Shown: positions 1-64,000, counted from the first letter of the stretch. The stretch is DNA of 64,000 bases from Ruminococcus champanellensis 18P13 = JCM 17042 (GCF_000210095.1 NC_021039.1:1640107-1704106); one strand, 5' to 3'. A program made the numbers and translations. The notes: generated by a model from the letters alone, not told the origin.

Positions 1-545
1 CTTATCTGTCTGCAGCCGCCGCCGCCGGGGGTTCCGTCTGTATCCAGGACTGCTGTCCGGAGGATCTTACCGCTGTTACAGAGGTGCTCCGGCAGATGGG
101 CTGTCGGGTATATTGTCACGAAAGCCGGATCTATCTGCAAAGCAGTCTGCCGTTGCATGCTGCACCCTATATCCGCACCATGCCCCATCCCGGATTTCCG
201 ACGGATGCACAGGCGCTGCTGATGGCGGCGCATTGTAAGGCACGGGGCAGCTGCATGTTTGAGGAAACCATCTTTGACAGCCGGTACCGGCATGTGGACG
301 ATCTGATCCGGATGGGTGCAGATATCCGTCTGTCCGGCAGGGCGGCAGTGGTGCATGGGGTGCAGAAGCTGTCCGGGACGACGGTGCATGCAACGGATCT
401 GCGGGGGGGCGCAGCCATGCTCATTGCAGGGCTCACCGCAGATGGCATCACGGAGCTGACGGAGCTGTCCCACCTGGATCGGGGCTATGAGGATCCGGAA
501 GGCGTGCTCCGGAGCCTGGGGGCAAAAATCGAACGGATCACATAA
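1..545 (+). CDS. murA: UDP-N-acetylglucosamine 1-carboxyvinyltransferase, C-terminal part
   Basis: The reading frame is open from the window edge (codons start at base 3) and ends at 545, so the 5' part of the gene lies outside. The visible 180 residues match the C-terminal half of MurA, which transfers enolpyruvate from PEP to UDP-GlcNAc in the first committed step of peptidoglycan synthesis in the cytoplasm. Family motifs seen are GFPTDAQALLMA, ETIFDSRYRHVDDL, RMGADI and the late TDLRGGAAML that carries an active-site arginine. The protein ends with the usual HLDRGYED...LRSLGA tail. The catalytic cysteine region is not in the window. It sits just upstream of ftsQ and ftsZ, a normal cell-wall and division neighbourhood. 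Confidence 0.95.
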   Translation, partial: YLSAAAAAGGSVCIQDCCPEDLTAVTEVLRQMGCRVYCHESRIYLQSSLPLHAAPYIRTMPHPGFPTDAQALLMAAHCKARGSCMFEETIFDSRYRHVDDLIRMGADIRLSGRAAVVHGVQKLSGTTVHATDLRGGAAMLIAGLTADGITELTELSHLDRGYEDPEGVLRSLGAKIERIT

Positions 546-573
546 GGCGATACCGCCACAAACGGAGGAACGT

Positions 574-1422
574 ATGCAGGAAGTTGTAAAAACAAGCGTG
601 AAACGCAAACAGAATTCCAAGCGGCAGAGGCGCAGGCGGCGCAATATGTCCATGTACATTCTACTGGTGCTGATCCTGGTGGTCGGCATTGGCTTTGCCC
701 TGTCCATGACGATGTTTTTCAATATCAAGTCCATCCGGGTCACAGGTGATACGGCGTATACGGATCAGGAGGTCTATGCTGCATCCGGCATCCAGGAGGG
801 TGACAATCTGATGCGGCTGGATACGGTTTCTGTCAGCAATTCTGTGCTTTCCAAGCTGCTTCTGGCAGAGGATGTGTATGTAAAAAAGCATTTTCCCAGC
901 ACGGTAGAGATCATTGTAAAGCCCTGCGTGCCCACCGCCTGTGTGGCGTATGAGGGAGGGTATCTGATCGTCAGCGCCAAGGGCAAGATCCTGGAAAAGA
1001 CCAGCCAGCCCAAGGAGGGACTGCTGATTTTCAAGGGGTATAACCCGGAATTTCTTGAGCCGGGGCAGATGCTGACCTCTACGGAGGATCAGAAAAATGC
1101 TATCTATACCACCTTCCTCAGCAATGAGTATGCTGCGGATCTGACTGAGGTAGATATGACGGATCAGTATGATATCGTGGTGTATTACGGGGATCGGATC
1201 CGGTTTGATATCGGCAACTCCAACGAGATCAGCTATAAGCTGCGGCTGGCAGCTACGGCGATTCCCCGGCTGAACGATTCCAAAAAGTACAACCTGCGTA
1301 TGGTTGGGGATAACCAGATTTCCGCCACCCAGCAGGAGCCGGCGGTGACCACTGCTCCGGAGAATCCCACGGAGCCGGAGAGCACGGAAACCACCACCAC
1401 GACCGCTGCACCGGCTGCATGA
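574..1422 (+). CDS. ftsQ: Cell division protein FtsQ/DivIB
   Basis: 282 residues. A very basic cytoplasmic start (residues 1-24, rich in Lys and Arg) is followed by one membrane segment at about 27-47 and a POTRA domain that begins at FNIKSIRVTGD. This is the architecture of FtsQ/DivIB, the bitopic divisome protein that links early and late division proteins. I chose ATG 574 because AACGGAGGAACGT places a good Shine-Dalgarno before it; an in-frame ATG further upstream (487) lies inside murA. The last 30 residues are Thr/Pro/Glu-rich, an extracellular tail that most homologues lack. The gene lies between murA and ftsZ, which supports the call. Confidence 0.88.
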   Translation: MQEVVKTSVKRKQNSKRQRRRRRNMSMYILLVLILVVGIGFALSMTMFFNIKSIRVTGDTAYTDQEVYAASGIQEGDNLMRLDTVSVSNSVLSKLLLAEDVYVKKHFPSTVEIIVKPCVPTACVAYEGGYLIVSAKGKILEKTSQPKEGLLIFKGYNPEFLEPGQMLTSTEDQKNAIYTTFLSNEYAADLTEVDMTDQYDIVVYYGDRIRFDIGNSNEISYKLRLAATAIPRLNDSKKYNLRMVGDNQISATQQEPAVTTAPENPTEPESTETTTTTAAPAA

Positions 1423-1482
1423 TAATTGGTTCGGAAATCAGCGTGCTGCCTAAATTTTTTTCGAATATTTTTTCAAAATGGC

Positions 1483-1511
1483 TTGCAATCGGGAGATACA
1501 TGTGATAAAAT
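1483..1511 (+). promoter_or_regulatory. Sigma-A promoter for ftsZ
   Basis: TTGCAA (1483-1488), a 17-base spacer and TAAAAT (1506-1511). It lies about 80 bases before the ftsZ start in the 170-base gap after ftsQ. Confidence 0.7.
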
Positions 1512-1591
1512 ATAAAATGTGTTTAATATGATGTGCTAGCTACAGACTGCCAAATGGATGGTTATGTGAATAAACATAGGAGGACTTTCAA

Positions 1592-2689
1592 ATGACTGAC
1601 TTTATCTACGAGGAAGCATTCGACCCGCAGGTGAATATTAAGGTGATCGGCGTTGGCGGCGGCGGCGGCAATGCGCTGAACTGTATGGTCAATGCCGGCG
1701 TCAAGAACATTGAATATATTGCAGTGAATACGGACGCAAAGGCGCTGAACAATTCCAAGGCTACTTCCAAGATCCAGATCGGTGCAAAGCTGACCCGGGG
1801 CCGTGGTGCCGGCAACAAGCCGGATGTGGGACAGCGTTCCGCTGAGGAAAACAAGGACGAGATTGCAAATTCTCTGAAGGGTGCGGATATGGTATTCATC
1901 ACCGCAGGCATGGGCGGCGGTACCGGTACCGGTGCGGCTCCGGTGGTTGCACAGATCGCCCAGGAGATGAACATTCTGACCGTTGCGGTTGTTACCAAGC
2001 CCTTCCTGTTCGAGCGCGAGCAGAAAATGGCACAGGCTGAGCGTGGTATTGATGAGTTGATGAAGTATGTGGATTCTCTGATCGTGATCCCCAATGAAAA
2101 GCTTCTGGTTGGTATTGACAAGCCTCTGACCATGAAGGAGTCCTTTGCGCTGTCCGATGACATTCTCAAGACCGGTGTCAAGAGCATTTCCGACCTGATC
2201 GTGGAGGAAGGCTACATCAATCTGGATTTTGCAGACGTTTCCACCATCATGAAGGGTGCCGGCTATGCACATATGGCAATCGGACACGGCTCCGGCAAGA
2301 ACAAGGCAGAGGAGGCTGCAAGCCAGGTTATTTCCAGCCCGCTGCTGCTTACATCCATTGCCGGCGCACACCGTCTGTTGATCAACATCACCATGTCCGA
2401 GGATATCCTGTCCTCCGAGGTGGATACCGCAACGAAGATGATCACCGACACTGCTGCACCCGGCGTAGAGTTCATCTTCGGCACTGCATTCAAGGAAGAT
2501 ATGAACGATGAGATGACCATTACCGTGATCGCTGCCGGTTTTGACGATCCGGATGAAAAGGTAATTCCCATTAGCAATCCGCTGCTGGATGAGGATCCGG
2601 TTGCACCGGCACAGCCTGCTGCCAAGCCGCAGGCAGACCAGGTGGATGATGATCTGGATGAAATTTTTAAGATCCTGGACAAGAAATAA
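1592..2689 (+). CDS. ftsZ: Cell division protein FtsZ
   Basis: 365 residues, the normal length for FtsZ, the tubulin-like GTPase that forms the division ring at midcell. The GTP-binding signature GGGTGTGAAPVVA is present, as are the N-terminal GVGGGGGNA loop and NTDAKAL motif. The C-terminal linker is Pro/Ala-rich. The extreme C-terminal peptide is DDLDEIFKILDKK, a variant of the usual D-I-P-x-F-L-R-R type that binds FtsA, SepF and ZapA-like partners, so partner contacts may differ here. AGGAGG at 1580-1585 fixes the ATG start. Its own promoter lies upstream and a strong terminator follows. Confidence 0.98.
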   Translation: MTDFIYEEAFDPQVNIKVIGVGGGGGNALNCMVNAGVKNIEYIAVNTDAKALNNSKATSKIQIGAKLTRGRGAGNKPDVGQRSAEENKDEIANSLKGADMVFITAGMGGGTGTGAAPVVAQIAQEMNILTVAVVTKPFLFEREQKMAQAERGIDELMKYVDSLIVIPNEKLLVGIDKPLTMKESFALSDDILKTGVKSISDLIVEEGYINLDFADVSTIMKGAGYAHMAIGHGSGKNKAEEAASQVISSPLLLTSIAGAHRLLINITMSEDILSSEVDTATKMITDTAAPGVEFIFGTAFKEDMNDEMTITVIAAGFDDPDEKVIPISNPLLDEDPVAPAQPAAKPQADQVDDDLDEIFKILDKK

Positions 2690-2697
2690 TTGTGGAA

Positions 2698-2726
2698 CGG
2701 GCTGTTGAATGCAACAGCCCGTTTTC
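2698..2726 (+). terminator. Rho-independent terminator after ftsZ
   Basis: Perfect 10-bp stem CGGGCTGTTG / CAACAGCCCG with loop AATG, followed by TTTTCTGTTT. Confidence 0.9.
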
Positions 2727-2778
2727 TGTTTCCGACATTTTGCACGAAAATGACAGGAAATATTGTACGAAATGTACG

Positions 2779-2807
2779 TTGAAATCAATCTCATTTTATG
2801 TTATAAT
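2779..2807 (+). promoter_or_regulatory. Sigma-A promoter for the DivIVA-like gene
   Basis: TTGAAA (2779-2784), 17 bases, then consensus TATAAT (2802-2807), about 105 bases before the start codon. Confidence 0.75.
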
Positions 2808-2911
2808 TAACAACATGGAAGGAAGCACACGATATAGGAGCAGCATGGACGCACATATGCTGTTCCCCGGCTTCTATTGATTTTAAGTGCGTGGAATGGA
2901 GCGACATTACT

Positions 2912-4258
2912 ATGGATCAGCCGATGTTGTTATTGCGCCCTACTAAAATTGGCGGCGGCTTTGTCAAGGAAGATGTTCTGGCATATGTGGATGAACTGAA
3001 TTCCAAAATTGTTGCACTCGAAAACGAGTTGAAGGAAGCGCAGGAAAGCGCAGCGGGTCCGGGATTGGATCAGCAGCAGGCGCAGAAGTATGAAAATGAG
3101 ATCAAGGGTCTTCGCTCGGATCTGGGAGCAGCAAACGCTGCACTGCGGAAGGCGAAGGAGGATCTGGAGAATCAGGCTAAGAATGCCGGTGGGGATACCG
3201 GCAAGCTGACTGCGGAAAATCAGCGACTGACGGCTGAAAATGAAAAGCTGAAGCAGGATGCTGCCAAGTTCCAGGATGTAAAGGCTGCATTGGAGAAGGA
3301 AATCGAAAAGCTGAAGGCAGATCTGGCTGCAAAGCCGGCGGAGGCGATTCCGGCTGTTCCCAATGTGGACGATGCGATCATGAAGCAGGAGATCGCAAAG
3401 CGTGACAGCCAGTTGGCTGAAAAGGCGGCAGAGCTGAAGGCAAAGTCCGAACAGCTGATGACCAAGGACGCTGCCATCGCAGAGAAGGATCAGAAGATCG
3501 CTTCCCTGGAGAAGGATGTCAAGAAGCTGCAGGATGAAGTGGATGATCTGAAGACGGCAGGGGATTCCTCCATGCCGCCCAGCTTCGATATGGGTGCTCT
3601 GTTTGCAGAGGCACAGATGACTGCAAAGAAGCTGACTCTGGAAGCCCGCAATGCGGCTGAAAAGACCACACGAGAGGCTAAGGAGCAGGCTGAGTCCATT
3701 GTGAGCGAGGCGAATGCACAGGCTGAACGAAAGATTGCGGACGCTGAGTCTGTGATCGAAGCAACCATCATGGAGGCCAATGCCAAGGCGGATGCTACCA
3801 TTGATGATGCTAATGCAAAGGCAAAGACCGCAAACGAAATGACCGGTACAGTGCGGCAGATGCTGAACAACGAGATCGACGGCGTGACCAAGAAGCTGAC
3901 AGAGATCACAAATCTCATCAATCAGTTGACCGATCAGGCTGCAAAGCGGCTGGATGAAGCCCAGAGCGTGGCAATGGAAGCCCGCAAGACTGTGGGAGAT
4001 GTGCCGGATCCCAAGGCGGATGCATTTGAAAAGCCCAAGGCTGCCATGGCGGATGAGCTGAAAGTTAAGCTGCATCAGGCACCGGAGCAGAAGCCCGTAA
4101 AGCATGATGCGCCCAAGCAGGAGTCTGCGGTAAATGCTGCCCCCAACAAGGGCGTCAAGAAGCCGGCTAACTTTGGCTTTGATTTTGACGATCTGACCAA
4201 GGCCGTTGAAGAAGCAGCCAAGAATGGCGGTAATGATAATGACAGCTGGACGCTGTAA
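2912..4258 (+). CDS. DivIVA-like coiled-coil protein
   Basis: 448 residues. The N-terminus (GGGFVKEDVLAYVDELN, about residues 13-29) fits the DivIVA/GpsB lipid-binding start, and it is followed by long heptad-rich coiled coils from about residue 30 to 380, interrupted by a Pro-rich break near residue 130 and another before SFDMGALFAEA. The stretch after that repeats Ala-rich segments such as AEAQMTAKKLTLEARNAAE. DivIVA-family proteins organise septal or polar wall growth, and the position after ftsZ suits that role. A GTG at 2891 is in frame, but ATG 2912 has GGAG at the right distance and is preferred. The family assignment rests on pattern, not on conserved catalytic residues. Confidence 0.72.
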   Translation: MDQPMLLLRPTKIGGGFVKEDVLAYVDELNSKIVALENELKEAQESAAGPGLDQQQAQKYENEIKGLRSDLGAANAALRKAKEDLENQAKNAGGDTGKLTAENQRLTAENEKLKQDAAKFQDVKAALEKEIEKLKADLAAKPAEAIPAVPNVDDAIMKQEIAKRDSQLAEKAAELKAKSEQLMTKDAAIAEKDQKIASLEKDVKKLQDEVDDLKTAGDSSMPPSFDMGALFAEAQMTAKKLTLEARNAAEKTTREAKEQAESIVSEANAQAERKIADAESVIEATIMEANAKADATIDDANAKAKTANEMTGTVRQMLNNEIDGVTKKLTEITNLINQLTDQAAKRLDEAQSVAMEARKTVGDVPDPKADAFEKPKAAMADELKVKLHQAPEQKPVKHDAPKQESAVNAAPNKGVKKPANFGFDFDDLTKAVEEAAKNGGNDNDSWTL

Positions 4259-4274
4259 TAGGTAGGAACGTATG

Positions 4275-4299
4275 GCGGCGCCATTCGGCGCCGCTTTTT
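4275..4299 (+). terminator. Rho-independent terminator
   Basis: 8-bp stem GCGGCGCC / GGCGCCGC, loop ATTC, then TTTTT (4295-4299). Confidence 0.93.
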
Positions 4300-4425
4300 C
4301 GTCCGGAGTTCGGAGAAAGCAGGAATTGTATGATTTTGCATGTGCAAAACCACTGAAAAAACGTGGTTTCCTTCATACATTTTGCCGTTTTCTTTCCTAT
4401 ATTTAAACTTATTTGCATTATAATC

Positions 4426-4454
4426 TTGACAAACGATGCGTTTGCGTATATGAT
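4426..4454 (+). promoter_or_regulatory. Consensus sigma-A promoter for the sigH-like gene
   Basis: TTGACA (4426-4431), a 17-base spacer and TATGAT (4449-4454), 43 bases before the start codon. Confidence 0.85.
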
Positions 4455-4496
4455 TAGACTGGTATCCCGAAAGTGATTTGATTGGTGAAGGATGGC

Positions 4497-5111
4497 ATGG
4501 AGCAGAAACGTGAACAGGATCTTGGCAAGCGGCAGACGGAACGATCCGATGAAGAACTGGCGCTGTCAGCGGCAAAGTGCTCGGATTCTACTGCGGAGCT
4601 GATCTCTCGCTATATGAAGCTGATCTGGGTGAAGGCAAACACAATGGCAAATGCAGTTGTGGATGCGGAAGACTTGGCGCAGGAGGGAATGCTGGGACTG
4701 ATGAATGCCATTGCGCATTTTGATCCCAACCGTGAAATCAAGTTTTCCACGTTTGCTGATGTTTGCATCACCAATAAAATGAAATCGGCGCTGATCCGTA
4801 CCAGGCATACAGCCCTGCCGGTGGAGGATGCAGAATCCGCAGCCCAGGTTCAGAATGAGGTTGAGGATGACGATCCGGAGCGGATCCTTTTGAGAAAGGA
4901 GCGGCTGCACGAATTATACCGGGAGATGGATCTGGTATTATCCAAACGGGAGCTTGAAATCTTTAAATTGTTTTTATGCGGTCTGCGGTATGAGCAGATG
5001 GCAGAACGTCTGCATATCACGGAAAAGTCTGTGGACAATGCTATGCAGCGGGTGCGGCGTAAGTTAAAATCAGTCTGGATGGCTGATCAATTCAGGAACT
5101 CTGATTCCTGA
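4497..5111 (+). CDS. sigH: RNA polymerase sigma factor, SigH-like
   Basis: 204 residues. Region 2 shows DLAQEGMLGLMNAIAHFD and FSTFADVCITNKM, close to the SigH pattern, and region 4 is SKRELEIFKLFLCGLRYEQ followed by a helix-turn-helix ending in SVDNAMQRVRRKLK. SigH directs transition-phase and early sporulation genes in Firmicutes; many ruminococci have not been seen to sporulate, so its regulon here is unknown. In-frame TTG 4482 and GTG 4485 exist, but GAAGG six bases before ATG 4497 makes the ATG the better start. It is monocistronic as far as can be seen and is driven by a near-perfect promoter. Confidence 0.88.
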   Translation: MEQKREQDLGKRQTERSDEELALSAAKCSDSTAELISRYMKLIWVKANTMANAVVDAEDLAQEGMLGLMNAIAHFDPNREIKFSTFADVCITNKMKSALIRTRHTALPVEDAESAAQVQNEVEDDDPERILLRKERLHELYREMDLVLSKRELEIFKLFLCGLRYEQMAERLHITEKSVDNAMQRVRRKLKSVWMADQFRNSDS

Positions 5112-5211
5112 TCTATATGACCGGGTAGCTTAAATTTCAGAGCGTTGTTTATCAAAGGTGTCGGTGCGAATCCGTCCGAGGTTCAAAAAACTCAAAGCGA
5201 GGTAAAAAAAC

Positions 5212-5490
5212 ATGTACGAAGACAAGACACTGGTATGCAAGGAATGCGGAAACGAATTCGTATTCACCGCTGGCGAGCAGGAATTCTACGCTGAAAAGGG
5301 TTTCGTAAATGAGCCCCAGCGCTGCAAGGCTTGCAGAGATGCAAGAAAGAATGCAAACAAGTCTGACAGAGAAATGTTTGAAGCTACTTGCGCACGCTGC
5401 GGCGGTGTAGCTCGGGTTCCGTTCAAGCCCAGAGAAGATCGCGCAGTATACTGCAGCGATTGCTTTGCAAAGATGAAGGAAGCTGAATAA
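5212..5490 (+). CDS. Small zinc-ribbon protein
   Basis: 92 residues with four CxxC pairs: CKEC (residues 9-12), CKAC, CARC and CSDC. The pairs are spaced like two zinc ribbons, a layout of the probable zinc-ribbon (zf-trcl) family found in many Clostridia. The role is not known; zinc binding is inferred from the cysteines. GAGGT lies ahead of ATG 5212. A perfect terminator follows directly, so it is probably transcribed alone. The 100 bases upstream, after the sigH-like gene, hold no promoter that I can recognise. Confidence 0.78.
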   Translation: MYEDKTLVCKECGNEFVFTAGEQEFYAEKGFVNEPQRCKACRDARKNANKSDREMFEATCARCGGVARVPFKPREDRAVYCSDCFAKMKEAE

Positions 5491-5499
5491 TCGACTTCT

Positions 5500-5532
5500 A
5501 AAGCGCAGCCAGTCGGTTGCGCTTTCCTTTTT
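5500..5532 (+). terminator. Rho-independent terminator
   Basis: 11-bp stem 5500-5510 / 5515-5525 (AAAGCGCAGCC with GGTTGCGCTTT, one G-U pair), loop AGTC, then CCTTTTTC. Confidence 0.92.
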
Positions 5533-5596
5533 CTTTCATTTCATTCGTTGAATAAAAGCATGCCCATGGCGCATGCTGAAACAGGAGGCGAAAATC

Positions 5597-5800
5597 ATGA
5601 CAATTACAAAGGATACGATCATCGGGGATATCCTGGATGAGGATTTTGAGGTTGCCCCCTTCTTCCTGGAGATGGGGATGCATTGCCTTGGCTGCCCCTC
5701 TGCAAGAGGCGAGTCTGTTGGAGAGGCTTGCAGCGTTCACGGGGTTGACCCGGATGAGCTGGTCGCAAAGCTCAACGCACATTTCGCAGCGAAGAAGTAA
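5597..5800 (+). CDS. DUF1858 domain protein
   Basis: 67 residues starting MTITKDTIIGDIL, with the MGMHCLGCPSARGE motif in which two cysteines (CxxC) are diagnostic of DUF1858, a small domain also found at the N-terminus of ScdA/RIC-type proteins and beside hybrid cluster or redox proteins. A redox or iron-sulfur related role is likely but unproven. AGGAGG at 5583-5588 sets the ATG at 5597; an earlier in-frame ATG at 5573 has no ribosome site. A terminator follows at once. Confidence 0.85.
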   Translation: MTITKDTIIGDILDEDFEVAPFFLEMGMHCLGCPSARGESVGEACSVHGVDPDELVAKLNAHFAAKK

Positions 5801-5806
5801 CCAGGC

Positions 5807-5834
5807 GGGCGGCAGATTGCCGCCCTTCTTTTTT
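5807..5834 (+). terminator. Rho-independent terminator
   Basis: 8-bp stem GGGCGGCA / TGCCGCCC, loop GAT, then TTCTTTTTTC. Confidence 0.92.
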
Positions 5835-5861
5835 CAATTCATCAATCGGAGGTTCTGACAT

Positions 5862-6551
5862 ATGCTTACTTTATCCCCTCGGCTGCTGGCATGCGCCCGC
5901 CTGGTGTCCGGTGCCGGATGCTGCTGTGATGTGGGCACGGATCACGTTTATCTGCCGGTTTACCTGTTGCAGCAGGGCATCTGCACCAGTGTGATTGCTT
6001 CGGATATCGGCGAGGGCCCGCTGCAGTATGCCCGACAGACAGCAGCCCGGTGGGGGCTGTCTGACCGGATCCGCATCCTTCTGTCGGATGGCTTGCAGCA
6101 GGTGCCGGATGCCGGCATCACGGACGTGGTGATTGCCGGTATGGGAGCGGAAACCATTTGTGGCATTCTGGAGCATGCAGACTGGCTCCAACGGGGCACC
6201 AACCTGATTTTGCAGCCCATGACCAAAGCTCCCTTGCTGCGCAATTGGCTTGCGGAAAACGGCTATGGTTTGTGCCGGGAGATTCCGGTGCAGGAGGAGC
6301 AGCGGCTATACACGGTGATGCAGGCGCAGTATACCGGGGAAAAGCGGAACATATCTCCTCTGGAGGCTCGCGTCGGTGCGCTGGATCAAAGGGATCCCGT
6401 TGCCCGGGCGTATGTACAGGCGCAGACGGATGCACTGGAAAAAAAGGCGGCAGGATTGACCCGGGCAGGACTGGATGCCAGGTCGGAAGAAGCACTGGCG
6501 GCGGCATTGACTGCCTGGGCACAGGGAAAGGAGCAGGAGCATGCAGGTTAA
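5862..6551 (+). CDS. trmK: tRNA (adenine(22)-N1)-methyltransferase
   Basis: 229 residues. A Rossmann-type SAM methyltransferase with CCDVGTDHVYLPVYLLQQG as the SAM loop, IASDIGEGPLQYARQTA as motif II and VIAGMGAETI as the catalytic region. These fit TrmK (YqfN), which methylates A22 in tRNA. A C-terminal helical arm follows, as in the family. It overlaps the Nif3-like gene by 11 bases, and trmK followed by a Nif3 homologue is a common Firmicutes pair, which supports the assignment. Confidence 0.92.
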   Translation: MLTLSPRLLACARLVSGAGCCCDVGTDHVYLPVYLLQQGICTSVIASDIGEGPLQYARQTAARWGLSDRIRILLSDGLQQVPDAGITDVVIAGMGAETICGILEHADWLQRGTNLILQPMTKAPLLRNWLAENGYGLCREIPVQEEQRLYTVMQAQYTGEKRNISPLEARVGALDQRDPVARAYVQAQTDALEKKAAGLTRAGLDARSEEALAAALTAWAQGKEQEHAG

Positions 6552-7308
6552 GGAAATTTACAACTGGCTGGACGCATACGCCCCCTTTGCAGGTCAGGAA
6601 CGGTGGGATAACTCCGGCCTGCTGGTGGGTAGTATGGAGCAGGAAGTGCATGGGATACTGCTGACTCTGGACATTTCTTCGGATGCGGTGGAGGAGGCTG
6701 CCCGGAAGCATTGTGATCTGCTCCTTGCCCACCATCCGGTGATCTTTGACCCCCTGCGGCAGTTGACTCCCACCCATCCTGTGTACGGGTTGGTACAGCA
6801 TGGTATGGCGGCGATCTGTTCCCATACCCCTTTGGACAGAGCAGCCGAGGGCGTAAACAACACCCTGCTGGAACTGCTTCGTCCGGCACTGGAACTGGAG
6901 GAATCCGGGCAGATGCTGGAGGAGGGCTTTGGGATGGCAGTGAACAGCCACCGCTGCTGGGATGCTGCACAGCTGGCGGTCGCACTGAAGCAGTGCCTGG
7001 ATTGCACGGTGGTGCGGTATGCTGCCGGAAACATGCCCATCCGCCGGATCGGGTTTGCATGCGGTTCCGGCGGTTCCATGCTGGAGGAGGCAATCGGAGC
7101 AGGCTGTGATGCGTTTATCACCGGGGATGTGAAGCACGACCGGTGGTATGCTGCCCGATCCGCCGGCATTGCCCTGTTTGACTGTGGGCATTATCACCTG
7201 GAGGTGCCGGTGATGCGCCGACTGGAGCAGGCAATGGGACAGGCATTCCCGGAGCTTCCTGTTTTTTATGCAGAGACGAACCGGGATCCGGTACAGTATC
7301 AGTTCTGA
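6541..7308 (+). CDS. Nif3-like dinuclear metal centre protein
   Basis: 255 residues, the short form that lacks the PII-like insert of YqfO. Metal-binding histidines are seen in LLAHHPVIF (about residue 60), in ICSHTPLD and near the C-terminus in DCGHYHLE. Nif3/YbgI proteins form hexameric toroids with two metals per subunit; the physiological substrate is not settled, although the family is sometimes named GTP cyclohydrolase I type 2. The start ATG lies inside trmK, so the two are translationally coupled, and rqcH follows after 13 bases. Confidence 0.9.
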   Translation: MQVKEIYNWLDAYAPFAGQERWDNSGLLVGSMEQEVHGILLTLDISSDAVEEAARKHCDLLLAHHPVIFDPLRQLTPTHPVYGLVQHGMAAICSHTPLDRAAEGVNNTLLELLRPALELEESGQMLEEGFGMAVNSHRCWDAAQLAVALKQCLDCTVVRYAAGNMPIRRIGFACGSGGSMLEEAIGAGCDAFITGDVKHDRWYAARSAGIALFDCGHYHLEVPVMRRLEQAMGQAFPELPVFYAETNRDPVQYQF

Positions 7309-7321
7309 AAGGAGAATCTTC

Positions 7322-9097
7322 ATGGCATTGGACGGTGCATTTCTGCACATGATACAAGGGGAGTTGGACTGCCTGCTGGAGGGGCGGATCGACAAGGTGT
7401 ATCAGCCCTCCCGGGAGTCGGTGATCCTGGGCTTTCGCACAAAGCAGGGGGCAAGAAAGCTGCTGATTTCCGCTGCTCCCAGCAGTGCCCGGGTGCATAT
7501 GACCCAGGTGGCAGTGGATAACCCTGCAAAGCCTCCTATGTTCTGCATGCTTTTGCGGAAGCATCTCACCGGGGGGCGGCTCATTGCCATCCGGCAGGAT
7601 GGACTGGAACGGATCCTCTTTCTGGACTTTCAGTGTACCAATGAGTTGGGGGACAGCGTGGTCATTACTCTTGCCTGTGAGATCATGGGTCGCTGCTCCA
7701 ATCTGGTGGTGATCCGGCAGGATGGCACCATTCTGGACTGCCTGCGTCGGGTGGACGCTTCCGTATCCCGGGAGCGTATGGTACTGCCGGGTATGACCTA
7801 CGCCATGCCCCCCAGAGAGGAACGGCTTTGCCTGCTGGATGCGGACCGGGATGCACTGACCCGGCTGGTTACACCCATGCAGCCGGGAAAGCTGGCAAAG
7901 CAACTGGTGGCAGGCATGGAGGGCATTTCCCCTTTGCTGGCACGGGAGTGGGCGTATTACGCCTTTCGGGGCAGTGAGCCAGTCGGTGAGCAGATTGAGC
8001 CGGAGCAGGCGAATCGGTTGGTATTTGCCATGCAGCAGACCCGGAGCATCCTTCTGGGGGAGCAGCCTGCTCATTATGCCACGCTGCGTACCCGGGAGGA
8101 CATGCTGAAGGAGTTTTGCTTTCAGCGGATCGCCCAGTACGGTACGCTGATGCTGGAAAGTGAAGCATCCAGTGCTTGTGAGACTCTGGATGAATTTTAT
8201 GCCCGGCGGGATCAGGATGCCCGGCTCAAGCAGCGGGCAAATGATCTGTTTACCCTGCTGATGCATACCATGGAGCGGATTTCCAAGCGGCTTGCCAATC
8301 AGCGGGAGGAGCTGGCGGCGTGCGCTGCAAAGGAGGACATGAAGCAGAAGGGGGATTTGTTGTCGGCAAATCTCTATCAGCTGCAAAAGGGGGATGCGGT
8401 TGCCCGGGTGCAGAATTTTTACGATCCCGCATGCCCCACGGTGGAGATCCCCCTGGATGTGCGGCTGACCCCTTCCCAGAATGCACAGCGGTATTATGCC
8501 AAGTACCGGAAGGCAAGCACGGCGGAAAAAGTGCTGGTGGAACAGATCCGGAACGGGGAAGAGGAACTCCGCTACATTGACAGCGTGTTTGACGCATTGA
8601 CCCGCTGCACCAGTGAAACGGACATTGCAGTGCTCCGGGAGGAGCTGGCAGGGGAGGGGTATCTGCGTGCTGCACGCCGTGGTACCAAGCCCGCCCGATC
8701 CCAGCCGCCGTTGGTGTTCCGTTCTTCGGATGGGTTTCAGATTCTGGTGGGACGGAACAACCGGCAGAACGATCAGTTGACGCTGAAGCAGGCGGCAAAG
8801 CAGGATCTCTGGCTGCACACCCAGGGTATTCCCGGCTCCCATGTGATCGTGGTCAGTCAGGGCAGGGAGATCCCGGAGTCTACGATTTACGAGGCAGCAT
8901 TGCTGGCAGCCCATCACAGCAAGGGAAGGGATTCGGCTCAGGTGCCGGTGGATTACTGCCCGGTGCGGTATGTAAAAAAGCCCAACGGGGCAAAGCCCGG
9001 CATGGTGATCTTTACAAATTATCAGACCCTATATGTAAAGCCGGACGAAGAAATTCTGGAGCGATGCAGGGAGGGCGTTCATGAAACCGCTGGATGA
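7322..9097 (+). CDS. rqcH: Rqc2/NEMF homologue RqcH
   Basis: 591 residues. The NFACT-N domain covers about 1-130 (MLLRKHLTGG), helix-hairpin-helix and coiled-coil segments follow, and the C-terminal NFACT-R/DUF814 domain has DLWLHTQGIPGSHVIV near 500. RqcH binds split 50S subunits and recruits tRNA-Ala to add C-terminal alanine tails to stalled chains; older annotation calls it fibronectin-binding protein. ATG 7322 is set by AAAGGAG. The family's conserved Asp-Arg pair is Glu96-Arg97 here (DGLERILF), a conservative change. It follows the Nif3-like gene and overlaps the glycosylase gene by 17 bases. Confidence 0.93.
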   Translation: MALDGAFLHMIQGELDCLLEGRIDKVYQPSRESVILGFRTKQGARKLLISAAPSSARVHMTQVAVDNPAKPPMFCMLLRKHLTGGRLIAIRQDGLERILFLDFQCTNELGDSVVITLACEIMGRCSNLVVIRQDGTILDCLRRVDASVSRERMVLPGMTYAMPPREERLCLLDADRDALTRLVTPMQPGKLAKQLVAGMEGISPLLAREWAYYAFRGSEPVGEQIEPEQANRLVFAMQQTRSILLGEQPAHYATLRTREDMLKEFCFQRIAQYGTLMLESEASSACETLDEFYARRDQDARLKQRANDLFTLLMHTMERISKRLANQREELAACAAKEDMKQKGDLLSANLYQLQKGDAVARVQNFYDPACPTVEIPLDVRLTPSQNAQRYYAKYRKASTAEKVLVEQIRNGEEELRYIDSVFDALTRCTSETDIAVLREELAGEGYLRAARRGTKPARSQPPLVFRSSDGFQILVGRNNRQNDQLTLKQAAKQDLWLHTQGIPGSHVIVVSQGREIPESTIYEAALLAAHHSKGRDSAQVPVDYCPVRYVKKPNGAKPGMVIFTNYQTLYVKPDEEILERCREGVHETAG

Positions 9098-9593
9098 TGC
9101 ATTTTTTCACCGGGATTGCCTGGAGGTGGCACCGGCACTGGTAGGGAAGCTGCTGGTGCGTCAATTGCCGGACGGCTCCCTGCGCCGGGTGCGGATCACA
9201 GAAACGGAAGCCTATCGGGGTGAGGAGGATCGTGCCTGTCATGCGTCCAAGGGACGCACAAAGCGGACAGAGCTTTTGTATGGAGAGAGTGGTATCATTT
9301 ATATTTACCTGTGCTACGGCATGCACTGGCTGATGAACGTGATCACCGGGGAGCCGGATCAGCCCCAGGGGGTGTTGTTCCGGGCAGCGGCGGACTATAC
9401 GGGTCCCGGAAAGCTCACCAAGTATTTGCAGCTGGATGGAGCGTGCAACGGTAAGCCATTGCAGCCGGAAACCGGAATTTGGGTGGAGGATGACGGCTTT
9501 GTGCCGGAGCTGATTACAAAGCCCCGGGTCGGCATCGATTATGCGGGCCCGGAGTGGGCGGCAAAGCCCTGGCGATTCGTCTTGAAGCCGTAA
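9081..9593 (+). CDS. 3-methyladenine DNA glycosylase (AAG/Mpg family)
   Basis: 170 residues. Motifs ITETEAYRGEEDRACHASKG and IYIYLCYGMHWLMNV are those of the AAG/MPG family, which excises alkylated purines such as 3-methyladenine and hypoxanthine; the Glu in TETEAY fits the catalytic general base. The protein is slightly shorter than typical bacterial members (about 190-200), mainly at the end. Its start overlaps rqcH by 17 bases, so it is the last gene of the trmK operon, which a terminator closes at 9643. Confidence 0.92.
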   Translation: MKPLDDAFFHRDCLEVAPALVGKLLVRQLPDGSLRRVRITETEAYRGEEDRACHASKGRTKRTELLYGESGIIYIYLCYGMHWLMNVITGEPDQPQGVLFRAAADYTGPGKLTKYLQLDGACNGKPLQPETGIWVEDDGFVPELITKPRVGIDYAGPEWAAKPWRFVLKP

Positions 9594-9642
9594 TACAGCA
9601 CAAAGATTGTGGGGCAAATGTGCTTTGTGTGGTGTTGCCATC

Positions 9643-9684
9643 GGGCAATGCTGCGGAATGTGGAGCATTGCCCTTGCTTTTTGT
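9643..9684 (+). terminator. Rho-independent terminator after the glycosylase gene
   Basis: 10-bp stem GGGCAATGCT / AGCATTGCCC (9643-9652 with 9664-9673), 11-base loop, then TTGCTTTTTG. Confidence 0.88.
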
Positions 9685-9696
9685 CCCGAATTATGC

Positions 9697-9702
9697 TATA
9701 CT
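9697..9702 (+). promoter_or_regulatory. Probable -10 element of the valS promoter
   Basis: TATACT 61 bases before the valS start. The only -35 candidate at 17 bases is TTGCTT, which overlaps the terminator T-run, so the promoter is moderate. No T-box features were found. Confidence 0.5.
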
Positions 9703-9762
9703 GGATTTATATTGATTTCAGGCGGCAATTTCCGGCTGCCTATATGACTGGAGAGAAACAAC

Positions 9763-12384
9763 ATGCGCAAGGAGCTTGCAAAATCCTACAGTCCCAAGGA
9801 CTTTGAGGATAAGATTTATGCTTACTGGATGGACAACCACTGCTTCCACGCAGAGGTTGACCGGACAAAGAACCCCTATACCATTGTCATCCCCCCTCCG
9901 AACATCACCGGTCAGCTGCATATGGGACATGCACTGGACGAAACCTTGCAGGATATTCTGATCCGGTACCGCCGGATGCAGGGCTACTGCACTCTGTGGC
10001 TGCCCGGTACGGATCATGCTTCTATTGCAACAGAGGCAAAGATTGTAGAGGCGATGCGGAAAGAGGGCATCACCAAGGACGATATCGGCAGAGACGGCTT
10101 TTTAAAGCGTGCCTGGGCATGGAAGGAGCAGTACGGCGGCAGAATCGTAGAGCAGCTCAAGAAGCTGGGCTCCTCCTGCGACTGGGAGCGGGAGCGTTTT
10201 ACCATGGACGAGGGCTGCAACCGGGCTGTCCGGGAGGTGTTCGTCCGGTATTATGAAGAAGGTCTGATCTACCGGGGAGAACGGATCATCAACTGGTGCC
10301 CTCACTGCCACACTTCCATTTCCAATGCAGAGGTGGAATTTGAGGAGCAGGACGGCTTCTTCTGGCACCTGCGGTATCCGCTTTCTGACGGCAGCGGTTA
10401 TCTGGAGCTTGCCACCACCCGTCCGGAGACCCTGCTGGGTGATACGGCAGTGGCAGTGAACCCGAAGGATGAACGCTACAAGCAGTATGTGGGCAAGACC
10501 GTGGTTCTGCCTTTGGTTGGCAGAGAAATCCCGGTGGTTGCAGACAGCTATGTGGATATGGAATTTGGTACCGGCGTTGTAAAGATCACACCTGCCCATG
10601 ACCCCAACGACTTTGAGGTGGGCAGACGGCATGATCTGCCGGTAATCAATGTGATGACCGATGATGCCAAGATTATTGCGGATTACCCCAAGTATGCGGG
10701 TATGGATCGGTATGAAGCCCGGAAAGCCATTGTGGCAGACCTGGAGGCAGGAGGCTATCTGATTCAGGTGGAGCCTCATGCTCACAACGTAGGCACCTGC
10801 TACCGGTGCGGCACCACCGTAGAGCCGAGAGTATCCCTCCAGTGGTTTGTGAAGATGGAGGAGCTTGCAAAGCCTGCTATTGACGTGGTGCGCAGCGGAA
10901 AGATCAAGTTTGTGCCGGAGCGTTTTGACAAGAACTACTTTAACTGGATGGAGGATATCCGGGACTGGTGCATTTCCCGTCAGCTTTGGTGGGGACATCA
11001 GATTCCTGCCTTTTACTGTGATGATTGCGGCGAGCTGGTAGTCACCAAGGAGGATACGGCGGTTTGCCCCAAGTGCGGCAAGCCCATGCGGCAGGATCCG
11101 GATACTCTGGATACCTGGTTCTCCTCTGCTTTGTGGCCCTTCTCCACGTTGGGCTGGCCGGATCATACCGAGGAACTGGATTACTTCTATCCCACTTCTA
11201 CTTTGGTTACCGGTTATGACATCATCACTTTCTGGGTATCCCGTATGATCGTTGCCGGTATGGCGCACATGAAGGAGATCCCCTTTGACACGGTGCTGAT
11301 CCACGGTCTGGTGCGGGATTCCCAGGGCAGAAAGATGTCCAAGTCCCTGGGCAACGGCATTGACCCCCTGGAGGTCATTGACCAGTACGGTGCGGATGCC
11401 CTTCGGTTCATGCTGGCAACGGGCAATGCGCCGGGCAATGATATGCGCTACATGGACGAAAAGGTGAAGGCGTCCCGGAACTTTGCCAACAAGCTGTGGA
11501 ATGCTTCCCGGTTTATTATGATGAATCTGCCGGAGGATTACGAGCTTACCGGTCTGCCGGAAAGCCTGACCATTGAGGATAAGTGGATTCTGACCCGGTT
11601 CAATGACCTGTGCAAGGCGGTTACCGAGAATCTGGACAAGTTTGAGTTGGGCATTGCAGTTTCCAAGCTGTACGATTTCATCTGGGATGTATACTGTGAC
11701 TGGTACATTGAGCTGACCAAGCCCCGTATCATGGCTGGCGGCGCAACCAAGGAAAGCGCCCAGGCGGTTCTGGTTTGGGTAATGCAGGGCATGCTGAAGC
11801 TGCTGCATCCCTTTATGCCCTTTATTACCGAGGAAATCTGGCAGGCGCTTACCGGCGGCAAGACTCCCATTATGCTGGAGCGTTATCCGGAATTTGACCC
11901 GGCTCTGGATTACCGGGCGGATGCGGATGCCTTTGAAAAGGTGATCGCAGCCATCTCTGCAATCCGGAATCTGCGTACCTCCATGAACGTTCCGCCTTCT
12001 GTAAAGGCGAAGGTATGCATCGAGACCCAGGATCAGGAGCTGTTCCGTTCCTGCGGCATGTTCTTTGAAAAGCTGGCGTTTGCATCCGGCGTGGAAGTGG
12101 CATCCGGCTTTACCATGGAGGATGCAGCGACCGCAGTAACCGATGCCTGCCGGATCTTCATCCCCATGGATGAACTGGTGGACAAGGAAAAGGAACTGGC
12201 ACGGCTGGAAAAGGAGCGTGCAGCCGTACAGAAGGATCTGGACTTCCTTGGGGGCAAGCTCAACAACCAGGGCTTCCTGGCAAAGGCTCCTGCAAAGCTG
12301 ATTGAGGCGGAGCAGGCAAAGCTCGCAAAGGCAAAGGACAAAATGGAAAAGATCATGCAGTCCATTGCAGGACTGAAAAAATAA
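9763..12384 (+). CDS. valS: Valyl-tRNA synthetase
   Basis: 873 residues, normal for bacterial ValRS, which charges tRNA-Val. The class I HIGH motif appears as PPPNITGQLHMGHAL near residue 45 and KMSKS as GRKMSKSLGNGIDPLE near 525. Zinc-like cysteine pairs CYRCG and CDDCG / CPKCG are present in the connective region. The last 65 residues form the usual Ala/Lys/Glu-rich coiled coil that contacts the tRNA. It stands alone between two terminators, and its leader is too short for a T-box. Confidence 0.98.
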   Translation: MRKELAKSYSPKDFEDKIYAYWMDNHCFHAEVDRTKNPYTIVIPPPNITGQLHMGHALDETLQDILIRYRRMQGYCTLWLPGTDHASIATEAKIVEAMRKEGITKDDIGRDGFLKRAWAWKEQYGGRIVEQLKKLGSSCDWERERFTMDEGCNRAVREVFVRYYEEGLIYRGERIINWCPHCHTSISNAEVEFEEQDGFFWHLRYPLSDGSGYLELATTRPETLLGDTAVAVNPKDERYKQYVGKTVVLPLVGREIPVVADSYVDMEFGTGVVKITPAHDPNDFEVGRRHDLPVINVMTDDAKIIADYPKYAGMDRYEARKAIVADLEAGGYLIQVEPHAHNVGTCYRCGTTVEPRVSLQWFVKMEELAKPAIDVVRSGKIKFVPERFDKNYFNWMEDIRDWCISRQLWWGHQIPAFYCDDCGELVVTKEDTAVCPKCGKPMRQDPDTLDTWFSSALWPFSTLGWPDHTEELDYFYPTSTLVTGYDIITFWVSRMIVAGMAHMKEIPFDTVLIHGLVRDSQGRKMSKSLGNGIDPLEVIDQYGADALRFMLATGNAPGNDMRYMDEKVKASRNFANKLWNASRFIMMNLPEDYELTGLPESLTIEDKWILTRFNDLCKAVTENLDKFELGIAVSKLYDFIWDVYCDWYIELTKPRIMAGGATKESAQAVLVWVMQGMLKLLHPFMPFITEEIWQALTGGKTPIMLERYPEFDPALDYRADADAFEKVIAAISAIRNLRTSMNVPPSVKAKVCIETQDQELFRSCGMFFEKLAFASGVEVASGFTMEDAATAVTDACRIFIPMDELVDKEKELARLEKERAAVQKDLDFLGGKLNNQGFLAKAPAKLIEAEQAKLAKAKDKMEKIMQSIAGLKK

Positions 12385-12389
12385 GGATG

Positions 12390-12415
12390 GGGAGGACGGA
12401 AGTCCTCCCTTTTTC
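12390..12415 (+). terminator. Rho-independent terminator after valS
   Basis: 8-bp stem GGGAGGAC / GTCCTCCC with loop GGAA, then TTTTTC. It ends only 13 bases before folC, so folC is read either by read-through or from a promoter inside valS. Confidence 0.88.
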
Positions 12416-12427
12416 TGAGGTGAGAAC

Positions 12428-13687
12428 ATGACATATGCACAGACAATGAAATACATCAATCACTTTGGGCACACAGGGGCACCGGTGACGGATCTGAGCC
12501 GGATGGAAACACTGCTGGATGCGCTGGGGAATCCCCACCGGCAGTTGAAATTCGTCCACATAGCCGGTACAAACGGCAAAGGCTCCACCCTGACCTACTG
12601 TGCGGAAGCCTCCATGACCGCCGGCATCCAAACAGGCATGTTCACCTCTCCCTATATTCTGTGCTACGAGGATCGGATTCGGGTCAATGGGGAGAATATC
12701 CCCCGGGATGCGCTTTGCCGACTGGGGGAGCAGGTGCGGGAGCATGCGCCGGAGCTGCCCTTTTCCCAGTTTGAGATCACCCTTGCGATCGCTCTGCTGT
12801 ATTTTCTGGAGCGTCAGTGTGAGCTGGTGTTTCTGGAGGTGGGCATCGGGGGGCTGCTGGACGCTACCAACGTGGTGGATCCCCTGGTAAGCGTCATCAC
12901 CTCCATTTCCCTGGATCACACCGCCCTGCTGGGGAATACGGTGGAGCAGATCGCCTGGCAAAAGGCAGGGATCATCAAGCCCCATCGTCCGGTGGTGCTG
13001 GCACCTGCCAATCTGCCGGAGGTATGCAGCGTGGTGCGAAACCGGGCGGCGGTGGTGGATGCCCCTTTGCAGGAGGCGGAGCAGATTCCTTTGGAGATCC
13101 GGCGGCAGGATATTGCCGGGGCATCCTTTGTGTATGGAGACAGACCCTATGAAATTTCCATGCCTGGACTGCATCAGATCCACAACGCCATGACTGCGGT
13201 CTGTGTGCTGCATGTGCTGGAGCAGCTGGGATATCCCATTTCAGAGGAAGCCATCCAACAGGGGCTTTTGCATGGGAAGGTGCCTGCCCGGATCCAGGTG
13301 CTGTGCCGGGAGCCTTTGACCCTGCTGGACGGGGGGCATAATCCGGACGGCACAGAGGCGCTGCGGGATACGCTGAACGCCTGCGCTCCCAAGCCCATAT
13401 ACGGGGTGGTGGGGCTGATCGACACCAAGGATTATCAGCATGCTGTGGGGAATCTGGAGCAGGTGCTGGAGCAGGCATTTTGTGTGGATGGATACGCACC
13501 CAACAGTGTGCCGGCGGAAACCCTGGCGGAGGCATTCACCCGCATTTCCGCAATGCCCCTGCCCTTGAAAGCGGCTTATACCAAAGCGGTGCAGCTTGCA
13601 AAAGCCCATGGGGGAACTGCTGTGATCTGTGGTTCTCTGTACCTTGCCAGCCGGTTTTTGGCAGAGATGGATATGAACAAAATGTGA
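12428..13687 (+). CDS. folC: Folylpolyglutamate/dihydrofolate synthase
   Basis: 419 residues. The Mur-ligase-like ATP-binding loop HIAGTNGKGSTLTY (about residue 41) and the folate-binding TSPYILCYEDRIRVNG are diagnostic. The enzyme adds glutamate to folates, retaining them in the cell, and in bacteria often also makes dihydrofolate from dihydropteroate. VGIGGLLDATNVV and SLDHTALLG complete the family pattern. GAGGTGAGAAC lies just before the ATG. No other folate gene is in the window. Confidence 0.95.
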   Translation: MTYAQTMKYINHFGHTGAPVTDLSRMETLLDALGNPHRQLKFVHIAGTNGKGSTLTYCAEASMTAGIQTGMFTSPYILCYEDRIRVNGENIPRDALCRLGEQVREHAPELPFSQFEITLAIALLYFLERQCELVFLEVGIGGLLDATNVVDPLVSVITSISLDHTALLGNTVEQIAWQKAGIIKPHRPVVLAPANLPEVCSVVRNRAAVVDAPLQEAEQIPLEIRRQDIAGASFVYGDRPYEISMPGLHQIHNAMTAVCVLHVLEQLGYPISEEAIQQGLLHGKVPARIQVLCREPLTLLDGGHNPDGTEALRDTLNACAPKPIYGVVGLIDTKDYQHAVGNLEQVLEQAFCVDGYAPNSVPAETLAEAFTRISAMPLPLKAAYTKAVQLAKAHGGTAVICGSLYLASRFLAEMDMNKM

Positions 13688-13713
13688 AGATTCAAAAAAG
13701 TTGCCGTTTGCTA

Positions 13714-13742
13714 TTGCAAGCGGCATTTCTTTGTAGTATAAT
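13714..13742 (+). promoter_or_regulatory. Sigma-A promoter for the surface acylation locus
   Basis: TTGCAA (13714-13719), a 17-base spacer and consensus TATAAT (13737-13742). It implies a leader of about 170 bases before the MBOAT gene. Confidence 0.8.
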
Positions 13743-13747
13743 GAAAT

Positions 13748-13905
13748 TATGTTGGGGATCTTGTCGAAAAAGAAACATGACAAGCTGCTTCGCCTGAAAG
13801 GAAAGATCCTGCAAAGCCCTGTTTTTCGGGGCTGGATGGTTTTTGATCCGGCAGAGCGAAAGAAGGATCCCTGTTTGTGTAGAGAATGATTTCAACAAAA
13901 GAAAT
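13748..13905 (+). other. Long untranslated leader of the MBOAT gene
   Basis: The stretch holds two simple hairpins, CTTGTC / GACAAG near 13760-13785 and AGCCC / GGGCT near 13815-13835. It contains GCAAAGCC, a short string also found in class I cyclic di-GMP riboswitches, but the other conserved parts of that class are missing. No gene was seen in it. A role as a regulatory RNA is only a possibility. Confidence 0.35.
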
Positions 13906-13917
13906 GAGGCTGTTTTT

Positions 13918-15321
13918 ATGGTATTTTCCAGTCTTTTCTTTTTGTATTTGTTTTTACCATTATGTCTGCTGGCCTATTGGCTGGCACCGAAAATCGAATA
14001 CAAAAACAATGTACTGATTCTTTTTTCTTTGGTCTTTTATGCCTGGGGAGAGCCCCTGTGGGTGCTGCTGCTGGTATTCAGTGCCACGGCAAACTATCTG
14101 TTCGGACTGCTGATCGAAAAATATCGGGGGAAAGCCGGTGCAAAAACTGCACTGGTTTCTTCTTTGGTGCTGAATCTGGGGCTGTTGTTTCTGTTTAAGT
14201 ACAGCGCCTTTACCGCTGAAAACATCAATGCGTTGTTTTCCATTCATCTGCCCGTTCCCAACATCCGGCTTCCCATTGGCATTAGTTTTTATACCTTCCA
14301 GACTATTTCCTATGTGGTGGACTGCTATTGGGAAAAGATCCGGGCTCAGCGGAGCTATTCCAAATTCCTGCTGTATGTATCCATGTTCCCCCAGTTGGTG
14401 GCTGGCCCCATCGTCCGGTACAGCACCATCGAGCCGGAGTTGTCCAAACGGTATGCCACTGCCCATGACATCAGCGAGGGTCTGACCCGGATCATGATCG
14501 GTCTGGGCAAAAAAGTCATTCTTTCCAACCATCTGAGTACCATCGTAGACGCATTCTTCACCGGTGATCTGGATCATGTTTCCGTGTTGGGCACCTGGTA
14601 TGCGGTTGCGGTTTACGCTATGCAGATCTACTTTGACTTTTCCGGCTATTCAGATATGGCAATCGGATTGGGACGGCTGTTCGGATTCCACTTTGACGAA
14701 AACTTCCGGCATCCCTTTCTGTGCAAGGACATTACAGAGTTCTGGCAGCGCTGGCACATTTCTCTGGGCACCTTCTTCCGGGATTATCTGCTGTACATCC
14801 CCATCTTCGGCAAGCGCCGGGCATACGGTGGACTGTTCCTGGTTTGGTTCTGCACGGGTCTGTGGCATGGCGCAAGCTGGAACTATATCATCTGGGGTCT
14901 GTATTTCGGCATCTTTATCTGCTTTGAGCGACTGCTGGGTAAAAAGCGTATCAAGCAGATCCCGGTGGCAGTGCGGCATATCTACTCCAAAATCGTTATC
15001 GTCATCGGCTTTGGTATCTTCTACTTTGAAAAGCTGCCCCAGTTGGGCCAGTTCTTCAAGAACCTGATCGGTGTTGGCGGCAATGGCTTTATCGATGAAT
15101 TCACCAAGCTGTCTGTTGCGAACAATCTGTATCTGCTGATCGGAGCGGTAATCTGCTGCTTCCCGGTTGTGGAAACCTTGGAAAAGCTTGCAAAGAAGTC
15201 CGAGGGACGGCAGCTGGCATTTGGTGTGCTGCAGGCTGTGTGCAACGGGGTGCTGTTGGTGACAAGCAGTATTTTGCTGGTGGATGCCACCAACAATCCG
15301 TTCCTGTATTTTCGCTTTTAA
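13918..15321 (+). CDS. MBOAT family O-acyltransferase (AlgI/DltB type)
   Basis: 467 residues with about ten membrane segments. The MBOAT signatures are WQRWHISLGTFFRDYLLYIP, with His280, and TGLWHGASWNYIIWG, with the catalytic His317. Members such as AlgI, PatA and DltB pass acyl groups from a cytoplasmic donor through the membrane to a surface polymer. ATG 13918 is preceded by TGAGG at 8 bases. It is the first gene of a four-gene set with a DHHW protein, an FkbH-type enzyme and an acyl carrier protein. The presence of a dedicated carrier protein makes it DltB-like in logic, but no DltA homologue is nearby. Confidence 0.93.
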   Translation: MVFSSLFFLYLFLPLCLLAYWLAPKIEYKNNVLILFSLVFYAWGEPLWVLLLVFSATANYLFGLLIEKYRGKAGAKTALVSSLVLNLGLLFLFKYSAFTAENINALFSIHLPVPNIRLPIGISFYTFQTISYVVDCYWEKIRAQRSYSKFLLYVSMFPQLVAGPIVRYSTIEPELSKRYATAHDISEGLTRIMIGLGKKVILSNHLSTIVDAFFTGDLDHVSVLGTWYAVAVYAMQIYFDFSGYSDMAIGLGRLFGFHFDENFRHPFLCKDITEFWQRWHISLGTFFRDYLLYIPIFGKRRAYGGLFLVWFCTGLWHGASWNYIIWGLYFGIFICFERLLGKKRIKQIPVAVRHIYSKIVIVIGFGIFYFEKLPQLGQFFKNLIGVGGNGFIDEFTKLSVANNLYLLIGAVICCFPVVETLEKLAKKSEGRQLAFGVLQAVCNGVLLVTSSILLVDATNNPFLYFRF

Positions 15322-15333
15322 GGGGGTGCGCAT

Positions 15334-16776
15334 ATGGAACCGAAGGATCAACTGGATATTGAACTTGCATCCGAGAAGAAACCGGAACACAAGCAGCCAG
15401 TCCGGCACAGTCATCATTCTGCCCGACAGAAAACCGATTTGCTGAATGTACTGGTGATCGGCACATTGGTCACCGGAACGGCTTTGTGGTTTTTGTTCGG
15501 CACCCGCCCTACGGAATCCGAGATCGAAAACAGGAACCTTGCCAAGTTCCCTTCCTTTTCCTGGAGCGATTATATTTCCGGAAAGTACACGGCGGACATT
15601 GCAAACTATTACAACGACACCGTACCCAAGCGGGAATGGTTCAAGAATCTGACTGCATCCATGCGGCGGCATATGGGGGTGCAGATGGAGGATGACGTGA
15701 AGTTTTACGGCACCCTGCATGTAAACAAGGACAGCGAGCCGGAAACAACGGAGCCGCTGGTGACCACCCAGCCCATCCAGACCCAGGTGGGCACCGAGCC
15801 TGTTACCACTGCGCCGGATCAGCCGGCGGAAAGCCAGCAGATCACTGCTGCAACCACCGTTGCGGTGGAGGAGAACGATGACAGCAAGGAAGACGGGGAG
15901 ATCAGCAACAACATTCTGATCTACAAAAAGCGTGGCATCATGCTGTATGGCGGCAGCTATGCGGCAGGCAGAAATTACGCCAGCTATGTGAACGCATACA
16001 AGTCGGATCTGGGGGAGAACGTAAACGTATACTCCATGGTGATCCCCACCCCCTGTTCCTACTATATGCCGGACAAGTATAAGAACCTGATCGGCAGCGA
16101 GCAGGGGAATATCGATAATATCAACCAGTACCTGGACGGAGTCAAGCCGGTGAATGTATACGACATTCTGGGACAGCATGCGGATGAGCTGATCTATCCC
16201 CGGACGGATCATCACTGGGGCGCCATTGCTGCGTACTATGCGGCACAGGAGTTTGCATCCGTGGCACAGGTTCCTTTCCGGGATATCTCTCAGTTTGAGA
16301 AGATCACAAAGCCCGGTTATGTAGGCACGCTGTATGGTTATTCCGGGGATATCGTTCTGAAGGACAATCCGGAGGATTTCGTATATTATGCGCCGCAAGA
16401 GGATTATACCACCACCTACTATAACTCGGACATGAGCAACGAGCGCACCGGCAGACTGCTGATCAATCTGGAGAAGGTGAAGCCTGTCAGCTGGTATCTG
16501 GTATACATGGGCAGTGACGACAGAATTACCCATATCCAGACCTCCGCCCGGAATGGCAGAACGCTCTGCATCGTGAAGGACAGCTACGGCAATGCGCTGA
16601 CCCCCTACTTTATGGACAGCTTTGAGGACATTTATGTAATCGACATGCGGTACTTCAAGCCAAATGCCATTTCCTTTATGAAGGAGCACAACGTGACGGA
16701 TGTGCTGTTTGCCATGAACACCTTCAGCGCAACCGGGCCCAATGCCAAGAAAATAGAACAGATTCGCACACAATAA
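15334..16776 (+). CDS. DHHW family protein (AlgJ/AlgX-like)
   Basis: 480 residues. A cytoplasmic basic start, one membrane segment at about 38-53 (LNVLVIGTLVTGTALWFLF) and a long extracytoplasmic part. The DHHW motif is Asp292-His293-His294-Trp295 in PRTDHHWGAIAAYY, typical of the SGNH-like partners that complete acyl transfer on the outer side beside MBOAT proteins. A Thr/Pro/Glu-rich insert at about 130-185 separates the N-terminal part from the catalytic fold. It starts 12 bases after the MBOAT gene. Confidence 0.9.
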   Translation: MEPKDQLDIELASEKKPEHKQPVRHSHHSARQKTDLLNVLVIGTLVTGTALWFLFGTRPTESEIENRNLAKFPSFSWSDYISGKYTADIANYYNDTVPKREWFKNLTASMRRHMGVQMEDDVKFYGTLHVNKDSEPETTEPLVTTQPIQTQVGTEPVTTAPDQPAESQQITAATTVAVEENDDSKEDGEISNNILIYKKRGIMLYGGSYAAGRNYASYVNAYKSDLGENVNVYSMVIPTPCSYYMPDKYKNLIGSEQGNIDNINQYLDGVKPVNVYDILGQHADELIYPRTDHHWGAIAAYYAAQEFASVAQVPFRDISQFEKITKPGYVGTLYGYSGDIVLKDNPEDFVYYAPQEDYTTTYYNSDMSNERTGRLLINLEKVKPVSWYLVYMGSDDRITHIQTSARNGRTLCIVKDSYGNALTPYFMDSFEDIYVIDMRYFKPNAISFMKEHNVTDVLFAMNTFSATGPNAKKIEQIRTQ

Positions 16777-16786
16777 GGAGGGGCTT

Positions 16787-18592
16787 ATGCTACAGGCTCT
16801 TGCGTATCCATTTGACAGTCCGGAGCTTCTGCGGCACCGGAAGCAATACCGGCGGCAGCTGCTGGCAGACAACAGTCAGCGGATTCCCAAGCGGATCGCT
16901 GTGCTGGGGGGATCCACCACGGCAGACATTGTGTCCATGCTGGAGCTGTTCCTGCTGAACGAGGGCATTGCCCCGACCTTTTATGAATCCGAGTATGCCC
17001 AGTACTGGCAGGATGCCATGTTTCCCAACGAAACGCTGGCGGCATTCCAGCCGGATCTGATTGTGGTGCATACCACCTGCCGGAATATTACAGAATTTCA
17101 GCAGGATCTGACCCTGTCGGAGGAAGCATGCCGGGAGGCGGTGCAGCGGCAGTATCAGAAGCTGGAAGCCATGTGGGACAAGCTGGCGGAAACCTATCAC
17201 TGTCCCGTGATCCAGAATAATTTTGAGTTTCCCTCCTATCGGCTGTTGGGCAGCGCAGATGCCTCCGACCCCCACGGGCTGACCAATTTTGTAACGGAGC
17301 TGAACCGGCTGATCTACGGGTATGCCCGGAAGCATCCCCAGTTTTATGTGCATGATCTGATGAGTCTTGCTGCATGCTACGGGCTGGATCGATGGGCGGA
17401 TCCCAGCTACTGGTATCTGTACAAATACCCCATGGCGCTGCAAGCCATTCCAGATTATGCCTATAGTTTGACCCGGGTGATCCGCTCCATTTACGGCAAA
17501 AATAAAAAAGCCCTGGTGCTGGATCTGGACAATACCCTATGGGGCGGTGTCATCGGGGACGATGGGCAGGCAGGCATCGAAATCGGTCAGGAAACTGCCC
17601 AGGCTCAGGGCTATACGGAATTTCAGCAGTATCTGAAAGCACACAAGCAGCTTGGAGTGCTGCTGAATGTATGCTCCAAGAACGAGCCGGAAAATGCGGA
17701 GCTTGGCTTGCAGCATCCGGAAAACGTGCTGCACCGGGAGGATTTCATCGCAGTGGAGGCTAACTGGGAGCCGAAGGATCAGAACATTCTGCACATTGCC
17801 GATCAGTTGAGTCTGCTGCCGGACAGCTTTGTGTTTGTGGATGATAACCCTGCGGAGCGTGCCATCGTCCGGGGACAGATCCCTGGCATTGCCGTTCCGG
17901 AGATGGGGGAAGTGACGGATTATATCCGGGTACTGGATCACTGCGGCTACTTTGAAATGACCGCTTATTCCAAGGACGATGCAAAGCGGAACGAAATGTA
18001 TCGGGAGAACCTGCAGCGCAGTCAGCAGCAGAAGCAGTATGCCGACTACACGGAGTATCTGGAAAGCCTGGAGATGCAGGCGGAGATCCGGGATTTTTCC
18101 CCGGTATACCTGCCCCGTATCACCCAGCTGACCAATAAAAGCAACCAGTTCAATCTGACTACCCGCCGATACACGGAAAGTGAAATGCAGGCGGTGGCGG
18201 ACAGTCCGGATTACGTCCGTCTGTGCGGACGGCTGCGGGATAAGTTCGGGGACAACGGCATTGTTTCCATTGTGATCGGGCAGAAGCAGGGCACCCAACT
18301 GGATATCATTCTGTGGCTTATGAGCTGCCGGGTGCTGAAGCGGGATATGGAGCTTGCGATGCTGGATACGCTGGTATCCCAGTGCCGGGCGCAGGGGATC
18401 ACCACCCTGCACGGGGTCTACCTGCCCACGGCAAAGAACAAGATGGTGGCAGGGCTGTATGAAGGCTTCGGTTTTGCAAAGCAATCCGAGACCCCAGAGG
18501 GCAGAACCGACTGGCTGCTGGATCTGACGAACTATACAAACCGGAATCATGTGATCCGGGTCAATCAGGAAGGAGAACAGGAACATGCGTGA
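16787..18592 (+). CDS. FkbH-type HAD-IIIC enzyme
   Basis: 601 residues in three parts: an N-terminal SGNH-like segment (AVLGGSTTADIVSMLE, about 40-190), a HAD domain with nucleophile motif DLDNT at 246-250 in KALVLDLDNTLWGGVIGDDG and FVFVDDNPAERAIV, and a C-terminal GNAT-like region (about 420-595, ILWLMSCRVLKRDMELAML). FkbH proteins take 1,3-bisphosphoglycerate and load a glyceryl group on an acyl carrier protein. The next gene encodes such a carrier and overlaps by 8 bases. The substrate in this organism is inferred from family knowledge, not shown by the sequence. Confidence 0.9.
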   Translation: MLQALAYPFDSPELLRHRKQYRRQLLADNSQRIPKRIAVLGGSTTADIVSMLELFLLNEGIAPTFYESEYAQYWQDAMFPNETLAAFQPDLIVVHTTCRNITEFQQDLTLSEEACREAVQRQYQKLEAMWDKLAETYHCPVIQNNFEFPSYRLLGSADASDPHGLTNFVTELNRLIYGYARKHPQFYVHDLMSLAACYGLDRWADPSYWYLYKYPMALQAIPDYAYSLTRVIRSIYGKNKKALVLDLDNTLWGGVIGDDGQAGIEIGQETAQAQGYTEFQQYLKAHKQLGVLLNVCSKNEPENAELGLQHPENVLHREDFIAVEANWEPKDQNILHIADQLSLLPDSFVFVDDNPAERAIVRGQIPGIAVPEMGEVTDYIRVLDHCGYFEMTAYSKDDAKRNEMYRENLQRSQQQKQYADYTEYLESLEMQAEIRDFSPVYLPRITQLTNKSNQFNLTTRRYTESEMQAVADSPDYVRLCGRLRDKFGDNGIVSIVIGQKQGTQLDIILWLMSCRVLKRDMELAMLDTLVSQCRAQGITTLHGVYLPTAKNKMVAGLYEGFGFAKQSETPEGRTDWLLDLTNYTNRNHVIRVNQEGEQEHA

Positions 18593-18818
18593 TACTTACA
18601 AAAAGCTGACAAAGGTATTCCGGGAGGTCTTTGATGATGACAGCATCGAACTGACCCCGGAGACTACTGCAAACGACATTGAAGATTGGGACAGCATTGA
18701 GCATATCAATCTGATCGCCGCCGTGGAGGACGCATTTGGCATGCGGTTCCAGATGCGGGAGGTTTCCGGCATGAAAAACGTGGGGGAAATGGTACAGATC
18801 ATCGAAAGCAGAACGTAA
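18585..18818 (+). CDS. Acyl carrier protein
   Basis: 77 residues, acidic and helical, with the 4'-phosphopantetheine site Ser37 in WDSIEHINLIAAVEDAF. It differs from the fatty-acid ACP in having DSIEH in place of DSL, as carriers dedicated to FkbH or surface pathways often do. The start lies inside the FkbH-type gene, so the two are co-translated and probably form an enzyme-carrier pair. It is the last gene before a terminator at 18822, so the operon is 13918-18818. Confidence 0.93.
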   Translation: MRDTYKKLTKVFREVFDDDSIELTPETTANDIEDWDSIEHINLIAAVEDAFGMRFQMREVSGMKNVGEMVQIIESRT

Positions 18819-18821
18819 GGT

Positions 18822-18851
18822 AAAGAGCAGTGCAGATGCGCTGCTCTTTTT
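18822..18851 (+). terminator. Rho-independent terminator of the acylation operon
   Basis: 9-bp stem AAAGAGCAG / CTGCTCTTT (18822-18830 with 18841-18849) extended by GC/GC inside, then TT. Confidence 0.87.
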
Positions 18852-18942
18852 GTATATTCACCGGCTTTGCGCAGATACTATTTGCATCCGGCGGCATTTT
18901 ATGCTTTGCTTAGTGCTGCCATAAAAAGGAGGCAAAAGAACC

Positions 18943-20810
<1,868 letters not shown>

Positions 20811-20833
20811 AGGGAATCCCGCACAATGAAAGA

Positions 20834-20865
20834 AAAAGCCGCCCCGGAGCATCCGGAGCGGCTTT
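20834..20865. terminator. Bidirectional terminator, copy 1
   Basis: Stem AAAAGCCGC / GCGGCTTTT with inner CCGG / CCGG pairs. It lies between convergent enolase (+) and the small membrane protein (-). A 32-base copy with identical sequence is found at 21385-21416. Confidence 0.88.
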
Positions 20866-20892
20866 TCAGGTAATGTCGCGTAAAGCTTGTGC

Positions 20893-21324
20893 CTACATGT
20901 CGGCTTTATTTTGTGCAAGCATGCTAAGGGATCGAGCAGAATCCGGATCAGCCTGCCAGCCTTCGCCGCTGATGATCCAGCCTGTGCTTCCGTCACTGGA
21001 AATGACGATGCCCGTATGATCTTGCCGGATCATACACAGAGAGATGGTCTGCCGGGCGAGTGTATTGGAATCCGGTGTTTTGTCACGGTGGGAAACCTGC
21101 AAGCCATTGAGCATTTCTACTGCCTGGTTGATCTCCTCCCAGCTTAGCTGGACGCTTTTCGTCCCTGATTCCGTATAAAGCAGCGCCTCCTGGATCTCAT
21201 CAGATTTCAGAGTGGAGAATGGCTTGGATGGACGAAGGAAAAAGCCGATGGATGCAGCGGTAAGCAGAACAGCTGCTGAAGCAATTGCGATCATCTTCTG
21301 GCGGGTTGAAGCCTTTGCAAACAT
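20893..21324 (-). CDS. Hypothetical membrane-anchored protein
   Basis: 143 residues. A basic start and one membrane segment at about 10-29 (KMIAIASAAVLLTAASIGFF) are followed by an extracytoplasmic domain of about 110 residues with no motif that I recognise; ISLCMIRQDHTGIVISSDGS suggests a small beta-rich fold. It could be an uncleaved signal anchor. AAGGAGGGATACTT precedes the start, and it is a single-gene unit with its own promoter and terminator. The gene lies beside the GH26 gene but in a separate unit. Confidence 0.7.
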   Translation of the reverse strand: MFAKASTRQKMIAIASAAVLLTAASIGFFLRPSKPFSTLKSDEIQEALLYTESGTKSVQLSWEEINQAVEMLNGLQVSHRDKTPDSNTLARQTISLCMIRQDHTGIVISSDGSTGWIISGEGWQADPDSARSLSMLAQNKADM

Positions 21325-21347
21325 AAGTATCCCTCCTTTTTTATAAT

Positions 21348-21376
21348 ATTATAACACATACATTTATATTGTGTAA
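21348..21376 (-). promoter_or_regulatory. Promoter of the small membrane protein gene
   Basis: On the minus strand TTACAC (21376-21371), a 17-base spacer and TATAAT (21353-21348), 24 bases before the start. Confidence 0.7.
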
Positions 21377-21384
21377 CTATGCAT

Positions 21385-21416
21385 AAAAGCCGCCCCGGAG
21401 CATCCGGAGCGGCTTT
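21385..21416 (-). terminator. Terminator of the GH26 gene, copy 2
   Basis: The same 32 bases as at 20834-20865, located just after the GH26 stop. Read on the minus strand it ends in TTTTATG. Confidence 0.85.
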
Positions 21417-21436
21417 CTGCTTTTGTGTGTAAGAGA

Positions 21437-23587
21437 TTATTTACCCAGCATGGTGTGCTTGAGCAGAGCCAGGTCATATGCATTCAGCACGCCGTCTCCG
21501 TTCAGATCGGCACGCTTTGCCTGATCGGCAGTCAGCTTACCGCTCTTGATCAGATACTTCTGGAGAAGTACCACGTCGCTGACGCTGAGTTTGCCGTCCA
21601 GATTGATATCGCCGGTGAGAATGTCATCGCCCACATAGCTTACGGTCAGGTAGTCAAAATATGTCCAGCCCTCGCCGCTTTCTACCTTGATTGTATTCTT
21701 GCCTGCCTTCAGCTCTACCACGATGGCATCGCTCTCTCCAAACAGGATGGAATAGGGGAAGAAAGCCTCGCCAACTGCGGTACCGTTGACGTAGAGGTTC
21801 TGGGTCTTGCCGTTTTTCTCAAAGTTCTGCTGATAACCATAGCGGATGGCGTACTTGCCTGCCTTTTCTACGGTTACAGTCTGCTCGATGTAGTCGCCCT
21901 CTCCCTGGAGGTACACATATTTTCCACCAGAGCAGTAATCGTAAGCAACGGTCGTGGTGCCCTTGTTGGTCTGGATGTTGCCGTCCTCGCACTCATAGGC
22001 ACCTTCCACGTTCCAGTTGCCTCCGTTGCCCCGTGCATAGCCGTACAGGTCATTGGGCACCTCGTCCAGTGTTACGACATAGTCGCTGTTATAGATCTTG
22101 TCCAGCATTTCCTTGGTATTGGTGGTACCGTTGGTGATGAAATCTCCGTACCAGGGGCAGAAGTAAGACCACCATGCGCCTTCATTCACCATGTTGGTAA
22201 TGTCCGGGATCACGTCGTTTTCTGCCAGTGCTACCATCTTGGTGTCGTTGGTGTCATTCACCAGGGTCAGAAAGACAGAGGTTGCAGCAGAGGTGTTCCA
22301 GGTGTAGGGAGAGCCCTCGTACTTGTCGTATGCAACCATGTCTACATAGTCGTTCCCCGGATACCACTGTGCAGAATTTGCATAGTCGTACAGGTTTACT
22401 TCCCAGATGCAGTTGTGGATGCCGTATTCTTCGGTCAGGGTGGTGTACAGCAGCTTCCACAGCTCCTTGTATACCTCTGCGCCGGAGGAACCCCACCAGA
22501 ACCATGCGCCGGAGCCGTTGGTATTGTTGTTGCCTTCAGCCTCGTGGAAGGGACGGAAAATGATCGGTACATTTGCGTCCTGAAGGATTAACAGCTGCTC
22601 AGCCAGATCCTCGATTGCCAGCATCAGATATTTGTATTCCTTTGTGGTAGGATCCAGGCAGTTTGCAGTGTTGAAAGAGGAGGTGGGCTTGTAGGTACAC
22701 TTCTGCCAGTCCAGCTGATCTCCCAGGGTGTAGGAGTCAAAGTCCTGGGGCACGTTGATGTGCCAGCTAGCAGTGGCAATGCCGCCGCAGTTTGCCACCC
22801 AGTTGATGACACGGCCGGTGGTGCCGTCCTCCCAGCCGTAGAGGGGATTGTAGTTCATGAAATCGAAGCCCCGGATCACGGGGTATTTGCCTGTGGTCTC
22901 ATAGATGTACCGGAATTCCAGCTCGGTGTCCCCGTTGTTGCCGCCCCCGTAGATCTCCTGCTGACCGGAGATGATGTGGTTGCCGTACTGACCGGTCATG
23001 TACTTCATCAGCGCCTTGGTCTCGGCAGTGGCATTTTTGTCGCAGGGATCCGGCGCAATGTTCAGCTCCGGCATATCTGCAAAGTCAAAGGTGACGGTGT
23101 CGTAGAGAATGAAGCCCCAGCTGCCGGTAGCACCCACTTCAATGGTGTGCTTGCCCTTTTCCAGGTAAAAGAAGCCGAAGCTGGAATCCTCCCACTTTTC
23201 GTTATTGGCAATGTAGATGGAGCTTTTGACATCTCCGTCAATTGCCAGGGTCTGCATTCTGGTGGTGCCCGGATCACCCAGGTACATCCAGCATCTTGTG
23301 GTGAGCTCGTACATGGCATTCTCCGGTACATCCACCTCAAAGGTCATGCCGCCGGCGTTCCCTGCCCATACGAAACCATCTCCGCTGTAGCCCGGATACT
23401 CCGTGCCGTACACATTGGTGGTGACGCTGGCGCCGGTCAGCAGGGTGCAGTCCTCCGCTTCGGCAGTGAACAGCGGCGCTGCATCAGCCCCTGTGTCGGC
23501 TGCCTGAACCGGAACGAAGATGCCGGCGGTCAGCATCATTGCGCTGGCAGTGAGGGCACTGCCCAGTCGCTTTACGAATGAATTCAT
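21437..23587 (-). CDS. GH26 beta-mannanase with two CBM35-like modules and a dockerin
   Basis: 716 residues, secreted. Signal peptide 1-30; CBM35-like module about 38-175 (YSGDGFVWAGNAGG); GH26 catalytic domain about 185-510 with acid/base Glu349 in RPFHEAEG and nucleophile Glu456 in ALAEND; a second CBM35-like module about 527-652; type I dockerin 657-716 with repeats GDINLDGKLSVSDVVLLQKY and ADLNGDGVLNAYDLALLKH. GH26 enzymes cleave beta-1,4-mannan. The dockerin would plug it into a cohesin of a cellulosome at the cell surface. Promoter at 23620-23648; terminator just after the stop. Confidence 0.93.
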   Translation of the reverse strand: MNSFVKRLGSALTASAMMLTAGIFVPVQAADTGADAAPLFTAEAEDCTLLTGASVTTNVYGTEYPGYSGDGFVWAGNAGGMTFEVDVPENAMYELTTRCWMYLGDPGTTRMQTLAIDGDVKSSIYIANNEKWEDSSFGFFYLEKGKHTIEVGATGSWGFILYDTVTFDFADMPELNIAPDPCDKNATAETKALMKYMTGQYGNHIISGQQEIYGGGNNGDTELEFRYIYETTGKYPVIRGFDFMNYNPLYGWEDGTTGRVINWVANCGGIATASWHINVPQDFDSYTLGDQLDWQKCTYKPTSSFNTANCLDPTTKEYKYLMLAIEDLAEQLLILQDANVPIIFRPFHEAEGNNNTNGSGAWFWWGSSGAEVYKELWKLLYTTLTEEYGIHNCIWEVNLYDYANSAQWYPGNDYVDMVAYDKYEGSPYTWNTSAATSVFLTLVNDTNDTKMVALAENDVIPDITNMVNEGAWWSYFCPWYGDFITNGTTNTKEMLDKIYNSDYVVTLDEVPNDLYGYARGNGGNWNVEGAYECEDGNIQTNKGTTTVAYDYCSGGKYVYLQGEGDYIEQTVTVEKAGKYAIRYGYQQNFEKNGKTQNLYVNGTAVGEAFFPYSILFGESDAIVVELKAGKNTIKVESGEGWTYFDYLTVSYVGDDILTGDINLDGKLSVSDVVLLQKYLIKSGKLTADQAKRADLNGDGVLNAYDLALLKHTMLGK

Positions 23588-23619
23588 AAGAAAACCTCCC
23601 TGTATGATTTTATGTTAAT

Positions 23620-23648
23620 ATTATGCCACGTTTGTTTGAAAACTTCAA
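23620..23648 (-). promoter_or_regulatory. Promoter of the GH26 gene
   Basis: Minus strand TTGAAG (23648-23643), 17 bases, CATAAT (23625-23620). The -35 hexamer is the same as that of the pectate lyase gene. Confidence 0.72.
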
Positions 23649-23725
23649 GTACTTTTCATAAAAAACTCGAAAAAATGTGCATATTAAATAAAGAATCCGT
23701 TAAGTTATGGAAGGATGAATTGAAT

Positions 23726-23754
23726 AAAACGGTTGCTTAAATAATATTAGCAAC
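23726..23754 (-). terminator. Weak terminator of the sirtuin gene
   Basis: Minus strand hairpin GTTGCT / AGCAAC around the stop codon, followed by CGTTTTATT. Short stem, so efficiency is uncertain. Confidence 0.4.
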
Positions 23755-24478
23755 TGATTTGGTTAAGTACACTGCCGATCTTGTCCCGGATCAGAAGATC
23801 CACGCTGCCGTCCATCTGGGTCTCACCGCAGTTGATGAGTACCGATGCATTGCCCCGGAAATACTGCAAAAAGCCGGCTGCCGGATATACATTCAGGGAG
23901 GTGCCGCCCACGATCAGCAGATCCGCCTGCTGCAATGCAGCAATGCTCTGAGAGATCATATCACTGTCCAGGGATTCCTCGTACAGTACCACATCCGGCT
24001 TGATGATGCCGCCACAGCTGCAACGGGGGATGCCTGTGCTTCTGCGAATGTAATCCGCAGAATATGCCCTGCCGCAGTCCATGCAGTAGTTCCGCTCCAC
24101 CGAACCGTGCAGCTCCAGCACATGTTTGCTGCCGGCTTTCTGGTGCAGTCCGTCGATGTTCTGGGTGACGACTGCCCGGAGCCTGCCTGCCTGTTCCAGC
24201 TGGGCGAGCTTATAGTGTGCGGCATTTGGCTGGGGCATAAAGGGATGGTCACACAGCAGGATCTTTTTTCGATAGAAAGTGTAGAATTCTTTTGTATGGT
24301 TCAGGAAGAAGCGATGGCTCAGGATCTCCTCCGGGGGATAGTCGTACTGCTGGTTGTAAAGGCCGTCCACACTGCGGAAATCCGGGATGCCGCTTTCGGT
24401 GGATACGCCGGCACCGCCAAAAAATACAATGCTGCTGCTCTGGTCGATCATGGCCTGTAGCTGCTGAATCTGATTCAT
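23747..24478 (-). CDS. NAD-dependent protein deacylase, Sir2 family
   Basis: 243 residues. Sirtuin motifs: [16 protein letters not shown] (NAD loop), [12 protein letters not shown], the catalytic His in [11 protein letters not shown], a zinc site of CMDC and CSC cysteines, and [14 protein letters not shown]. The enzyme removes acyl groups from lysines with NAD as co-substrate. It lies between two glycosidase genes but has its own promoter and is divergent from the GH5 gene, so a link to cellulosome function is not implied. AAGGAGG precedes the start. Confidence 0.94.
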
Positions 24479-24498
24479 AGAAACCCCTCCTTTTTCTC

Positions 24499-24527
24499 AG
24501 TATAGCACTGCTGTATCAGAAAAGCAA
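24499..24527 (-). promoter_or_regulatory. Promoter of the sirtuin gene
   Basis: Minus strand TTGCTT (24527-24522), 17 bases, TATACT (24504-24499), about 20 bases before the start codon. Confidence 0.62.
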
Positions 24528-24535
24528 TTATTTGC

Positions 24536-24564
24536 TTGACTTTTTTAGTGAAATCCTATAAAAT
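24536..24564 (+). promoter_or_regulatory. Promoter of the GH5 gene
   Basis: TTGACT (24536-24541), 17 bases, TAAAAT (24559-24564). It is back to back with the sirtuin promoter. Confidence 0.8.
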
Positions 24565-24600
24565 ATAAGTATCTATCACATTGAGAGGGGCGGAAACATT

Positions 24601-26247
24601 TTGATCAAACAGTTCAAACGTATAGCGGCAATGGGCATGACCCTGTGCATGGTGGCAGCAGGCTGTTTTGCAGCAGGTTTTCCTACGGCATCTGCGGAAG
24701 GAACCACCCAGGATGACTGGCTGCATGTGGAGGGGAACAAGATCTATGACGCATCCGGCAACGAGGTGTGGCTGACAGGCTGTAACTGGTTCGGCTACAA
24801 TGTGGGTAGCCAGGTGTTCGACGGGGTATGGTCCCAGAACATGCACAGCATGCTGCAGCAGATTGCTGACCATGGGTTCAATTTGCTGCGTGTACCCATG
24901 TCAACGGAGCTGCTGCTCCAGTGGAAAAACGGGGATCCGGATCCGGCAACGCCGAAGGTAAACACCTACTCCAATCCGGAACTGTCCGTGGAGGGGGTGG
25001 AAGGCGGTACAGTGAAGTACAGCTTTGACATCTGGAATCAGGCAGTGCAATGGTGTAAAGAAGCGGGCATCAAAATCATGATTGACGTACACAGTGCCGA
25101 GACTGCTTCTGCCGGTCATCAGATTCACCTCTGGTATACGGACAAGTTCAGCACGGAGGATTGGTGTACGGGCTTGGAGTGGTTTGCGGACTATTACAAG
25201 GATGATGACACCATTCTAGCCATCGACCTGAAGAATGAACCCCATGGTACGGCGGATGAACCGGATATCATGGCAAAGTGGGATAATACCACGGACGCCA
25301 ACAACTGGAAGTACGCGGCAGAGACCTGTGCGAACCGGGTGCTGGACGTGAACCCTAACCTGTTGATTATGATCGAAGGCGTGGAGGTATACCCCATGGA
25401 GGGTTACGACTGGACGACGCCTCGCATTGATTACACCACCATGACCGAGTACTATCATCATACCTGGTGGGGTGCATGCTTCCGGGGACAGCGGGAGTAC
25501 CCGATTACTCTAAAGAATCCCCAGTATCAGAAACAGGTGGTATTCTCTCCCCATGACTACGGGCCTCTGGTATGGACTCAGACCTGGTTTGACAAGGATT
25601 TCACCCAAGAGACTCTGATGGAGGATTGCTGGTATGACAACTGGGCGTTTATTTATGAGGAGAACATTGCGCCGCTGCTGATCGGCGAGTGGGGTGGCTT
25701 TATTGACGAGGAGCATGACGCAGACGGGAAGAACACCAAGTGGATGACCTATTTGCGGGACTATATGATCGAGAAGCATATCCATCATACCTTCTGGTGC
25801 TTCAACGAAAACTCCGGTGATACCGGCGGGCTGGTTTACGACAATTTCTCCACCTGGGATGAGGCGAAGTACGCACTGGTAAAGCCGGCGCTGTGGCAGA
25901 CGGAGGACGGTGCCTTTATCGGTCTGGATCACGAGATCCCATTGGGGGTCAACGGGGTTTCCCTGGGCGAGTATACGGATGGCAAGACCACACCCGGCAC
26001 TACAGCAGTGACGGATGAGCAGGGCAATCCGGTGACTGTGACCACTGCCAAGCCCATTCTGCAGGGTGACTTCAACAGCGACGGCAAGCTGAACGCACTG
26101 GATGTGGTGATCTTCAAGCGCTACATCATCGGTCACACGGATCTGGAGACCCTGGACGCTGAAATTGCAGATTTCAACCGGGACGGTACGGTGAACATTG
26201 CGGATCTGGTGGCTATGATCCGATATCTGACCCAGGAAAAAACCTGA
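24601..26247 (+). CDS. GH5 endoglucanase with dockerin
   Basis: 548 residues, secreted. Signal peptide about 1-32; GH5 (clan A) catalytic domain about 37-445 with acid/base Glu213 in [10 protein letters not shown] and nucleophile Glu363 in LLIGEWGGF; a short Thr-rich linker; type I dockerin about 488-546 with [20 protein letters not shown] and [20 protein letters not shown]. Endo-beta-1,4-glucanase (cellulase) activity is likely, although GH5 also includes mannanases. The start is a TTG with GAGGGG ten bases upstream; it gives the signal peptide a basic start (IKQFKR), while the next ATG would remove it. Confidence 0.92.
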
Positions 26248-26256
26248 GAAAAACCC

Positions 26257-26285
26257 TTGACAGTGGTGTAAAAATGTGATAAAAT
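26257..26285 (+). promoter_or_regulatory. Promoter of the rplU operon
   Basis: TTGACA (26257-26262), 17 bases, TAAAAT (26280-26285), only ten bases after the GH5 stop codon. Confidence 0.85.
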
Positions 26286-26289
26286 AAAT

Positions 26290-26370
26290 AAGCCGCATGT
26301 GATGGGCAGGAAAAGTGATGTGCATGCATCCGCCTCTCGCAGCGAGTTTTTAGAAAAAGGCAGGTGCCAG
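26290..26370 (+). ncRNA. Probable ribosomal protein L21 leader
   Basis: The untranslated leader between the promoter and rplU is about 85 bases long and can form short stems (for example CTCGCAGCGAG near 26335). L21 leaders that regulate rplU by feedback occur at this position in many Firmicutes. The call rests on position and on the length of the leader; I could not check it against the covariance model. Confidence 0.45.
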
Positions 26371-26374
26371 AATC

Positions 26375-26686
26375 ATGTACGCAGTGATTGAAACAGGCGG
26401 AAAGCAGTATCAGGTCAGCGAAGGCGATGAGATCTTCATCGAGAAGCTGCCGGTAGAGGCTGACGCAGCAGTAAGCTTTGACAAGGTAATCGCAATCGGC
26501 GCAGAAAGCGGTCTGACTGTCGGAACTCCTTACGTTGCAGGTGCAACCGTTGAAGCCAAGGTGCTCAAGAACGGCAAGGCTAAGAAGATCACAGTCTTCA
26601 CCTACAAGCCGAAGAAGGGCGAAAAGACCAAGATGGGTCACAGACAGCCCTATACCAAGCTTAAGATCGAAGCAATCAAGGCATAA
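26375..26686 (+). CDS. rplU: 50S ribosomal protein L21
   Basis: 103 residues. [18 protein letters not shown] at the start and [16 protein letters not shown] at the end are conserved L21 sequences. L21 binds 23S rRNA in the large subunit. It is the first gene of the usual Firmicutes set rplU-prp-rpmA; the last base of its stop codon is the first base of the prp start codon. Confidence 0.98.
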
Positions 26687-27009
26687 TGATTGCCGCAAGA
26701 TTCCGCAGCTGCGGTGGTGTGCTGTGCGGACTCCAGATCAGCGGACATGCCGATTTCGGGGATGCGGGCTACGATATCGTATGTGCATCCGTCTCCTCGG
26801 CAGTACAGCTGACAACCAACACAATCACGGAGATCTTCCGGATCCCTGCAAAGGTGGAGGCGTTGGACAACGAGATCCGGATCAGCATCCGGCAGCAGGA
26901 TGACAGCGCAGGGGCAGGCAGCAAGCTGCTTGCGGGGCTGCAATTGCAGCTTCAGTGTCTGTCAGAGGATTATCCGAACAGAATTCAGATGAAGCTTACG
27001 GAGGTGTAA
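26686..27009 (+). CDS. prp: Ribosomal-processing cysteine protease Prp
   Basis: 107 residues. SGHADFGDAGYDIVCASVS holds the catalytic His and Cys of Prp (YsxB), the protease that trims the N-terminal extension of ribosomal protein L27. It stands between rplU and rpmA as in other Firmicutes, and the substrate L27 encoded by the next gene carries the cleavage motif, so enzyme and substrate agree. The start ATG overlaps the rplU stop by one base. Confidence 0.93.
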   Translation: MIAARFRSCGGVLCGLQISGHADFGDAGYDIVCASVSSAVQLTTNTITEIFRIPAKVEALDNEIRISIRQQDDSAGAGSKLLAGLQLQLQCLSEDYPNRIQMKLTEV

Positions 27010-27012
27010 GAA

Positions 27013-27297
27013 ATGCTGAGAATTAGTATGCAGTTTTTTGCGCATAAGAAGGGAATGGGTTCCACTAAGAACGGTCGTGACTCTGAGTCCAAGCGTCTTG
27101 GTGTGAAGCGTGCAGACGGTCAGTTCGTTGTAGCAGGCAACATTCTCGTGCGTCAGAGAGGCACACATATTCATCCGGGCGAGGGCGTTGGCATCGGTTC
27201 CGATGACACCCTGTTCGCAAAGATCGATGGTACTGTAAAATTCGAGCGTGTAGGTCGGGACCGCAAGAAGGTTTCCGTTTACGCTGTTGAGCAGTAA
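27013..27297 (+). CDS. rpmA: 50S ribosomal protein L27, Prp-processed form
   Basis: 94 residues. The N-terminal extension [10 protein letters not shown] precedes [20 protein letters not shown]. In Firmicutes Prp cleaves after the QFFA sequence to expose the L27 N-terminus that reaches the peptidyl transferase centre. The extension and site are intact here. It starts 3 bases after prp, and a terminator at 27321 ends the operon. Confidence 0.98.
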
Positions 27298-27320
27298 TCC
27301 GGACGTTTGAAAAACAGAGA

Positions 27321-28677
<1,357 letters not shown>

Positions 28678-28678
28678 T

Positions 28679-29083
28679 ATGCAGACACTAACGGAAAAGC
28701 AGGTCAATGCATACAGCCCCCTGGCGCTGGCGTTCCTGGGGGACAGCGTGTACGAGTGCATGATGCGCAGCCGGATCCTGGGCAGTGCAAATATGCCCAA
28801 CGCCAAGCTGCATAACCTGACGATACGACGGGTATGCGCAGAGTATCAGTCCGCTGCGGTGGATGTGATCCTGCCCATGCTGACGGAACAGGAGCAGACC
28901 GTGCTGCGCCGGGGGAGGAATGCCACCGGAAACACAGTGCCAAAGCATGCGGACGTACAGACTTATCGGCGTGCCACTGCATTGGAGTGTCTGTTCGGTT
29001 ATCTGCATCTTTTGGGGCGGCAGGACAGGCTGGAGGAGCTGTTTGCTCCCATCTGGAATATGGAATTACCAACGGAGGAGTGA
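28679..29083 (+). CDS. mrnC: Mini-ribonuclease III
   Basis: 134 residues. LALAFLGDSVYECMMRSRIL and RRGRNATGNTVPKHADVQTY are the conserved acidic and basic motifs of Mini-III, a dimeric RNase III without a double-stranded RNA-binding domain that matures 23S rRNA ends in Firmicutes. It starts one base after the obgE stop. The gene is co-transcribed with obgE and yebC by spacing. Confidence 0.95.
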   Translation: MQTLTEKQVNAYSPLALAFLGDSVYECMMRSRILGSANMPNAKLHNLTIRRVCAEYQSAAVDVILPMLTEQEQTVLRRGRNATGNTVPKHADVQTYRRATALECLFGYLHLLGRQDRLEELFAPIWNMELPTEE

Positions 29084-29088
29084 TACGA

Positions 29089-29820
29089 ATGTCGGGACAT
29101 TCAAAGTGGAATAATATCAAGCGGAAGAAGGAAGCAACCGACGCTGCCAAGGGCAAGATCTTCACCAAAATCGGTCGTGAAATCATGGTTTGCGTCAAGG
29201 AAAGCGGCCCGGATCCCAACAGCAACAGCAAGCTGCGGGATCTGATCGCCAAGGCAAAGGCAAACAATGTGCCCAACGATAACATTGACCGTGTCATCAA
29301 GAAGGCTGCCGGCGGAGACGACAAGAACAGCTATGAGTCCATGGTGTACGAGGGCTATGGTCCCAACGGCGTGGCAGTGATCGTAGAGTGTCTGACGGAC
29401 AACAAGAACCGGACAGCAGGCGACGTGCGGCATTACTTTGACAAGTTCGGCGGCAATCTGGGTACCAGCGGCTGCGTCAGCTTCATGTTCTCCCAGAAGG
29501 GCGTGGTGATTCTGGAAAATACCGGTCTGGATGAGGATACCGTCATGGAGGACTGCATGGACTGTGGCGGAGATGATTTTTCCTTCGATGAGGATACGGT
29601 AGAGATCACCTGCGCACCCTCCGACCTGCATGCGCTGCGGGAGGGACTGACTGCAAAGGGCTATAAGGTGCTGTCCGCTGAGGTTGAACAGATTCCCTCC
29701 ACCTATACCACTCTGACAGACGAGGATCAGATCAAGAAAATGAATCTGCTGCTGGAAAATCTGGAGGATCATGATGATGTACAGAACGTATATCATAACT
29801 GGGAGATGCCGGAGGAGTAA
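29089..29820 (+). CDS. yebC: YebC/PmpR family regulatory protein
   Basis: 243 residues. The start MSGHSKWNNIKRKKEATDAA and later KTAGDVRHYFDKFGG-type sequences are typical of YebC. Family members are described as DNA-binding regulators, and some recent work links YebC-type proteins to translation of proline stretches; the role in this organism is open. ACGGAGGAGTGATACGA gives the ribosome site before ATG 29089. It ends 20 bases before mrp. Confidence 0.94.
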   Translation: MSGHSKWNNIKRKKEATDAAKGKIFTKIGREIMVCVKESGPDPNSNSKLRDLIAKAKANNVPNDNIDRVIKKAAGGDDKNSYESMVYEGYGPNGVAVIVECLTDNKNRTAGDVRHYFDKFGGNLGTSGCVSFMFSQKGVVILENTGLDEDTVMEDCMDCGGDDFSFDEDTVEITCAPSDLHALREGLTAKGYKVLSAEVEQIPSTYTTLTDEDQIKKMNLLLENLEDHDDVQNVYHNWEMPEE

Positions 29821-29840
29821 CCGGCTGAAAGGAGCATACA

Positions 29841-30662
29841 ATGAGTGAATGCACACATGACTGCAGCAGCTGCAGCCAGAACTGCGGTGAAAGAAAGCCG
29901 GAGAGCATGCTGGAAAAGCCCCATGAACTGAGCAAGATCGGCAAGGTCATCGGAGTAGTCAGCGGCAAGGGCGGCGTGGGCAAGTCCCTGGTGACCTCCC
30001 TGCTGGCAGTGTCTCTGCAGCGCAACGAGCACAAGACTGCCGTGTTTGATGCGGATATTACCGGACCTTCCATTCCGAAGATGTTCGGAATCCGGGATAA
30101 GGCACGGGGGGACGATATGGGTCTGTATCCGGCAAAGAGCAAGTTGGGTACGGAGATCATGTCCGTGAATCTGCTGCTGGAAAATGAAAGCGACCCGGTG
30201 ATCTGGCGGGGCCCCGTCATTGCCGGCGTGGTCAAGCAGTTCTGGACGGATGTGATTTGGAACGAAGTGGACTATATGATGGTGGATATGCCTCCCGGAA
30301 CCGGCGATGTGCCCCTGACTGTGTTCCAGACCATCCCCATCAACGGCATCATCATCGTCACCACCCCACAGGAACTGGTATCCATGATCGTGGAGAAGGC
30401 GGTGAAGATGGCGAAGCTGATGAATGTGCCGATCCTGGGCATTGTGGAAAATATGAGCTATGCGGAATGTCCGGATTGCGGAAAGAAGATCCAGGTATTC
30501 GGCGACAGCCATATTGAGGAGATCGCTAAGGAATATGGCTTGCCGGTTCTGGCACGGATCCCTATGAACCCGAAGCTGGCAGCAGCCTGCGATAAGGGTA
30601 TGATCGAACTGTTTGAGGGGGACTGGCTGCAGGATGCAGTCAGCGCCATTGAGGCAGTCTGA
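29841..30662 (+). CDS. mrp: Mrp/NBP35 family iron-sulfur carrier ATPase
   Basis: 273 residues. The N-terminus has four cysteines at positions 4, 8, 11 and 15 (CTHDCSSCSQNC), a P-loop with deviant Walker A SGKGGVGKSLVTSLLA, and the CPDCGKK CxxC near the C-terminus that holds a bridging 4Fe-4S cluster. Such proteins carry iron-sulfur clusters to apo-targets. It is the last gene before the cobalamin riboswitch, and no terminator was found in between. Confidence 0.94.
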   Translation: MSECTHDCSSCSQNCGERKPESMLEKPHELSKIGKVIGVVSGKGGVGKSLVTSLLAVSLQRNEHKTAVFDADITGPSIPKMFGIRDKARGDDMGLYPAKSKLGTEIMSVNLLLENESDPVIWRGPVIAGVVKQFWTDVIWNEVDYMMVDMPPGTGDVPLTVFQTIPINGIIIVTTPQELVSMIVEKAVKMAKLMNVPILGIVENMSYAECPDCGKKIQVFGDSHIEEIAKEYGLPVLARIPMNPKLAAACDKGMIELFEGDWLQDAVSAIEAV

Positions 30663-30687
30663 TCCCAATCATCAGAACACAGCTGTG

Positions 30688-30875
30688 CTGTGGAGAATGT
30701 GGTTGCACCCTGCGTGCATGAAAAGAGAATGCGGTGAAAAACCGCAGCAGTCCCCGCTACTGTGAGAGGGACGAACCTCCGTGTTGATGTAAATCAGGTC
30801 ACTGTGCCGGCATGCCGGTGCGGGAAGGCTATGCGGACAAGTAGGATGAACTCAAGCCAGGAGAACTGCCACATT
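30688..30875 (+). ncRNA. Cobalamin riboswitch
   Basis: All conserved landmarks occur in order: AGAGAATGCGGTGAAAAACC, GCAGTCCCCGCTACTGTGAG, GGTCACTGTGCC, GCGGGAAGGC, GGATGAACTC and the B12 box AGCCAGGAGAACTGCC (30855-30870). Adenosylcobalamin-type riboswitches lower expression of downstream genes when B12 is plentiful, usually by termination or by hiding the ribosome site. It precedes six overlapping genes that look like B12 capture and import. This strongly implies that cobalamin, or a close corrinoid, is the cargo. Confidence 0.95.
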
Positions 30876-30918
30876 CTATCCCAATTAGTCCGGAGGAGAA
30901 TGGCGGAAGCTCAGTCAT

Positions 30919-30950
30919 CCGCCCTGCATCTGCGCTGCGGGGCGGGGCTT
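30919..30950 (+). promoter_or_regulatory. Possible expression platform hairpin
   Basis: CCGCCC (30919-30924) can pair with GGGCGG (30939-30945) and is followed by GGCTTTGGTTT, a poor T-run. It may be a weak terminator or an element that affects translation of the first gene, whose start is at 31012. No clear classic terminator was seen. Confidence 0.4.
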
Positions 30951-31011
30951 TGGTTTCATGGCGCTTTCGGCGGCACTTTTCTTTTCCGGCGGATTTATCG
31001 GAGGAATAAAT

Positions 31012-31944
31012 ATGAAACACACACACAAGCAGATCCTTGCGGCTTGTGCCGCGGCAGCCTGCATGGCATTTGCAGCTATGCCGGTATTCGCAGAAGAAAC
31101 GGCGCCCCAGGGTTATGTGACCGTTGCAGTGGAGAAATTTACCACTGGCGAGGGCTACATTCTGGAGCCGGTAGAAGTGCCCTTTTATGAAGGAGAAACC
31201 GGTACAGCCCTGACGGAGCGTGCCCTTGGGGCTGAGCAGATCAACGAAGGGGAAGGCGTAGGCGCCTACATCGCTTCCATTGCTGATCCGGATGGGGGCA
31301 AGGGAACCGTTCCGGAGGTGATCCGCAATGCAGTGGAAGCCGCAGGCGGTACATTGGCGGAGGAGCGCCTCACACCGGGCTGGCTTGCGTCCTATGACTA
31401 TGCAAGCACTGCCGGCTGGATGTACATGGTCAACAATGAGGTGCCTTCCTTCGGCATCGGGGATTACACGCCCCAGGACGGGGACGTATTGCGCTGGACC
31501 TTCAGCATTTACGCATACGGAGCGGATCTTGGTATTGACACCTCTTACATGTCCGAATGGGGCGGTGCAGCAGCCATCACACCGGCGGCAGACCGGGATG
31601 CACTGACCAAGCTGTTGGCAACAGCAAAGGATGCCCAGGGCGAAGGAGTTCGGGCTGCTTACGATGCGGCAGTTGCAGTTATCAGCGATGTGACCGCAGA
31701 ACAGGCAAAGCTGGATGAGGCGGCAGCAGCACTGCAGGCGGCTATGGAGGCAGAACCGGTCGTTACCACTGTGACCACCACAACAGAGGCTGCAGCGGAG
31801 ACCACCGGCACGACCGTGACTACGACAGCAACGGGTACAAGCACCCCGGCACCCAAGACCGGAGATCATACCGGTGGACTGGTGCTTACCGGATGCGGCG
31901 TGCTGGCACTGGCTGCACTGTGTGCAAAGAAGCGGCATGCGTAA
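31012..31944 (+). CDS. Wall-anchored DUF4430 protein (transcobalamin beta-domain-like)
   Basis: 310 residues. Signal peptide 1-27; a DUF4430-like domain about 35-170 with AGWMYMVNN (134-142) and DGDVLRWTF (156-164), motifs shared with the C-terminal domain of transcobalamin; a helical FIVAR-like segment about 190-247; a Thr-rich linker 250-279; and a C-terminal PKTGD sortase-like signal (281-285), hydrophobic segment and KKRHA tail. It should therefore be covalently or membrane anchored at the wall. First gene after the B12 riboswitch; GAGGAATAAAT gives the ribosome site. An in-frame upstream ATG at 30958 has none. Confidence 0.82.
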   Translation: MKHTHKQILAACAAAACMAFAAMPVFAEETAPQGYVTVAVEKFTTGEGYILEPVEVPFYEGETGTALTERALGAEQINEGEGVGAYIASIADPDGGKGTVPEVIRNAVEAAGGTLAEERLTPGWLASYDYASTAGWMYMVNNEVPSFGIGDYTPQDGDVLRWTFSIYAYGADLGIDTSYMSEWGGAAAITPAADRDALTKLLATAKDAQGEGVRAAYDAAVAVISDVTAEQAKLDEAAAALQAAMEAEPVVTTVTTTTEAAAETTGTTVTTTATGTSTPAPKTGDHTGGLVLTGCGVLALAALCAKKRHA

Positions 31945-33301
31945 AGGGATACTGATCGCAGGCATATCAGCAGCGTTGCTGCTTGGTATGCCTCGCTTCG
32001 TTTGTGGGGCTTCTTACGAGCAGGAGCTGTCCGATGCAGCCGCATGGCACCGACAGCATGAGCAGGACAAACCGGGTGCTTCGGAGACGGATTGGTTCAC
32101 CTTTGCAGTGGAGCGTGCGCCATCCTTACAGGAACAGGGGGATCCGGCAGCCCTGGAAGCCTATGTGGCACAAAAGTATCAGACCGCCCAAAAGCTGAGC
32201 CCTGCTAAGGCAACCGAATGGCACCGGATCTCTCTGACTCTCCGGGCTATGGGAGTGGATCCTGCCGGATGTGCAGATGGAACGATTGACCTCATCGCCG
32301 ACGGCACATACAACCGGGGCAACACCGCTGCTTTGGATCGGCAGGGGTTGACCGGTTGGATCTGGGCGCTGATTACCCTGCACAGTGGAGCGTATGCAGT
32401 GCCTGCCAATGCGCACGACACGGAGGCGGACATGATCCGGCAGCTTTTGTCCAGGCAGTTGCCGGATGGTGGCTTTGCCCTTGCGGGCACCAGTGGAGAT
32501 GTGGATGTGACCGCTTCTGTTGTGGCGGCTCTGGCGCCTTTGTATGAGGCGGACAGGGTGTATACCTATACCCGGCGCTCTGATGGGGCTGCATGCGCTG
32601 TCACCATCCGGCAGGTGGTGGATGCCTGCATGGAACTGCTGTCTGAACGGCAGTTGGAAAGCGGCGGCTTTGCAAGCTACGGCACGGAAAATGCGGAAAG
32701 CGCAGCCCAGGTGATCCTGGCGTTGCTGAGTCTTGGACGGGATCCCCGGCTGGATGCTGCATTTCAGGCAGGGGGGCATAGTCCGGTGGATGCCCTGTTG
32801 GCATATCGGCGGCAGGACGGAGGCTTTGCCCACATTGCTTCCCAGACTGGCAGCAATGTGATCGCCACCAACCAGTGCATGCTGGCGCTGGCAGGGTTGC
32901 AGCGGCTGGATGCGGGTATGCAGTCTGTGTATGAGTTGACGGATGTGCCCCTGCGTCAAGAGCCGGAGCATACGGCTCCGCCGACGGTCACAGAGTCCAT
33001 CGGGACGGATGCACCAGAACCGGAGGAAACCATGCCGCCGGAGGAAACGGATATCCCGGCACAGACCTCCGATGATGCAGAAGAAACCACTGCCGTGCAG
33101 ACAACCGCCAGAACGGAGTCGGTCGGCGGAACCGTGACAGCATATACCCAGACACAAGTCGTCAATACAGGTACCGGTATCCGCACTGCCCCTGCGGAAG
33201 CAACAGAGCAGTCCCATCCGGCAGTCACCTGTTCCTGGTGGGTGCTTGGACTTGTCTGCATGGCACTGGGAGGCTGCATGCTGTGGGAGAAAAAAGAATG
33301 A
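31937..33301 (+). CDS. Membrane-anchored alpha/alpha-toroid protein (intrinsic-factor-like)
   Basis: 454 residues. Signal peptide about 1-25; an alpha/alpha toroid about 50-335 with repeated QLPDGGFALAG, QLESGGFASYG and YRRQDGGFAH motifs followed by helices such as DVTASVVAALAPL, the pattern of prenyltransferase/squalene-cyclase-type repeats and of the cobalamin-binding barrel in intrinsic factor; a Thr/Glu/Pro linker about 340-430; and a membrane segment 433-450 with a KKE tail. It overlaps the DUF4430 gene by 8 bases and is followed by a second DUF4430 gene. Cobalamin binding is inferred from this context. Confidence 0.8.
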   Translation: MRKGILIAGISAALLLGMPRFVCGASYEQELSDAAAWHRQHEQDKPGASETDWFTFAVERAPSLQEQGDPAALEAYVAQKYQTAQKLSPAKATEWHRISLTLRAMGVDPAGCADGTIDLIADGTYNRGNTAALDRQGLTGWIWALITLHSGAYAVPANAHDTEADMIRQLLSRQLPDGGFALAGTSGDVDVTASVVAALAPLYEADRVYTYTRRSDGAACAVTIRQVVDACMELLSERQLESGGFASYGTENAESAAQVILALLSLGRDPRLDAAFQAGGHSPVDALLAYRRQDGGFAHIASQTGSNVIATNQCMLALAGLQRLDAGMQSVYELTDVPLRQEPEHTAPPTVTESIGTDAPEPEETMPPEETDIPAQTSDDAEETTAVQTTARTESVGGTVTAYTQTQVVNTGTGIRTAPAEATEQSHPAVTCSWWVLGLVCMALGGCMLWEKKE

Positions 33302-33828
33302 AAACGAAACAAATTGGGATCGGTTTTTGCGTGATTGGTGTCGCCCTGTGCGTGGTACCGTGGATCGTACACAATGTGCAGACTCCGGCAGAGTATTACG
33401 GTGCATCCTCCGGTGAGGACACAGGGCTGCATGCCTCCATCTCCATTGATTGCAGCCGGGTATACGGGGCTTGGGATCAGCTGGATCCGGCACTGCAAGC
33501 CGGCGGCTATTTTCCGGAAAACGGGCAGATCCTGCCGGAGGAGCAGGTTTCCTTTTCGGATGGGGATACGGTGTTTGATGTGTTACAACAGGTGACCCGG
33601 CACCACCAGATTCAGATGGAGTATCAAAGCACCGGCGCATCTGATGTGTACGTACAGGGCATCAGCTACTTATATGAGTTCTCCTGCGGTGCCCAGAGCG
33701 GCTGGATCTATCTGGTCAACGGCAAGGCGGCGGATCGGGGATGCGGTGCCTATGTGTTGTCCGACGGAGATGTGATCGAATGGCGGTACATCGTTTCCGA
33801 AGCCCAGTGGCAGGAGGCTGGCATATGA
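33298..33828 (+). CDS. Membrane-anchored DUF4430 protein
   Basis: 176 residues. An N-terminal membrane anchor (about 7-25) and a DUF4430 domain about 82-168 with SGWIYLVNG (134-142) and DGDVIEWRY (156-164). Three cysteines at 52, 130 and 149 may form a disulfide. DUF4430 is the family of the C-terminal beta-domain of intrinsic factor and transcobalamin, which closes over cobalamin. Its start overlaps the toroid gene stop (ATGA), so the two halves of a transcobalamin-like pair are made together. Confidence 0.85.
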   Translation: MKTKQIGIGFCVIGVALCVVPWIVHNVQTPAEYYGASSGEDTGLHASISIDCSRVYGAWDQLDPALQAGGYFPENGQILPEEQVSFSDGDTVFDVLQQVTRHHQIQMEYQSTGASDVYVQGISYLYEFSCGAQSGWIYLVNGKAADRGCGAYVLSDGDVIEWRYIVSEAQWQEAGI

Positions 33829-34730
33829 GACGGGATCATCCCCTGGTGCTGCTGTGCTACTTTGGCACAGTGCTGGTATTGAGTATGCTGACCATGCACC
33901 CCCTCTGGATCGGCACAGCGTTCGTTTCCGGCTGTGTGGTCAGCGGCGCCCTATCCGGCTGGCATGCGCTTGTAAAGCGGCTGCCGGGACTGGTGCTCTT
34001 TGCCCTGGGAGTGGCGCTGCTGAACCCTCTGATTTCTCACAATGGGGTCACGCCTCTGCTGTTTTTCCGGGGTAATCCCATTACTCTGGAGGCACTTTGC
34101 TACGGGGCGGTTCTGGGCGGACTGCTCAGCAGTCTGCTGTTGTGGGGGGGTATTTATAGTCACCTGGTGGACGGGGAAAAGATCCTGTGGCTGCTGGGCG
34201 CAGTGCTCCCCCAGGCTGCATTGCTGTTTTCGGTGGCAATGCGGTATCTGCCTGCCTTGCAGCGCCGGTACCAGCAGTTGCACCGTCTGCACACATGTAT
34301 GGGGCTTTACCGGCAGGACACCTTTGTGCATCGTTTGAACGGCAGCTTTCAGCTCTTATCCGTTCTTCTGGGCAGTGCACTGGAGGATGCGGTGCAGACT
34401 GCCTATACCATGCGTGCCAGAGGATACGGCAGCGGAAAGCGTACCCGGATGAGTCTGTACCGGATGCGGAAACGGGAATGGACGCAACTGGGTTGCATCC
34501 TGCTGCTGACGGTGTGCATCGGAATTTTGCTGCACCGGGGCGCTATGCAGGCGCAGTTTTACCCCCGTATGGAATTTCAACTTGGAGCACGGGAACTGGC
34601 AACTGCCGCAGGGTTCGGCTTGCTGCTGCTTTTGCCCGGATTGGAGGAAGGAGGCGCATGGATCAGATGGCACTTGTGGAAACCACAGCACTCAGCTTTA
34701 CTTATGCCGGAGCGGCAGTCCCGGCGCTGA
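33825..34730 (+). CDS. ecfT: ECF transporter transmembrane component EcfT
   Basis: 301 residues with about five to six membrane segments. TMRARGYGSG near residue 200 is the Ala-Arg-Gly type coupling motif of EcfT that contacts the ATPases. EcfT is the scaffold that links the substrate-binding S component to two EcfA subunits. It overlaps the preceding DUF4430 gene by 4 bases and the EcfA gene by 73 bases, the longest overlap in this operon. Dedicated EcfT beside its own S and A components is typical of group I ECF importers. Confidence 0.88.
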   Translation: MRRDHPLVLLCYFGTVLVLSMLTMHPLWIGTAFVSGCVVSGALSGWHALVKRLPGLVLFALGVALLNPLISHNGVTPLLFFRGNPITLEALCYGAVLGGLLSSLLLWGGIYSHLVDGEKILWLLGAVLPQAALLFSVAMRYLPALQRRYQQLHRLHTCMGLYRQDTFVHRLNGSFQLLSVLLGSALEDAVQTAYTMRARGYGSGKRTRMSLYRMRKREWTQLGCILLLTVCIGILLHRGAMQAQFYPRMEFQLGARELATAAGFGLLLLLPGLEEGGAWIRWHLWKPQHSALLMPERQSRR

Positions 34731-36298
34731 AGGATGTGACATTGGCTGTTCCCCGGGGCAAGATCCTGCTGCTTTGCGGCGGTTCCGGTTCCGGGAAAAG
34801 CACCCTGCTGCGGTTGCTGAAAGCAGAATGTGCCCCCCATGGCAGTCGGGAAGGGGAGATCCGGTTTGACCCGGCAATTTTCCAGGCAGGCAAGCCGGAG
34901 CCGGGGGCAGTGGGACTTATCGGACAGGATCCGGAGGGGCAGATCGTCACGGATCGGGTCTGGCAGGAGCTTGTCTTCGGGCTGGAATCCTTGGGTATGC
35001 CCCAATCCGAGATGGCAGTACGAGTCGCAGAAACCGTCAGTTACTTTGGACTGGAGTCCTTGTATCGGCGGCGGACGGATACGCTGTCCGGAGGGCAGAA
35101 GCAACTGGTAAGCCTGGCATCCGTGTTTGCCCTTGCCCCTCAACTGTTGCTGCTGGATGAGCCTACCGCCCAGTTGGATCCGGTGGCGGCATCCGACTTT
35201 TTTGCCACCCTGCAGCGGCTGAACCGGGAGCAGGGGACGACCATCCTTTTGTCAGAGCACCGATTGGAGGAGGCGTTGCCCATGGCGGATCTGGTGGGAG
35301 TGCTGCATGGGGGCAGACTTTGCTGCCTGGCACCGCCTCAGCAGGCGTTGGAGCGGCTTCGGGGAACGGAGGCTTATGCAGTGCTTCGTTCCGGCATGCC
35401 GGCAGCGGTTCAGGTATTTGACCATCGGGTGCAGCCCTGTCCTCTGACCATCCCCCAGGGTCGTGCTGTTCTGGAGCAAATGCCGACAAAGCCGGTGCCG
35501 ATCCCGGAGCAGACTGTGCCGGAGGGAGCGGCGTGCTACCAACTCCGGGATGTGTGGCTTCGGTACGAAAAGCGGCAGGAGGATGTGCTGCGGGGGGTGG
35601 ATCTGACCCTGCCGGAGGGTACCTGTACGGCGATTCTTGGTGGGAACGGCAGCGGAAAGTCCACCCTGCTGCAGGTGCTGTGCGGGATGCTCTCGCCGGA
35701 TCGGGGCTCGGTGAAGGTGTGGGGGAAGAAGCTGCGCCCGGGCAGCATACAGGCGGCGTATCTGCCCCAGAAGCCTGCATTGCTGTTTTGTGAGGATACC
35801 CTGGATGCGGACTATACCGCCTATAGCAGATGTCTGGGGTTGAATGAGCAGCAAAGAGAGCAGCGGCTTGCGGAGCTGGAGCCTGTGCTGGCATTGCGGG
35901 AACTGCTGAAGCAGCATCCCTACGATCTTAGCGGCGGTCAGCAACAGCGTGCTGCTCTGGGAAAGCTGTTGCTGGCGAAGCCGAAAATTTTACTGTTGGA
36001 TGAACCCACAAAGGGCATGGATGCAGCCGCACGGCAGTCCTTGGGTCAGCAGCTGCGTGCTCTGACCGGACAGGGCGTTACCATTGTGCTTGCCACCCAT
36101 GACCTGGATTTTGCCGCTTTGTATACGGAGCTTTGCGGCATGCTCTTTGACGGACAGCTTTCGCCCTTGACCCCCAGCCGGCAATTTTTCCGGCAGAACC
36201 GGATCTACACCACGCCGGCGCACCGGATGGCAGCGTCCTGCCTGCCGGAGGCTGTCACCTGCGGAGACGTGCTTGCCGCCCTGGAGGTGCAGGCATGA
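34658..36298 (+). CDS. ecfA: Tandem-fused ECF ATPase (EcfA1-EcfA2)
   Basis: 546 residues with two complete ABC ATPase domains. Domain 1: Walker A GGSGSGKST (41-49), Q90, signature LSGGQKQ (143-149), Walker B LLLLDEP (163-169), His201. Domain 2: Walker A GGNGSGKST (328-336), Q371, signature LSGGQQQ (424-430), Walker B ILLLDEP (444-450). Both sites look active. They power vitamin import with EcfT. ATG 34658 is chosen because GGAGG lies nine bases before; the frame stays open far upstream inside ecfT. Confidence 0.93.
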   Translation: MDQMALVETTALSFTYAGAAVPALKDVTLAVPRGKILLLCGGSGSGKSTLLRLLKAECAPHGSREGEIRFDPAIFQAGKPEPGAVGLIGQDPEGQIVTDRVWQELVFGLESLGMPQSEMAVRVAETVSYFGLESLYRRRTDTLSGGQKQLVSLASVFALAPQLLLLDEPTAQLDPVAASDFFATLQRLNREQGTTILLSEHRLEEALPMADLVGVLHGGRLCCLAPPQQALERLRGTEAYAVLRSGMPAAVQVFDHRVQPCPLTIPQGRAVLEQMPTKPVPIPEQTVPEGAACYQLRDVWLRYEKRQEDVLRGVDLTLPEGTCTAILGGNGSGKSTLLQVLCGMLSPDRGSVKVWGKKLRPGSIQAAYLPQKPALLFCEDTLDADYTAYSRCLGLNEQQREQRLAELEPVLALRELLKQHPYDLSGGQQQRAALGKLLLAKPKILLLDEPTKGMDAAARQSLGQQLRALTGQGVTIVLATHDLDFAALYTELCGMLFDGQLSPLTPSRQFFRQNRIYTTPAHRMAASCLPEAVTCGDVLAALEVQA

Positions 36299-36975
36299 GG
36301 GGGCATGTGCAGCGGTGGCTGTTGATGCTGGGGGCGGCTGGCATGCTGCTGTGTGTAGTATGGCTGCAAAATACCCTTGCAGCTTCTGTGCTGATGGTAC
36401 TGTTGACCTGCGGAGTGATGCTGCTGCGGATTGAGCATCGAGCCTGGCAGGCAGGGGAACTGGTGGTGCTGGCGGTGCTGGTGGCAATGACTGTGGCAGG
36501 CAGATTGGCTTTCGCCTGGACCCAGTCCATCAAGCCGGTGGCAGCCCTTGTGATCCTGACCGGCTTGTATCTGGGGCGGGAATCCGGCTTTCTCTGCGGT
36601 GCTTTGGGAGCACTGCTGTCCAATTGCTATTTCGGTCAGGGCATGTGGACTCCTTTTCAGATGCTTAGCTGGGGGCTGATCGGCTACGGCGCCGGAATCC
36701 TTGCCCGTTATGCCTGGTTTCATAGGCTGCCGGTGCTGTTGCTCTATGGCGCATTGTCCGGCATCTTCTTCTCTCTGGTGATGGATATCTGGACGGTACT
36801 CAGTGCCCAAGGGGAGATCACCCTTGCCCGGTATGGTGCGGCGATCTTGACCGCTGCGCCGGTGACTGCGGTGTATGCGGTGAGCAATGCAGCATTCCTG
36901 CTGGTGTTGACCAAGCCCATCGGCAGGCGGCTCACCCGGATCTGTACCAAGTACGGACTGTTCACACAAACCTGA
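36295..36975 (+). CDS. ECF transporter S component, probably for cobalamin
   Basis: 226 residues, about six membrane helices. SIKPVAALVILTGLYLGRES followed by SNCYFGQGMWTPFQMLSWGL is characteristic of S components of the CblT-like and related ECF families, which bind the vitamin in the membrane. The riboswitch and the transcobalamin-like genes upstream point to cobalamin or a precursor corrinoid. It starts inside the ecfA stop codon (ATGA) and is the last gene of the unit, followed by a long perfect terminator. Confidence 0.85.
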   Translation: MRGHVQRWLLMLGAAGMLLCVVWLQNTLAASVLMVLLTCGVMLLRIEHRAWQAGELVVLAVLVAMTVAGRLAFAWTQSIKPVAALVILTGLYLGRESGFLCGALGALLSNCYFGQGMWTPFQMLSWGLIGYGAGILARYAWFHRLPVLLLYGALSGIFFSLVMDIWTVLSAQGEITLARYGAAILTAAPVTAVYAVSNAAFLLVLTKPIGRRLTRICTKYGLFTQT

Positions 36976-36979
36976 ATCC

Positions 36980-37025
36980 CTATGCGGGATGCGTCTATTC
37001 CGGGCGCATCCCGCATAGCTTTTAT
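36980..37025 (+). terminator. Rho-independent terminator of the B12 operon
   Basis: Perfect 14-bp stem CTATGCGGGATGCG / CGCATCCCGCATAG (36980-36993 with 37005-37018), 11-base loop, then CTTTTATGG. Confidence 0.9.
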
Positions 37026-37042
37026 GGAAAAGGGGTGAGCCT

Positions 37043-38623
37043 ATGAGCAAGGGATCAGTGGGCAGGGATACCTGCTTTCTAAGCGTGATGCAGTTGTTGC
37101 TACAGGCGCTGGGTCTGATGCTGAATGTGTTTCTGACCCGCCGGATCGGCCCCTCCCAGGTGGGGGTGGTTACACTCATCAGTACTTTTTTCGGACTGTG
37201 TGCCGTGCTTGCCAGTGGAAACGGCTTTGTCAGCACCAGCCGGTTCGTTTCAGAGGAGATCGGCAGAAGCAGCGGCAATCCGGAGCGTGTGCTGCGGTAT
37301 GCGGGAATTTGCAGCCTGCTACTGAGCCTGCTCGTGGGGGGCAGCGTGTTTGTGCTGGCACCCTGGCTTGCGGAACGGTTTCTGAAGTCTGCCGCCCTGG
37401 CAAGCGGTGTACGGCTTTTGGCAGTGACTTTGCCCTTTGCGTCCATCTGTGCATGTCTCAAGGGATATTTTCACGCACGGCGCCGGGTGACCATTCCTGC
37501 GGCGGCGGATGCGGTTGAATTTCTCATGCATGGAGCCGCTTTGGCATTTGGAGTCATCTTCCTGCTGCCCGTTGGACATTGCAGTTTGTTCATGCTCATT
37601 GTGGTCAGCATGCTGCTGGGACAGCTGGCGGCATTTTGCTATCTGGGGGTGCTGTATCTGCACAGCCGCCGAGCATGCAGCAATGCCTGCACCATGTGTC
37701 TGCGGGGGTTTGCCTGGGCAGCATTGCCCCTGCTGTTAAACAGCTATCTGACCTCCCTGCTCAGTACTGCCAATGATGCCTTGATCCCATTTACCCTGCG
37801 GCAGTTCGGAAATTCTACGGAAGAAGCCTTTGCCCAGTTCGGGGTATTTGAGGCACTGCTGCTGCCTGCTCTGTTTTTTCCAGCAGTGGTATTAGGATGC
37901 TTGTCCAGCATCCTGGTGCCGGAGCTTTCCCGGAACCGGGGTGCCGGCAGCGGTGAGGATGCCCAGGCGCTGATTGGCAGTGTGCTGCGGCGGACACTGC
38001 GGTTTGCCGGGTTTGTGATGCTGCTGTTTTTGCTGTATGGCAGTCAGATCGGCACCCTGATCGGAGGAGACGCCTTTGCAGGACGGATGCTGCGGATCCT
38101 GGCACCGGTGATTCCCTTTATCTATCTGGAGATCGTGCTGGAGGGGATCCTGCGTGGCATGGGAAAGCAGAATTTTTCCTCCGTCAACTATCTTGCCGAG
38201 TATATGATCCGGATCTCCGTGCTGCTGATTTGTGTACCCATCTTTGGCTTTTACGGGATTCTTGCGTCCTATTATGCCAGCAACGTAATCGGCAATCTGG
38301 TGCGGCTCTGGATGGTTCGGCGGCTTGCCGGCGGCATTCCCTGGGGTTCACTTCTGCTGCGGCCCGGAATTGCACTGTTTGCTGCCTGGCAGTGCGGCAT
38401 GCTGCTGTGTCGGCTGCTGAGATTGTTTGCCCTGCCCCTGTGGGCGGAGCCGGCGGTGTTTCTGGTGCTGGGGGGCGGTGTGTATCTGTTTGCTCTCCGG
38501 GTGCTGGATTCCATGGAGCAGCAGAAAAAAACACGGAATACATCTCTGCATTCCGTGTCTGGTTCCTTTACTGTGCAGACGGCTCCGTCTGCTTTGCCTC
38601 GTGATATTCCTGCTCGGTATTGA
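37043..38623 (+). CDS. SpoVB-like polysaccharide flippase (MOP superfamily)
   Basis: 526 residues with about 12 to 14 membrane segments. [20 protein letters not shown] and the [20 protein letters not shown] region fit the polysaccharide transporter/SpoVB branch of the MOP superfamily, which moves lipid-linked glycans or peptidoglycan precursors across the membrane. The C-terminal 40 residues (after [11 protein letters not shown]) lie beyond the last helix and overlap the convergent FAD-oxidoreductase gene by 56 bases. The exact lipid-linked cargo cannot be told from sequence. Confidence 0.82.
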
Positions 38624-40154
38624 CATTCCAAACGTTGTTTTTGTCGGTGATGCCCTTGCGGATGTTGTCCACTGCTTCAAAGGCGGTCGCCATGGAGTGA
38701 TCCATGTTGTTGTACCGGTGCTGTCCGTTTCTGCCGATGCAGAACAGATTGTCATACCGGTTCAGATATGCGATCAGGTCATCCATGTGATCGTAGGTGT
38801 CAAAGTATGCCGGGTATGCCTTCTTGACCCGTTCCCGGTGGGAATCCTGCACGTTGGCTGCACTGTGGATCACGCCCATTTTGATCAGTTCCATGATGGC
38901 AAACTCCGTGCAGTCCTTGTCACTCATATTCCAGAAGTCGTCTCCCTCATTGCAGAAGTATTCCAGACCGATCCACACATGATGCTCCGGATCCGGCAGC
39001 ATATAGGGGGACCAATTGTTGAAGATCTGGATTCTGCCCAGCTTCACGCCTACGTCCTGGACATAGATCCAGCAGTCCGGGGTAATGTTCCCCAGGGTCT
39101 TGATATCCGTGCCGTTGACCAGGTTCAGCTTGTCCACCAGCAGACCTACGGTGACGAAATCCCGGTAGGGGAGCCCGGCAGCAATCTGGGCAATGTCCGC
39201 CGGCACTGCATCCGGTGTGGACTGCATGCTGGCAATCAGATCCTTTACGGGCATGGAGGACAGGAAATAATCTCCGGCAATGGTCTGCTCCGTGCCGTTT
39301 TCATCGGTGTATCCCAGGGAAACGATCTTTCCGTTTTCGGTATGTACTGCATGTACGGCGCAGTTCATGCGAATCACTCCGCCCATTTCCCGGATCAGAT
39401 CCGCTACGGTTTCCCACAACTGACCGGGGCCGAACTTCGGGTAGTAGAATTCCTCGATCAGGGAAGTCTCCACTTCTTTTTTGTTGCCGGAGGGCAGGAT
39501 CTTGCCGAACATATCCTTGATGACTGCCTTGATGGACAGACCCTTGACACGCTGCGCCCCCCAGGAGGCGGAGATCTCACGGGGATGTCTGCCCCAGAGC
39601 TTTTCGGTGTAGCCCTCAAAGAACATGGAGTACAGCACCTTGCCGAAGCGGTTGATGTAGAAATTCTCCAGGGAGGTTTCTTCCTGCTTGCTGACGGTGG
39701 ACTTCATGTAGCTGCATCCTGCCTTGATGGTGGCGGACAAGCCCATGTTCTTGAAGGTCTGGGGCTTCATGCTGATGGGGTAGTCAAAGAATTTTTTCTG
39801 GTAGTAGATCCGGGATACCCGGTTCCGCACCAGCATGACCCGGTCGGTGGTTTCCGGATCAGGGCCGCCGGGTACGGTTTCGATCTGCCTGCCCAGCTTT
39901 TTGTAGTCATAGGGCAAAGCACCCTGGGTGGGCATGATCTCCTCCCACCACTTGGTGACACGGGCATCCTTGGAGAAGAACCGGTGTCCGCCGATGTCCA
40001 TGCGCTTGCCGTTATACTTGACCGTCCGGGAAATACCGCCGATGGTGTTGCTTTCCTCCAGGATGGTGACCTGGTAGTCCTCATTTGCCTTGAGCAATTC
40101 ATAAGCCGCCGTCAGTCCGGCAGGCCCTGCGCCGATGATTACAACCTGCTTCAT
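38568..40154 (-). CDS. FAD-dependent oxidoreductase (amine-oxidase/UGM-like)
   Basis: 528 residues. The N-terminal Rossmann motif [18 protein letters not shown] and [20 protein letters not shown] are typical of the flavin amine oxidase / UDP-galactopyranose mutase-like clan. Such orphan members stand beside surface-glycan genes, and here GtrA is co-translated with it, so a sugar-nucleotide or lipid-linked sugar reaction is possible. The substrate is unknown. The gene shares an ATGA overlap with the GtrA gene upstream on the same strand. Confidence 0.8.
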
Positions 40155-40606
40155 GCTTTTCCTCCGTACAGAAATATTTTTCGTGCGGCAAAGTTCCAGA
40201 TCAGAACCAGAACCGCCGCAATGACCTTTGCAACCAGAACCGGGATGTGCAGGGGTACCGTGCCGAGCCAGATGATGGCTTCCGTCAGACCCAGCCCGAT
40301 GATACCGATGACGGTGTAGGAGAGGAACTCCAGCACTGTGCTTTTTACCTTTGCCCCGGTGGTGAATACCAGGAGCTTGGAGAGGATGAAGTTGACGATC
40401 AGCCCCATCACAAAGGCGATTGCCGTTGCCAGATATTCATTGACGCCGAATTTGTGGTACAGCAGTGCCAGGGTGCCAAAGTCGGCAACGAATGCAAGAC
40501 CGCCAACAAATGCATAACGGAACAGCTGAATGAACAGGTTGTCCGACGGGGTGATCATCAATCCCTTCCAGTCCAGCCTGCGGATACAGCCAAGCAACTC
40601 CTTCAT
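40151..40606 (-). CDS. GtrA family membrane protein
   Basis: 151 residues with four membrane segments; [20 protein letters not shown] and [12 protein letters not shown] are the conserved GtrA sequences. GtrA-like proteins help flip undecaprenyl-linked sugars or take part in wall glycosylation. It is the first gene of a two-gene unit with the FAD oxidoreductase, and a consensus promoter (TTGACT, 17 bases, TATACT) stands upstream at 40638-40666. Confidence 0.9.
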
Positions 40607-40637
40607 GTTTCCATACTCCTTTATATATCATTTTATC

Positions 40638-40666
40638 AGTATAGCACATATTTCACAAAAAGTCAA
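40638..40666 (-). promoter_or_regulatory. Promoter of the GtrA unit
   Basis: Minus strand TTGACT (40666-40661), 17 bases, TATACT (40643-40638), about 30 bases before the start. Confidence 0.8.
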
Positions 40667-40689
40667 ACCCCAGTGCACAGGAATTGCAG

Positions 40690-40719
40690 CAAAAAGGTGC
40701 AGCCTGTTCAGACTGCACC
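40690..40719 (-). terminator. Terminator of the shikimate operon
   Basis: Minus strand stem GGTGCAG / CTGCACC (40719-40713 with 40702-40696), then TTTTT (40695-40691). Confidence 0.88.
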
Positions 40720-40726
40720 GATTGTT

Positions 40727-41308
40727 TTAATTGTCGCTCAGATCGTAGGGTTCTTCTTCATTTTGCAGGGCGATGTCCAGGATCTTGCCGTAAAAGCCCA
40801 GGGGGTTTTTCATGATCCGTTCTCCCAGCAGCTTGGCCTGCCGCAGATCCGGCGCAAACATTTTCATATCCAGCAGATCGTCCCCGGTATCCAGACAGCG
40901 CAGGTGAACGTAATACCCCTTGTCCATGGGCTCGTAGGTGATCCGCACCTCGTTTTCATACTTCTGACGGGCGATGTACCGAAGCGCTGCCAGCACCAGC
41001 TTGTCCCGAAAGATCTTAGGCACATACTGCTTGAGCCGCAGTGCGCAAAGCTCCCCCTGGGGGGTCAGCATATAGCAGGCTTTCCCCTTTTTGTCCGGCT
41101 TTAACTCCAGAGAGCCGTTTTTTGTGAGAAAATCCAGGGAATCCTGGTAGTAGAAATAGTTGATGATGCCGGTGGAAACGGCGATGTCGTATAGGGCATC
41201 CGGTGTGACCGGCTCCTTGATCCGATAGAGCAGATAACACAGCAGGATGTTGATCAGATGCAGATCGTTCAGCTCAATGTTGGTCAGATCGGCAGTGTTG
41301 TGTTCCAT
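40727..41308 (-). CDS. DUF4364 family protein
   Basis: 193 residues. The start LNDLHLINILLCYLLYRIKE and a winged-helix-like segment (VSTGIINYFYYQDSLDFL) fit DUF4364, a family of small predicted DNA-binding proteins of Clostridia. No function is established. It is the last gene of the aro operon, 16 bases after aroC, so it could modulate this pathway or simply share the transcript. Confidence 0.85.
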   Translation of the reverse strand: MEHNTADLTNIELNDLHLINILLCYLLYRIKEPVTPDALYDIAVSTGIINYFYYQDSLDFLTKNGSLELKPDKKGKACYMLTPQGELCALRLKQYVPKIFRDKLVLAALRYIARQKYENEVRITYEPMDKGYYVHLRCLDTGDDLLDMKMFAPDLRQAKLLGERIMKNPLGFYGKILDIALQNEEEPYDLSDN

Positions 41309-41324
41309 GCGGACGACGCCTCCC

Positions 41325-42419
41325 TCAAGTGAAATTGGGATAATCCAGCATATGGGACAGCAGCGCCAGGTTCACCGCCGCCTCTACGCAGGGCACAGCC
41401 CGGGGCACGATGCAGGGATCGTGTCTGCCGTGAATGTTGACCACTTCATTTTTCATGGCGCTGTAGTCCACAGTGGCCTGGGGCCGGGCAATGGAAGGCG
41501 TGGGCTTGATAGCCACCCGAAGGGTAATGGGCATACCGGAGGAGATGCCGCCCAGAATGCCCCCGTGGTTATTGGTACGGGTCTTGACGTGACCGTTTTC
41601 GTCCACATAAAATTCATCGTTGTTCTGACTGCCCACCATTTCTCCGGTCAGGAAGCCTGCACCGAATTCGATGCCCTTTACCGCAGGAATGCCGAATACC
41701 AGCTGGGAAATGGTGTTTTCCAGTCCGTCAAACATGGGGGAACCGATGCCGGCAGGTACGTTCACGCTGGCGCATTCGATGATGCCTCCCAGGGATTCCT
41801 GCCCCAGCCGGGCGTTCTGGATATCCTCCCGCATTTTTTCGCCCTGTTCCGTATTGATGACCGGGAAGCCCTTGTAGCGCACTGCCAGCAGATCCTCCTT
41901 GGTCACGTTGGTTCTGTCAAATACCGCATCCTTGATGCCGTGAATGGAGGCAATGTGGGCGCCGGTGTAGATGCCCCGACGTTCCAGAATCTGCCCGCAG
42001 ACTGCCCCGGCAAAGCACAGGGGAGCTGTCAGTCTGCCGGAAAAATGTCCGCCGCCCCGCACATCATTGAAGCCCCGGTACCGGAGGGCGCCGGTATAGT
42101 CCGCATGTCCCGGCCGGGCGAGCTTGGACAGGTTGGAGTAATCCACCGAGTGGGTGTCTGTGTTCATGATCATGGCGCACAGAGGCGTGCCGGTGGTTTT
42201 GTTGTGGTACAGACCGGACATGATCTGTGGAATATCCAGTTCCGCCCGGGACGTGGTAGTCCCGTCCTTTTTCGGCGCTCTGCGAGCCAGAAAGCGTGCG
42301 ATCTCCTCCAGGTCGATGGATTCCCCCGGAGGGAGATTGTCGATCACCACGCCGATGGCTGTGCCGTGGGATTCGCCGAATAAAGAGATGGAAATGCGGT
42401 TATTCCAAAGAGATGACAT
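41325..42419 (-). CDS. aroC: Chorismate synthase
   Basis: 364 residues. The FMN-dependent enzyme that converts EPSP to chorismate. FGESHGTAIGVVIDNLPPGE, RRAPKKDGTTTSRAE and GRHDPCIVPRAVPCVEA match the family. It starts inside aroA with AGGAGGAAC before ATG 42419 (20-base overlap). Last enzyme of the common aromatic pathway encoded here; genes for shikimate steps between aroB and aroA are not in the window. Confidence 0.97.
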   Translation of the reverse strand: MSSLWNNRISISLFGESHGTAIGVVIDNLPPGESIDLEEIARFLARRAPKKDGTTTSRAELDIPQIMSGLYHNKTTGTPLCAMIMNTDTHSVDYSNLSKLARPGHADYTGALRYRGFNDVRGGGHFSGRLTAPLCFAGAVCGQILERRGIYTGAHIASIHGIKDAVFDRTNVTKEDLLAVRYKGFPVINTEQGEKMREDIQNARLGQESLGGIIECASVNVPAGIGSPMFDGLENTISQLVFGIPAVKGIEFGAGFLTGEMVGSQNNDEFYVDENGHVKTRTNNHGGILGGISSGMPITLRVAIKPTPSIARPQATVDYSAMKNEVVNIHGRHDPCIVPRAVPCVEAAVNLALLSHMLDYPNFT

Positions 42420-43650
42420 GTACCGTTCCTCCTAGTTTTTGATAATCGCTCCAGAAATCCGGATAGGACTTGCGTACCGCTTCTGCGCCCAGTATGGTGA
42501 CAGGAGCGGTGCTGCGGGTAGCTGCCACAGCAAGGCTCATGGCGATCCGGTGATCTCCGCAGCTGTCCGCCGTGCCGCCGGTAAAAGCGGCGATGGGCTG
42601 GATCTCCAGTCCGTCCTCGGTCTGGCTCACCTGTCCGCCGATGGCGTTCAGCGCCGCTGCAATGGCTGCCAGCCGGTCGCTTTCCTTGAGCCGGAGCCGC
42701 TTTGCCCCGTAAATCCGGGAGGGCTTGCCGCAAAGGCATGCCAGCACAGTCAGCACCGGCACCAGATCCGGGATATCTGCGGCATACACAGAAAGACCGG
42801 AAGCGATTGTGTTCTCTTTAGTATAGCATAATTCCCGGAGGATTTCAACAATTTTTCGATCCCCCTGACAACTATTTTCCCCAAGTCCGTCCACCCGGAC
42901 ATGACTGCCCAGGGCATTGGCGGTGAGAAAAAACGCTGCCTGCGAGTAATCCCCTTCAATGGCAAGGGACAGAGGATGATACACGCCGCCCCCGGGGATC
43001 CGGTAGCCCTCCGGAGTTTTCTCGGTGGGGACGCCTGCCTGCCGGAGCAGCGCTGCGGTCATATCCACATAGGGGGCGGATTCCAGAGGGGAGGTCAGCT
43101 CCAGCCGTGAGTCTCCCTCCAGCAAGGGCAGTGCCAGCAGCAGTCCGGTCAGATACTGGGAGGATACATCCCCTTCCAGCTGAAAAACGCCGCTTTGCAG
43201 CTTGCCGGACATGTGTAGGGGAAGCAAAGCATCCTGCCGCTCCGGCTGAATGGATATACCCTTTTTCGGCAGTTCCCGCAGGTAGGCATCCAGGGGTCGG
43301 TAGGGCAGTCTGCCCTTGCCGATGATGGTACAGGTCAGTCCCAAGGCTGCTGCCACCGGAATGAGAAACCGGAGGGTGGAGCCGCTTTCACCGCAGTCCA
43401 GGGTAATGGGCTGTGTGGGTGGCTCCAGGATGCCGGTGACGGTGACGCTGCTGCCAGTCCGGGTGATCTTCGCCCCCATTTGCTGCAAGGCACCGATGGT
43501 GGCGGCAATATCCTCGGAATCGGACAGATTTGTCAGCCGGGAGGTACCCTTTGCCAGGGCAGCGCAGATCAAAGCCCGGTGTGCGGCGCTTTTGGATGCA
43601 GGAATGGACACGGTACCCTCCAGCAGTCCCGGTTCGATCACACAGTTCAT
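42400..43650 (-). CDS. aroA: EPSP synthase (3-phosphoshikimate 1-carboxyvinyltransferase)
   Basis: 416 residues. SIPASKSAAHRALICAALAKG, the GESGSTLRFLIPVAAA motif and GEDDYSQ-type residues in VEGDYSQAAFFLTANALG identify EPSP synthase, which joins PEP and shikimate 3-phosphate. ATG 43650 has GGAGGAATCC before it; the frame is open further upstream (to 43725) but inside aroB. The aroB stop and aroA start overlap (ATGA). Confidence 0.96.
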   Translation of the reverse strand: MNCVIEPGLLEGTVSIPASKSAAHRALICAALAKGTSRLTNLSDSEDIAATIGALQQMGAKITRTGSSVTVTGILEPPTQPITLDCGESGSTLRFLIPVAAALGLTCTIIGKGRLPYRPLDAYLRELPKKGISIQPERQDALLPLHMSGKLQSGVFQLEGDVSSQYLTGLLLALPLLEGDSRLELTSPLESAPYVDMTAALLRQAGVPTEKTPEGYRIPGGGVYHPLSLAIEGDYSQAAFFLTANALGSHVRVDGLGENSCQGDRKIVEILRELCYTKENTIASGLSVYAADIPDLVPVLTVLACLCGKPSRIYGAKRLRLKESDRLAAIAAALNAIGGQVSQTEDGLEIQPIAAFTGGTADSCGDHRIAMSLAVAATRSTAPVTILGAEAVRKSYPDFWSDYQKLGGTVHVISLE

Positions 43651-44693
43651 AGGGATTCCTCCATCATCCGGCAGAAGTCCGGAAAGGACGCCTTCCGGAT
43701 CTCTCCCTGACCGATTGCCGGGCATACTACATAGGACAGTTCACCGCCCATGCGCTTTTTGTCATGCCCGCACAGGGCAGTCAGCTCCTGCATGGGAGCG
43801 TCATAGTCCGTGGGCAGTCCGTAGTTGTTTACGCAGCCGATCAGCCGGGCGGTCACAGCAGGGGCGGCTGTCCGGGCGGACAGCATGCACATGCCGGCAG
43901 CTACCGCCTGACCATGGGTGTAGGCAAATTCCGAATGCCGCTCAATGGCATGCCCCAGGGTATGACCGAAATTCAGCAGCATGCGCTCTCCCGTGTCAAA
44001 TTCATCCTTGGCTACGATGTCCCGCTTGATGGTGACGCACCGGGCAATGATCTCGTCCGCCTGGGGCAAAACATTGTCACTGTTGTGGGCATCCAGCAGG
44101 GCAAACAGCCCCGGATCCCGGATCATACCATATTTGATTGCTTCTGCGATGCCATCGCTGAGAATATGTCCCGGCAGGGTTTTCAGCGTGTCCGGATCGC
44201 AGATCACCAGGCTGGGCTGCTTGAATGCCCCCACCAGGTTCTTGCCTCCGGGGATGTTGATGGCAGTTTTTCCGCCTACGGAGGAGTCAATCTGCGCCAG
44301 CAGAGTGGTGGGAATCTGAATGTACCGGATGCCCCGCAGGAAGGTGGCAGCCGCAAAGCCGGTGAGATCCCCCACAACGCCGCCGCCTAAGGCGATCAGA
44401 CAGTCGGAGCGGGTAATGCCGGATTCACAGAGAAAATCGTAAAGCTTCAGCAGGGTGCCGCTGCATTTGGAGGCTTCCCCGTGGGGAAATACAAAGCATT
44501 CCGCCTTGCATCCTGCCATATCCAGCGCATGCAGCAGATCCTTGCTGTACAGCTCGTCCACGGTATCATCCGTGACGATGACAAAATGTCGGGTAACTGC
44601 CGCACCGGCAAGCAGGCTGCCGCACTGGCGGAGCAGTCCATGCTCTACCAGTACGTCGTAATCCGTGCTTGCGTGTACGGAGATCCTGCGCAT
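43647..44693 (-). CDS. aroB: 3-Dehydroquinate synthase
   Basis: 348 residues. GGGVVGDLTGFAAATFLRG, QIPTTLLAQIDSSVGGKT and the metal-binding FGHTLGHAIE are those of DHQ synthase, which makes 3-dehydroquinate from DAHP with NAD and a divalent metal. It shares one base with the DAHP synthase stop, so the whole aro set is tightly coupled. Operon order here is DAHP synthase, aroB, aroA, aroC, DUF4364. Confidence 0.97.
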   Translation of the reverse strand: MRRISVHASTDYDVLVEHGLLRQCGSLLAGAAVTRHFVIVTDDTVDELYSKDLLHALDMAGCKAECFVFPHGEASKCSGTLLKLYDFLCESGITRSDCLIALGGGVVGDLTGFAAATFLRGIRYIQIPTTLLAQIDSSVGGKTAINIPGGKNLVGAFKQPSLVICDPDTLKTLPGHILSDGIAEAIKYGMIRDPGLFALLDAHNSDNVLPQADEIIARCVTIKRDIVAKDEFDTGERMLLNFGHTLGHAIERHSEFAYTHGQAVAAGMCMLSARTAAPAVTARLIGCVNNYGLPTDYDAPMQELTALCGHDKKRMGGELSYVVCPAIGQGEIRKASFPDFCRMMEESL

Positions 44694-45706
44694 CAGCCAA
44701 GCTCCTTTCCGGAGAATGCTGCCTGCTTCTTCACTGCATCCATCACATCTCTGAACTGTTCAGGAGTCAGGGACTGGGCACCGTCTGACAGCGCCTTTGC
44801 CGGGTTGTTGTGAACCTCGATCATCAGAGCATTGGCACCGCATGCAATGGCAGCCAGGGACAGGGGCTTTACCAGAGTGGGGATGCCGGTTGCGTGGCTG
44901 GGGTCTACCACGATGGGCAGGTGAGACATCTGACTGAGCAGCGGAACTGCTGCAAGATCCAGAGTGTTCCGGGTCTTGGTCTCGAAGGTGCGGATACCTC
45001 GTTCACAGAGGATCACGTTGTTGTTGCCTCCTGCCATGATGTACTCCGCAGACATGAGCAGTTCTTCCATTGTGTTGGCAAGACCACGCTTGAGCAGGAT
45101 GGGCTTGTCGGAGTGCCCCAGCGCCTTCAGCAGCTCGAAGTTCTGCATGTTCCGGGCGCCTACCTGGATCAGGTCTACGTCAGCGAACAGATCCAGATGC
45201 TCAATGGCCATGATTTCAGTGACAATGGGCATGCCGGTTGCCTTCTTTGCCTTCAGCAGCAGTTCAATGCCGTCTGCGTGGAGCCCCTGGAATGCGTAAG
45301 GAGAGGTACGGGGCTTGAACGCACCGCCCCGGAGCAGGGTAGCGCCGGCAGCCTTTACAGCCTCTGCGGTCTCGATGATCTGATCCTCATTTTCCACGGA
45401 GCAGGGACCGGCAATCACCTGAAAATGCTTGCCGCCGATCTTCTTGCCGGCAATGTCCACGATGGTATCCTCCGGGTGGAACTTTCGATTGCAGCTTTTG
45501 TACGGCTCCTGGACACGCTTGATGTCTGCAACCACAGGCTGTGCCCGGAGCAGATCGATATCGATCTTGCTGGTGTCGCCGATCAGACCGAAGATACTGT
45601 GCTGCTCACCGCTGATGTCTGCGATCTTTACATGGTAGCTGTTGAGCATGCTGATGAAACGGTCCAGGTCTTCCTTCTTGGTGTTCTGCTTCAGAATGAC
45701 GATCAT
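44693..45706 (-). CDS. aroF: 3-Deoxy-7-phosphoheptulonate synthase, type I-beta
   Basis: 337 residues. An N-terminal ferredoxin-like regulatory segment (about 1-65) precedes the KdsA-like barrel with FQVIAGPCSVEN, LRGGAFKPRTSPYAFQG, LLKRGL and VDPSHATG motifs. It is the B. subtilis AroA/Thermotoga type that can be feedback-controlled through the N-terminal domain. It condenses PEP and erythrose 4-phosphate to DAHP. ATG 45706 follows AGGAGG at 8 bases. Expression also seems controlled by an aromatic-codon leader peptide and a terminator at 45734 directly upstream. Confidence 0.96.
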   Translation of the reverse strand: MIVILKQNTKKEDLDRFISMLNSYHVKIADISGEQHSIFGLIGDTSKIDIDLLRAQPVVADIKRVQEPYKSCNRKFHPEDTIVDIAGKKIGGKHFQVIAGPCSVENEDQIIETAEAVKAAGATLLRGGAFKPRTSPYAFQGLHADGIELLLKAKKATGMPIVTEIMAIEHLDLFADVDLIQVGARNMQNFELLKALGHSDKPILLKRGLANTMEELLMSAEYIMAGGNNNVILCERGIRTFETKTRNTLDLAAVPLLSQMSHLPIVVDPSHATGIPTLVKPLSLAAIACGANALMIEVHNNPAKALSDGAQSLTPEQFRDVMDAVKKQAAFSGKELG

Positions 45707-45728
45707 GATAATTACCTCCTGCATTCAA

Positions 45729-45773
45729 TAAAAAATGCCGCTGCTTCTGCAAGAACGCAAAAGCAGCGGCATT
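45729..45773 (-). terminator. Attenuator terminator upstream of DAHP synthase
   Basis: Minus strand 13-bp stem AATGCCGCTGCTT / AAGCAGCGGCATT (45773-45761 with 45746-45734), 14-base loop, then a T-run (45735-45729) only about 23 bases before the aroF start codon. It lies in the leader, downstream of the promoter, so it must regulate read-through into aroF. Confidence 0.88.
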
Positions 45774-45802
45774 GTATTTCTTGTGATGGTTTCGCAATGC
45801 AC

Positions 45803-45916
45803 CTAGCTTTTCTGTTCTTTATCATATTTTGCAGCACAATAAAACCCCCAGCTAAAGTAAAAGCGAGAGTCAAACTGAAAATATGTAAAGACTGCAGAAT
45901 GATTTGCCTGGTACAT
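45803..45916 (-). CDS. Aromatic-rich leader peptide for attenuation
   Basis: A 37-residue ORF on the minus strand from ATG 45916 to TAG 45803, too short to be listed easily. It has six Phe, five Tyr and one Trp; residues 10-26 are FTYFQFDSRFYFSWGFY, ten of seventeen aromatic. AGGAAGG stands eight bases before the ATG. It lies between the aroF promoter and the aroF attenuator terminator. A ribosome slowed at these codons when charged aromatic tRNAs are scarce would prevent terminator formation. GCATTG just after the stop can pair with CAATGC at the start of the terminator's 5' arm, a candidate antiterminator. Confidence 0.85.
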   Translation of the reverse strand: MYQANHSAVFTYFQFDSRFYFSWGFYCAAKYDKEQKS

Positions 45917-45983
45917 AGCAGAAGCCTTCCTTTCTTCAAAAATCAAAAGTGAAACAATCAATCATGCATGAATTGATGTTTAC

Positions 45984-46012
45984 ATTGTAGCAGACGCTTT
46001 CGGATTTGTCAA
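45984..46012 (-). promoter_or_regulatory. Consensus promoter of the shikimate operon
   Basis: Minus strand TTGACA (46012-46007), 17 bases, TACAAT (45989-45984), about 68 bases before the leader peptide start. Confidence 0.87.
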
Positions 46013-46150
46013 CGGTTTTTTATCGCTTTTTTTATGAATTTGTACACATAGTTTATTTTATTGCACAAAGAAACGGTTGTTTTTCTGTGCATTCTGCTGA
46101 TTTTTTTAATAATTTTCTGAAATTAGACTCATTTCTACTCTTTTTTACGT

Positions 46151-46196
46151 TATAATATACGAAGGCTTTAAAGCATAAAAACTTTAAAGCATAAAA
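46151..46196 (+). promoter_or_regulatory. -10 element and tandem direct repeat
   Basis: TATAAT (46151-46156) is followed by two perfect 15-base direct repeats, CTTTAAAGCATAAAA at 46166-46180 and 46182-46196 (period 16). No good -35 was found. The repeat is placed where a repressor or a transcript-stability element could act on the small gene at 46219. Confidence 0.5.
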
Positions 46197-46218
46197 GTAA
46201 ACAGGAGTGATATTGAGT

Positions 46219-46485
46219 ATGGCTATTATGTATGCGAAGCGATGCGGCGAGGTTGTGTATTATGTTTACAAATTCAAAAAGCCTCATTACGGTGTCAGTG
46301 TGACGCACCGGAACGGGGACACGGCAATCATCTCTGATTTTTCACCTACGCTGATGGAGGCGGTCAGCTTTGTGGAATACATTTTCCAGTCCTGCATACA
46401 ACCGGTACAGCTGAAAGCTGCTGCACAGGAATACCGTGCCCTACAAAGCTGCTTTCGGGGGATACCGCCGGATCAGCATTTCTGA
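46219..46485 (+). CDS. Hypothetical protein
   Basis: 88 residues, no family recognised. Starts MAIMYAKRCGEVVYYVYKFK; the middle (YGVSVTHRNGDTAIISDFSP) reads like a small beta sheet and the end like helices. AGGAG (46203-46207) is 11 bases before ATG 46219; a GTG at 46207 in frame overlaps that ribosome site and is less likely. It lies alone between the aro promoter and the two-component system, with a promoter-like element and a tandem repeat upstream. Confidence 0.7.
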   Translation: MAIMYAKRCGEVVYYVYKFKKPHYGVSVTHRNGDTAIISDFSPTLMEAVSFVEYIFQSCIQPVQLKAAAQEYRALQSCFRGIPPDQHF

Positions 46486-46529
46486 CAGGACGATCCGGTA
46501 GCAGATGTACAAAAACACAGGCTGCCGTC

Positions 46530-46558
46530 TTGCCTTTTCGGTCGGAATGTGGTATAAT
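46530..46558 (+). promoter_or_regulatory. Promoter of the two-component operon
   Basis: TTGCCT (46530-46535), 17 bases, consensus TATAAT (46553-46558). It implies a leader of about 115 bases. Confidence 0.77.
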
Positions 46559-46564
46559 AGAAGC

Positions 46565-46674
46565 ATAAAAAAGCAGTTCTTCCAGGAGCTGCATAGAAAA
46601 CGGCCTCACAGAGAGCAAGCATCTCTGCGGCGCCGGTTCAGGTCATGCCGTTGGGCATGACTCCGGGGAAGGGG
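46565..46674 (+). other. Structured leader RNA of the two-component operon
   Basis: Three stems occur in a row: 46573-46592 (GCAGTTCT with AGGAGCTGC), 46601-46635 (CGGC / GCCG around CAGAGA / TCTCTG) and 46642-46661 (perfect 8 bp GTCATGCC / GGCATGAC, loop GTTG). None has a T-run. The last ends eight bases before the ribosome site AAGGGG. No known riboswitch class was recognised. Confidence 0.5.
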
Positions 46675-46682
46675 TGACCGTT

Positions 46683-47363
46683 TTGCGCATTTTGCTGGTT
46701 GAGGACGAGGTCGGCTTATCCGATGCATTGGTACAGATTTTTGCAAAGAATAAGTATATGACCGACGCCTGCTATGACGGTGTCAGCGGACTGGATAATG
46801 CATTAACCGGCATCCACGATGTGATCATTCTGGACATTATGCTGCCCGGAATGAACGGACTGGAGGTTCTACGGGAGATTCGTCGGAACAAGCTGGAAAC
46901 GCCTGTGATCCTGCTGACCGCAAAGGATGAGATCTCGGATAAGGTGACCGGTCTGGATTACGGTGCGGATGATTATATCACAAAGCCGTTCTCCACCGAG
47001 GAGCTATTGGCACGGATCCGTTCCATCAGCCGGCGCAATCAGCATATGGTCGTGGAGAATGCGCTGACCTTCAGCGACATTACCCTCAATCTCTCCACAT
47101 ATGAGCTGTTCTGCGGTGAGAAATCCATCAAGCTGGGACTCAAGGAGTTCTACATGATGGAGCTTTTGCTGCGCAATGGCAGCATTGTACTAAGCAAGGA
47201 GACCCTGATTGAAAAAATCTGGGGCTATGAATCTGATGCGGAATACAACAATGTGGAGGTATACATATCCTTTCTGCGCAAGAAGCTCACGCATATTGAA
47301 TCCACTGTTTCCATCAAGACGGTGCGTGGTGTGGGATACTGCCTGGAAAGCAAACAGCACTGA
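46683..47363 (+). CDS. OmpR-family response regulator
   Basis: 226 residues. Receiver domain 1-120 with phospho-acceptor Asp51 in VIILDIMLPGMNG and Lys in DDYITKPFST; winged-helix domain 130-226 with the EKIWGYES and VRGVGYCLE motifs. It should bind DNA on phosphorylation by the kinase encoded next. TTG 46683 gives the canonical MRILLVEDE start and has AAGGGG eight bases before; the GTG at 46674 lies on the ribosome site itself. It precedes the kinase by about 50 bases. Confidence 0.92.
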   Translation: MRILLVEDEVGLSDALVQIFAKNKYMTDACYDGVSGLDNALTGIHDVIILDIMLPGMNGLEVLREIRRNKLETPVILLTAKDEISDKVTGLDYGADDYITKPFSTEELLARIRSISRRNQHMVVENALTFSDITLNLSTYELFCGEKSIKLGLKEFYMMELLLRNGSIVLSKETLIEKIWGYESDAEYNNVEVYISFLRKKLTHIESTVSIKTVRGVGYCLESKQH

Positions 47364-47416
47364 CGGGGCAATGCCGTTTTTCTGTACTGTCCCGGGAAAG
47401 GATAACAGCTTCGGCT

Positions 47417-49219
47417 GTGGTGATTGTTGTGATCCGGAAACTGAAACGGCGCTTTGTGTTTGTAAACATGTCCATTCTGACCTGCCTGATGCTTGGCATT
47501 CAGATTGCGGTGTTTACTATGATGTATCGTTCGGAGGTGCGGGTATCTGAACAGATTATGGATCATGTGGCACAGAGCCATATGGACAAGGGCAGAGGAG
47601 AAAAGCCGCCGGAGCCGCGAGGGGATTCTCCCTCCGCATCCATGCCTGCAGGAAGCATACAGCTGGAGTATCATTGGCAGGAACAGGCGGCTTCTGCTCT
47701 GACCTATGAGGATGCACAGCCGGAGGATCCCTCCGGACAGGGATGGGATGGAGACCAGCCGGAGGAAAACCAGGGGCAGTGGAATGACCAGTGGCATTTT
47801 GACCGGTACGGCGCATGGCATCCGTGGCCCCAGTATCCGGATAGACCCTATGATCCCTGGAGTCCCTGGGGACCGCCGCCGGAGGAGCCATGGGTAACGG
47901 AACCGACGGCTACGGATGCGCCGCTTCCAACGGAAACCACTGCGGCTCCTGTCCAGACGCAGCCGGAAACGGAGCCGGAAACAGAGCCGCCGGTGCAGAC
48001 CAGGGAACAGCCGGTGATCGTGACCCGGACTCCGGAGCCGGTTCCGGAGCCGACTTCTGCAACGGAGGCGCCTGTAGCGGATACCACGGAAACGGCACCG
48101 CCGGAAACAACGGCTGTGCCGGAAACCACCCGGCGCACCATGGCATCCATGGCGACTGCAGAGCCGGTGGACAAGGAAATGGGCATGTATATGCGCAATT
48201 CCGTGTATGTTTCTCTCAGCAGCAGCAACGTGATCGAAAGCGCCATGTCCCAGTTCGGGGTAGAGAATGACATGGACACCGTATCCCTTGCCATCAATCA
48301 GGTGCTGGAAAGCGGCAAGGAGCGGGGCACGATCAAGGTGGGGGATATCCACTACCGGTATTGCAAGACCCAGCCCGGCCCGGATCATTCCTATGGGGTG
48401 GTGCTGCTGGATCGTTCTGTGGAGCTTTCCACCCTGAGCCGCCTGTTGGTGATCTTTGTAATCATCGGCGTGGTAGGGCTGATGCTGATCTTTGTAATCA
48501 GTGTGGCGCTTGCCAACTGGACCATCCGACCCATTGAGCAGGCATGGGAAAAGCAGAAGCAGTTTGTGGCGGATGCATCCCATGAGCTGAAAACACCATT
48601 GGCGGTGATCTCTGCCAATACGGATGTGGTGCTGTCCAATCCCAACGATCTGGTGCATAACCAGGAGAAATTCCTCAATTACATTAAGGATGAAACCGTC
48701 CGCATGACCCGGCTGGTGGGCAATCTGCTGTTTATCGCCAAATCCGATGCCAAGCAGCTGAAGTCCGCCCCCCAGAGCTTTGATATGAGTGATCTGGTTT
48801 CCAGCGTATGCCTGGTGTTCGAGCCGTTGGCGTTTGAACAGGAAAAGACGCTGGAGACCTCGATCCAGGCGCATATATCCTATGTGGGGGATCAGGATCG
48901 GATCAAGCAGCTGCTGACCATCCTGCTGGACAATGCGTTGCTGCATTCTACGGAGCATGCCCACATTCAGGTATCCCTGAGCCAGGATTGTCAGCAAAAG
49001 ATCCGGCTGGCGGTGTCCAACTCTGCACAGGACATTCCGCCGGATAAGCTGGAAAAGCTGTTTGACCGGTTTTACCGGCTGGATGAATCCCGGGCAAAGC
49101 GCACAGGCGGCTCCGGTCTGGGGCTGAATATTGCGCAGACCATCGTGCAGAACCATGGGGGTACCATTGTTGCCCACAGCGGGCAGGGCGTTGTGACCTT
49201 TATCACAACGCTGCCCTGA
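47417..49219 (+). CDS. Sensor histidine kinase with a long low-complexity outer region
   Basis: 600 residues. Membrane helix 1 about 17-37; a large outer segment about 40-335 dominated by Pro, Thr, Glu and Trp-containing low-complexity sequence (PQYPDRPYDPWSPWGPPPEE); helix 2 about 337-360; HAMP-like linker; HisKA with phospho-acceptor His389 in ASHELKTPLAVI; ATPase with LLTILLDNALLH, GGSGLGLNIAQTIV. The start is uncertain (GTG 47417, 47420 or 47429; AAAGGA lies about 14 bases upstream). Partner of the preceding regulator; what it senses is unknown. Confidence 0.9.
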   Translation: MVIVVIRKLKRRFVFVNMSILTCLMLGIQIAVFTMMYRSEVRVSEQIMDHVAQSHMDKGRGEKPPEPRGDSPSASMPAGSIQLEYHWQEQAASALTYEDAQPEDPSGQGWDGDQPEENQGQWNDQWHFDRYGAWHPWPQYPDRPYDPWSPWGPPPEEPWVTEPTATDAPLPTETTAAPVQTQPETEPETEPPVQTREQPVIVTRTPEPVPEPTSATEAPVADTTETAPPETTAVPETTRRTMASMATAEPVDKEMGMYMRNSVYVSLSSSNVIESAMSQFGVENDMDTVSLAINQVLESGKERGTIKVGDIHYRYCKTQPGPDHSYGVVLLDRSVELSTLSRLLVIFVIIGVVGLMLIFVISVALANWTIRPIEQAWEKQKQFVADASHELKTPLAVISANTDVVLSNPNDLVHNQEKFLNYIKDETVRMTRLVGNLLFIAKSDAKQLKSAPQSFDMSDLVSSVCLVFEPLAFEQEKTLETSIQAHISYVGDQDRIKQLLTILLDNALLHSTEHAHIQVSLSQDCQQKIRLAVSNSAQDIPPDKLEKLFDRFYRLDESRAKRTGGSGLGLNIAQTIVQNHGGTIVAHSGQGVVTFITTLP

Positions 49220-49251
49220 CCGCAGCTGATTTCCCGAAAGGAACGTTTACG

Positions 49252-49827
49252 ATGAAACAAGTGATCTTAGCATCAGCTTCCCCCCGGCGCCAGTCCCTGC
49301 TGAAGCTGGTGGTTCCGGATTTTTCGGTGTATCCGGCAGATATAGACGAGCAGCTCCCTGTCGGTATCCAGGCATGTGATGCGGCGGAGCATCTTGCAAA
49401 GCAGAAGGCAGCAGCGATAGCTGCGGACTATCCGGACTCCATCGTGATCGGCTGTGACACGGTGGTAGTGATCGGGGATCAGATCCTGGGAAAGCCAACT
49501 GACCCGGAGGATTGCCGCCGGATGATGCACCTGCTGTCCGGCAAGACGCACCAGGTGTATACGGGTGTGGCATTGCAGCAGGGGGATCGGCGCAGGAGCT
49601 TTACCGTGTGTACGGATGTACGGTTCTACGCCCTGTCCGACGGGGAGATCGACCGGTATATTGCCACAGGCGAACCATTTGACAAGGCCGGGGGCTATGG
49701 CATTCAGGGGTTGGGCGCCCTGCTGATTGAGGAGATCTGCGGGGACTACTACAACGTAGTGGGGCTGCCCATATCCCGATTGCTGCGGGAGCTTGCGGAT
49801 TTTTCTGAATGGAGCGGCAGCGTATGA
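49252..49827 (+). CDS. maf: Maf family nucleotide pyrophosphatase
   Basis: 191 residues. ILASASPRRQSLLKLVV, the SxSPRR-type loop, VIGCDTVVV and GKPTDPEDCRRMM are Maf motifs. Maf proteins hydrolyse non-canonical or dTTP/UTP-type nucleotides and affect cell division. It lies 32 bases after the kinase gene and overlaps the next gene by ATGA. Confidence 0.95.
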   Translation: MKQVILASASPRRQSLLKLVVPDFSVYPADIDEQLPVGIQACDAAEHLAKQKAAAIAADYPDSIVIGCDTVVVIGDQILGKPTDPEDCRRMMHLLSGKTHQVYTGVALQQGDRRRSFTVCTDVRFYALSDGEIDRYIATGEPFDKAGGYGIQGLGALLIEEICGDYYNVVGLPISRLLRELADFSEWSGSV

Positions 49828-50597
49828 GCAGACAGTGCATCAGTCTGCTGTTGAGTACTGCCATGTTGACCGGTTTGTATGGTGTGCAAGCGGAGGCAGC
49901 ATCCGGATTGACCTACAGCTTGCGTGCGGAGCAGCAGGTGTTTTATACGGCACAGCTTTCCAGCCAGGATATCTCCCTGACTGTTGCCATGCAGATTGCA
50001 GAGGATCCGGGCACTGCCGGGATCAATGCGGCGTTTGGGGCGGATGCGCCCCTGGAGATCAGGGGGCTGTCCTTTGCGGAGCCATACTGCTATGGTAGCG
50101 GCAGGGCAGGGGCAGAGGATCAGTGCCGGGTAACATCTCCCCGGTCTGCCAGACTCCTGTGGTATACCTCCAACAACGGGGCAAATGAAGTCATATATGA
50201 TGCGGCACTGCCCTTTGCGATTTTGTCAGTGGTAATCCCACAGGGCACACCTGCCGGGGAATATCAAATTTCGTTTGATCCTACAGCGACGGATGCCTGC
50301 AATCAGGATCGGGAACTGTTGTCTTGTACCCTGGAGGATCTGACGGTGACGGTGCTGGAGGGCAAGCCGGACTATCTGCGGGGTGATGCGGACGGCAATG
50401 GTACAGTGGAGGTTGCGGATGCTGTAGAGGTTCTGCAATACTGTGCAGAGGCTGCCGTCGGGCAAACGCCGGATCAGTCCTACGCCTGGCTTTGCGGCGC
50501 AGATGCAACCGAAAACGGTACAGTGGAGGTTGCGGATGCAGTTGCCATTCTGCAATACTGTGCCCGGACATTGGTGGATCCGAATCCGCAATGGTGA
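49824..50597 (+). CDS. Secreted cohesin-like / dockerin protein, possible adaptor scaffoldin
   Basis: 257 residues. Signal peptide about 1-27; an N-terminal domain of about 150 residues with a beta-sandwich character (GTAGINAAFGADAPLEIRGL, later VIPQGTPAGEYQISFD), similar in layout to a cohesin; C-terminal dockerin about 188-255 whose two repeats, DADGNGTVEVADAVEVLQYC and DATENGTVEVADAVAILQYC, are nearly identical. A single cohesin plus a dockerin is the build of small adaptor scaffoldins (ScaC type). GGAG at 9 bases before ATG 49824. The cohesin reading is uncertain; a different sugar-binding or unknown domain is the alternative. Confidence 0.7.
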   Translation: MSRQCISLLLSTAMLTGLYGVQAEAASGLTYSLRAEQQVFYTAQLSSQDISLTVAMQIAEDPGTAGINAAFGADAPLEIRGLSFAEPYCYGSGRAGAEDQCRVTSPRSARLLWYTSNNGANEVIYDAALPFAILSVVIPQGTPAGEYQISFDPTATDACNQDRELLSCTLEDLTVTVLEGKPDYLRGDADGNGTVEVADAVEVLQYCAEAAVGQTPDQSYAWLCGADATENGTVEVADAVAILQYCARTLVDPNPQW

Positions 50598-50603
50598 ATC
50601 AGC

Positions 50604-50635
50604 ACGACCCATGGAATCCATGGGTCGTTTTTTTG
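50604..50635 (+). terminator. Rho-independent terminator after the dockerin protein gene
   Basis: 11-bp stem ACGACCCATGG / CCATGGGTCGT, loop AAT, then TTTTTTTG. Confidence 0.92.
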
Positions 50636-50691
50636 TATTCGGACGTATACTTGACCCGGGTCTGCATATACTTTTTCAGAGGTGAAAATGT

Positions 50692-51165
50692 ATGAAGATC
50701 GAGGGGAAAAAGCTGCTGCTGGCTCTGGTGATCCCCCTGGGAGTAGGAGGGCTGTCCGCCTGGGTGACTCGGGATGCCATGGAGCAGTATGGGGGGCTTG
50801 TCCAGCCGCCGCTTGCACCGCCCGGTTGGATCTTTCCGGTGGTGTGGGGCATATTGTTCGTCTTGATGGGCATTTCTTCTTATCTGATCCATACTGCCCA
50901 GGTGCTGCCCCAGCCCCGTGCCAGAGCCATGTACTGGTATTATGGACAGCTGGCGGTAAATTTCTTCTGGAGCGTGCTGTTTTTCAATTTACAGGGCTAT
51001 CTGGGGGCATTCATCTGGCTTTGCCTGCTGTGGGTATGGGTGCTGGTGATGATCCGTGGGTTTTGGCGGATCCGCCCGATGGCAGGGATTTTGCAGCTGC
51101 CCTATCTGGCGTGGATCACCTTTGCAGGATATCTGAACTTCGGTGTATGGTATCTGAATCGATAA
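50692..51165 (+). CDS. tspO: TspO/MBR family protein
   Basis: 157 residues with five membrane helices. PPLAPPGWIFPVVWGILFVL, the conserved WP-rich helix and ALWVW-like region in LLWVWVLVMIRGFW fit TspO, a family that binds porphyrins and related ligands in the membrane. Function here is unknown; a link to tetrapyrroles, including corrinoid precursors, would be speculation. AGAGGTG precedes ATG 50692. Confidence 0.9.
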   Translation: MKIEGKKLLLALVIPLGVGGLSAWVTRDAMEQYGGLVQPPLAPPGWIFPVVWGILFVLMGISSYLIHTAQVLPQPRARAMYWYYGQLAVNFFWSVLFFNLQGYLGAFIWLCLLWVWVLVMIRGFWRIRPMAGILQLPYLAWITFAGYLNFGVWYLNR

Positions 51166-51168
51166 AAA

Positions 51169-51197
51169 CAGCGTCCCGTGGATTCCATGGGACGCTG
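51169..51197. terminator. Bidirectional terminator between tspO and addA
   Basis: AGCGTCCC / GGGACGCT stem (51169-51176 with 51190-51197) with a T-rich side on the plus strand and A-rich side on the other, between convergent genes. Confidence 0.78.
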
Positions 51198-51213
51198 TCT
51201 GTGTACTGTGGGA

Positions 51214-54200
51214 TCATGTAGCTTCTTCCGGCAAGGGGATTGCCCGGTTCAGATGGAAGGAATACAGTACGGTTTCCTTCACGGGCTTCTGGTGCAGCAG
51301 TGCCAGGGTGCGCCGATACAGCAACAGCTGACGCTGATAGCGTTCCGTGAGCATCTCGCCCCCCTGTACATAGTCCGTTTTGTAATCCACGAGAACCAGT
51401 CCGTCCGGTTCCTCAAATACCAGATCCATAATGCCGCTGAGCATGGCGTTGGTGCCGGTGTACTGGGGCTGATCCAGAAGCTGCAAATCGCTGATCCGTA
51501 CCAGGAATTTTCGCTCCCGCCACACATGCTCTGCTTGGCGGATCCGTTCATACAAGGGGGATGCAAAGAATGCCCGGATCCGGTTCAGATCTAGGGAATC
51601 CGCCTGCCGTCGGGTCAGATGTCCATCCTCCGTCAGGCGCTGCCGCTCCGCATCCGGATCCTGTGCAGCGACAGCAAAATCTGCGTATTGCAGGAACGCA
51701 TGCAGGGCGGTACCCTTTTCTGCTCCGGTGAGGGCGGTTTCCTCCGCCATGAATCTGGGACGGCGCAGTGCCAGATTTACCGCATCCTCATCCTTGGACA
51801 GGGCGGAAACGCTGGTCTTGGATGGGATGCCCATGAGCCGGTCGTCATACACTGCTGCAAACTGCATCCGCAGGGCGGTGACCATGGCTGGATCCGGTTT
51901 TGGATATGCAGCAGGCGTCGGCGTATCCTGTTCCGTGGCATCGCTGCTGTCCTCCGGATGCAGGATCTCCATGGGCACAGCCGGCTGCAGGGGGCAGGGG
52001 GGCATCTGGCATGCTTCCCGGAGGGGGGCAGCATTTTCTGCGGTCAGCAGTGCCATCCACAGCCAGTCTGCCATGCAGTTTGCTGAGGCGGCAATGGAAG
52101 GTGTCACCCTGCCGGATGCGGCAATGGCTGCACCAAGGCGAAATGCCTGTTTTTTGCGGGCATCATTCAGCCGCAACGGCAAAAACAGCTTGTCCTTTGC
52201 CCGGGTCAGTGCCACATACAGCAGCCGCAGTTCCTCGCTTTTGGCGTAGCTTTCCCGCTGCATGGAAATGGCTGCATAGGGCAGGGTTTTGTACCGGGTA
52301 TAAACAGTCGGATCCTGGAGCCGGAACCCGAAGCCGTACTCCTGTAAAAACTGAAAGGCTGCCCGGTCATCCTGATGATTGAAATCTGTTTCGGATTCTG
52401 CCAGGAACACAAAGGGAAATTCCAGTCCCTTGGATTTGTGGATGGTTTTGATGGCTACCACGTCTTCCGAGCCGGAAACCGCAGTGCCGGGCTGAAAGTC
52501 CTTTCCCCGGGCAGAAACCTGTGCAATGTAATGCAGAAAGCCGGACAGCCCTCCACCGCTGGCAGTCTCATAGTTTCGGGCGTAGGTCAGCATCAGCCGC
52601 AGGTTTGCCTGCTTTTTTGCTCCGTCGCTGTACCGCTGCATCACCGAGAGGAAGTCCGTGCTTTCATAGATCCGCCGGATCAGCCGCTCCGGGGTGTCCT
52701 GCATGGCATACATCCGGAATGCCTGCAAGGCATTGTAGAACCCCTTTGTCTTTTCGTACATGGCTCCGGTCAGCAACGGTTGGGCGTCTGCTGCGCCGGT
52801 TTCGCCGATGCCCCGGCAGATGGCAGCATACAGAGAGACTTTGGGCGCCAGCAGCCGCAGCTGGGTCAGCTCATCCATATCGAATCGGAACATGGGGGAC
52901 AGGAGCACTGCCGCCATGGCTGTATCCTGGGGGGGATTGTCAATGATCCGCAGCAGATTCAGCAGCAGAGTGATCTCCCTGGCTTTCAGATATGCCGCCG
53001 CTTCCTCGGAATAGGCAGCCACCCCCTGCTCTGCCAGCGCCTGGACGTAGACGCTGCCCTTTGCCTTGTTTCGCATGAGAATGCAGAAATCCCTTGGCGT
53101 ACAGGGTCGGGTATGATTCGCTCCGTCGGACACAGGTGCACCCTCTCGGAGCATCCGGGCAATACGCTTGGCGATGTATGCTGCCTCCGGGTTTGTGTCT
53201 TGCTCTCCGTCTTCCAGCAGGGCGATCTCCGTATTCCTGGGGGTTTCCGCAAAGGCGGCGCCCTGATGCAGCGCCTCCTCACTAGTGTATGCCACCTCTC
53301 CAACCTGAGGGGTCATCAGCGTGCTGAACAGGAAGTTCACCATGGCGATGACTTCCGGACTGCTGCGGAAATTCCGGTTCAGCAGGATGCAGGCGTTTTC
53401 CCCATCATCCTTGCCGGTGTAGGGCTTGAATGCCTGCATGGTACGGATGAAATTCCGGGGATTTGCCAGCCGGAACCGGTAGATTGCCTGCTTCACATCC
53501 CCCACCATGAATAAGTTATCCCCGTTGGCAACAGCACTGCCCTTGTGGGAGATCAGCTTGAAGATCAGATCCTGCTTGTTGTTGGTGTCCTGGAATTCGT
53601 CGATCATGATGATCTGGTAAAACTCTGACAGTTCCTTGGCAAGTGCAGTTTGTTGGATGGTTCCGTCCGCCTGGCATGTTCCCAGCAGGGACAGGGCAAG
53701 CTGCTCCGCATCCGTAAAGCCAATGGCGTTTTTATCGCACTTCATCTCCCAGAGCCGGTCGTCCAGCTGCTGCAAAAACGCATGCAGTACCGGAATCAGC
53801 CTGCAATGGGCGTCCAGATCCTCCTGCCGGTGGCACAGCAGGGAAACAGCTTCTGTTTGCAGATCTTTCATGATCTTTTTCCCATCGTCCCGGAGCGCCT
53901 TTGCAAGCTCCCGCTTTTCCGGATCCGTACAGGTTTTGGTCACACGGGGAAAGGAGGCAAAGGACAGGGCGTTGAGCAGGGCGGCACACCGATCCGGATC
54001 CTTCTCTGTGCATGCCTTTTGCAGCAGGGTCAGCTGCTCCTGCTCGGTGATCAGAAATGCCGTCAGTTTTTCCTGATTTACCTCTGCGGACAGGCGGATC
54101 GCTTCATCCAGCCGCTGGATGCATGCAGCAATGGTCTGCCCCAGATTGTCCAGGTACATGTGGACAAAGGTGTCGTTCCGGTATTGTTCTGTCAGCTGCT

Positions 54201-54777
54201 CCATCCGCTGTAAACCAAAGGGCAGCCCCATGACGCACCGGTACAGCTCCGTCAGCAGGTTTTCCAGTTCTGCGTCCGTCCGACCGCTGAACCGGTCGCA
54301 CAGAAGCTGCATATCCCCCTGCCGTGCCGGGTCTGCGTACCATGCCTCCATGATGTCCGCCAGTCCCCGGCTGACCATCATGTTCATTTCCGTTTCCTCC
54401 AGGATCCGGAAGGTAGGAGTAATGTCCAGTTCGGCGCAGTGATCCCGGATCAGATCAAAGCAGAAGGAGTGAATGGTACAGATTTTGGCGCATTGCAGCT
54501 GGCTTTGCTGCTGCCGCAGCCATACGTTCCGGGGATCCTGTGCGATGCACTGGGTCAGGGCATGCTCCAGCCGGGATTTCATCTCTGCTGCTGCATCGTT
54601 GGTAAATGTAACGACAGCAAGTCGTGCGGCACTGACCGGATGCTCCGGATCCGTCAGCTGTCGGATCAGCCGCTCCACCAGCACGGAGGTTTTACCACTG
54701 CCTGCGGCGGCGGATACCAGAAAGGAGGCACCCCGGGCATTGATTGCCTGCTGCTGCTCCGGTGTCCAGTTACGCAT
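51214..54777 (-). CDS. addA: ATP-dependent nuclease subunit A
   Basis: 1187 residues. UvrD-type helicase with Walker A SAAAGSGKTSVLVERLI near residue 20 and Walker B IMIDEFQDTNN, UvrD-like C motifs and a C-terminal PD-(D/E)XK nuclease with LVDYKTDYV near 1140. AddA works with AddB to process double-strand breaks for RecA loading. ATG 54777 has AAAGGAGGAATC before it; the frame is open upstream but inside addB. It overlaps addB by 8 bases. Confidence 0.97.
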   Translation of the reverse strand: MRNWTPEQQQAINARGASFLVSAAAGSGKTSVLVERLIRQLTDPEHPVSAARLAVVTFTNDAAAEMKSRLEHALTQCIAQDPRNVWLRQQQSQLQCAKICTIHSFCFDLIRDHCAELDITPTFRILEETEMNMMVSRGLADIMEAWYADPARQGDMQLLCDRFSGRTDAELENLLTELYRCVMGLPFGLQRMEQLTEQYRNDTFVHMYLDNLGQTIAACIQRLDEAIRLSAEVNQEKLTAFLITEQEQLTLLQKACTEKDPDRCAALLNALSFASFPRVTKTCTDPEKRELAKALRDDGKKIMKDLQTEAVSLLCHRQEDLDAHCRLIPVLHAFLQQLDDRLWEMKCDKNAIGFTDAEQLALSLLGTCQADGTIQQTALAKELSEFYQIIMIDEFQDTNNKQDLIFKLISHKGSAVANGDNLFMVGDVKQAIYRFRLANPRNFIRTMQAFKPYTGKDDGENACILLNRNFRSSPEVIAMVNFLFSTLMTPQVGEVAYTSEEALHQGAAFAETPRNTEIALLEDGEQDTNPEAAYIAKRIARMLREGAPVSDGANHTRPCTPRDFCILMRNKAKGSVYVQALAEQGVAAYSEEAAAYLKAREITLLLNLLRIIDNPPQDTAMAAVLLSPMFRFDMDELTQLRLLAPKVSLYAAICRGIGETGAADAQPLLTGAMYEKTKGFYNALQAFRMYAMQDTPERLIRRIYESTDFLSVMQRYSDGAKKQANLRLMLTYARNYETASGGGLSGFLHYIAQVSARGKDFQPGTAVSGSEDVVAIKTIHKSKGLEFPFVFLAESETDFNHQDDRAAFQFLQEYGFGFRLQDPTVYTRYKTLPYAAISMQRESYAKSEELRLLYVALTRAKDKLFLPLRLNDARKKQAFRLGAAIAASGRVTPSIAASANCMADWLWMALLTAENAAPLREACQMPPCPLQPAVPMEILHPEDSSDATEQDTPTPAAYPKPDPAMVTALRMQFAAVYDDRLMGIPSKTSVSALSKDEDAVNLALRRPRFMAEETALTGAEKGTALHAFLQYADFAVAAQDPDAERQRLTEDGHLTRRQADSLDLNRIRAFFASPLYERIRQAEHVWRERKFLVRISDLQLLDQPQYTGTNAMLSGIMDLVFEEPDGLVLVDYKTDYVQGGEMLTERYQRQLLLYRRTLALLHQKPVKETVLYSFHLNRAIPLPEEAT

Positions 54778-57700
54778 GTTCCGATTCCTCCTTTTCTTCG
54801 CCGGAGATCCGCTCCAGCATCTGTTCCTTTGCTGTTTTCTCATATGTGCGACAGGTCACATTGGGCACATTGCCGCAGATTTCCTTGCAGTCACAGTAGG
54901 CGCAGGGTGTTTTTTGCCCGATCACCAGCGGATCTGCCGGAATACGTCCCCCATACAGTTGCTCCGCCATGTCCGTCAGTACCTGTCTTGCATGCGTGCG
55001 CAGGTTGGCGAACTGCTCCCTTGTCAGGTATGCGGAGCCGCTGACAGATTTCAGCTTTGGTTCTCCCTCTCCCGGATCATCCTTTGCAAGCGTTGCTGGA
55101 ATGTAGATGCCTGCAAGATGCTCCTCCATGGCGGTCAGCACACTGCGTTCCTTGAGCATGACGCCGTTCATCAGATACTGTTGATTGATGTACTCCTCCA
55201 GCTGGGCATCCTCCTGGCTGCGGCTACGACCACAGGGCAGTCCCCCGGCAGGCACATACAGCACGCCGGCGGGCACTGCCCCACCGTATTTACCCTCCGG
55301 CTCGGTGATGGAAAACAGGTACAGCAGCATCTGCATGTCCACCCCATACAGCAGCTTTCCCAGGTCAAATTCCTTCTTCCCGGTTTTGTAGTCGATGACC
55401 CGGATATACCGGGTGCCGTTTTCCTCATATAGATCCACCCGGTCGATCTTGCCCCCTAAGATCAGTTGGATCCCGGAAGGAGTGGTAAGAGTTACCGGTA
55501 TGCTGCCGTCCTGCCGGGATAGCTTCAGCTCCATGGATACGGGGCGGAATGCGGATTGGGAAAGCTCCTGCTGTAAATGCCGGATCAGGGGCGGAATGCT
55601 TCCGGTGATGCGCCGATAGTTGCTTGCAAACCGGGCATCCTTGCCGAAGCTGCCTCCCATTGCCTGTTCCAGATACTGGGCTGCATACTGCTCCACCCGG
55701 GCAGTGACCTCCGCTTCGGTCAGTGCGTCAAAGCTTTCCTTATCCGGACAGCCGGTCAGCAACTGCTCCAGGCAGTAATGCACCAGATTGCCAGTTTCCA
55801 GCGGGTTGATTTCTTTTTTCTGATCTGCCCGGATGCCCAGCCCATAGTTCATGTAATACTGGAAGGGGCACAGGTTATAGGTCTCCAGCCGGGTGGCGGA
55901 CAAATACAGCCGGTCTCCGAATAGCTCCCGGATCCGTTCCGTGTGGGCGATCCGATGCTCCGGCGTCAATGCAAGGGTGTCCAGGGACGCCAGCCGGGGA
56001 CCGTACACCGGATCTGATTTCAGCGCTTCCCGGATGCTTGCACCCTCTGTTGTGTGCCGGTAAAAGCCCTGTACTGTCAGGTCGTAGGCGGCTCTCGGCG
56101 TGGCGGCATACATGCAGGGATCCTCCTGCTCGGCGATCCGGAGCATGGGGGCATCGAACATATCCCGGATCTGCTGGATCAGAGCAGATGGACTGCGGCT
56201 GCTGCCGGCAGCGTCTGACAGGGGATAAAACAAATACAGCCCATCAGAGGCGGAGGACAGGGTTTTATAGGCGATCAGCCGCTCGTCCCCGATCAGCTGC
56301 TCCGTAGAACGGGAAAGAAACAGCTCCCGTGCCTCCAGCTGCTGCTTGTCCGCATCGGTAAACAGCCCGGTGCTGTGAACCTGGCTGGGGAAGAAGCCTT
56401 CGCTGACCCCCAGTACAAACACATACTTGGGGGCATTCAGCCGGGCTGTTTCGGCGGACGCCACCAGTACCGCATCCAGAGACTGGGGGGGCGTACTGTA
56501 GCTGATCCGGCTCAGCAGCGCCTGCATCAGATCCCGGAACCGGGATGTGGGCAGCACCGCATCTCCCAGCACATTGCACAGTGCGTCCAGCACATCCGCC
56601 AGACTGCCCCACAGGGCTTTCAGGGCGGATGCCTCCGCTGTACAGCCAGCCTCCTGGTAATCCTGGGCGATGCCGCTGATGTTTTTCGGCACATTCATCC
56701 GGCAAAGGAACTGGTACAGATTTTTGCAGAGGGTTCGCACATTCTGTCCCCGGCATGCCTCACGCAGCTGCATGATCGGCTCCACCAGTTCCAGGCGCAG
56801 CGCCTCCAGGTCGCTGTTTTCCTCCAGTCCGGCGGTGAAAGGCTCCAGCCACATCATACCGTCCACGTTCCAGGTATAGCAGTAGGATTCCAACCGGGCA
56901 GTCCGTTCACAGGAGATGCCAAGCAGCCGGGTTTTTGCATACCGGAGCAGGGTCTCTGTCCGGGGACGTTTTTCGCTGATCAGCTCCAGTACCCCGGACA
57001 TGAGCTGCAGCAGGGCGGTATGCATGCAGGAGATTTTTCTGTCCAGGTGAAAGGGAATGGAATAGCGGATGCAGGCGGATTCCAGGATTCCTGCATACTC
57101 CTCCAGCTGGTGAGTGACAATGGCGATGTCCGCATAGCGCACCCCCTGCTCCCGGACAAGCTTTCGGATATGGGCACAGGCGCAGTCCGCTTCTGTATAG
57201 CAGTTTTTTGCCTCGAACACATGAATGTGCTCCGCCGTCGGCAGCTGGGTATGCACCGGCCGCAGAATGCTCCGGCTTATATGGGCAAGATCCGGGTAAC
57301 GGAATCGAAAAGGCTCCTTGCAAAGAAGAACTTCGTGTCCGGTGCCGTGCTTTTGCGCCAGTGCCAGCAGCCTCCGGTAGGTGGCGTTGGTAGCGTCAAA
57401 CACCGAGTAGGCAGGGGCTTCCGGATCCTCCGTCCGCAGGGTGATCCAGAGCTCCTTTGCCTGGGCAAACAGCACATCCAGGAATTCCATCTGATCGCCG
57501 GTAAAGCTTTCAAATTCATCCAGAAACAACAGAGCGCCTTTAAAATGCTCATTCCCGGCACAGAGGGCGGCTGCCTCTGTAATATCCGTCAGACTGTCCT
57601 TATAGCCCTTCTCCCGGAGCTGCCGGTCGTAATCCCCGTACAGCACCGCCAGATCCGCCGCCTTATCCCGGAGCCTGCCCTCCAGCCTTGCGGTCTGCTC

Positions 57701-58117
57701 CAGCAGTGCTTCCGGGGAGATGCTGCCTCGGCGCAGCTCCGTGATGGCCTTGGCGGCAGCATCCTGAAAGGCGGGCTTTTTTGCCTGTCGGTCAAAGTGG
57801 GAAAAGGCGCTGCTGTCGCTGAGTGCCCGGATGCTCTGATACAGCAGAATGGTCTTGGTCAGATCGTCCGCATATTCTCCGCTTCGCCCTCCATACTGCT
57901 GAAACAGTGCCCGGGCAAGGCTGGTGAAGCTGAGGGACTGGATGGCATTGAACGCCGTCGGTCCCAGTGCCTCGTACAGCTTTAAATCGTTGGTAAAGGA
58001 GTATTGCTCCGGCACCAGGGCATAGATCTGTTCCCCCTGTTCATAGGCTTTCCGGATCTGTCCGATCAGCCGGGTGGATTTTCCGCAGCCTGCGCCGCCG
58101 ATGATGAGATGCAGCAT
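54770..58117 (-). CDS. addB: ATP-dependent nuclease subunit B
   Basis: 1115 residues. Starts MLHLIIGGAGCGKSTRLIGQ (P-loop); helicase-like body; C-terminal nuclease with RVIDYKTGKKEF near 880; a cysteine cluster CAYCDCKEIC at the end for the 4Fe-4S cluster that staples the nuclease domain. AddB makes the second nuclease and Chi-recognising subunit. The gene is first in a two-gene unit with addA, with a promoter at 58161-58189. Confidence 0.97.
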   Translation of the reverse strand: MLHLIIGGAGCGKSTRLIGQIRKAYEQGEQIYALVPEQYSFTNDLKLYEALGPTAFNAIQSLSFTSLARALFQQYGGRSGEYADDLTKTILLYQSIRALSDSSAFSHFDRQAKKPAFQDAAAKAITELRRGSISPEALLEQTARLEGRLRDKAADLAVLYGDYDRQLREKGYKDSLTDITEAAALCAGNEHFKGALLFLDEFESFTGDQMEFLDVLFAQAKELWITLRTEDPEAPAYSVFDATNATYRRLLALAQKHGTGHEVLLCKEPFRFRYPDLAHISRSILRPVHTQLPTAEHIHVFEAKNCYTEADCACAHIRKLVREQGVRYADIAIVTHQLEEYAGILESACIRYSIPFHLDRKISCMHTALLQLMSGVLELISEKRPRTETLLRYAKTRLLGISCERTARLESYCYTWNVDGMMWLEPFTAGLEENSDLEALRLELVEPIMQLREACRGQNVRTLCKNLYQFLCRMNVPKNISGIAQDYQEAGCTAEASALKALWGSLADVLDALCNVLGDAVLPTSRFRDLMQALLSRISYSTPPQSLDAVLVASAETARLNAPKYVFVLGVSEGFFPSQVHSTGLFTDADKQQLEARELFLSRSTEQLIGDERLIAYKTLSSASDGLYLFYPLSDAAGSSRSPSALIQQIRDMFDAPMLRIAEQEDPCMYAATPRAAYDLTVQGFYRHTTEGASIREALKSDPVYGPRLASLDTLALTPEHRIAHTERIRELFGDRLYLSATRLETYNLCPFQYYMNYGLGIRADQKKEINPLETGNLVHYCLEQLLTGCPDKESFDALTEAEVTARVEQYAAQYLEQAMGGSFGKDARFASNYRRITGSIPPLIRHLQQELSQSAFRPVSMELKLSRQDGSIPVTLTTPSGIQLILGGKIDRVDLYEENGTRYIRVIDYKTGKKEFDLGKLLYGVDMQMLLYLFSITEPEGKYGGAVPAGVLYVPAGGLPCGRSRSQEDAQLEEYINQQYLMNGVMLKERSVLTAMEEHLAGIYIPATLAKDDPGEGEPKLKSVSGSAYLTREQFANLRTHARQVLTDMAEQLYGGRIPADPLVIGQKTPCAYCDCKEICGNVPNVTCRTYEKTAKEQMLERISGEEKEESEHA

Positions 58118-58160
58118 AGTAGCCTCCTTTAGGGGTGTTGTTCTTTCACATACATATCAA

Positions 58161-58189
58161 ATCATACCATGTTCAGTAAAAAAAGTCAA
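58161..58189 (-). promoter_or_regulatory. Promoter of addBA
   Basis: Minus strand TTGACT (58189-58184), 17 bases, TATGAT (58166-58161). Confidence 0.8.
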
Positions 58190-58264
58190 TCTGCCCGCAT
58201 GCCGGATGTGAGAAATGTGTTCTGAAAAATATGCAATCTGCCATAAAAAGAGCAGGATTGTTCA

Positions 58265-58293
58265 TTGAAGTTGTGACTTTTCTTTGGTATGAT
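58265..58293 (+). promoter_or_regulatory. Promoter of the pectate lyase gene
   Basis: TTGAAG (58265-58270), 17 bases, TATGAT (58288-58293). The remaining part of the 306-base gap to the start holds an untranslated leader of about 125 bases with no motif that I recognise. Confidence 0.7.
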
Positions 58294-58424
58294 ACATATG
58301 ACAGCACTGTATAAAATAAAGCAGCCAGGTTGGCTTTGTGCGGTGTTGCCATATATCAAAACAAGGCGGCTGTACCAGACATGCAGGCGGATCGGGACAG
58401 TTGCCAATCAGGGGGAGTATATAC

Positions 58425-61112
58425 ATGAACCAACACAAACGCATAACCAGTGTGCTTCTGGCTGCTGCAATGACAGCAGGGCTTTTTGTACAGCCCGGCA
58501 CGTTGTCCGGCACAGCGGAAGCCGCAGATGCATCCTATCCGGTGCAGGAATTCCGCATGGGTGTCAGCGACACGGACCGGAACATCAATCTGCATTCCGG
58601 TGAAACCGGCGATTACCTCAGCACCCAGACTCAGAACGGCACTGCCGCAGAAAAGTGGTATCTACATTATGTCAGTGCCGGGGTCTATGAGATCGTCAGC
58701 GCGCAGACCGGCTGCATCATCACCAACGAGAATGGCTTGGCGGTCATGTCGCCGGATACGGACGGGGCAAATCAGCGCTGGAAGATTGTGCCTATAGAGC
58801 AGGATTTTGAGGGCTATGACCTGTACTACAAAATCGTCAGCAACGCAGATAACGGTGCAGCACTTACCTTCCGGGACGGCAGCAACTCCATTGGCGTGGA
58901 ATCCTACACCGGTGCGGATGCACAAAAGTTCCGGCTGGATCTGAACGGACTGGAGGGCTTTGCCGCTGTCAGTAAGGTGAACGGTAAGCTGAAGGCAGGT
59001 ACCATTGGCGGCTTGCTGGGGGAAACCGTGATTGTGAAAACGGCAGCGGATCTGGTCAGTGCGCTGGACAGCACGGAGCCGAAAACCGTGGTGATCGGGG
59101 CGGATATTGACCTGGGCAGCCAGGACAAAACCAAGCAGCGCATCCGGGACGATAAAACCATTGTCGGCTCCTTTGACAGCAATACGATCTATGACAGCCA
59201 GCTGCGCAACGATGACTTCTATGGGGCGGACGACCGTCCCAGCCAGAATATCGTGATCCGCAATGTGAACTGGGTAGCAAGAACCCTGAACAACAACGGC
59301 AGCGGTGTGATCCTGCTGCAATTTTACGGGGTACGAAACCTGTGGTTGGATCACAACAGCTTCAGCGCCACCTTTGGTCAGAATAAGGACAACGAGGTGG
59401 GAAAGTTCGTGTGGATCAATACCCCGGCGGCAAACTGGTCGGATGGCAAATACAACGGCTACAACCCGGATTACATCACCGCCTCCTATAACTACTTCAA
59501 GAACCGGTACTGGACCTTTGCCTTCGGCTCTCAGAATAAGGATACCTCCCGGCTGCATACCACACTGATGTACAACAAGTGGGAGCAGTGCTCCAGACGC
59601 TGTCCCCAGTATTCCAATGGTTATGATCACAACTACAACAACTATCACACGGTTACGGATGGCAGCAACTCCAACAAGTCCTCCCAGGTGATCGGAGGGG
59701 AAGGCTCCCGGGTGGTCAACGAAAACTGCCGGTTTGAGGGATATGCGGGCAACGAGCTGGATCCGGACAGGAACAGTGCCATTTCCTTTACGGAAAGCGG
59801 ATCCTACACTTCTGACAGTCCTTCCGGCACGCCTTCCGCAGTCAGCTTCAAGAATCTGGGCAGTGCCTGGACGGTGACGGACTGCTACAGCTATTCTCTG
59901 ATCGCCGCATACAACACAAAGGGCACGGATGTAAAAGCATTCTGCAATGCATATTCCGGCTGCTTCAGCAGCAGCCAGCAGATCAAGTACATTACAGACA
60001 GTGATATGAGCAGCTTTGTTGAGAAAGCATGCAAAAGCGGTTTTCTCCGTTCTGTGAATGTGGGAAATGATCCGGTAGGCTCTCTGAAAACCGGCGCAGA
60101 AATGGATACTGCCCACAGCTTCGTGATCCGGAACACAGGCAGTCAGCTGTATCTGTCCGATGGGATCCAGACGGCGGAGGAGACCCTGTTCCGGTTCCAG
60201 ACTGACCAGGATGGCTACTACCGGATCTTTGACGCTGAGCTGAAATCCTGTCTCTGGGTGACGGATAACAGCAAGGACAATGCAGCGATCGTCCGTCTGC
60301 ATACCTATACCGGAGATGAGGGAGAGCTGTTCAAATTTGTGGAGCAGGCAGACGGTACCTATACCATCGTCAGCAAGCTGACCCGGGATGCCTCCTGTCT
60401 GGGCGTGGCTGCCGGATCTCTGGAGACAGGGGCGCAGGTAGTCCAGTGGAGCTGTGACGAAACGCCCTCCCAGAGCTGGGAGGTTTCTATCCGCATCCAG
60501 CCGCTGACCGGTGTGCTGATGGACGCAGCCGTTCTGGATACTGCCTATGACAGTAGCTGGAGCCTGGAGCAGGCGCTGCAGACCGGGAGTCTGGTGTACG
60601 GAGACCGGGACGTGACCTACGGGGAGATCCCCGCAACGCTGCAGGGTGCGGAGTATCTGCGGCCTGCATGCGATTCCAAGAACATACAGGGGGATCTGGT
60701 ACAAATCACTGCAAAGGCGGATCTGGTGCTGTACGCTGCACTGGATACCCGGGTGGAGCAGCTGCCCCAGTGGCTGGAGGGCTGGACAAAAACGGAGCAG
60801 GTGCTGGACAACAGTAAGCAAGTCATCTATGCACTGTGCTGCCGGACTGTGCAGACCGGGGAAACAGTGACCCTTGGCTCCAACGGTCAGGTGCAGGGCT
60901 GTGTGCAGTATACGGTGTTTGCAGTGCAGCAAGGGCTTTCCGGAGATGTAAACGGAGACGGACAATGCACCGCTGCGGATGCAGTGATGCTGCAAAAATT
61001 CCTGATCCGGGCAGGCGGTCTGACCAACCCTACGGCGGCGGATCTTTCCGGGGATAGCGTCATCAACGGTATGGATCTTGTATTGCTCAAGCGACAGCTT
61101 CTCGTGAAATAA
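58425..61112 (+). CDS. Dockerin-bearing PL1 pectate lyase with two ricin-like modules
   Basis: 895 residues, secreted. Signal peptide about 1-37; ricin-B/CBM13-like module about 48-175 (NINLHSGETGDYLSTQTQNG); PL1 beta-helix about 190-510 with NLWLDHNSFS (vWiDH motif near 305) and the histidine region YNNYHTVTDGSN; second ricin-like module about 564-688; a further segment of unknown type about 690-835; dockerin about 838-894 (GDVNGDGQCTAADAVMLQKF and ADLSGDSVINGMDLVLLKR). Pectate lyases cleave homogalacturonan by beta-elimination with calcium. GGGGGAG lies before ATG 58425. Confidence 0.92.
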   Translation: MNQHKRITSVLLAAAMTAGLFVQPGTLSGTAEAADASYPVQEFRMGVSDTDRNINLHSGETGDYLSTQTQNGTAAEKWYLHYVSAGVYEIVSAQTGCIITNENGLAVMSPDTDGANQRWKIVPIEQDFEGYDLYYKIVSNADNGAALTFRDGSNSIGVESYTGADAQKFRLDLNGLEGFAAVSKVNGKLKAGTIGGLLGETVIVKTAADLVSALDSTEPKTVVIGADIDLGSQDKTKQRIRDDKTIVGSFDSNTIYDSQLRNDDFYGADDRPSQNIVIRNVNWVARTLNNNGSGVILLQFYGVRNLWLDHNSFSATFGQNKDNEVGKFVWINTPAANWSDGKYNGYNPDYITASYNYFKNRYWTFAFGSQNKDTSRLHTTLMYNKWEQCSRRCPQYSNGYDHNYNNYHTVTDGSNSNKSSQVIGGEGSRVVNENCRFEGYAGNELDPDRNSAISFTESGSYTSDSPSGTPSAVSFKNLGSAWTVTDCYSYSLIAAYNTKGTDVKAFCNAYSGCFSSSQQIKYITDSDMSSFVEKACKSGFLRSVNVGNDPVGSLKTGAEMDTAHSFVIRNTGSQLYLSDGIQTAEETLFRFQTDQDGYYRIFDAELKSCLWVTDNSKDNAAIVRLHTYTGDEGELFKFVEQADGTYTIVSKLTRDASCLGVAAGSLETGAQVVQWSCDETPSQSWEVSIRIQPLTGVLMDAAVLDTAYDSSWSLEQALQTGSLVYGDRDVTYGEIPATLQGAEYLRPACDSKNIQGDLVQITAKADLVLYAALDTRVEQLPQWLEGWTKTEQVLDNSKQVIYALCCRTVQTGETVTLGSNGQVQGCVQYTVFAVQQGLSGDVNGDGQCTAADAVMLQKFLIRAGGLTNPTAADLSGDSVINGMDLVLLKRQLLVK

Positions 61113-61131
61113 AAGTGCAGAGAGAAAACCT

Positions 61132-61171
61132 TGCCCTGTCATGGCTTTGACTATGGCGGGGCATTGCTTTT
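61132..61171 (+). terminator. Rho-independent terminator after the lyase gene
   Basis: 11-bp stem TGCCCTGTCAT / ATGGCGGGGCA with two G-U pairs, 10-base loop, then TTGCTTTTTC. Confidence 0.88.
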
Positions 61172-61271
61172 TCACAGTCCGGTATGTACGAAATGTGTTT
61201 TAACATACATAATACTCCCTGCTGTTATCAATTTTTTTTGTGAAAAACGACTGCTATATTTGTTTTTTCTA

Positions 61272-61300
61272 TTGTCAAATCTCGAAGGATATGCTATAAT
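61272..61300 (+). promoter_or_regulatory. Promoter of the Sel1/DUF1963 unit
   Basis: TTGTCA (61272-61277), 17 bases, consensus TATAAT (61295-61300). The stretch 61113-61404 otherwise holds only the terminator above and an AT-rich leader. Confidence 0.82.
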
Positions 61301-61404
61301 AAATGTGTGCAAGATAAATGCCTTGCAGATTCGTATACAACAACCGTGGGGCAGCATAGATGCCGTGTCCGGGTACAGTTGTATTGCCGAAAAGGAGGAT
61401 GCAT

Positions 61405-61815
61405 ATGGGTCTGTTTTCTTTCAGAAGAAAAAAACAATCCCCGGAGGAGCAAGCTGAGATGCTTTACACCGAGGGGATGACGTTGATCGCAAATAATATG
61501 TGGGATGCGGCATACAATTCCATCCGGCAGGCGGCTGATCTGGGACATCGGGGTGCCATAGGGCAGCTTGCCATGATGCATATATTTGGCCAGGGCTGTG
61601 AGCAGGATCCGGAAACAGGGCTGACGCTTTTGCATCGGGCAGTGGAGCTTGGAAATCTGTATGCCTGCTATGCCTTTTCCGTACTGTACGATCATGGGGT
61701 GCCCGGTGTTACTGCACAGGAGGCGGAAGCCATGTGTGCTCTGGCGGCAAATGCAGGTATGGAGGAAGCGGCTGCACGAATGGAGCAGGGGTTTGATATG
61801 GAGGGATCGGCATGA
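61405..61815 (+). CDS. Sel1-like repeat protein
   Basis: 136 residues. A basic start (MGLFSFRRKKQS) and two to three Sel1-like repeats such as AAYNSIRQAADLGHRGAIGQ and GLTLLHRAVELGNLYACYAF. Sel1 repeats are helical pairs used for protein contacts. AGGAGG lies six bases before ATG 61405; ATG 61399 is too close to it. Function unknown. It is coupled by ATGA overlap to the DUF1963 gene. Confidence 0.85.
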   Translation: MGLFSFRRKKQSPEEQAEMLYTEGMTLIANNMWDAAYNSIRQAADLGHRGAIGQLAMMHIFGQGCEQDPETGLTLLHRAVELGNLYACYAFSVLYDHGVPGVTAQEAEAMCALAANAGMEEAAARMEQGFDMEGSA

Positions 61816-62687
61816 GGCTGAGAATTGTAGAGGAACTCTGGGGCATTGACCGCAGAACGGGAAAGCGCAGCGTCAACACTACGGATAACCGGGTCTTTCC
61901 GGTAGTTGCCGGGCCGGAGCTTCTGGAAATGCCAAAGGGCGGCTGCCGGTTTACCATTGATGCTGTGGATGCATCGGGTATTACAGTTACAGTGCATTGC
62001 CGGAACCAGGCGGCAAGCCGCAGTTGGGTGATTCCGGCGGGGGAAAGCCGCTTCTACCTGCCTCATTCTATGGATGGCGGATACCGCTACCGGCTGTTTT
62101 ATGAGGATGAAACAGCGCCGAACTACTATGCCATTGGCATGCAGGTGGAAAAGGCGGAGGGAGAGTATGATCCGGCACAGAGCAAGTTTTTCGGTGCACC
62201 GGTGATTCCTAGTGCTTGGAAGGATCGCTTTCACGATGACATTGTATTTTTTGCGCAGATCCGTCTGTCGGAGCTTGCCCACCTGGATCCGGAAAACCGA
62301 TTGCCCCACACCGGGTATCTGTACTTCTTCCTGGATGCGGAGATGTATCCTTCGGATCAGATGGATATGTGGGTGGAGTATTACCCGGGAGAGCCGGATA
62401 TGATTGTGGATGATTTCAACGAAGCATCCCCCATTCCCCAGGGGCTGAACCAGGACTGGCTGATTACCTTCCATGCCGCCGTGCCGGGACAGGATGGCAC
62501 CAAGCTGCTTGGAGTGCCGTCAGATCCGGATGTACCTGCGGAAGGGGCAGGGCTTTTGCTGCAGTATGACCCCCTGGATTTTGAGGGAGTCCCCTTTCTG
62601 TCCAATCTGGACGGCTATGCGTATGTATTTTTCGGCTCTGACGCCACAGACTATGACGCTGTTACCTACCGGGTAGTCAGATCATAA
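61812..62687 (+). CDS. DUF1963 (YwqG-like) protein
   Basis: 291 residues. FFAQIRLSELAHLDPENRLP, then GYLYFFLDAEMYPSD and LLLQYDPLDFEGVPFL are the YwqG/DUF1963 pattern; the first 130 residues are a further domain that I do not recognise. DUF1963 members occur among immunity and regulatory-type genes, with unknown activity. It overlaps the Sel1 gene and precedes the next unknown by 10 bases. Confidence 0.85.
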   Translation: MRLRIVEELWGIDRRTGKRSVNTTDNRVFPVVAGPELLEMPKGGCRFTIDAVDASGITVTVHCRNQAASRSWVIPAGESRFYLPHSMDGGYRYRLFYEDETAPNYYAIGMQVEKAEGEYDPAQSKFFGAPVIPSAWKDRFHDDIVFFAQIRLSELAHLDPENRLPHTGYLYFFLDAEMYPSDQMDMWVEYYPGEPDMIVDDFNEASPIPQGLNQDWLITFHAAVPGQDGTKLLGVPSDPDVPAEGAGLLLQYDPLDFEGVPFLSNLDGYAYVFFGSDATDYDAVTYRVVRS

Positions 62688-62697
62688 GGAGGTCAAT

Positions 62698-63357
62698 ATG
62701 GCATACACAGAACAGGAAGCAGCACGGCTGATTGCACTGATCCAGAGTGTGGAATCCCACAAGGAGCATCCGTATGCAGCCCCCACTTACCGGGATACAC
62801 CGGCTTTGCAGGAATTGGATGCAATGGTGCATGGGAAGCTGGAAGCAGAGCCGGAACGGGATCAGGATACCTTGGAGGACAGCATTATAGTGCTCCGGTT
62901 TTTGTCGGAATCCTACATGAAACAGTGGAAGATCCGTTATGCCCAGCACAGGTACAAGGAACTGCTGGAGCTGGAGACGGAACTGTACAGCCGTTTTGAC
63001 ATCCGGGACGAGAATTGCGGACAGGATTATCATCAGGCGCTTGCTGCACGGAATATCTATCAGAAGGATCCCTGTCCGGATCTGTCAGCGCTTGTGGCGG
63101 ACATGCTGCCGGATGCTGTACGGCAGCAAACGGAGCAGCAGGTATTTCAGCAGTATCCCGGACTGAAGCATGATCCGGTGGAACTGACGGATGCATACTT
63201 GTCAGTTATTGATGAGGTTGAGCGCCGGATAGCAGAAGCGGATCCGGCACCGGTACACCCTATGGAGCGATCCATCCGTCGGGCAGAACTGCTCCGGGAG
63301 TATGGGGTGATCTGGCAGAGCGAGATTCAGCTGAATCCCCGGGTGCATTTTGATTAA
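62698..63357 (+). CDS. Hypothetical helical protein
   Basis: 219 residues, acidic, no signal peptide and no family recognised. Long helices such as QDTLEDSIIVLRFLSESYMK and QHRYKELLELETELYSRFD suggest an all-alpha, possibly TPR-like fold. AAGGAGGTCAAT precedes ATG 62698. It follows the DUF1963 gene and belongs to the same unit by spacing. Confidence 0.78.
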   Translation: MAYTEQEAARLIALIQSVESHKEHPYAAPTYRDTPALQELDAMVHGKLEAEPERDQDTLEDSIIVLRFLSESYMKQWKIRYAQHRYKELLELETELYSRFDIRDENCGQDYHQALAARNIYQKDPCPDLSALVADMLPDAVRQQTEQQVFQQYPGLKHDPVELTDAYLSVIDEVERRIAEADPAPVHPMERSIRRAELLREYGVIWQSEIQLNPRVHFD

Positions 63358-63371
63358 GGCGGCGCCGGAGC

Positions 63372-63554
63372 TTATACTTCCGGCTGTGTGGTATTTTCCG
63401 CCGTGTGTGCCAAAGCATATTCCAAGCACTGGATCACGATCTTGTTGACAGATGTATTGTATTTGCCAGCCAGTTGTTCCAGCTGGTCAGCAATCTCTAC
63501 GGGGATACGGAACGTTTTGTTGACGGTTTCAAATCCTTTTTCAAATTCCAGCAT
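63372..63554 (-). CDS. Small ribbon-helix-helix type protein
   Basis: 60 residues. The VNKTFRIPVEIADQLEQLA strand-helix and KYNTSVNKIVIQCLEYAL helix match a ribbon-helix-helix DNA-binding fold. Such proteins are often antitoxin or repressor components. I chose ATG 63554, which has GAGGTG at six bases; a GTG nine bases upstream is also in frame. No toxin gene is seen next to it. Repeats of GCAAA lie upstream (63609-63641). Confidence 0.75.
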   Translation of the reverse strand: MLEFEKGFETVNKTFRIPVEIADQLEQLAGKYNTSVNKIVIQCLEYALAHTAENTTQPEV

Positions 63555-63608
63555 ATTTTGCACCTCGCTTTATCTTCTATTATGCACGATATACAGTGAA
63601 AAATATAC

Positions 63609-63641
63609 ACGCAAAACATCTTGCAAACAGCTTGCAAAGAA
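63609..63641. promoter_or_regulatory. Possible operator: three spaced GCAAA repeats
   Basis: ACGCAAAACAT, CTTGCAAACAG and CTTGCAAAGAA follow one another at 11 to 12 base intervals, upstream of the ribbon-helix-helix gene (minus) and of the Sel1-like gene at 63710 (plus). The spacing near one helical turn suits a ribbon-helix-helix repressor. Confidence 0.5.
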
Positions 63642-63709
63642 ATGTCGCATCGGCGGCGACCCCATCATTTGGAGGATATGGTACGATAACATCAGAAGGA
63701 GGCGCTGGT

Positions 63710-63940
63710 ATGCATAAAACAAAAAAGCTAAGAAAATGCATCAAATGGGCAAAGCAGGGGGATCCCGGCGCCCAGTATCGGCTGGGTATCCGTTTCCAGC
63801 TGGGGAAGGACTGCCCGAAGGATCTGCATCAGGCAGCCATATGGATCCGGATGGCAGCGGAAGCCGGATATCCGCTGGCAGTGGTGTGGATGCAGGATTA
63901 CGGATTTGACGACAGTGCCCTGTTGCAGGCGTTGACTTAA
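63710..63940 (+). CDS. Small Sel1-like repeat protein
   Basis: 76 residues. Basic start (MHKTKKLRKCIKWAKQ), then GDPGAQYRLGIRFQLGKDCP and LHQAAIWIRMAAEAGYPLAV, one to two Sel1-like repeats. GAAGGAGG lies before ATG 63710. An in-frame ATG at 63596 would fuse the upstream repeats into the protein and has no ribosome site. A zinc-ribbon gene follows 11 bases later. Confidence 0.82.
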   Translation: MHKTKKLRKCIKWAKQGDPGAQYRLGIRFQLGKDCPKDLHQAAIWIRMAAEAGYPLAVVWMQDYGFDDSALLQALT

Positions 63941-63951
63941 AGGAGGCGTCT

Positions 63952-64000
63952 ATGTTCAGAACATGTCCTTACTGCGGCGGAAGACTGGAGACCATTGGCG
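63952..64000 (+). CDS. Zinc-ribbon-type protein, N-terminal fragment
   Basis: ATG 63952 with AGGAGG (63941-63946) five bases upstream opens a frame that runs off the window edge. Only 16 residues are visible, MFRTCPYCGGRLETIG, with a CxxC that starts a zinc ribbon. Nothing more can be said. Confidence 0.6.
   Translation, partial: MFRTCPYCGGRLETIG

Follow-up and report, generated by a model that had tools for sequence, protein, structure and literature searches.

The operon found in a 64,000-nucleotide stretch of the Ruminococcus champanellensis 18P13 genome (henceforth the window) is, with a probability of about 85%, a riboswitch-controlled system for cobalamin/corrinoid capture and import in a B12-auxotrophic Ruminococcus. 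It connects a widespread family of surface proteins with cobalamin riboswitches, with an S-component whose role in B12 transport is proven, and with the folds adopted by the human B12 carriers. Among gut genomes without B12 synthesis, only about one in two was found to have a known B12 transporter (PMC6593275). This kind of system was already predicted in 2007, when Burroughs et al. proposed that surface proteins with toroid and SLBB domains act with CbiO/CbiQ-type transporters in B12 scavenging (PMC1796856), and what the R. champanellensis operon adds is better evidence. As far as we could find, the apparently new elements are the link to the riboswitch, the CbrT-type S-component and the near-perfect co-occurrence, as well as a fusion of S-component and DUF4430, the modelled folds and a membrane hairpin that explains the split of the capture module.

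Operon organization

The features of the operon are collected in Table 1. The aptamer matches the full RF00174 model (1-189, cmscan) with 100.4 bits and an E-value of 6e-24, above the gathering score of 31.5 bits, and a scan with RF00174 finds this single copy in the whole 2,573,208-base (2.57-Mb) genome. Six genes, P1 to P6, follow it, with successive overlaps of 8, 4, 4, 73 and 4 nt. The complete cobalamin riboswitch and the six overlapping genes reported in the preliminary description of the window are thus confirmed by both the covariance score and the ORF coordinates. Two elements come in addition to that description. The first is a hairpin downstream of the aptamer, with 8 G-C pairs in its stem and a weak T tail, which is retained when the leader RNA is folded (z -1.8) and is a candidate expression platform. 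The second is the terminator that closes the operon.

Table 1. Features of the R. champanellensis operon, in positions of the window.
Feature	Position	Strand	Basis
Cobalamin (B12) riboswitch aptamer	30683..30887	+	RF00174, full length
Terminator-like hairpin, between the aptamer and P1	30918..30946	+	11-pair stem, leader fold
P1, secreted DUF4430-type protein, putative sortase-type C-terminus	31012..31944	+	PF14478, half model
P2, alpha/alpha-toroid surface protein with signal peptide and C-terminal membrane anchor	31937..33301	+	Homologues, fold of sister model
P3, membrane-anchored DUF4430 (transcobalamin beta-type) protein	33298..33828	+	PF14478
P4, EcfT transmembrane coupling subunit	33825..34730	+	PF02361 CbiQ, neighbourhood
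P5, EcfA, two fused ATPase domains	34658..36298	+	Two ABC_tran
P6, S-component related to CbrT	36295..36975	+	PF07155, 6fnp_A match
Intrinsic terminator closing the operon	36980..37018	+	17-pair stem and T-rich tail

Surface proteins

P1 and P2 each carry a signal peptide and a C-terminal hydrophobic segment, and P3 has a single hydrophobic segment, at its N-terminus. P3 matches DUF4430 (PF14478) in Pfam with an E-value of 7.8e-17, and the signature Y-x-x-G-I...Y-E...G-x-x-S-G-W...V-N is conserved over 33 homologues. P2 yields zero Pfam matches above cut-off, and the profile of its toroid family matches squalene-hopene cyclases (E 4e-13). The hydrophobic segments and the PF14478 match agree with what had been proposed for these two proteins, i.e. 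a toroid and a DUF4430 domain, each with a membrane anchor. Secreted domains of the DUF4430/transcobalamin beta type are present in P1 and P3, with an alpha/alpha toroid adjacent to them in P2.

P1 is the least certain part of the system. Its match to PF14478 (E 1.9e-10) covers the second half of the model, and this half domain is what would link the protein to the ligand. The wall signal scores below threshold, with 18.2 of 23.5 bits for NPXTG and 14.3 of 15.9 bits for LPXTG, so that of the DUF4430 domain and wall signal first ascribed to P1 the former stands, on half a model, and the latter appears only as a sub-threshold match. Secreted proteins occupy the same operon position in seven other loci, and the four of them scanned with Pfam show no DUF4430 match. 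P1 is probably a wall-attached outer protein of DUF4430 type.

Split and fused putative capture modules

In a sister species P2 and P3 correspond to one protein of 631 residues, whose toroid is 70% identical to that of the window. An alignment of 14 toroid-DUF4430 fusions (alignment A1) displays a single layout: the signal peptide and the toroid come first, a Thr/Ser-rich linker leads to a membrane helix, and a short basic loop joins this helix to a second one, which is followed by DUF4430. The ATGA overlap of P2 and P3 in the window (33298-33301) falls exactly in the short basic loop of this hairpin, and therefore each half retains one membrane helix. The two modules are indeed encoded as separate surface proteins in the ORFs of the window, as the preliminary description had it, but the split is not stable across relatives, since the sister species has them fused. 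Natural splits occur elsewhere, for example in five other loci, and on the Latilactobacillus curvatus plasmid p1_CACC879 the genes for an LPXTG-anchored toroid and a membrane-bound DUF4430 protein lie ahead of those for EcfT, EcfA and S; a split unique to R. champanellensis is ruled out by these many split relatives.

The split in the window may be a recent fission, a retained ancestral state or a sequencing error. An AAAAAA run (33290-33295) lies directly 5' of the ATGA junction, and the reading of P2 and P3 could be altered there by slippage or by an error in sequencing. It is possible, albeit doubtful, that a one-base sequencing artefact or a recent frameshift, perhaps bypassed by slippage on this run, produced the split and that the working protein is fused: the sister protein is fused, only one base position separates the frames of P2 and P3 at 33290-33301, leaving them one base from a fusion, and in the toroid tree the window falls (support 0.78) within a clade whose other members are fused. 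However, an overlap of the ATGA type is an ordinary signal for coupling, natural splits are seen in L. curvatus and in more distant relatives, and a fusion and a fission together cost as much in the same tree as two fusions. A working protein in one piece would concern the split alone, and is compatible with B12 capture and import by the operon.

Structural comparison with human B12 carriers

At the sequence level, a profile search between the toroid or DUF4430 and transcobalamin (TC) or intrinsic factor (IF) gives nothing significant, the best hit being the TC beta domain with an E-value of 0.075, and single-sequence searches of the PDB with either module return no useful match. The folds were compared through an AlphaFold model of the fused sister protein, built without ligand from an 89-row alignment of the surveyed loci, which reaches a pLDDT of 84.3 and a pTM of 0.64, with about 95 for each of the toroid and DUF4430 domains. 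Its 15 best PDB matches all correspond to TC, IF or haptocorrin (HC) and span both domains, with E-values between 5e-8 and 2.4e-6; for the TC beta domain taken by itself (5no0) the TMt is 0.73, and prenyltransferase-type toroids rank below TC, IF and HC. A second model, of a natural toroid-DUF4430 chain without the membrane hairpin (a segment of locus L141, pLDDT 89.7), retrieves the same top 15 entries with E-values from 5e-11 to 4.5e-9, and nothing in a viral structure library matched at E 0.001. These predicted structures support TC/IF folds for the toroid and DUF4430 modules, in line with the fold relationship originally suggested.

The predicted closure around the ligand is not reproduced in the models; in these two ligand-free predictions the domains are placed differently from the holo carriers, with rmsd values of 11-13 and 22-24 Å. 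The domains of human TC, when produced separately, assemble only with cobalamin (PMC5599065), which sets a precedent for assembly from two chains.

Transporter, host and ligand specificity

P4 scores just over the Pfam cut-off for CbiQ (PF02361, E 1.4e-5), and an adjacent EcfT is kept in most relatives. P5 contains two ABC_tran stretches (E 3.8e-57), which also match ECF_ATPase_1/2 under their equivalog cut-offs, and P6 belongs to PF07155. Pfam thus agrees with the earlier assignment of EcfT, a fused EcfA and EcfS; the operon holds a CbiO-like ATPase and a CbiQ-like permease, and both are kept in relatives. Among PDB sequences the sole significant match of P6 is 6fnp_A, that is CbrT (E 1.2e-5), and a 38-row profile of operon S-components finds 6fnp_A at 6.8e-21, followed by a next best hit at 3.5e-5. 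The 6FNP structure is that of ECF-CbrT, for which B12 transport is proven (PMC5997447). The homology of the S-component to CbrT supports a CbrT-like importer; KEGG-based work had already listed cbrT and cbrV in Ruminococcus (PMC9306216).

Other gene fusions are found among the relatives. EcfA and EcfS form one chain of about 830-950 residues in nine loci, and a single 668-aa ORF (L122:3248-5251) joins an ECF S-component (PF07155) with DUF4430, so that transporter and putative capture module are naturally fused there.

Concerning the host, MetH is encoded with its Pterin_bind, B12-binding and S-methyl_trans domains, the BtuR adenosyltransferase is present, and PduO, CbiD and CobS were not found in the genome, a combination that fits B12 salvage. 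On the two synthesis steps checked, CbiD and CobS, the host is without B12 synthesis and looks like a B12 auxotroph with a B12-dependent MetH.

Import of another corrinoid or precursor (cobinamide, pseudo-B12) or of cobalt, instead of cobalamin itself, is unlikely. Cobalt transporters are also found under cobalamin riboswitches (PMC3766115), the EcfT scores as CbiQ, and both known families of B12 transporters import cobinamide too (PMC6593275); against this, the S-component is CbrT-like, the DUF4430/toroid modules suit a large corrinoid rather than a metal ion, and the host is without CbiD or CobS for using a bare precursor. Complete corrinoids other than cobalamin are possible ligands. A plain cobalt importer was rejected on account of the CbrT-like S-component.

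Distribution across genomes

DUF4430 is found in 103 of 199 genomes of the family, and homologues of P2 in 58 of them. In a wider set of 399 genomes of the phylum, toroid/DUF4430 matches are present in 77 and the S-component family in 115. The S family is found in 76 of the 77 toroid/DUF4430 genomes versus 39 of the 322 others (Fisher p 4e-51), and both lie at most 12 kb apart in 65 of the 76. The preliminary description had also proposed a survey of riboswitch co-occurrence. With Rfam, a cobalamin-class riboswitch is recognised in 23 of 51 wide fetched loci, about half, several of the negatives ending at contig ends; the 23 all lie on the toroid strand and 21 of them are upstream. No other vitamin riboswitch reaches threshold in the fetched loci, and the complete loci L109 and L112 have no cobalamin riboswitch recognised by Rfam. 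Further cobalamin riboswitches are found in L215 and L217, and L210 holds a fragment at a contig end. These data support a link of the gene set to cobalamin riboswitches well beyond chance, as well as to one S-component family. Some relatives are surface proteins of very large size with additional regions, and P1 looks attached to the wall, which might suggest that toroid and DUF4430 serve in adhesion or in the cell wall and share the operon by chance. This is highly improbable in view of the near-perfect co-occurrence with a single S-component family, the natural S-component/DUF4430 fusion, a fold match specific to B12 carriers and the cobalamin riboswitches at the loci.

Some loci carry several aptamers. 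L217 has a tandem pair of cobalamin riboswitches (5280-6009) ahead of the toroid gene and one more downstream (12587-12739), and L216 and L129 likewise contain two or three within one locus. In the riboswitch-less leaders, a regular-expression search for B12 boxes returned mostly noise, the exceptions being an AdoCbl-II-like leader in L110 and boxes in L210 and L217. The L110 leader (839-962) scores under the threshold of Rfam, as might a variant that the model covers poorly, and shares the blocks GCAGTCACTACCGT and TCGCTCGTC with the AdoCbl-II-like leaders of L102 (11490-11570) and L105 (10866-10943). Toroid/DUF4430 relatives with 43% and 28% identity are also encoded in two records labelled "Bacteriophage sp." (MT837027.1:574-2799 and MT835727.1:11751-13058, respectively), possibly mislabelled bacterial DNA.

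Proposed mechanism

From the riboswitch and the hairpin that follows it, scarce cellular cobalamin would lead the leader to permit expression of the operon. P2 and P3 would then be exposed on the outside of the membrane, each anchored through a single transmembrane helix, as the alpha and beta modules of a TC/IF-type protein cut at the cytoplasmic loop of the membrane hairpin. Their folds suggest that toroid and DUF4430 capture corrinoid outside the cell, where free B12 would bridge P2 and P3 as it does the separately made domains of human TC, closing the module around the ligand. By homology to the proven system, the captured B12 would pass to the CbrT-like S-component P6, with import driven by the P4/P5 motor, while P1 may concentrate or relay the ligand. 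Substrate binding in ECF transporters has been ascribed to the S-component itself (PMC5997447). We give even odds to an ECF importer that is equipped here with an outer capture module of its own, namely a clam-shell of two chains which B12 assembles and which hands the ligand to the S-component.

Comparison with known systems

The operons of Burroughs et al. share with the present one the secreted DUF4430/SLBB domains, the alpha/alpha toroid, the CbiO/CbiQ-type genes and a second paralogous SLBB protein, with B12 scavenging as the proposed role. That paper mentions no riboswitch, its accessible part names no S-component, and it stresses the fusion, whereas in R. champanellensis toroid and DUF4430 form two chains, each anchored in the membrane (PMC1796856). 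With this prediction and the presence of the gene set in many Firmicutes, calling the system distinctive, as was done at first, was an overstatement. A literature search by title and abstract, which may miss later experiments, returned no bench test of a bacterial DUF4430 protein for B12.

ECF-CbrT of Lactobacillus delbrueckii has a homologous S-component and an EcfT/EcfA motor. Its locus is nrdJ-cbrS-cbrT-pduO, and the accessible part of the report describes no surface capture proteins (PMC5997447), whereas R. champanellensis has both ATPase domains in one chain and encodes surface proteins ahead of the transporter. BtuG and BtuH/DUF4465 of the Bacteroidetes also capture B12 at the surface ahead of a transporter, but they belong to other protein families and feed an outer-membrane receptor (PMC6143338, PMC8941943).

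Human transcobalamin, intrinsic factor and haptocorrin have the two folds in common with the bacterial modules, and the toroid-then-beta order with the fused relatives. Both domains share a single chain, as in the TC/IF family, in the sister species and not in the window. The human carriers are single soluble secreted chains taken up by receptor-mediated endocytosis, whereas the bacterial proteins are membrane-anchored beside an ECF importer. The 2007 proposal includes the acquisition of the animal B12 carriers from Gram-positive bacteria (PMC1796856), and the whole of it, bacterial origin of the animal carriers included, can now be put to a direct test in relatives that are amenable to experiment, for instance Latilactobacillus curvatus.
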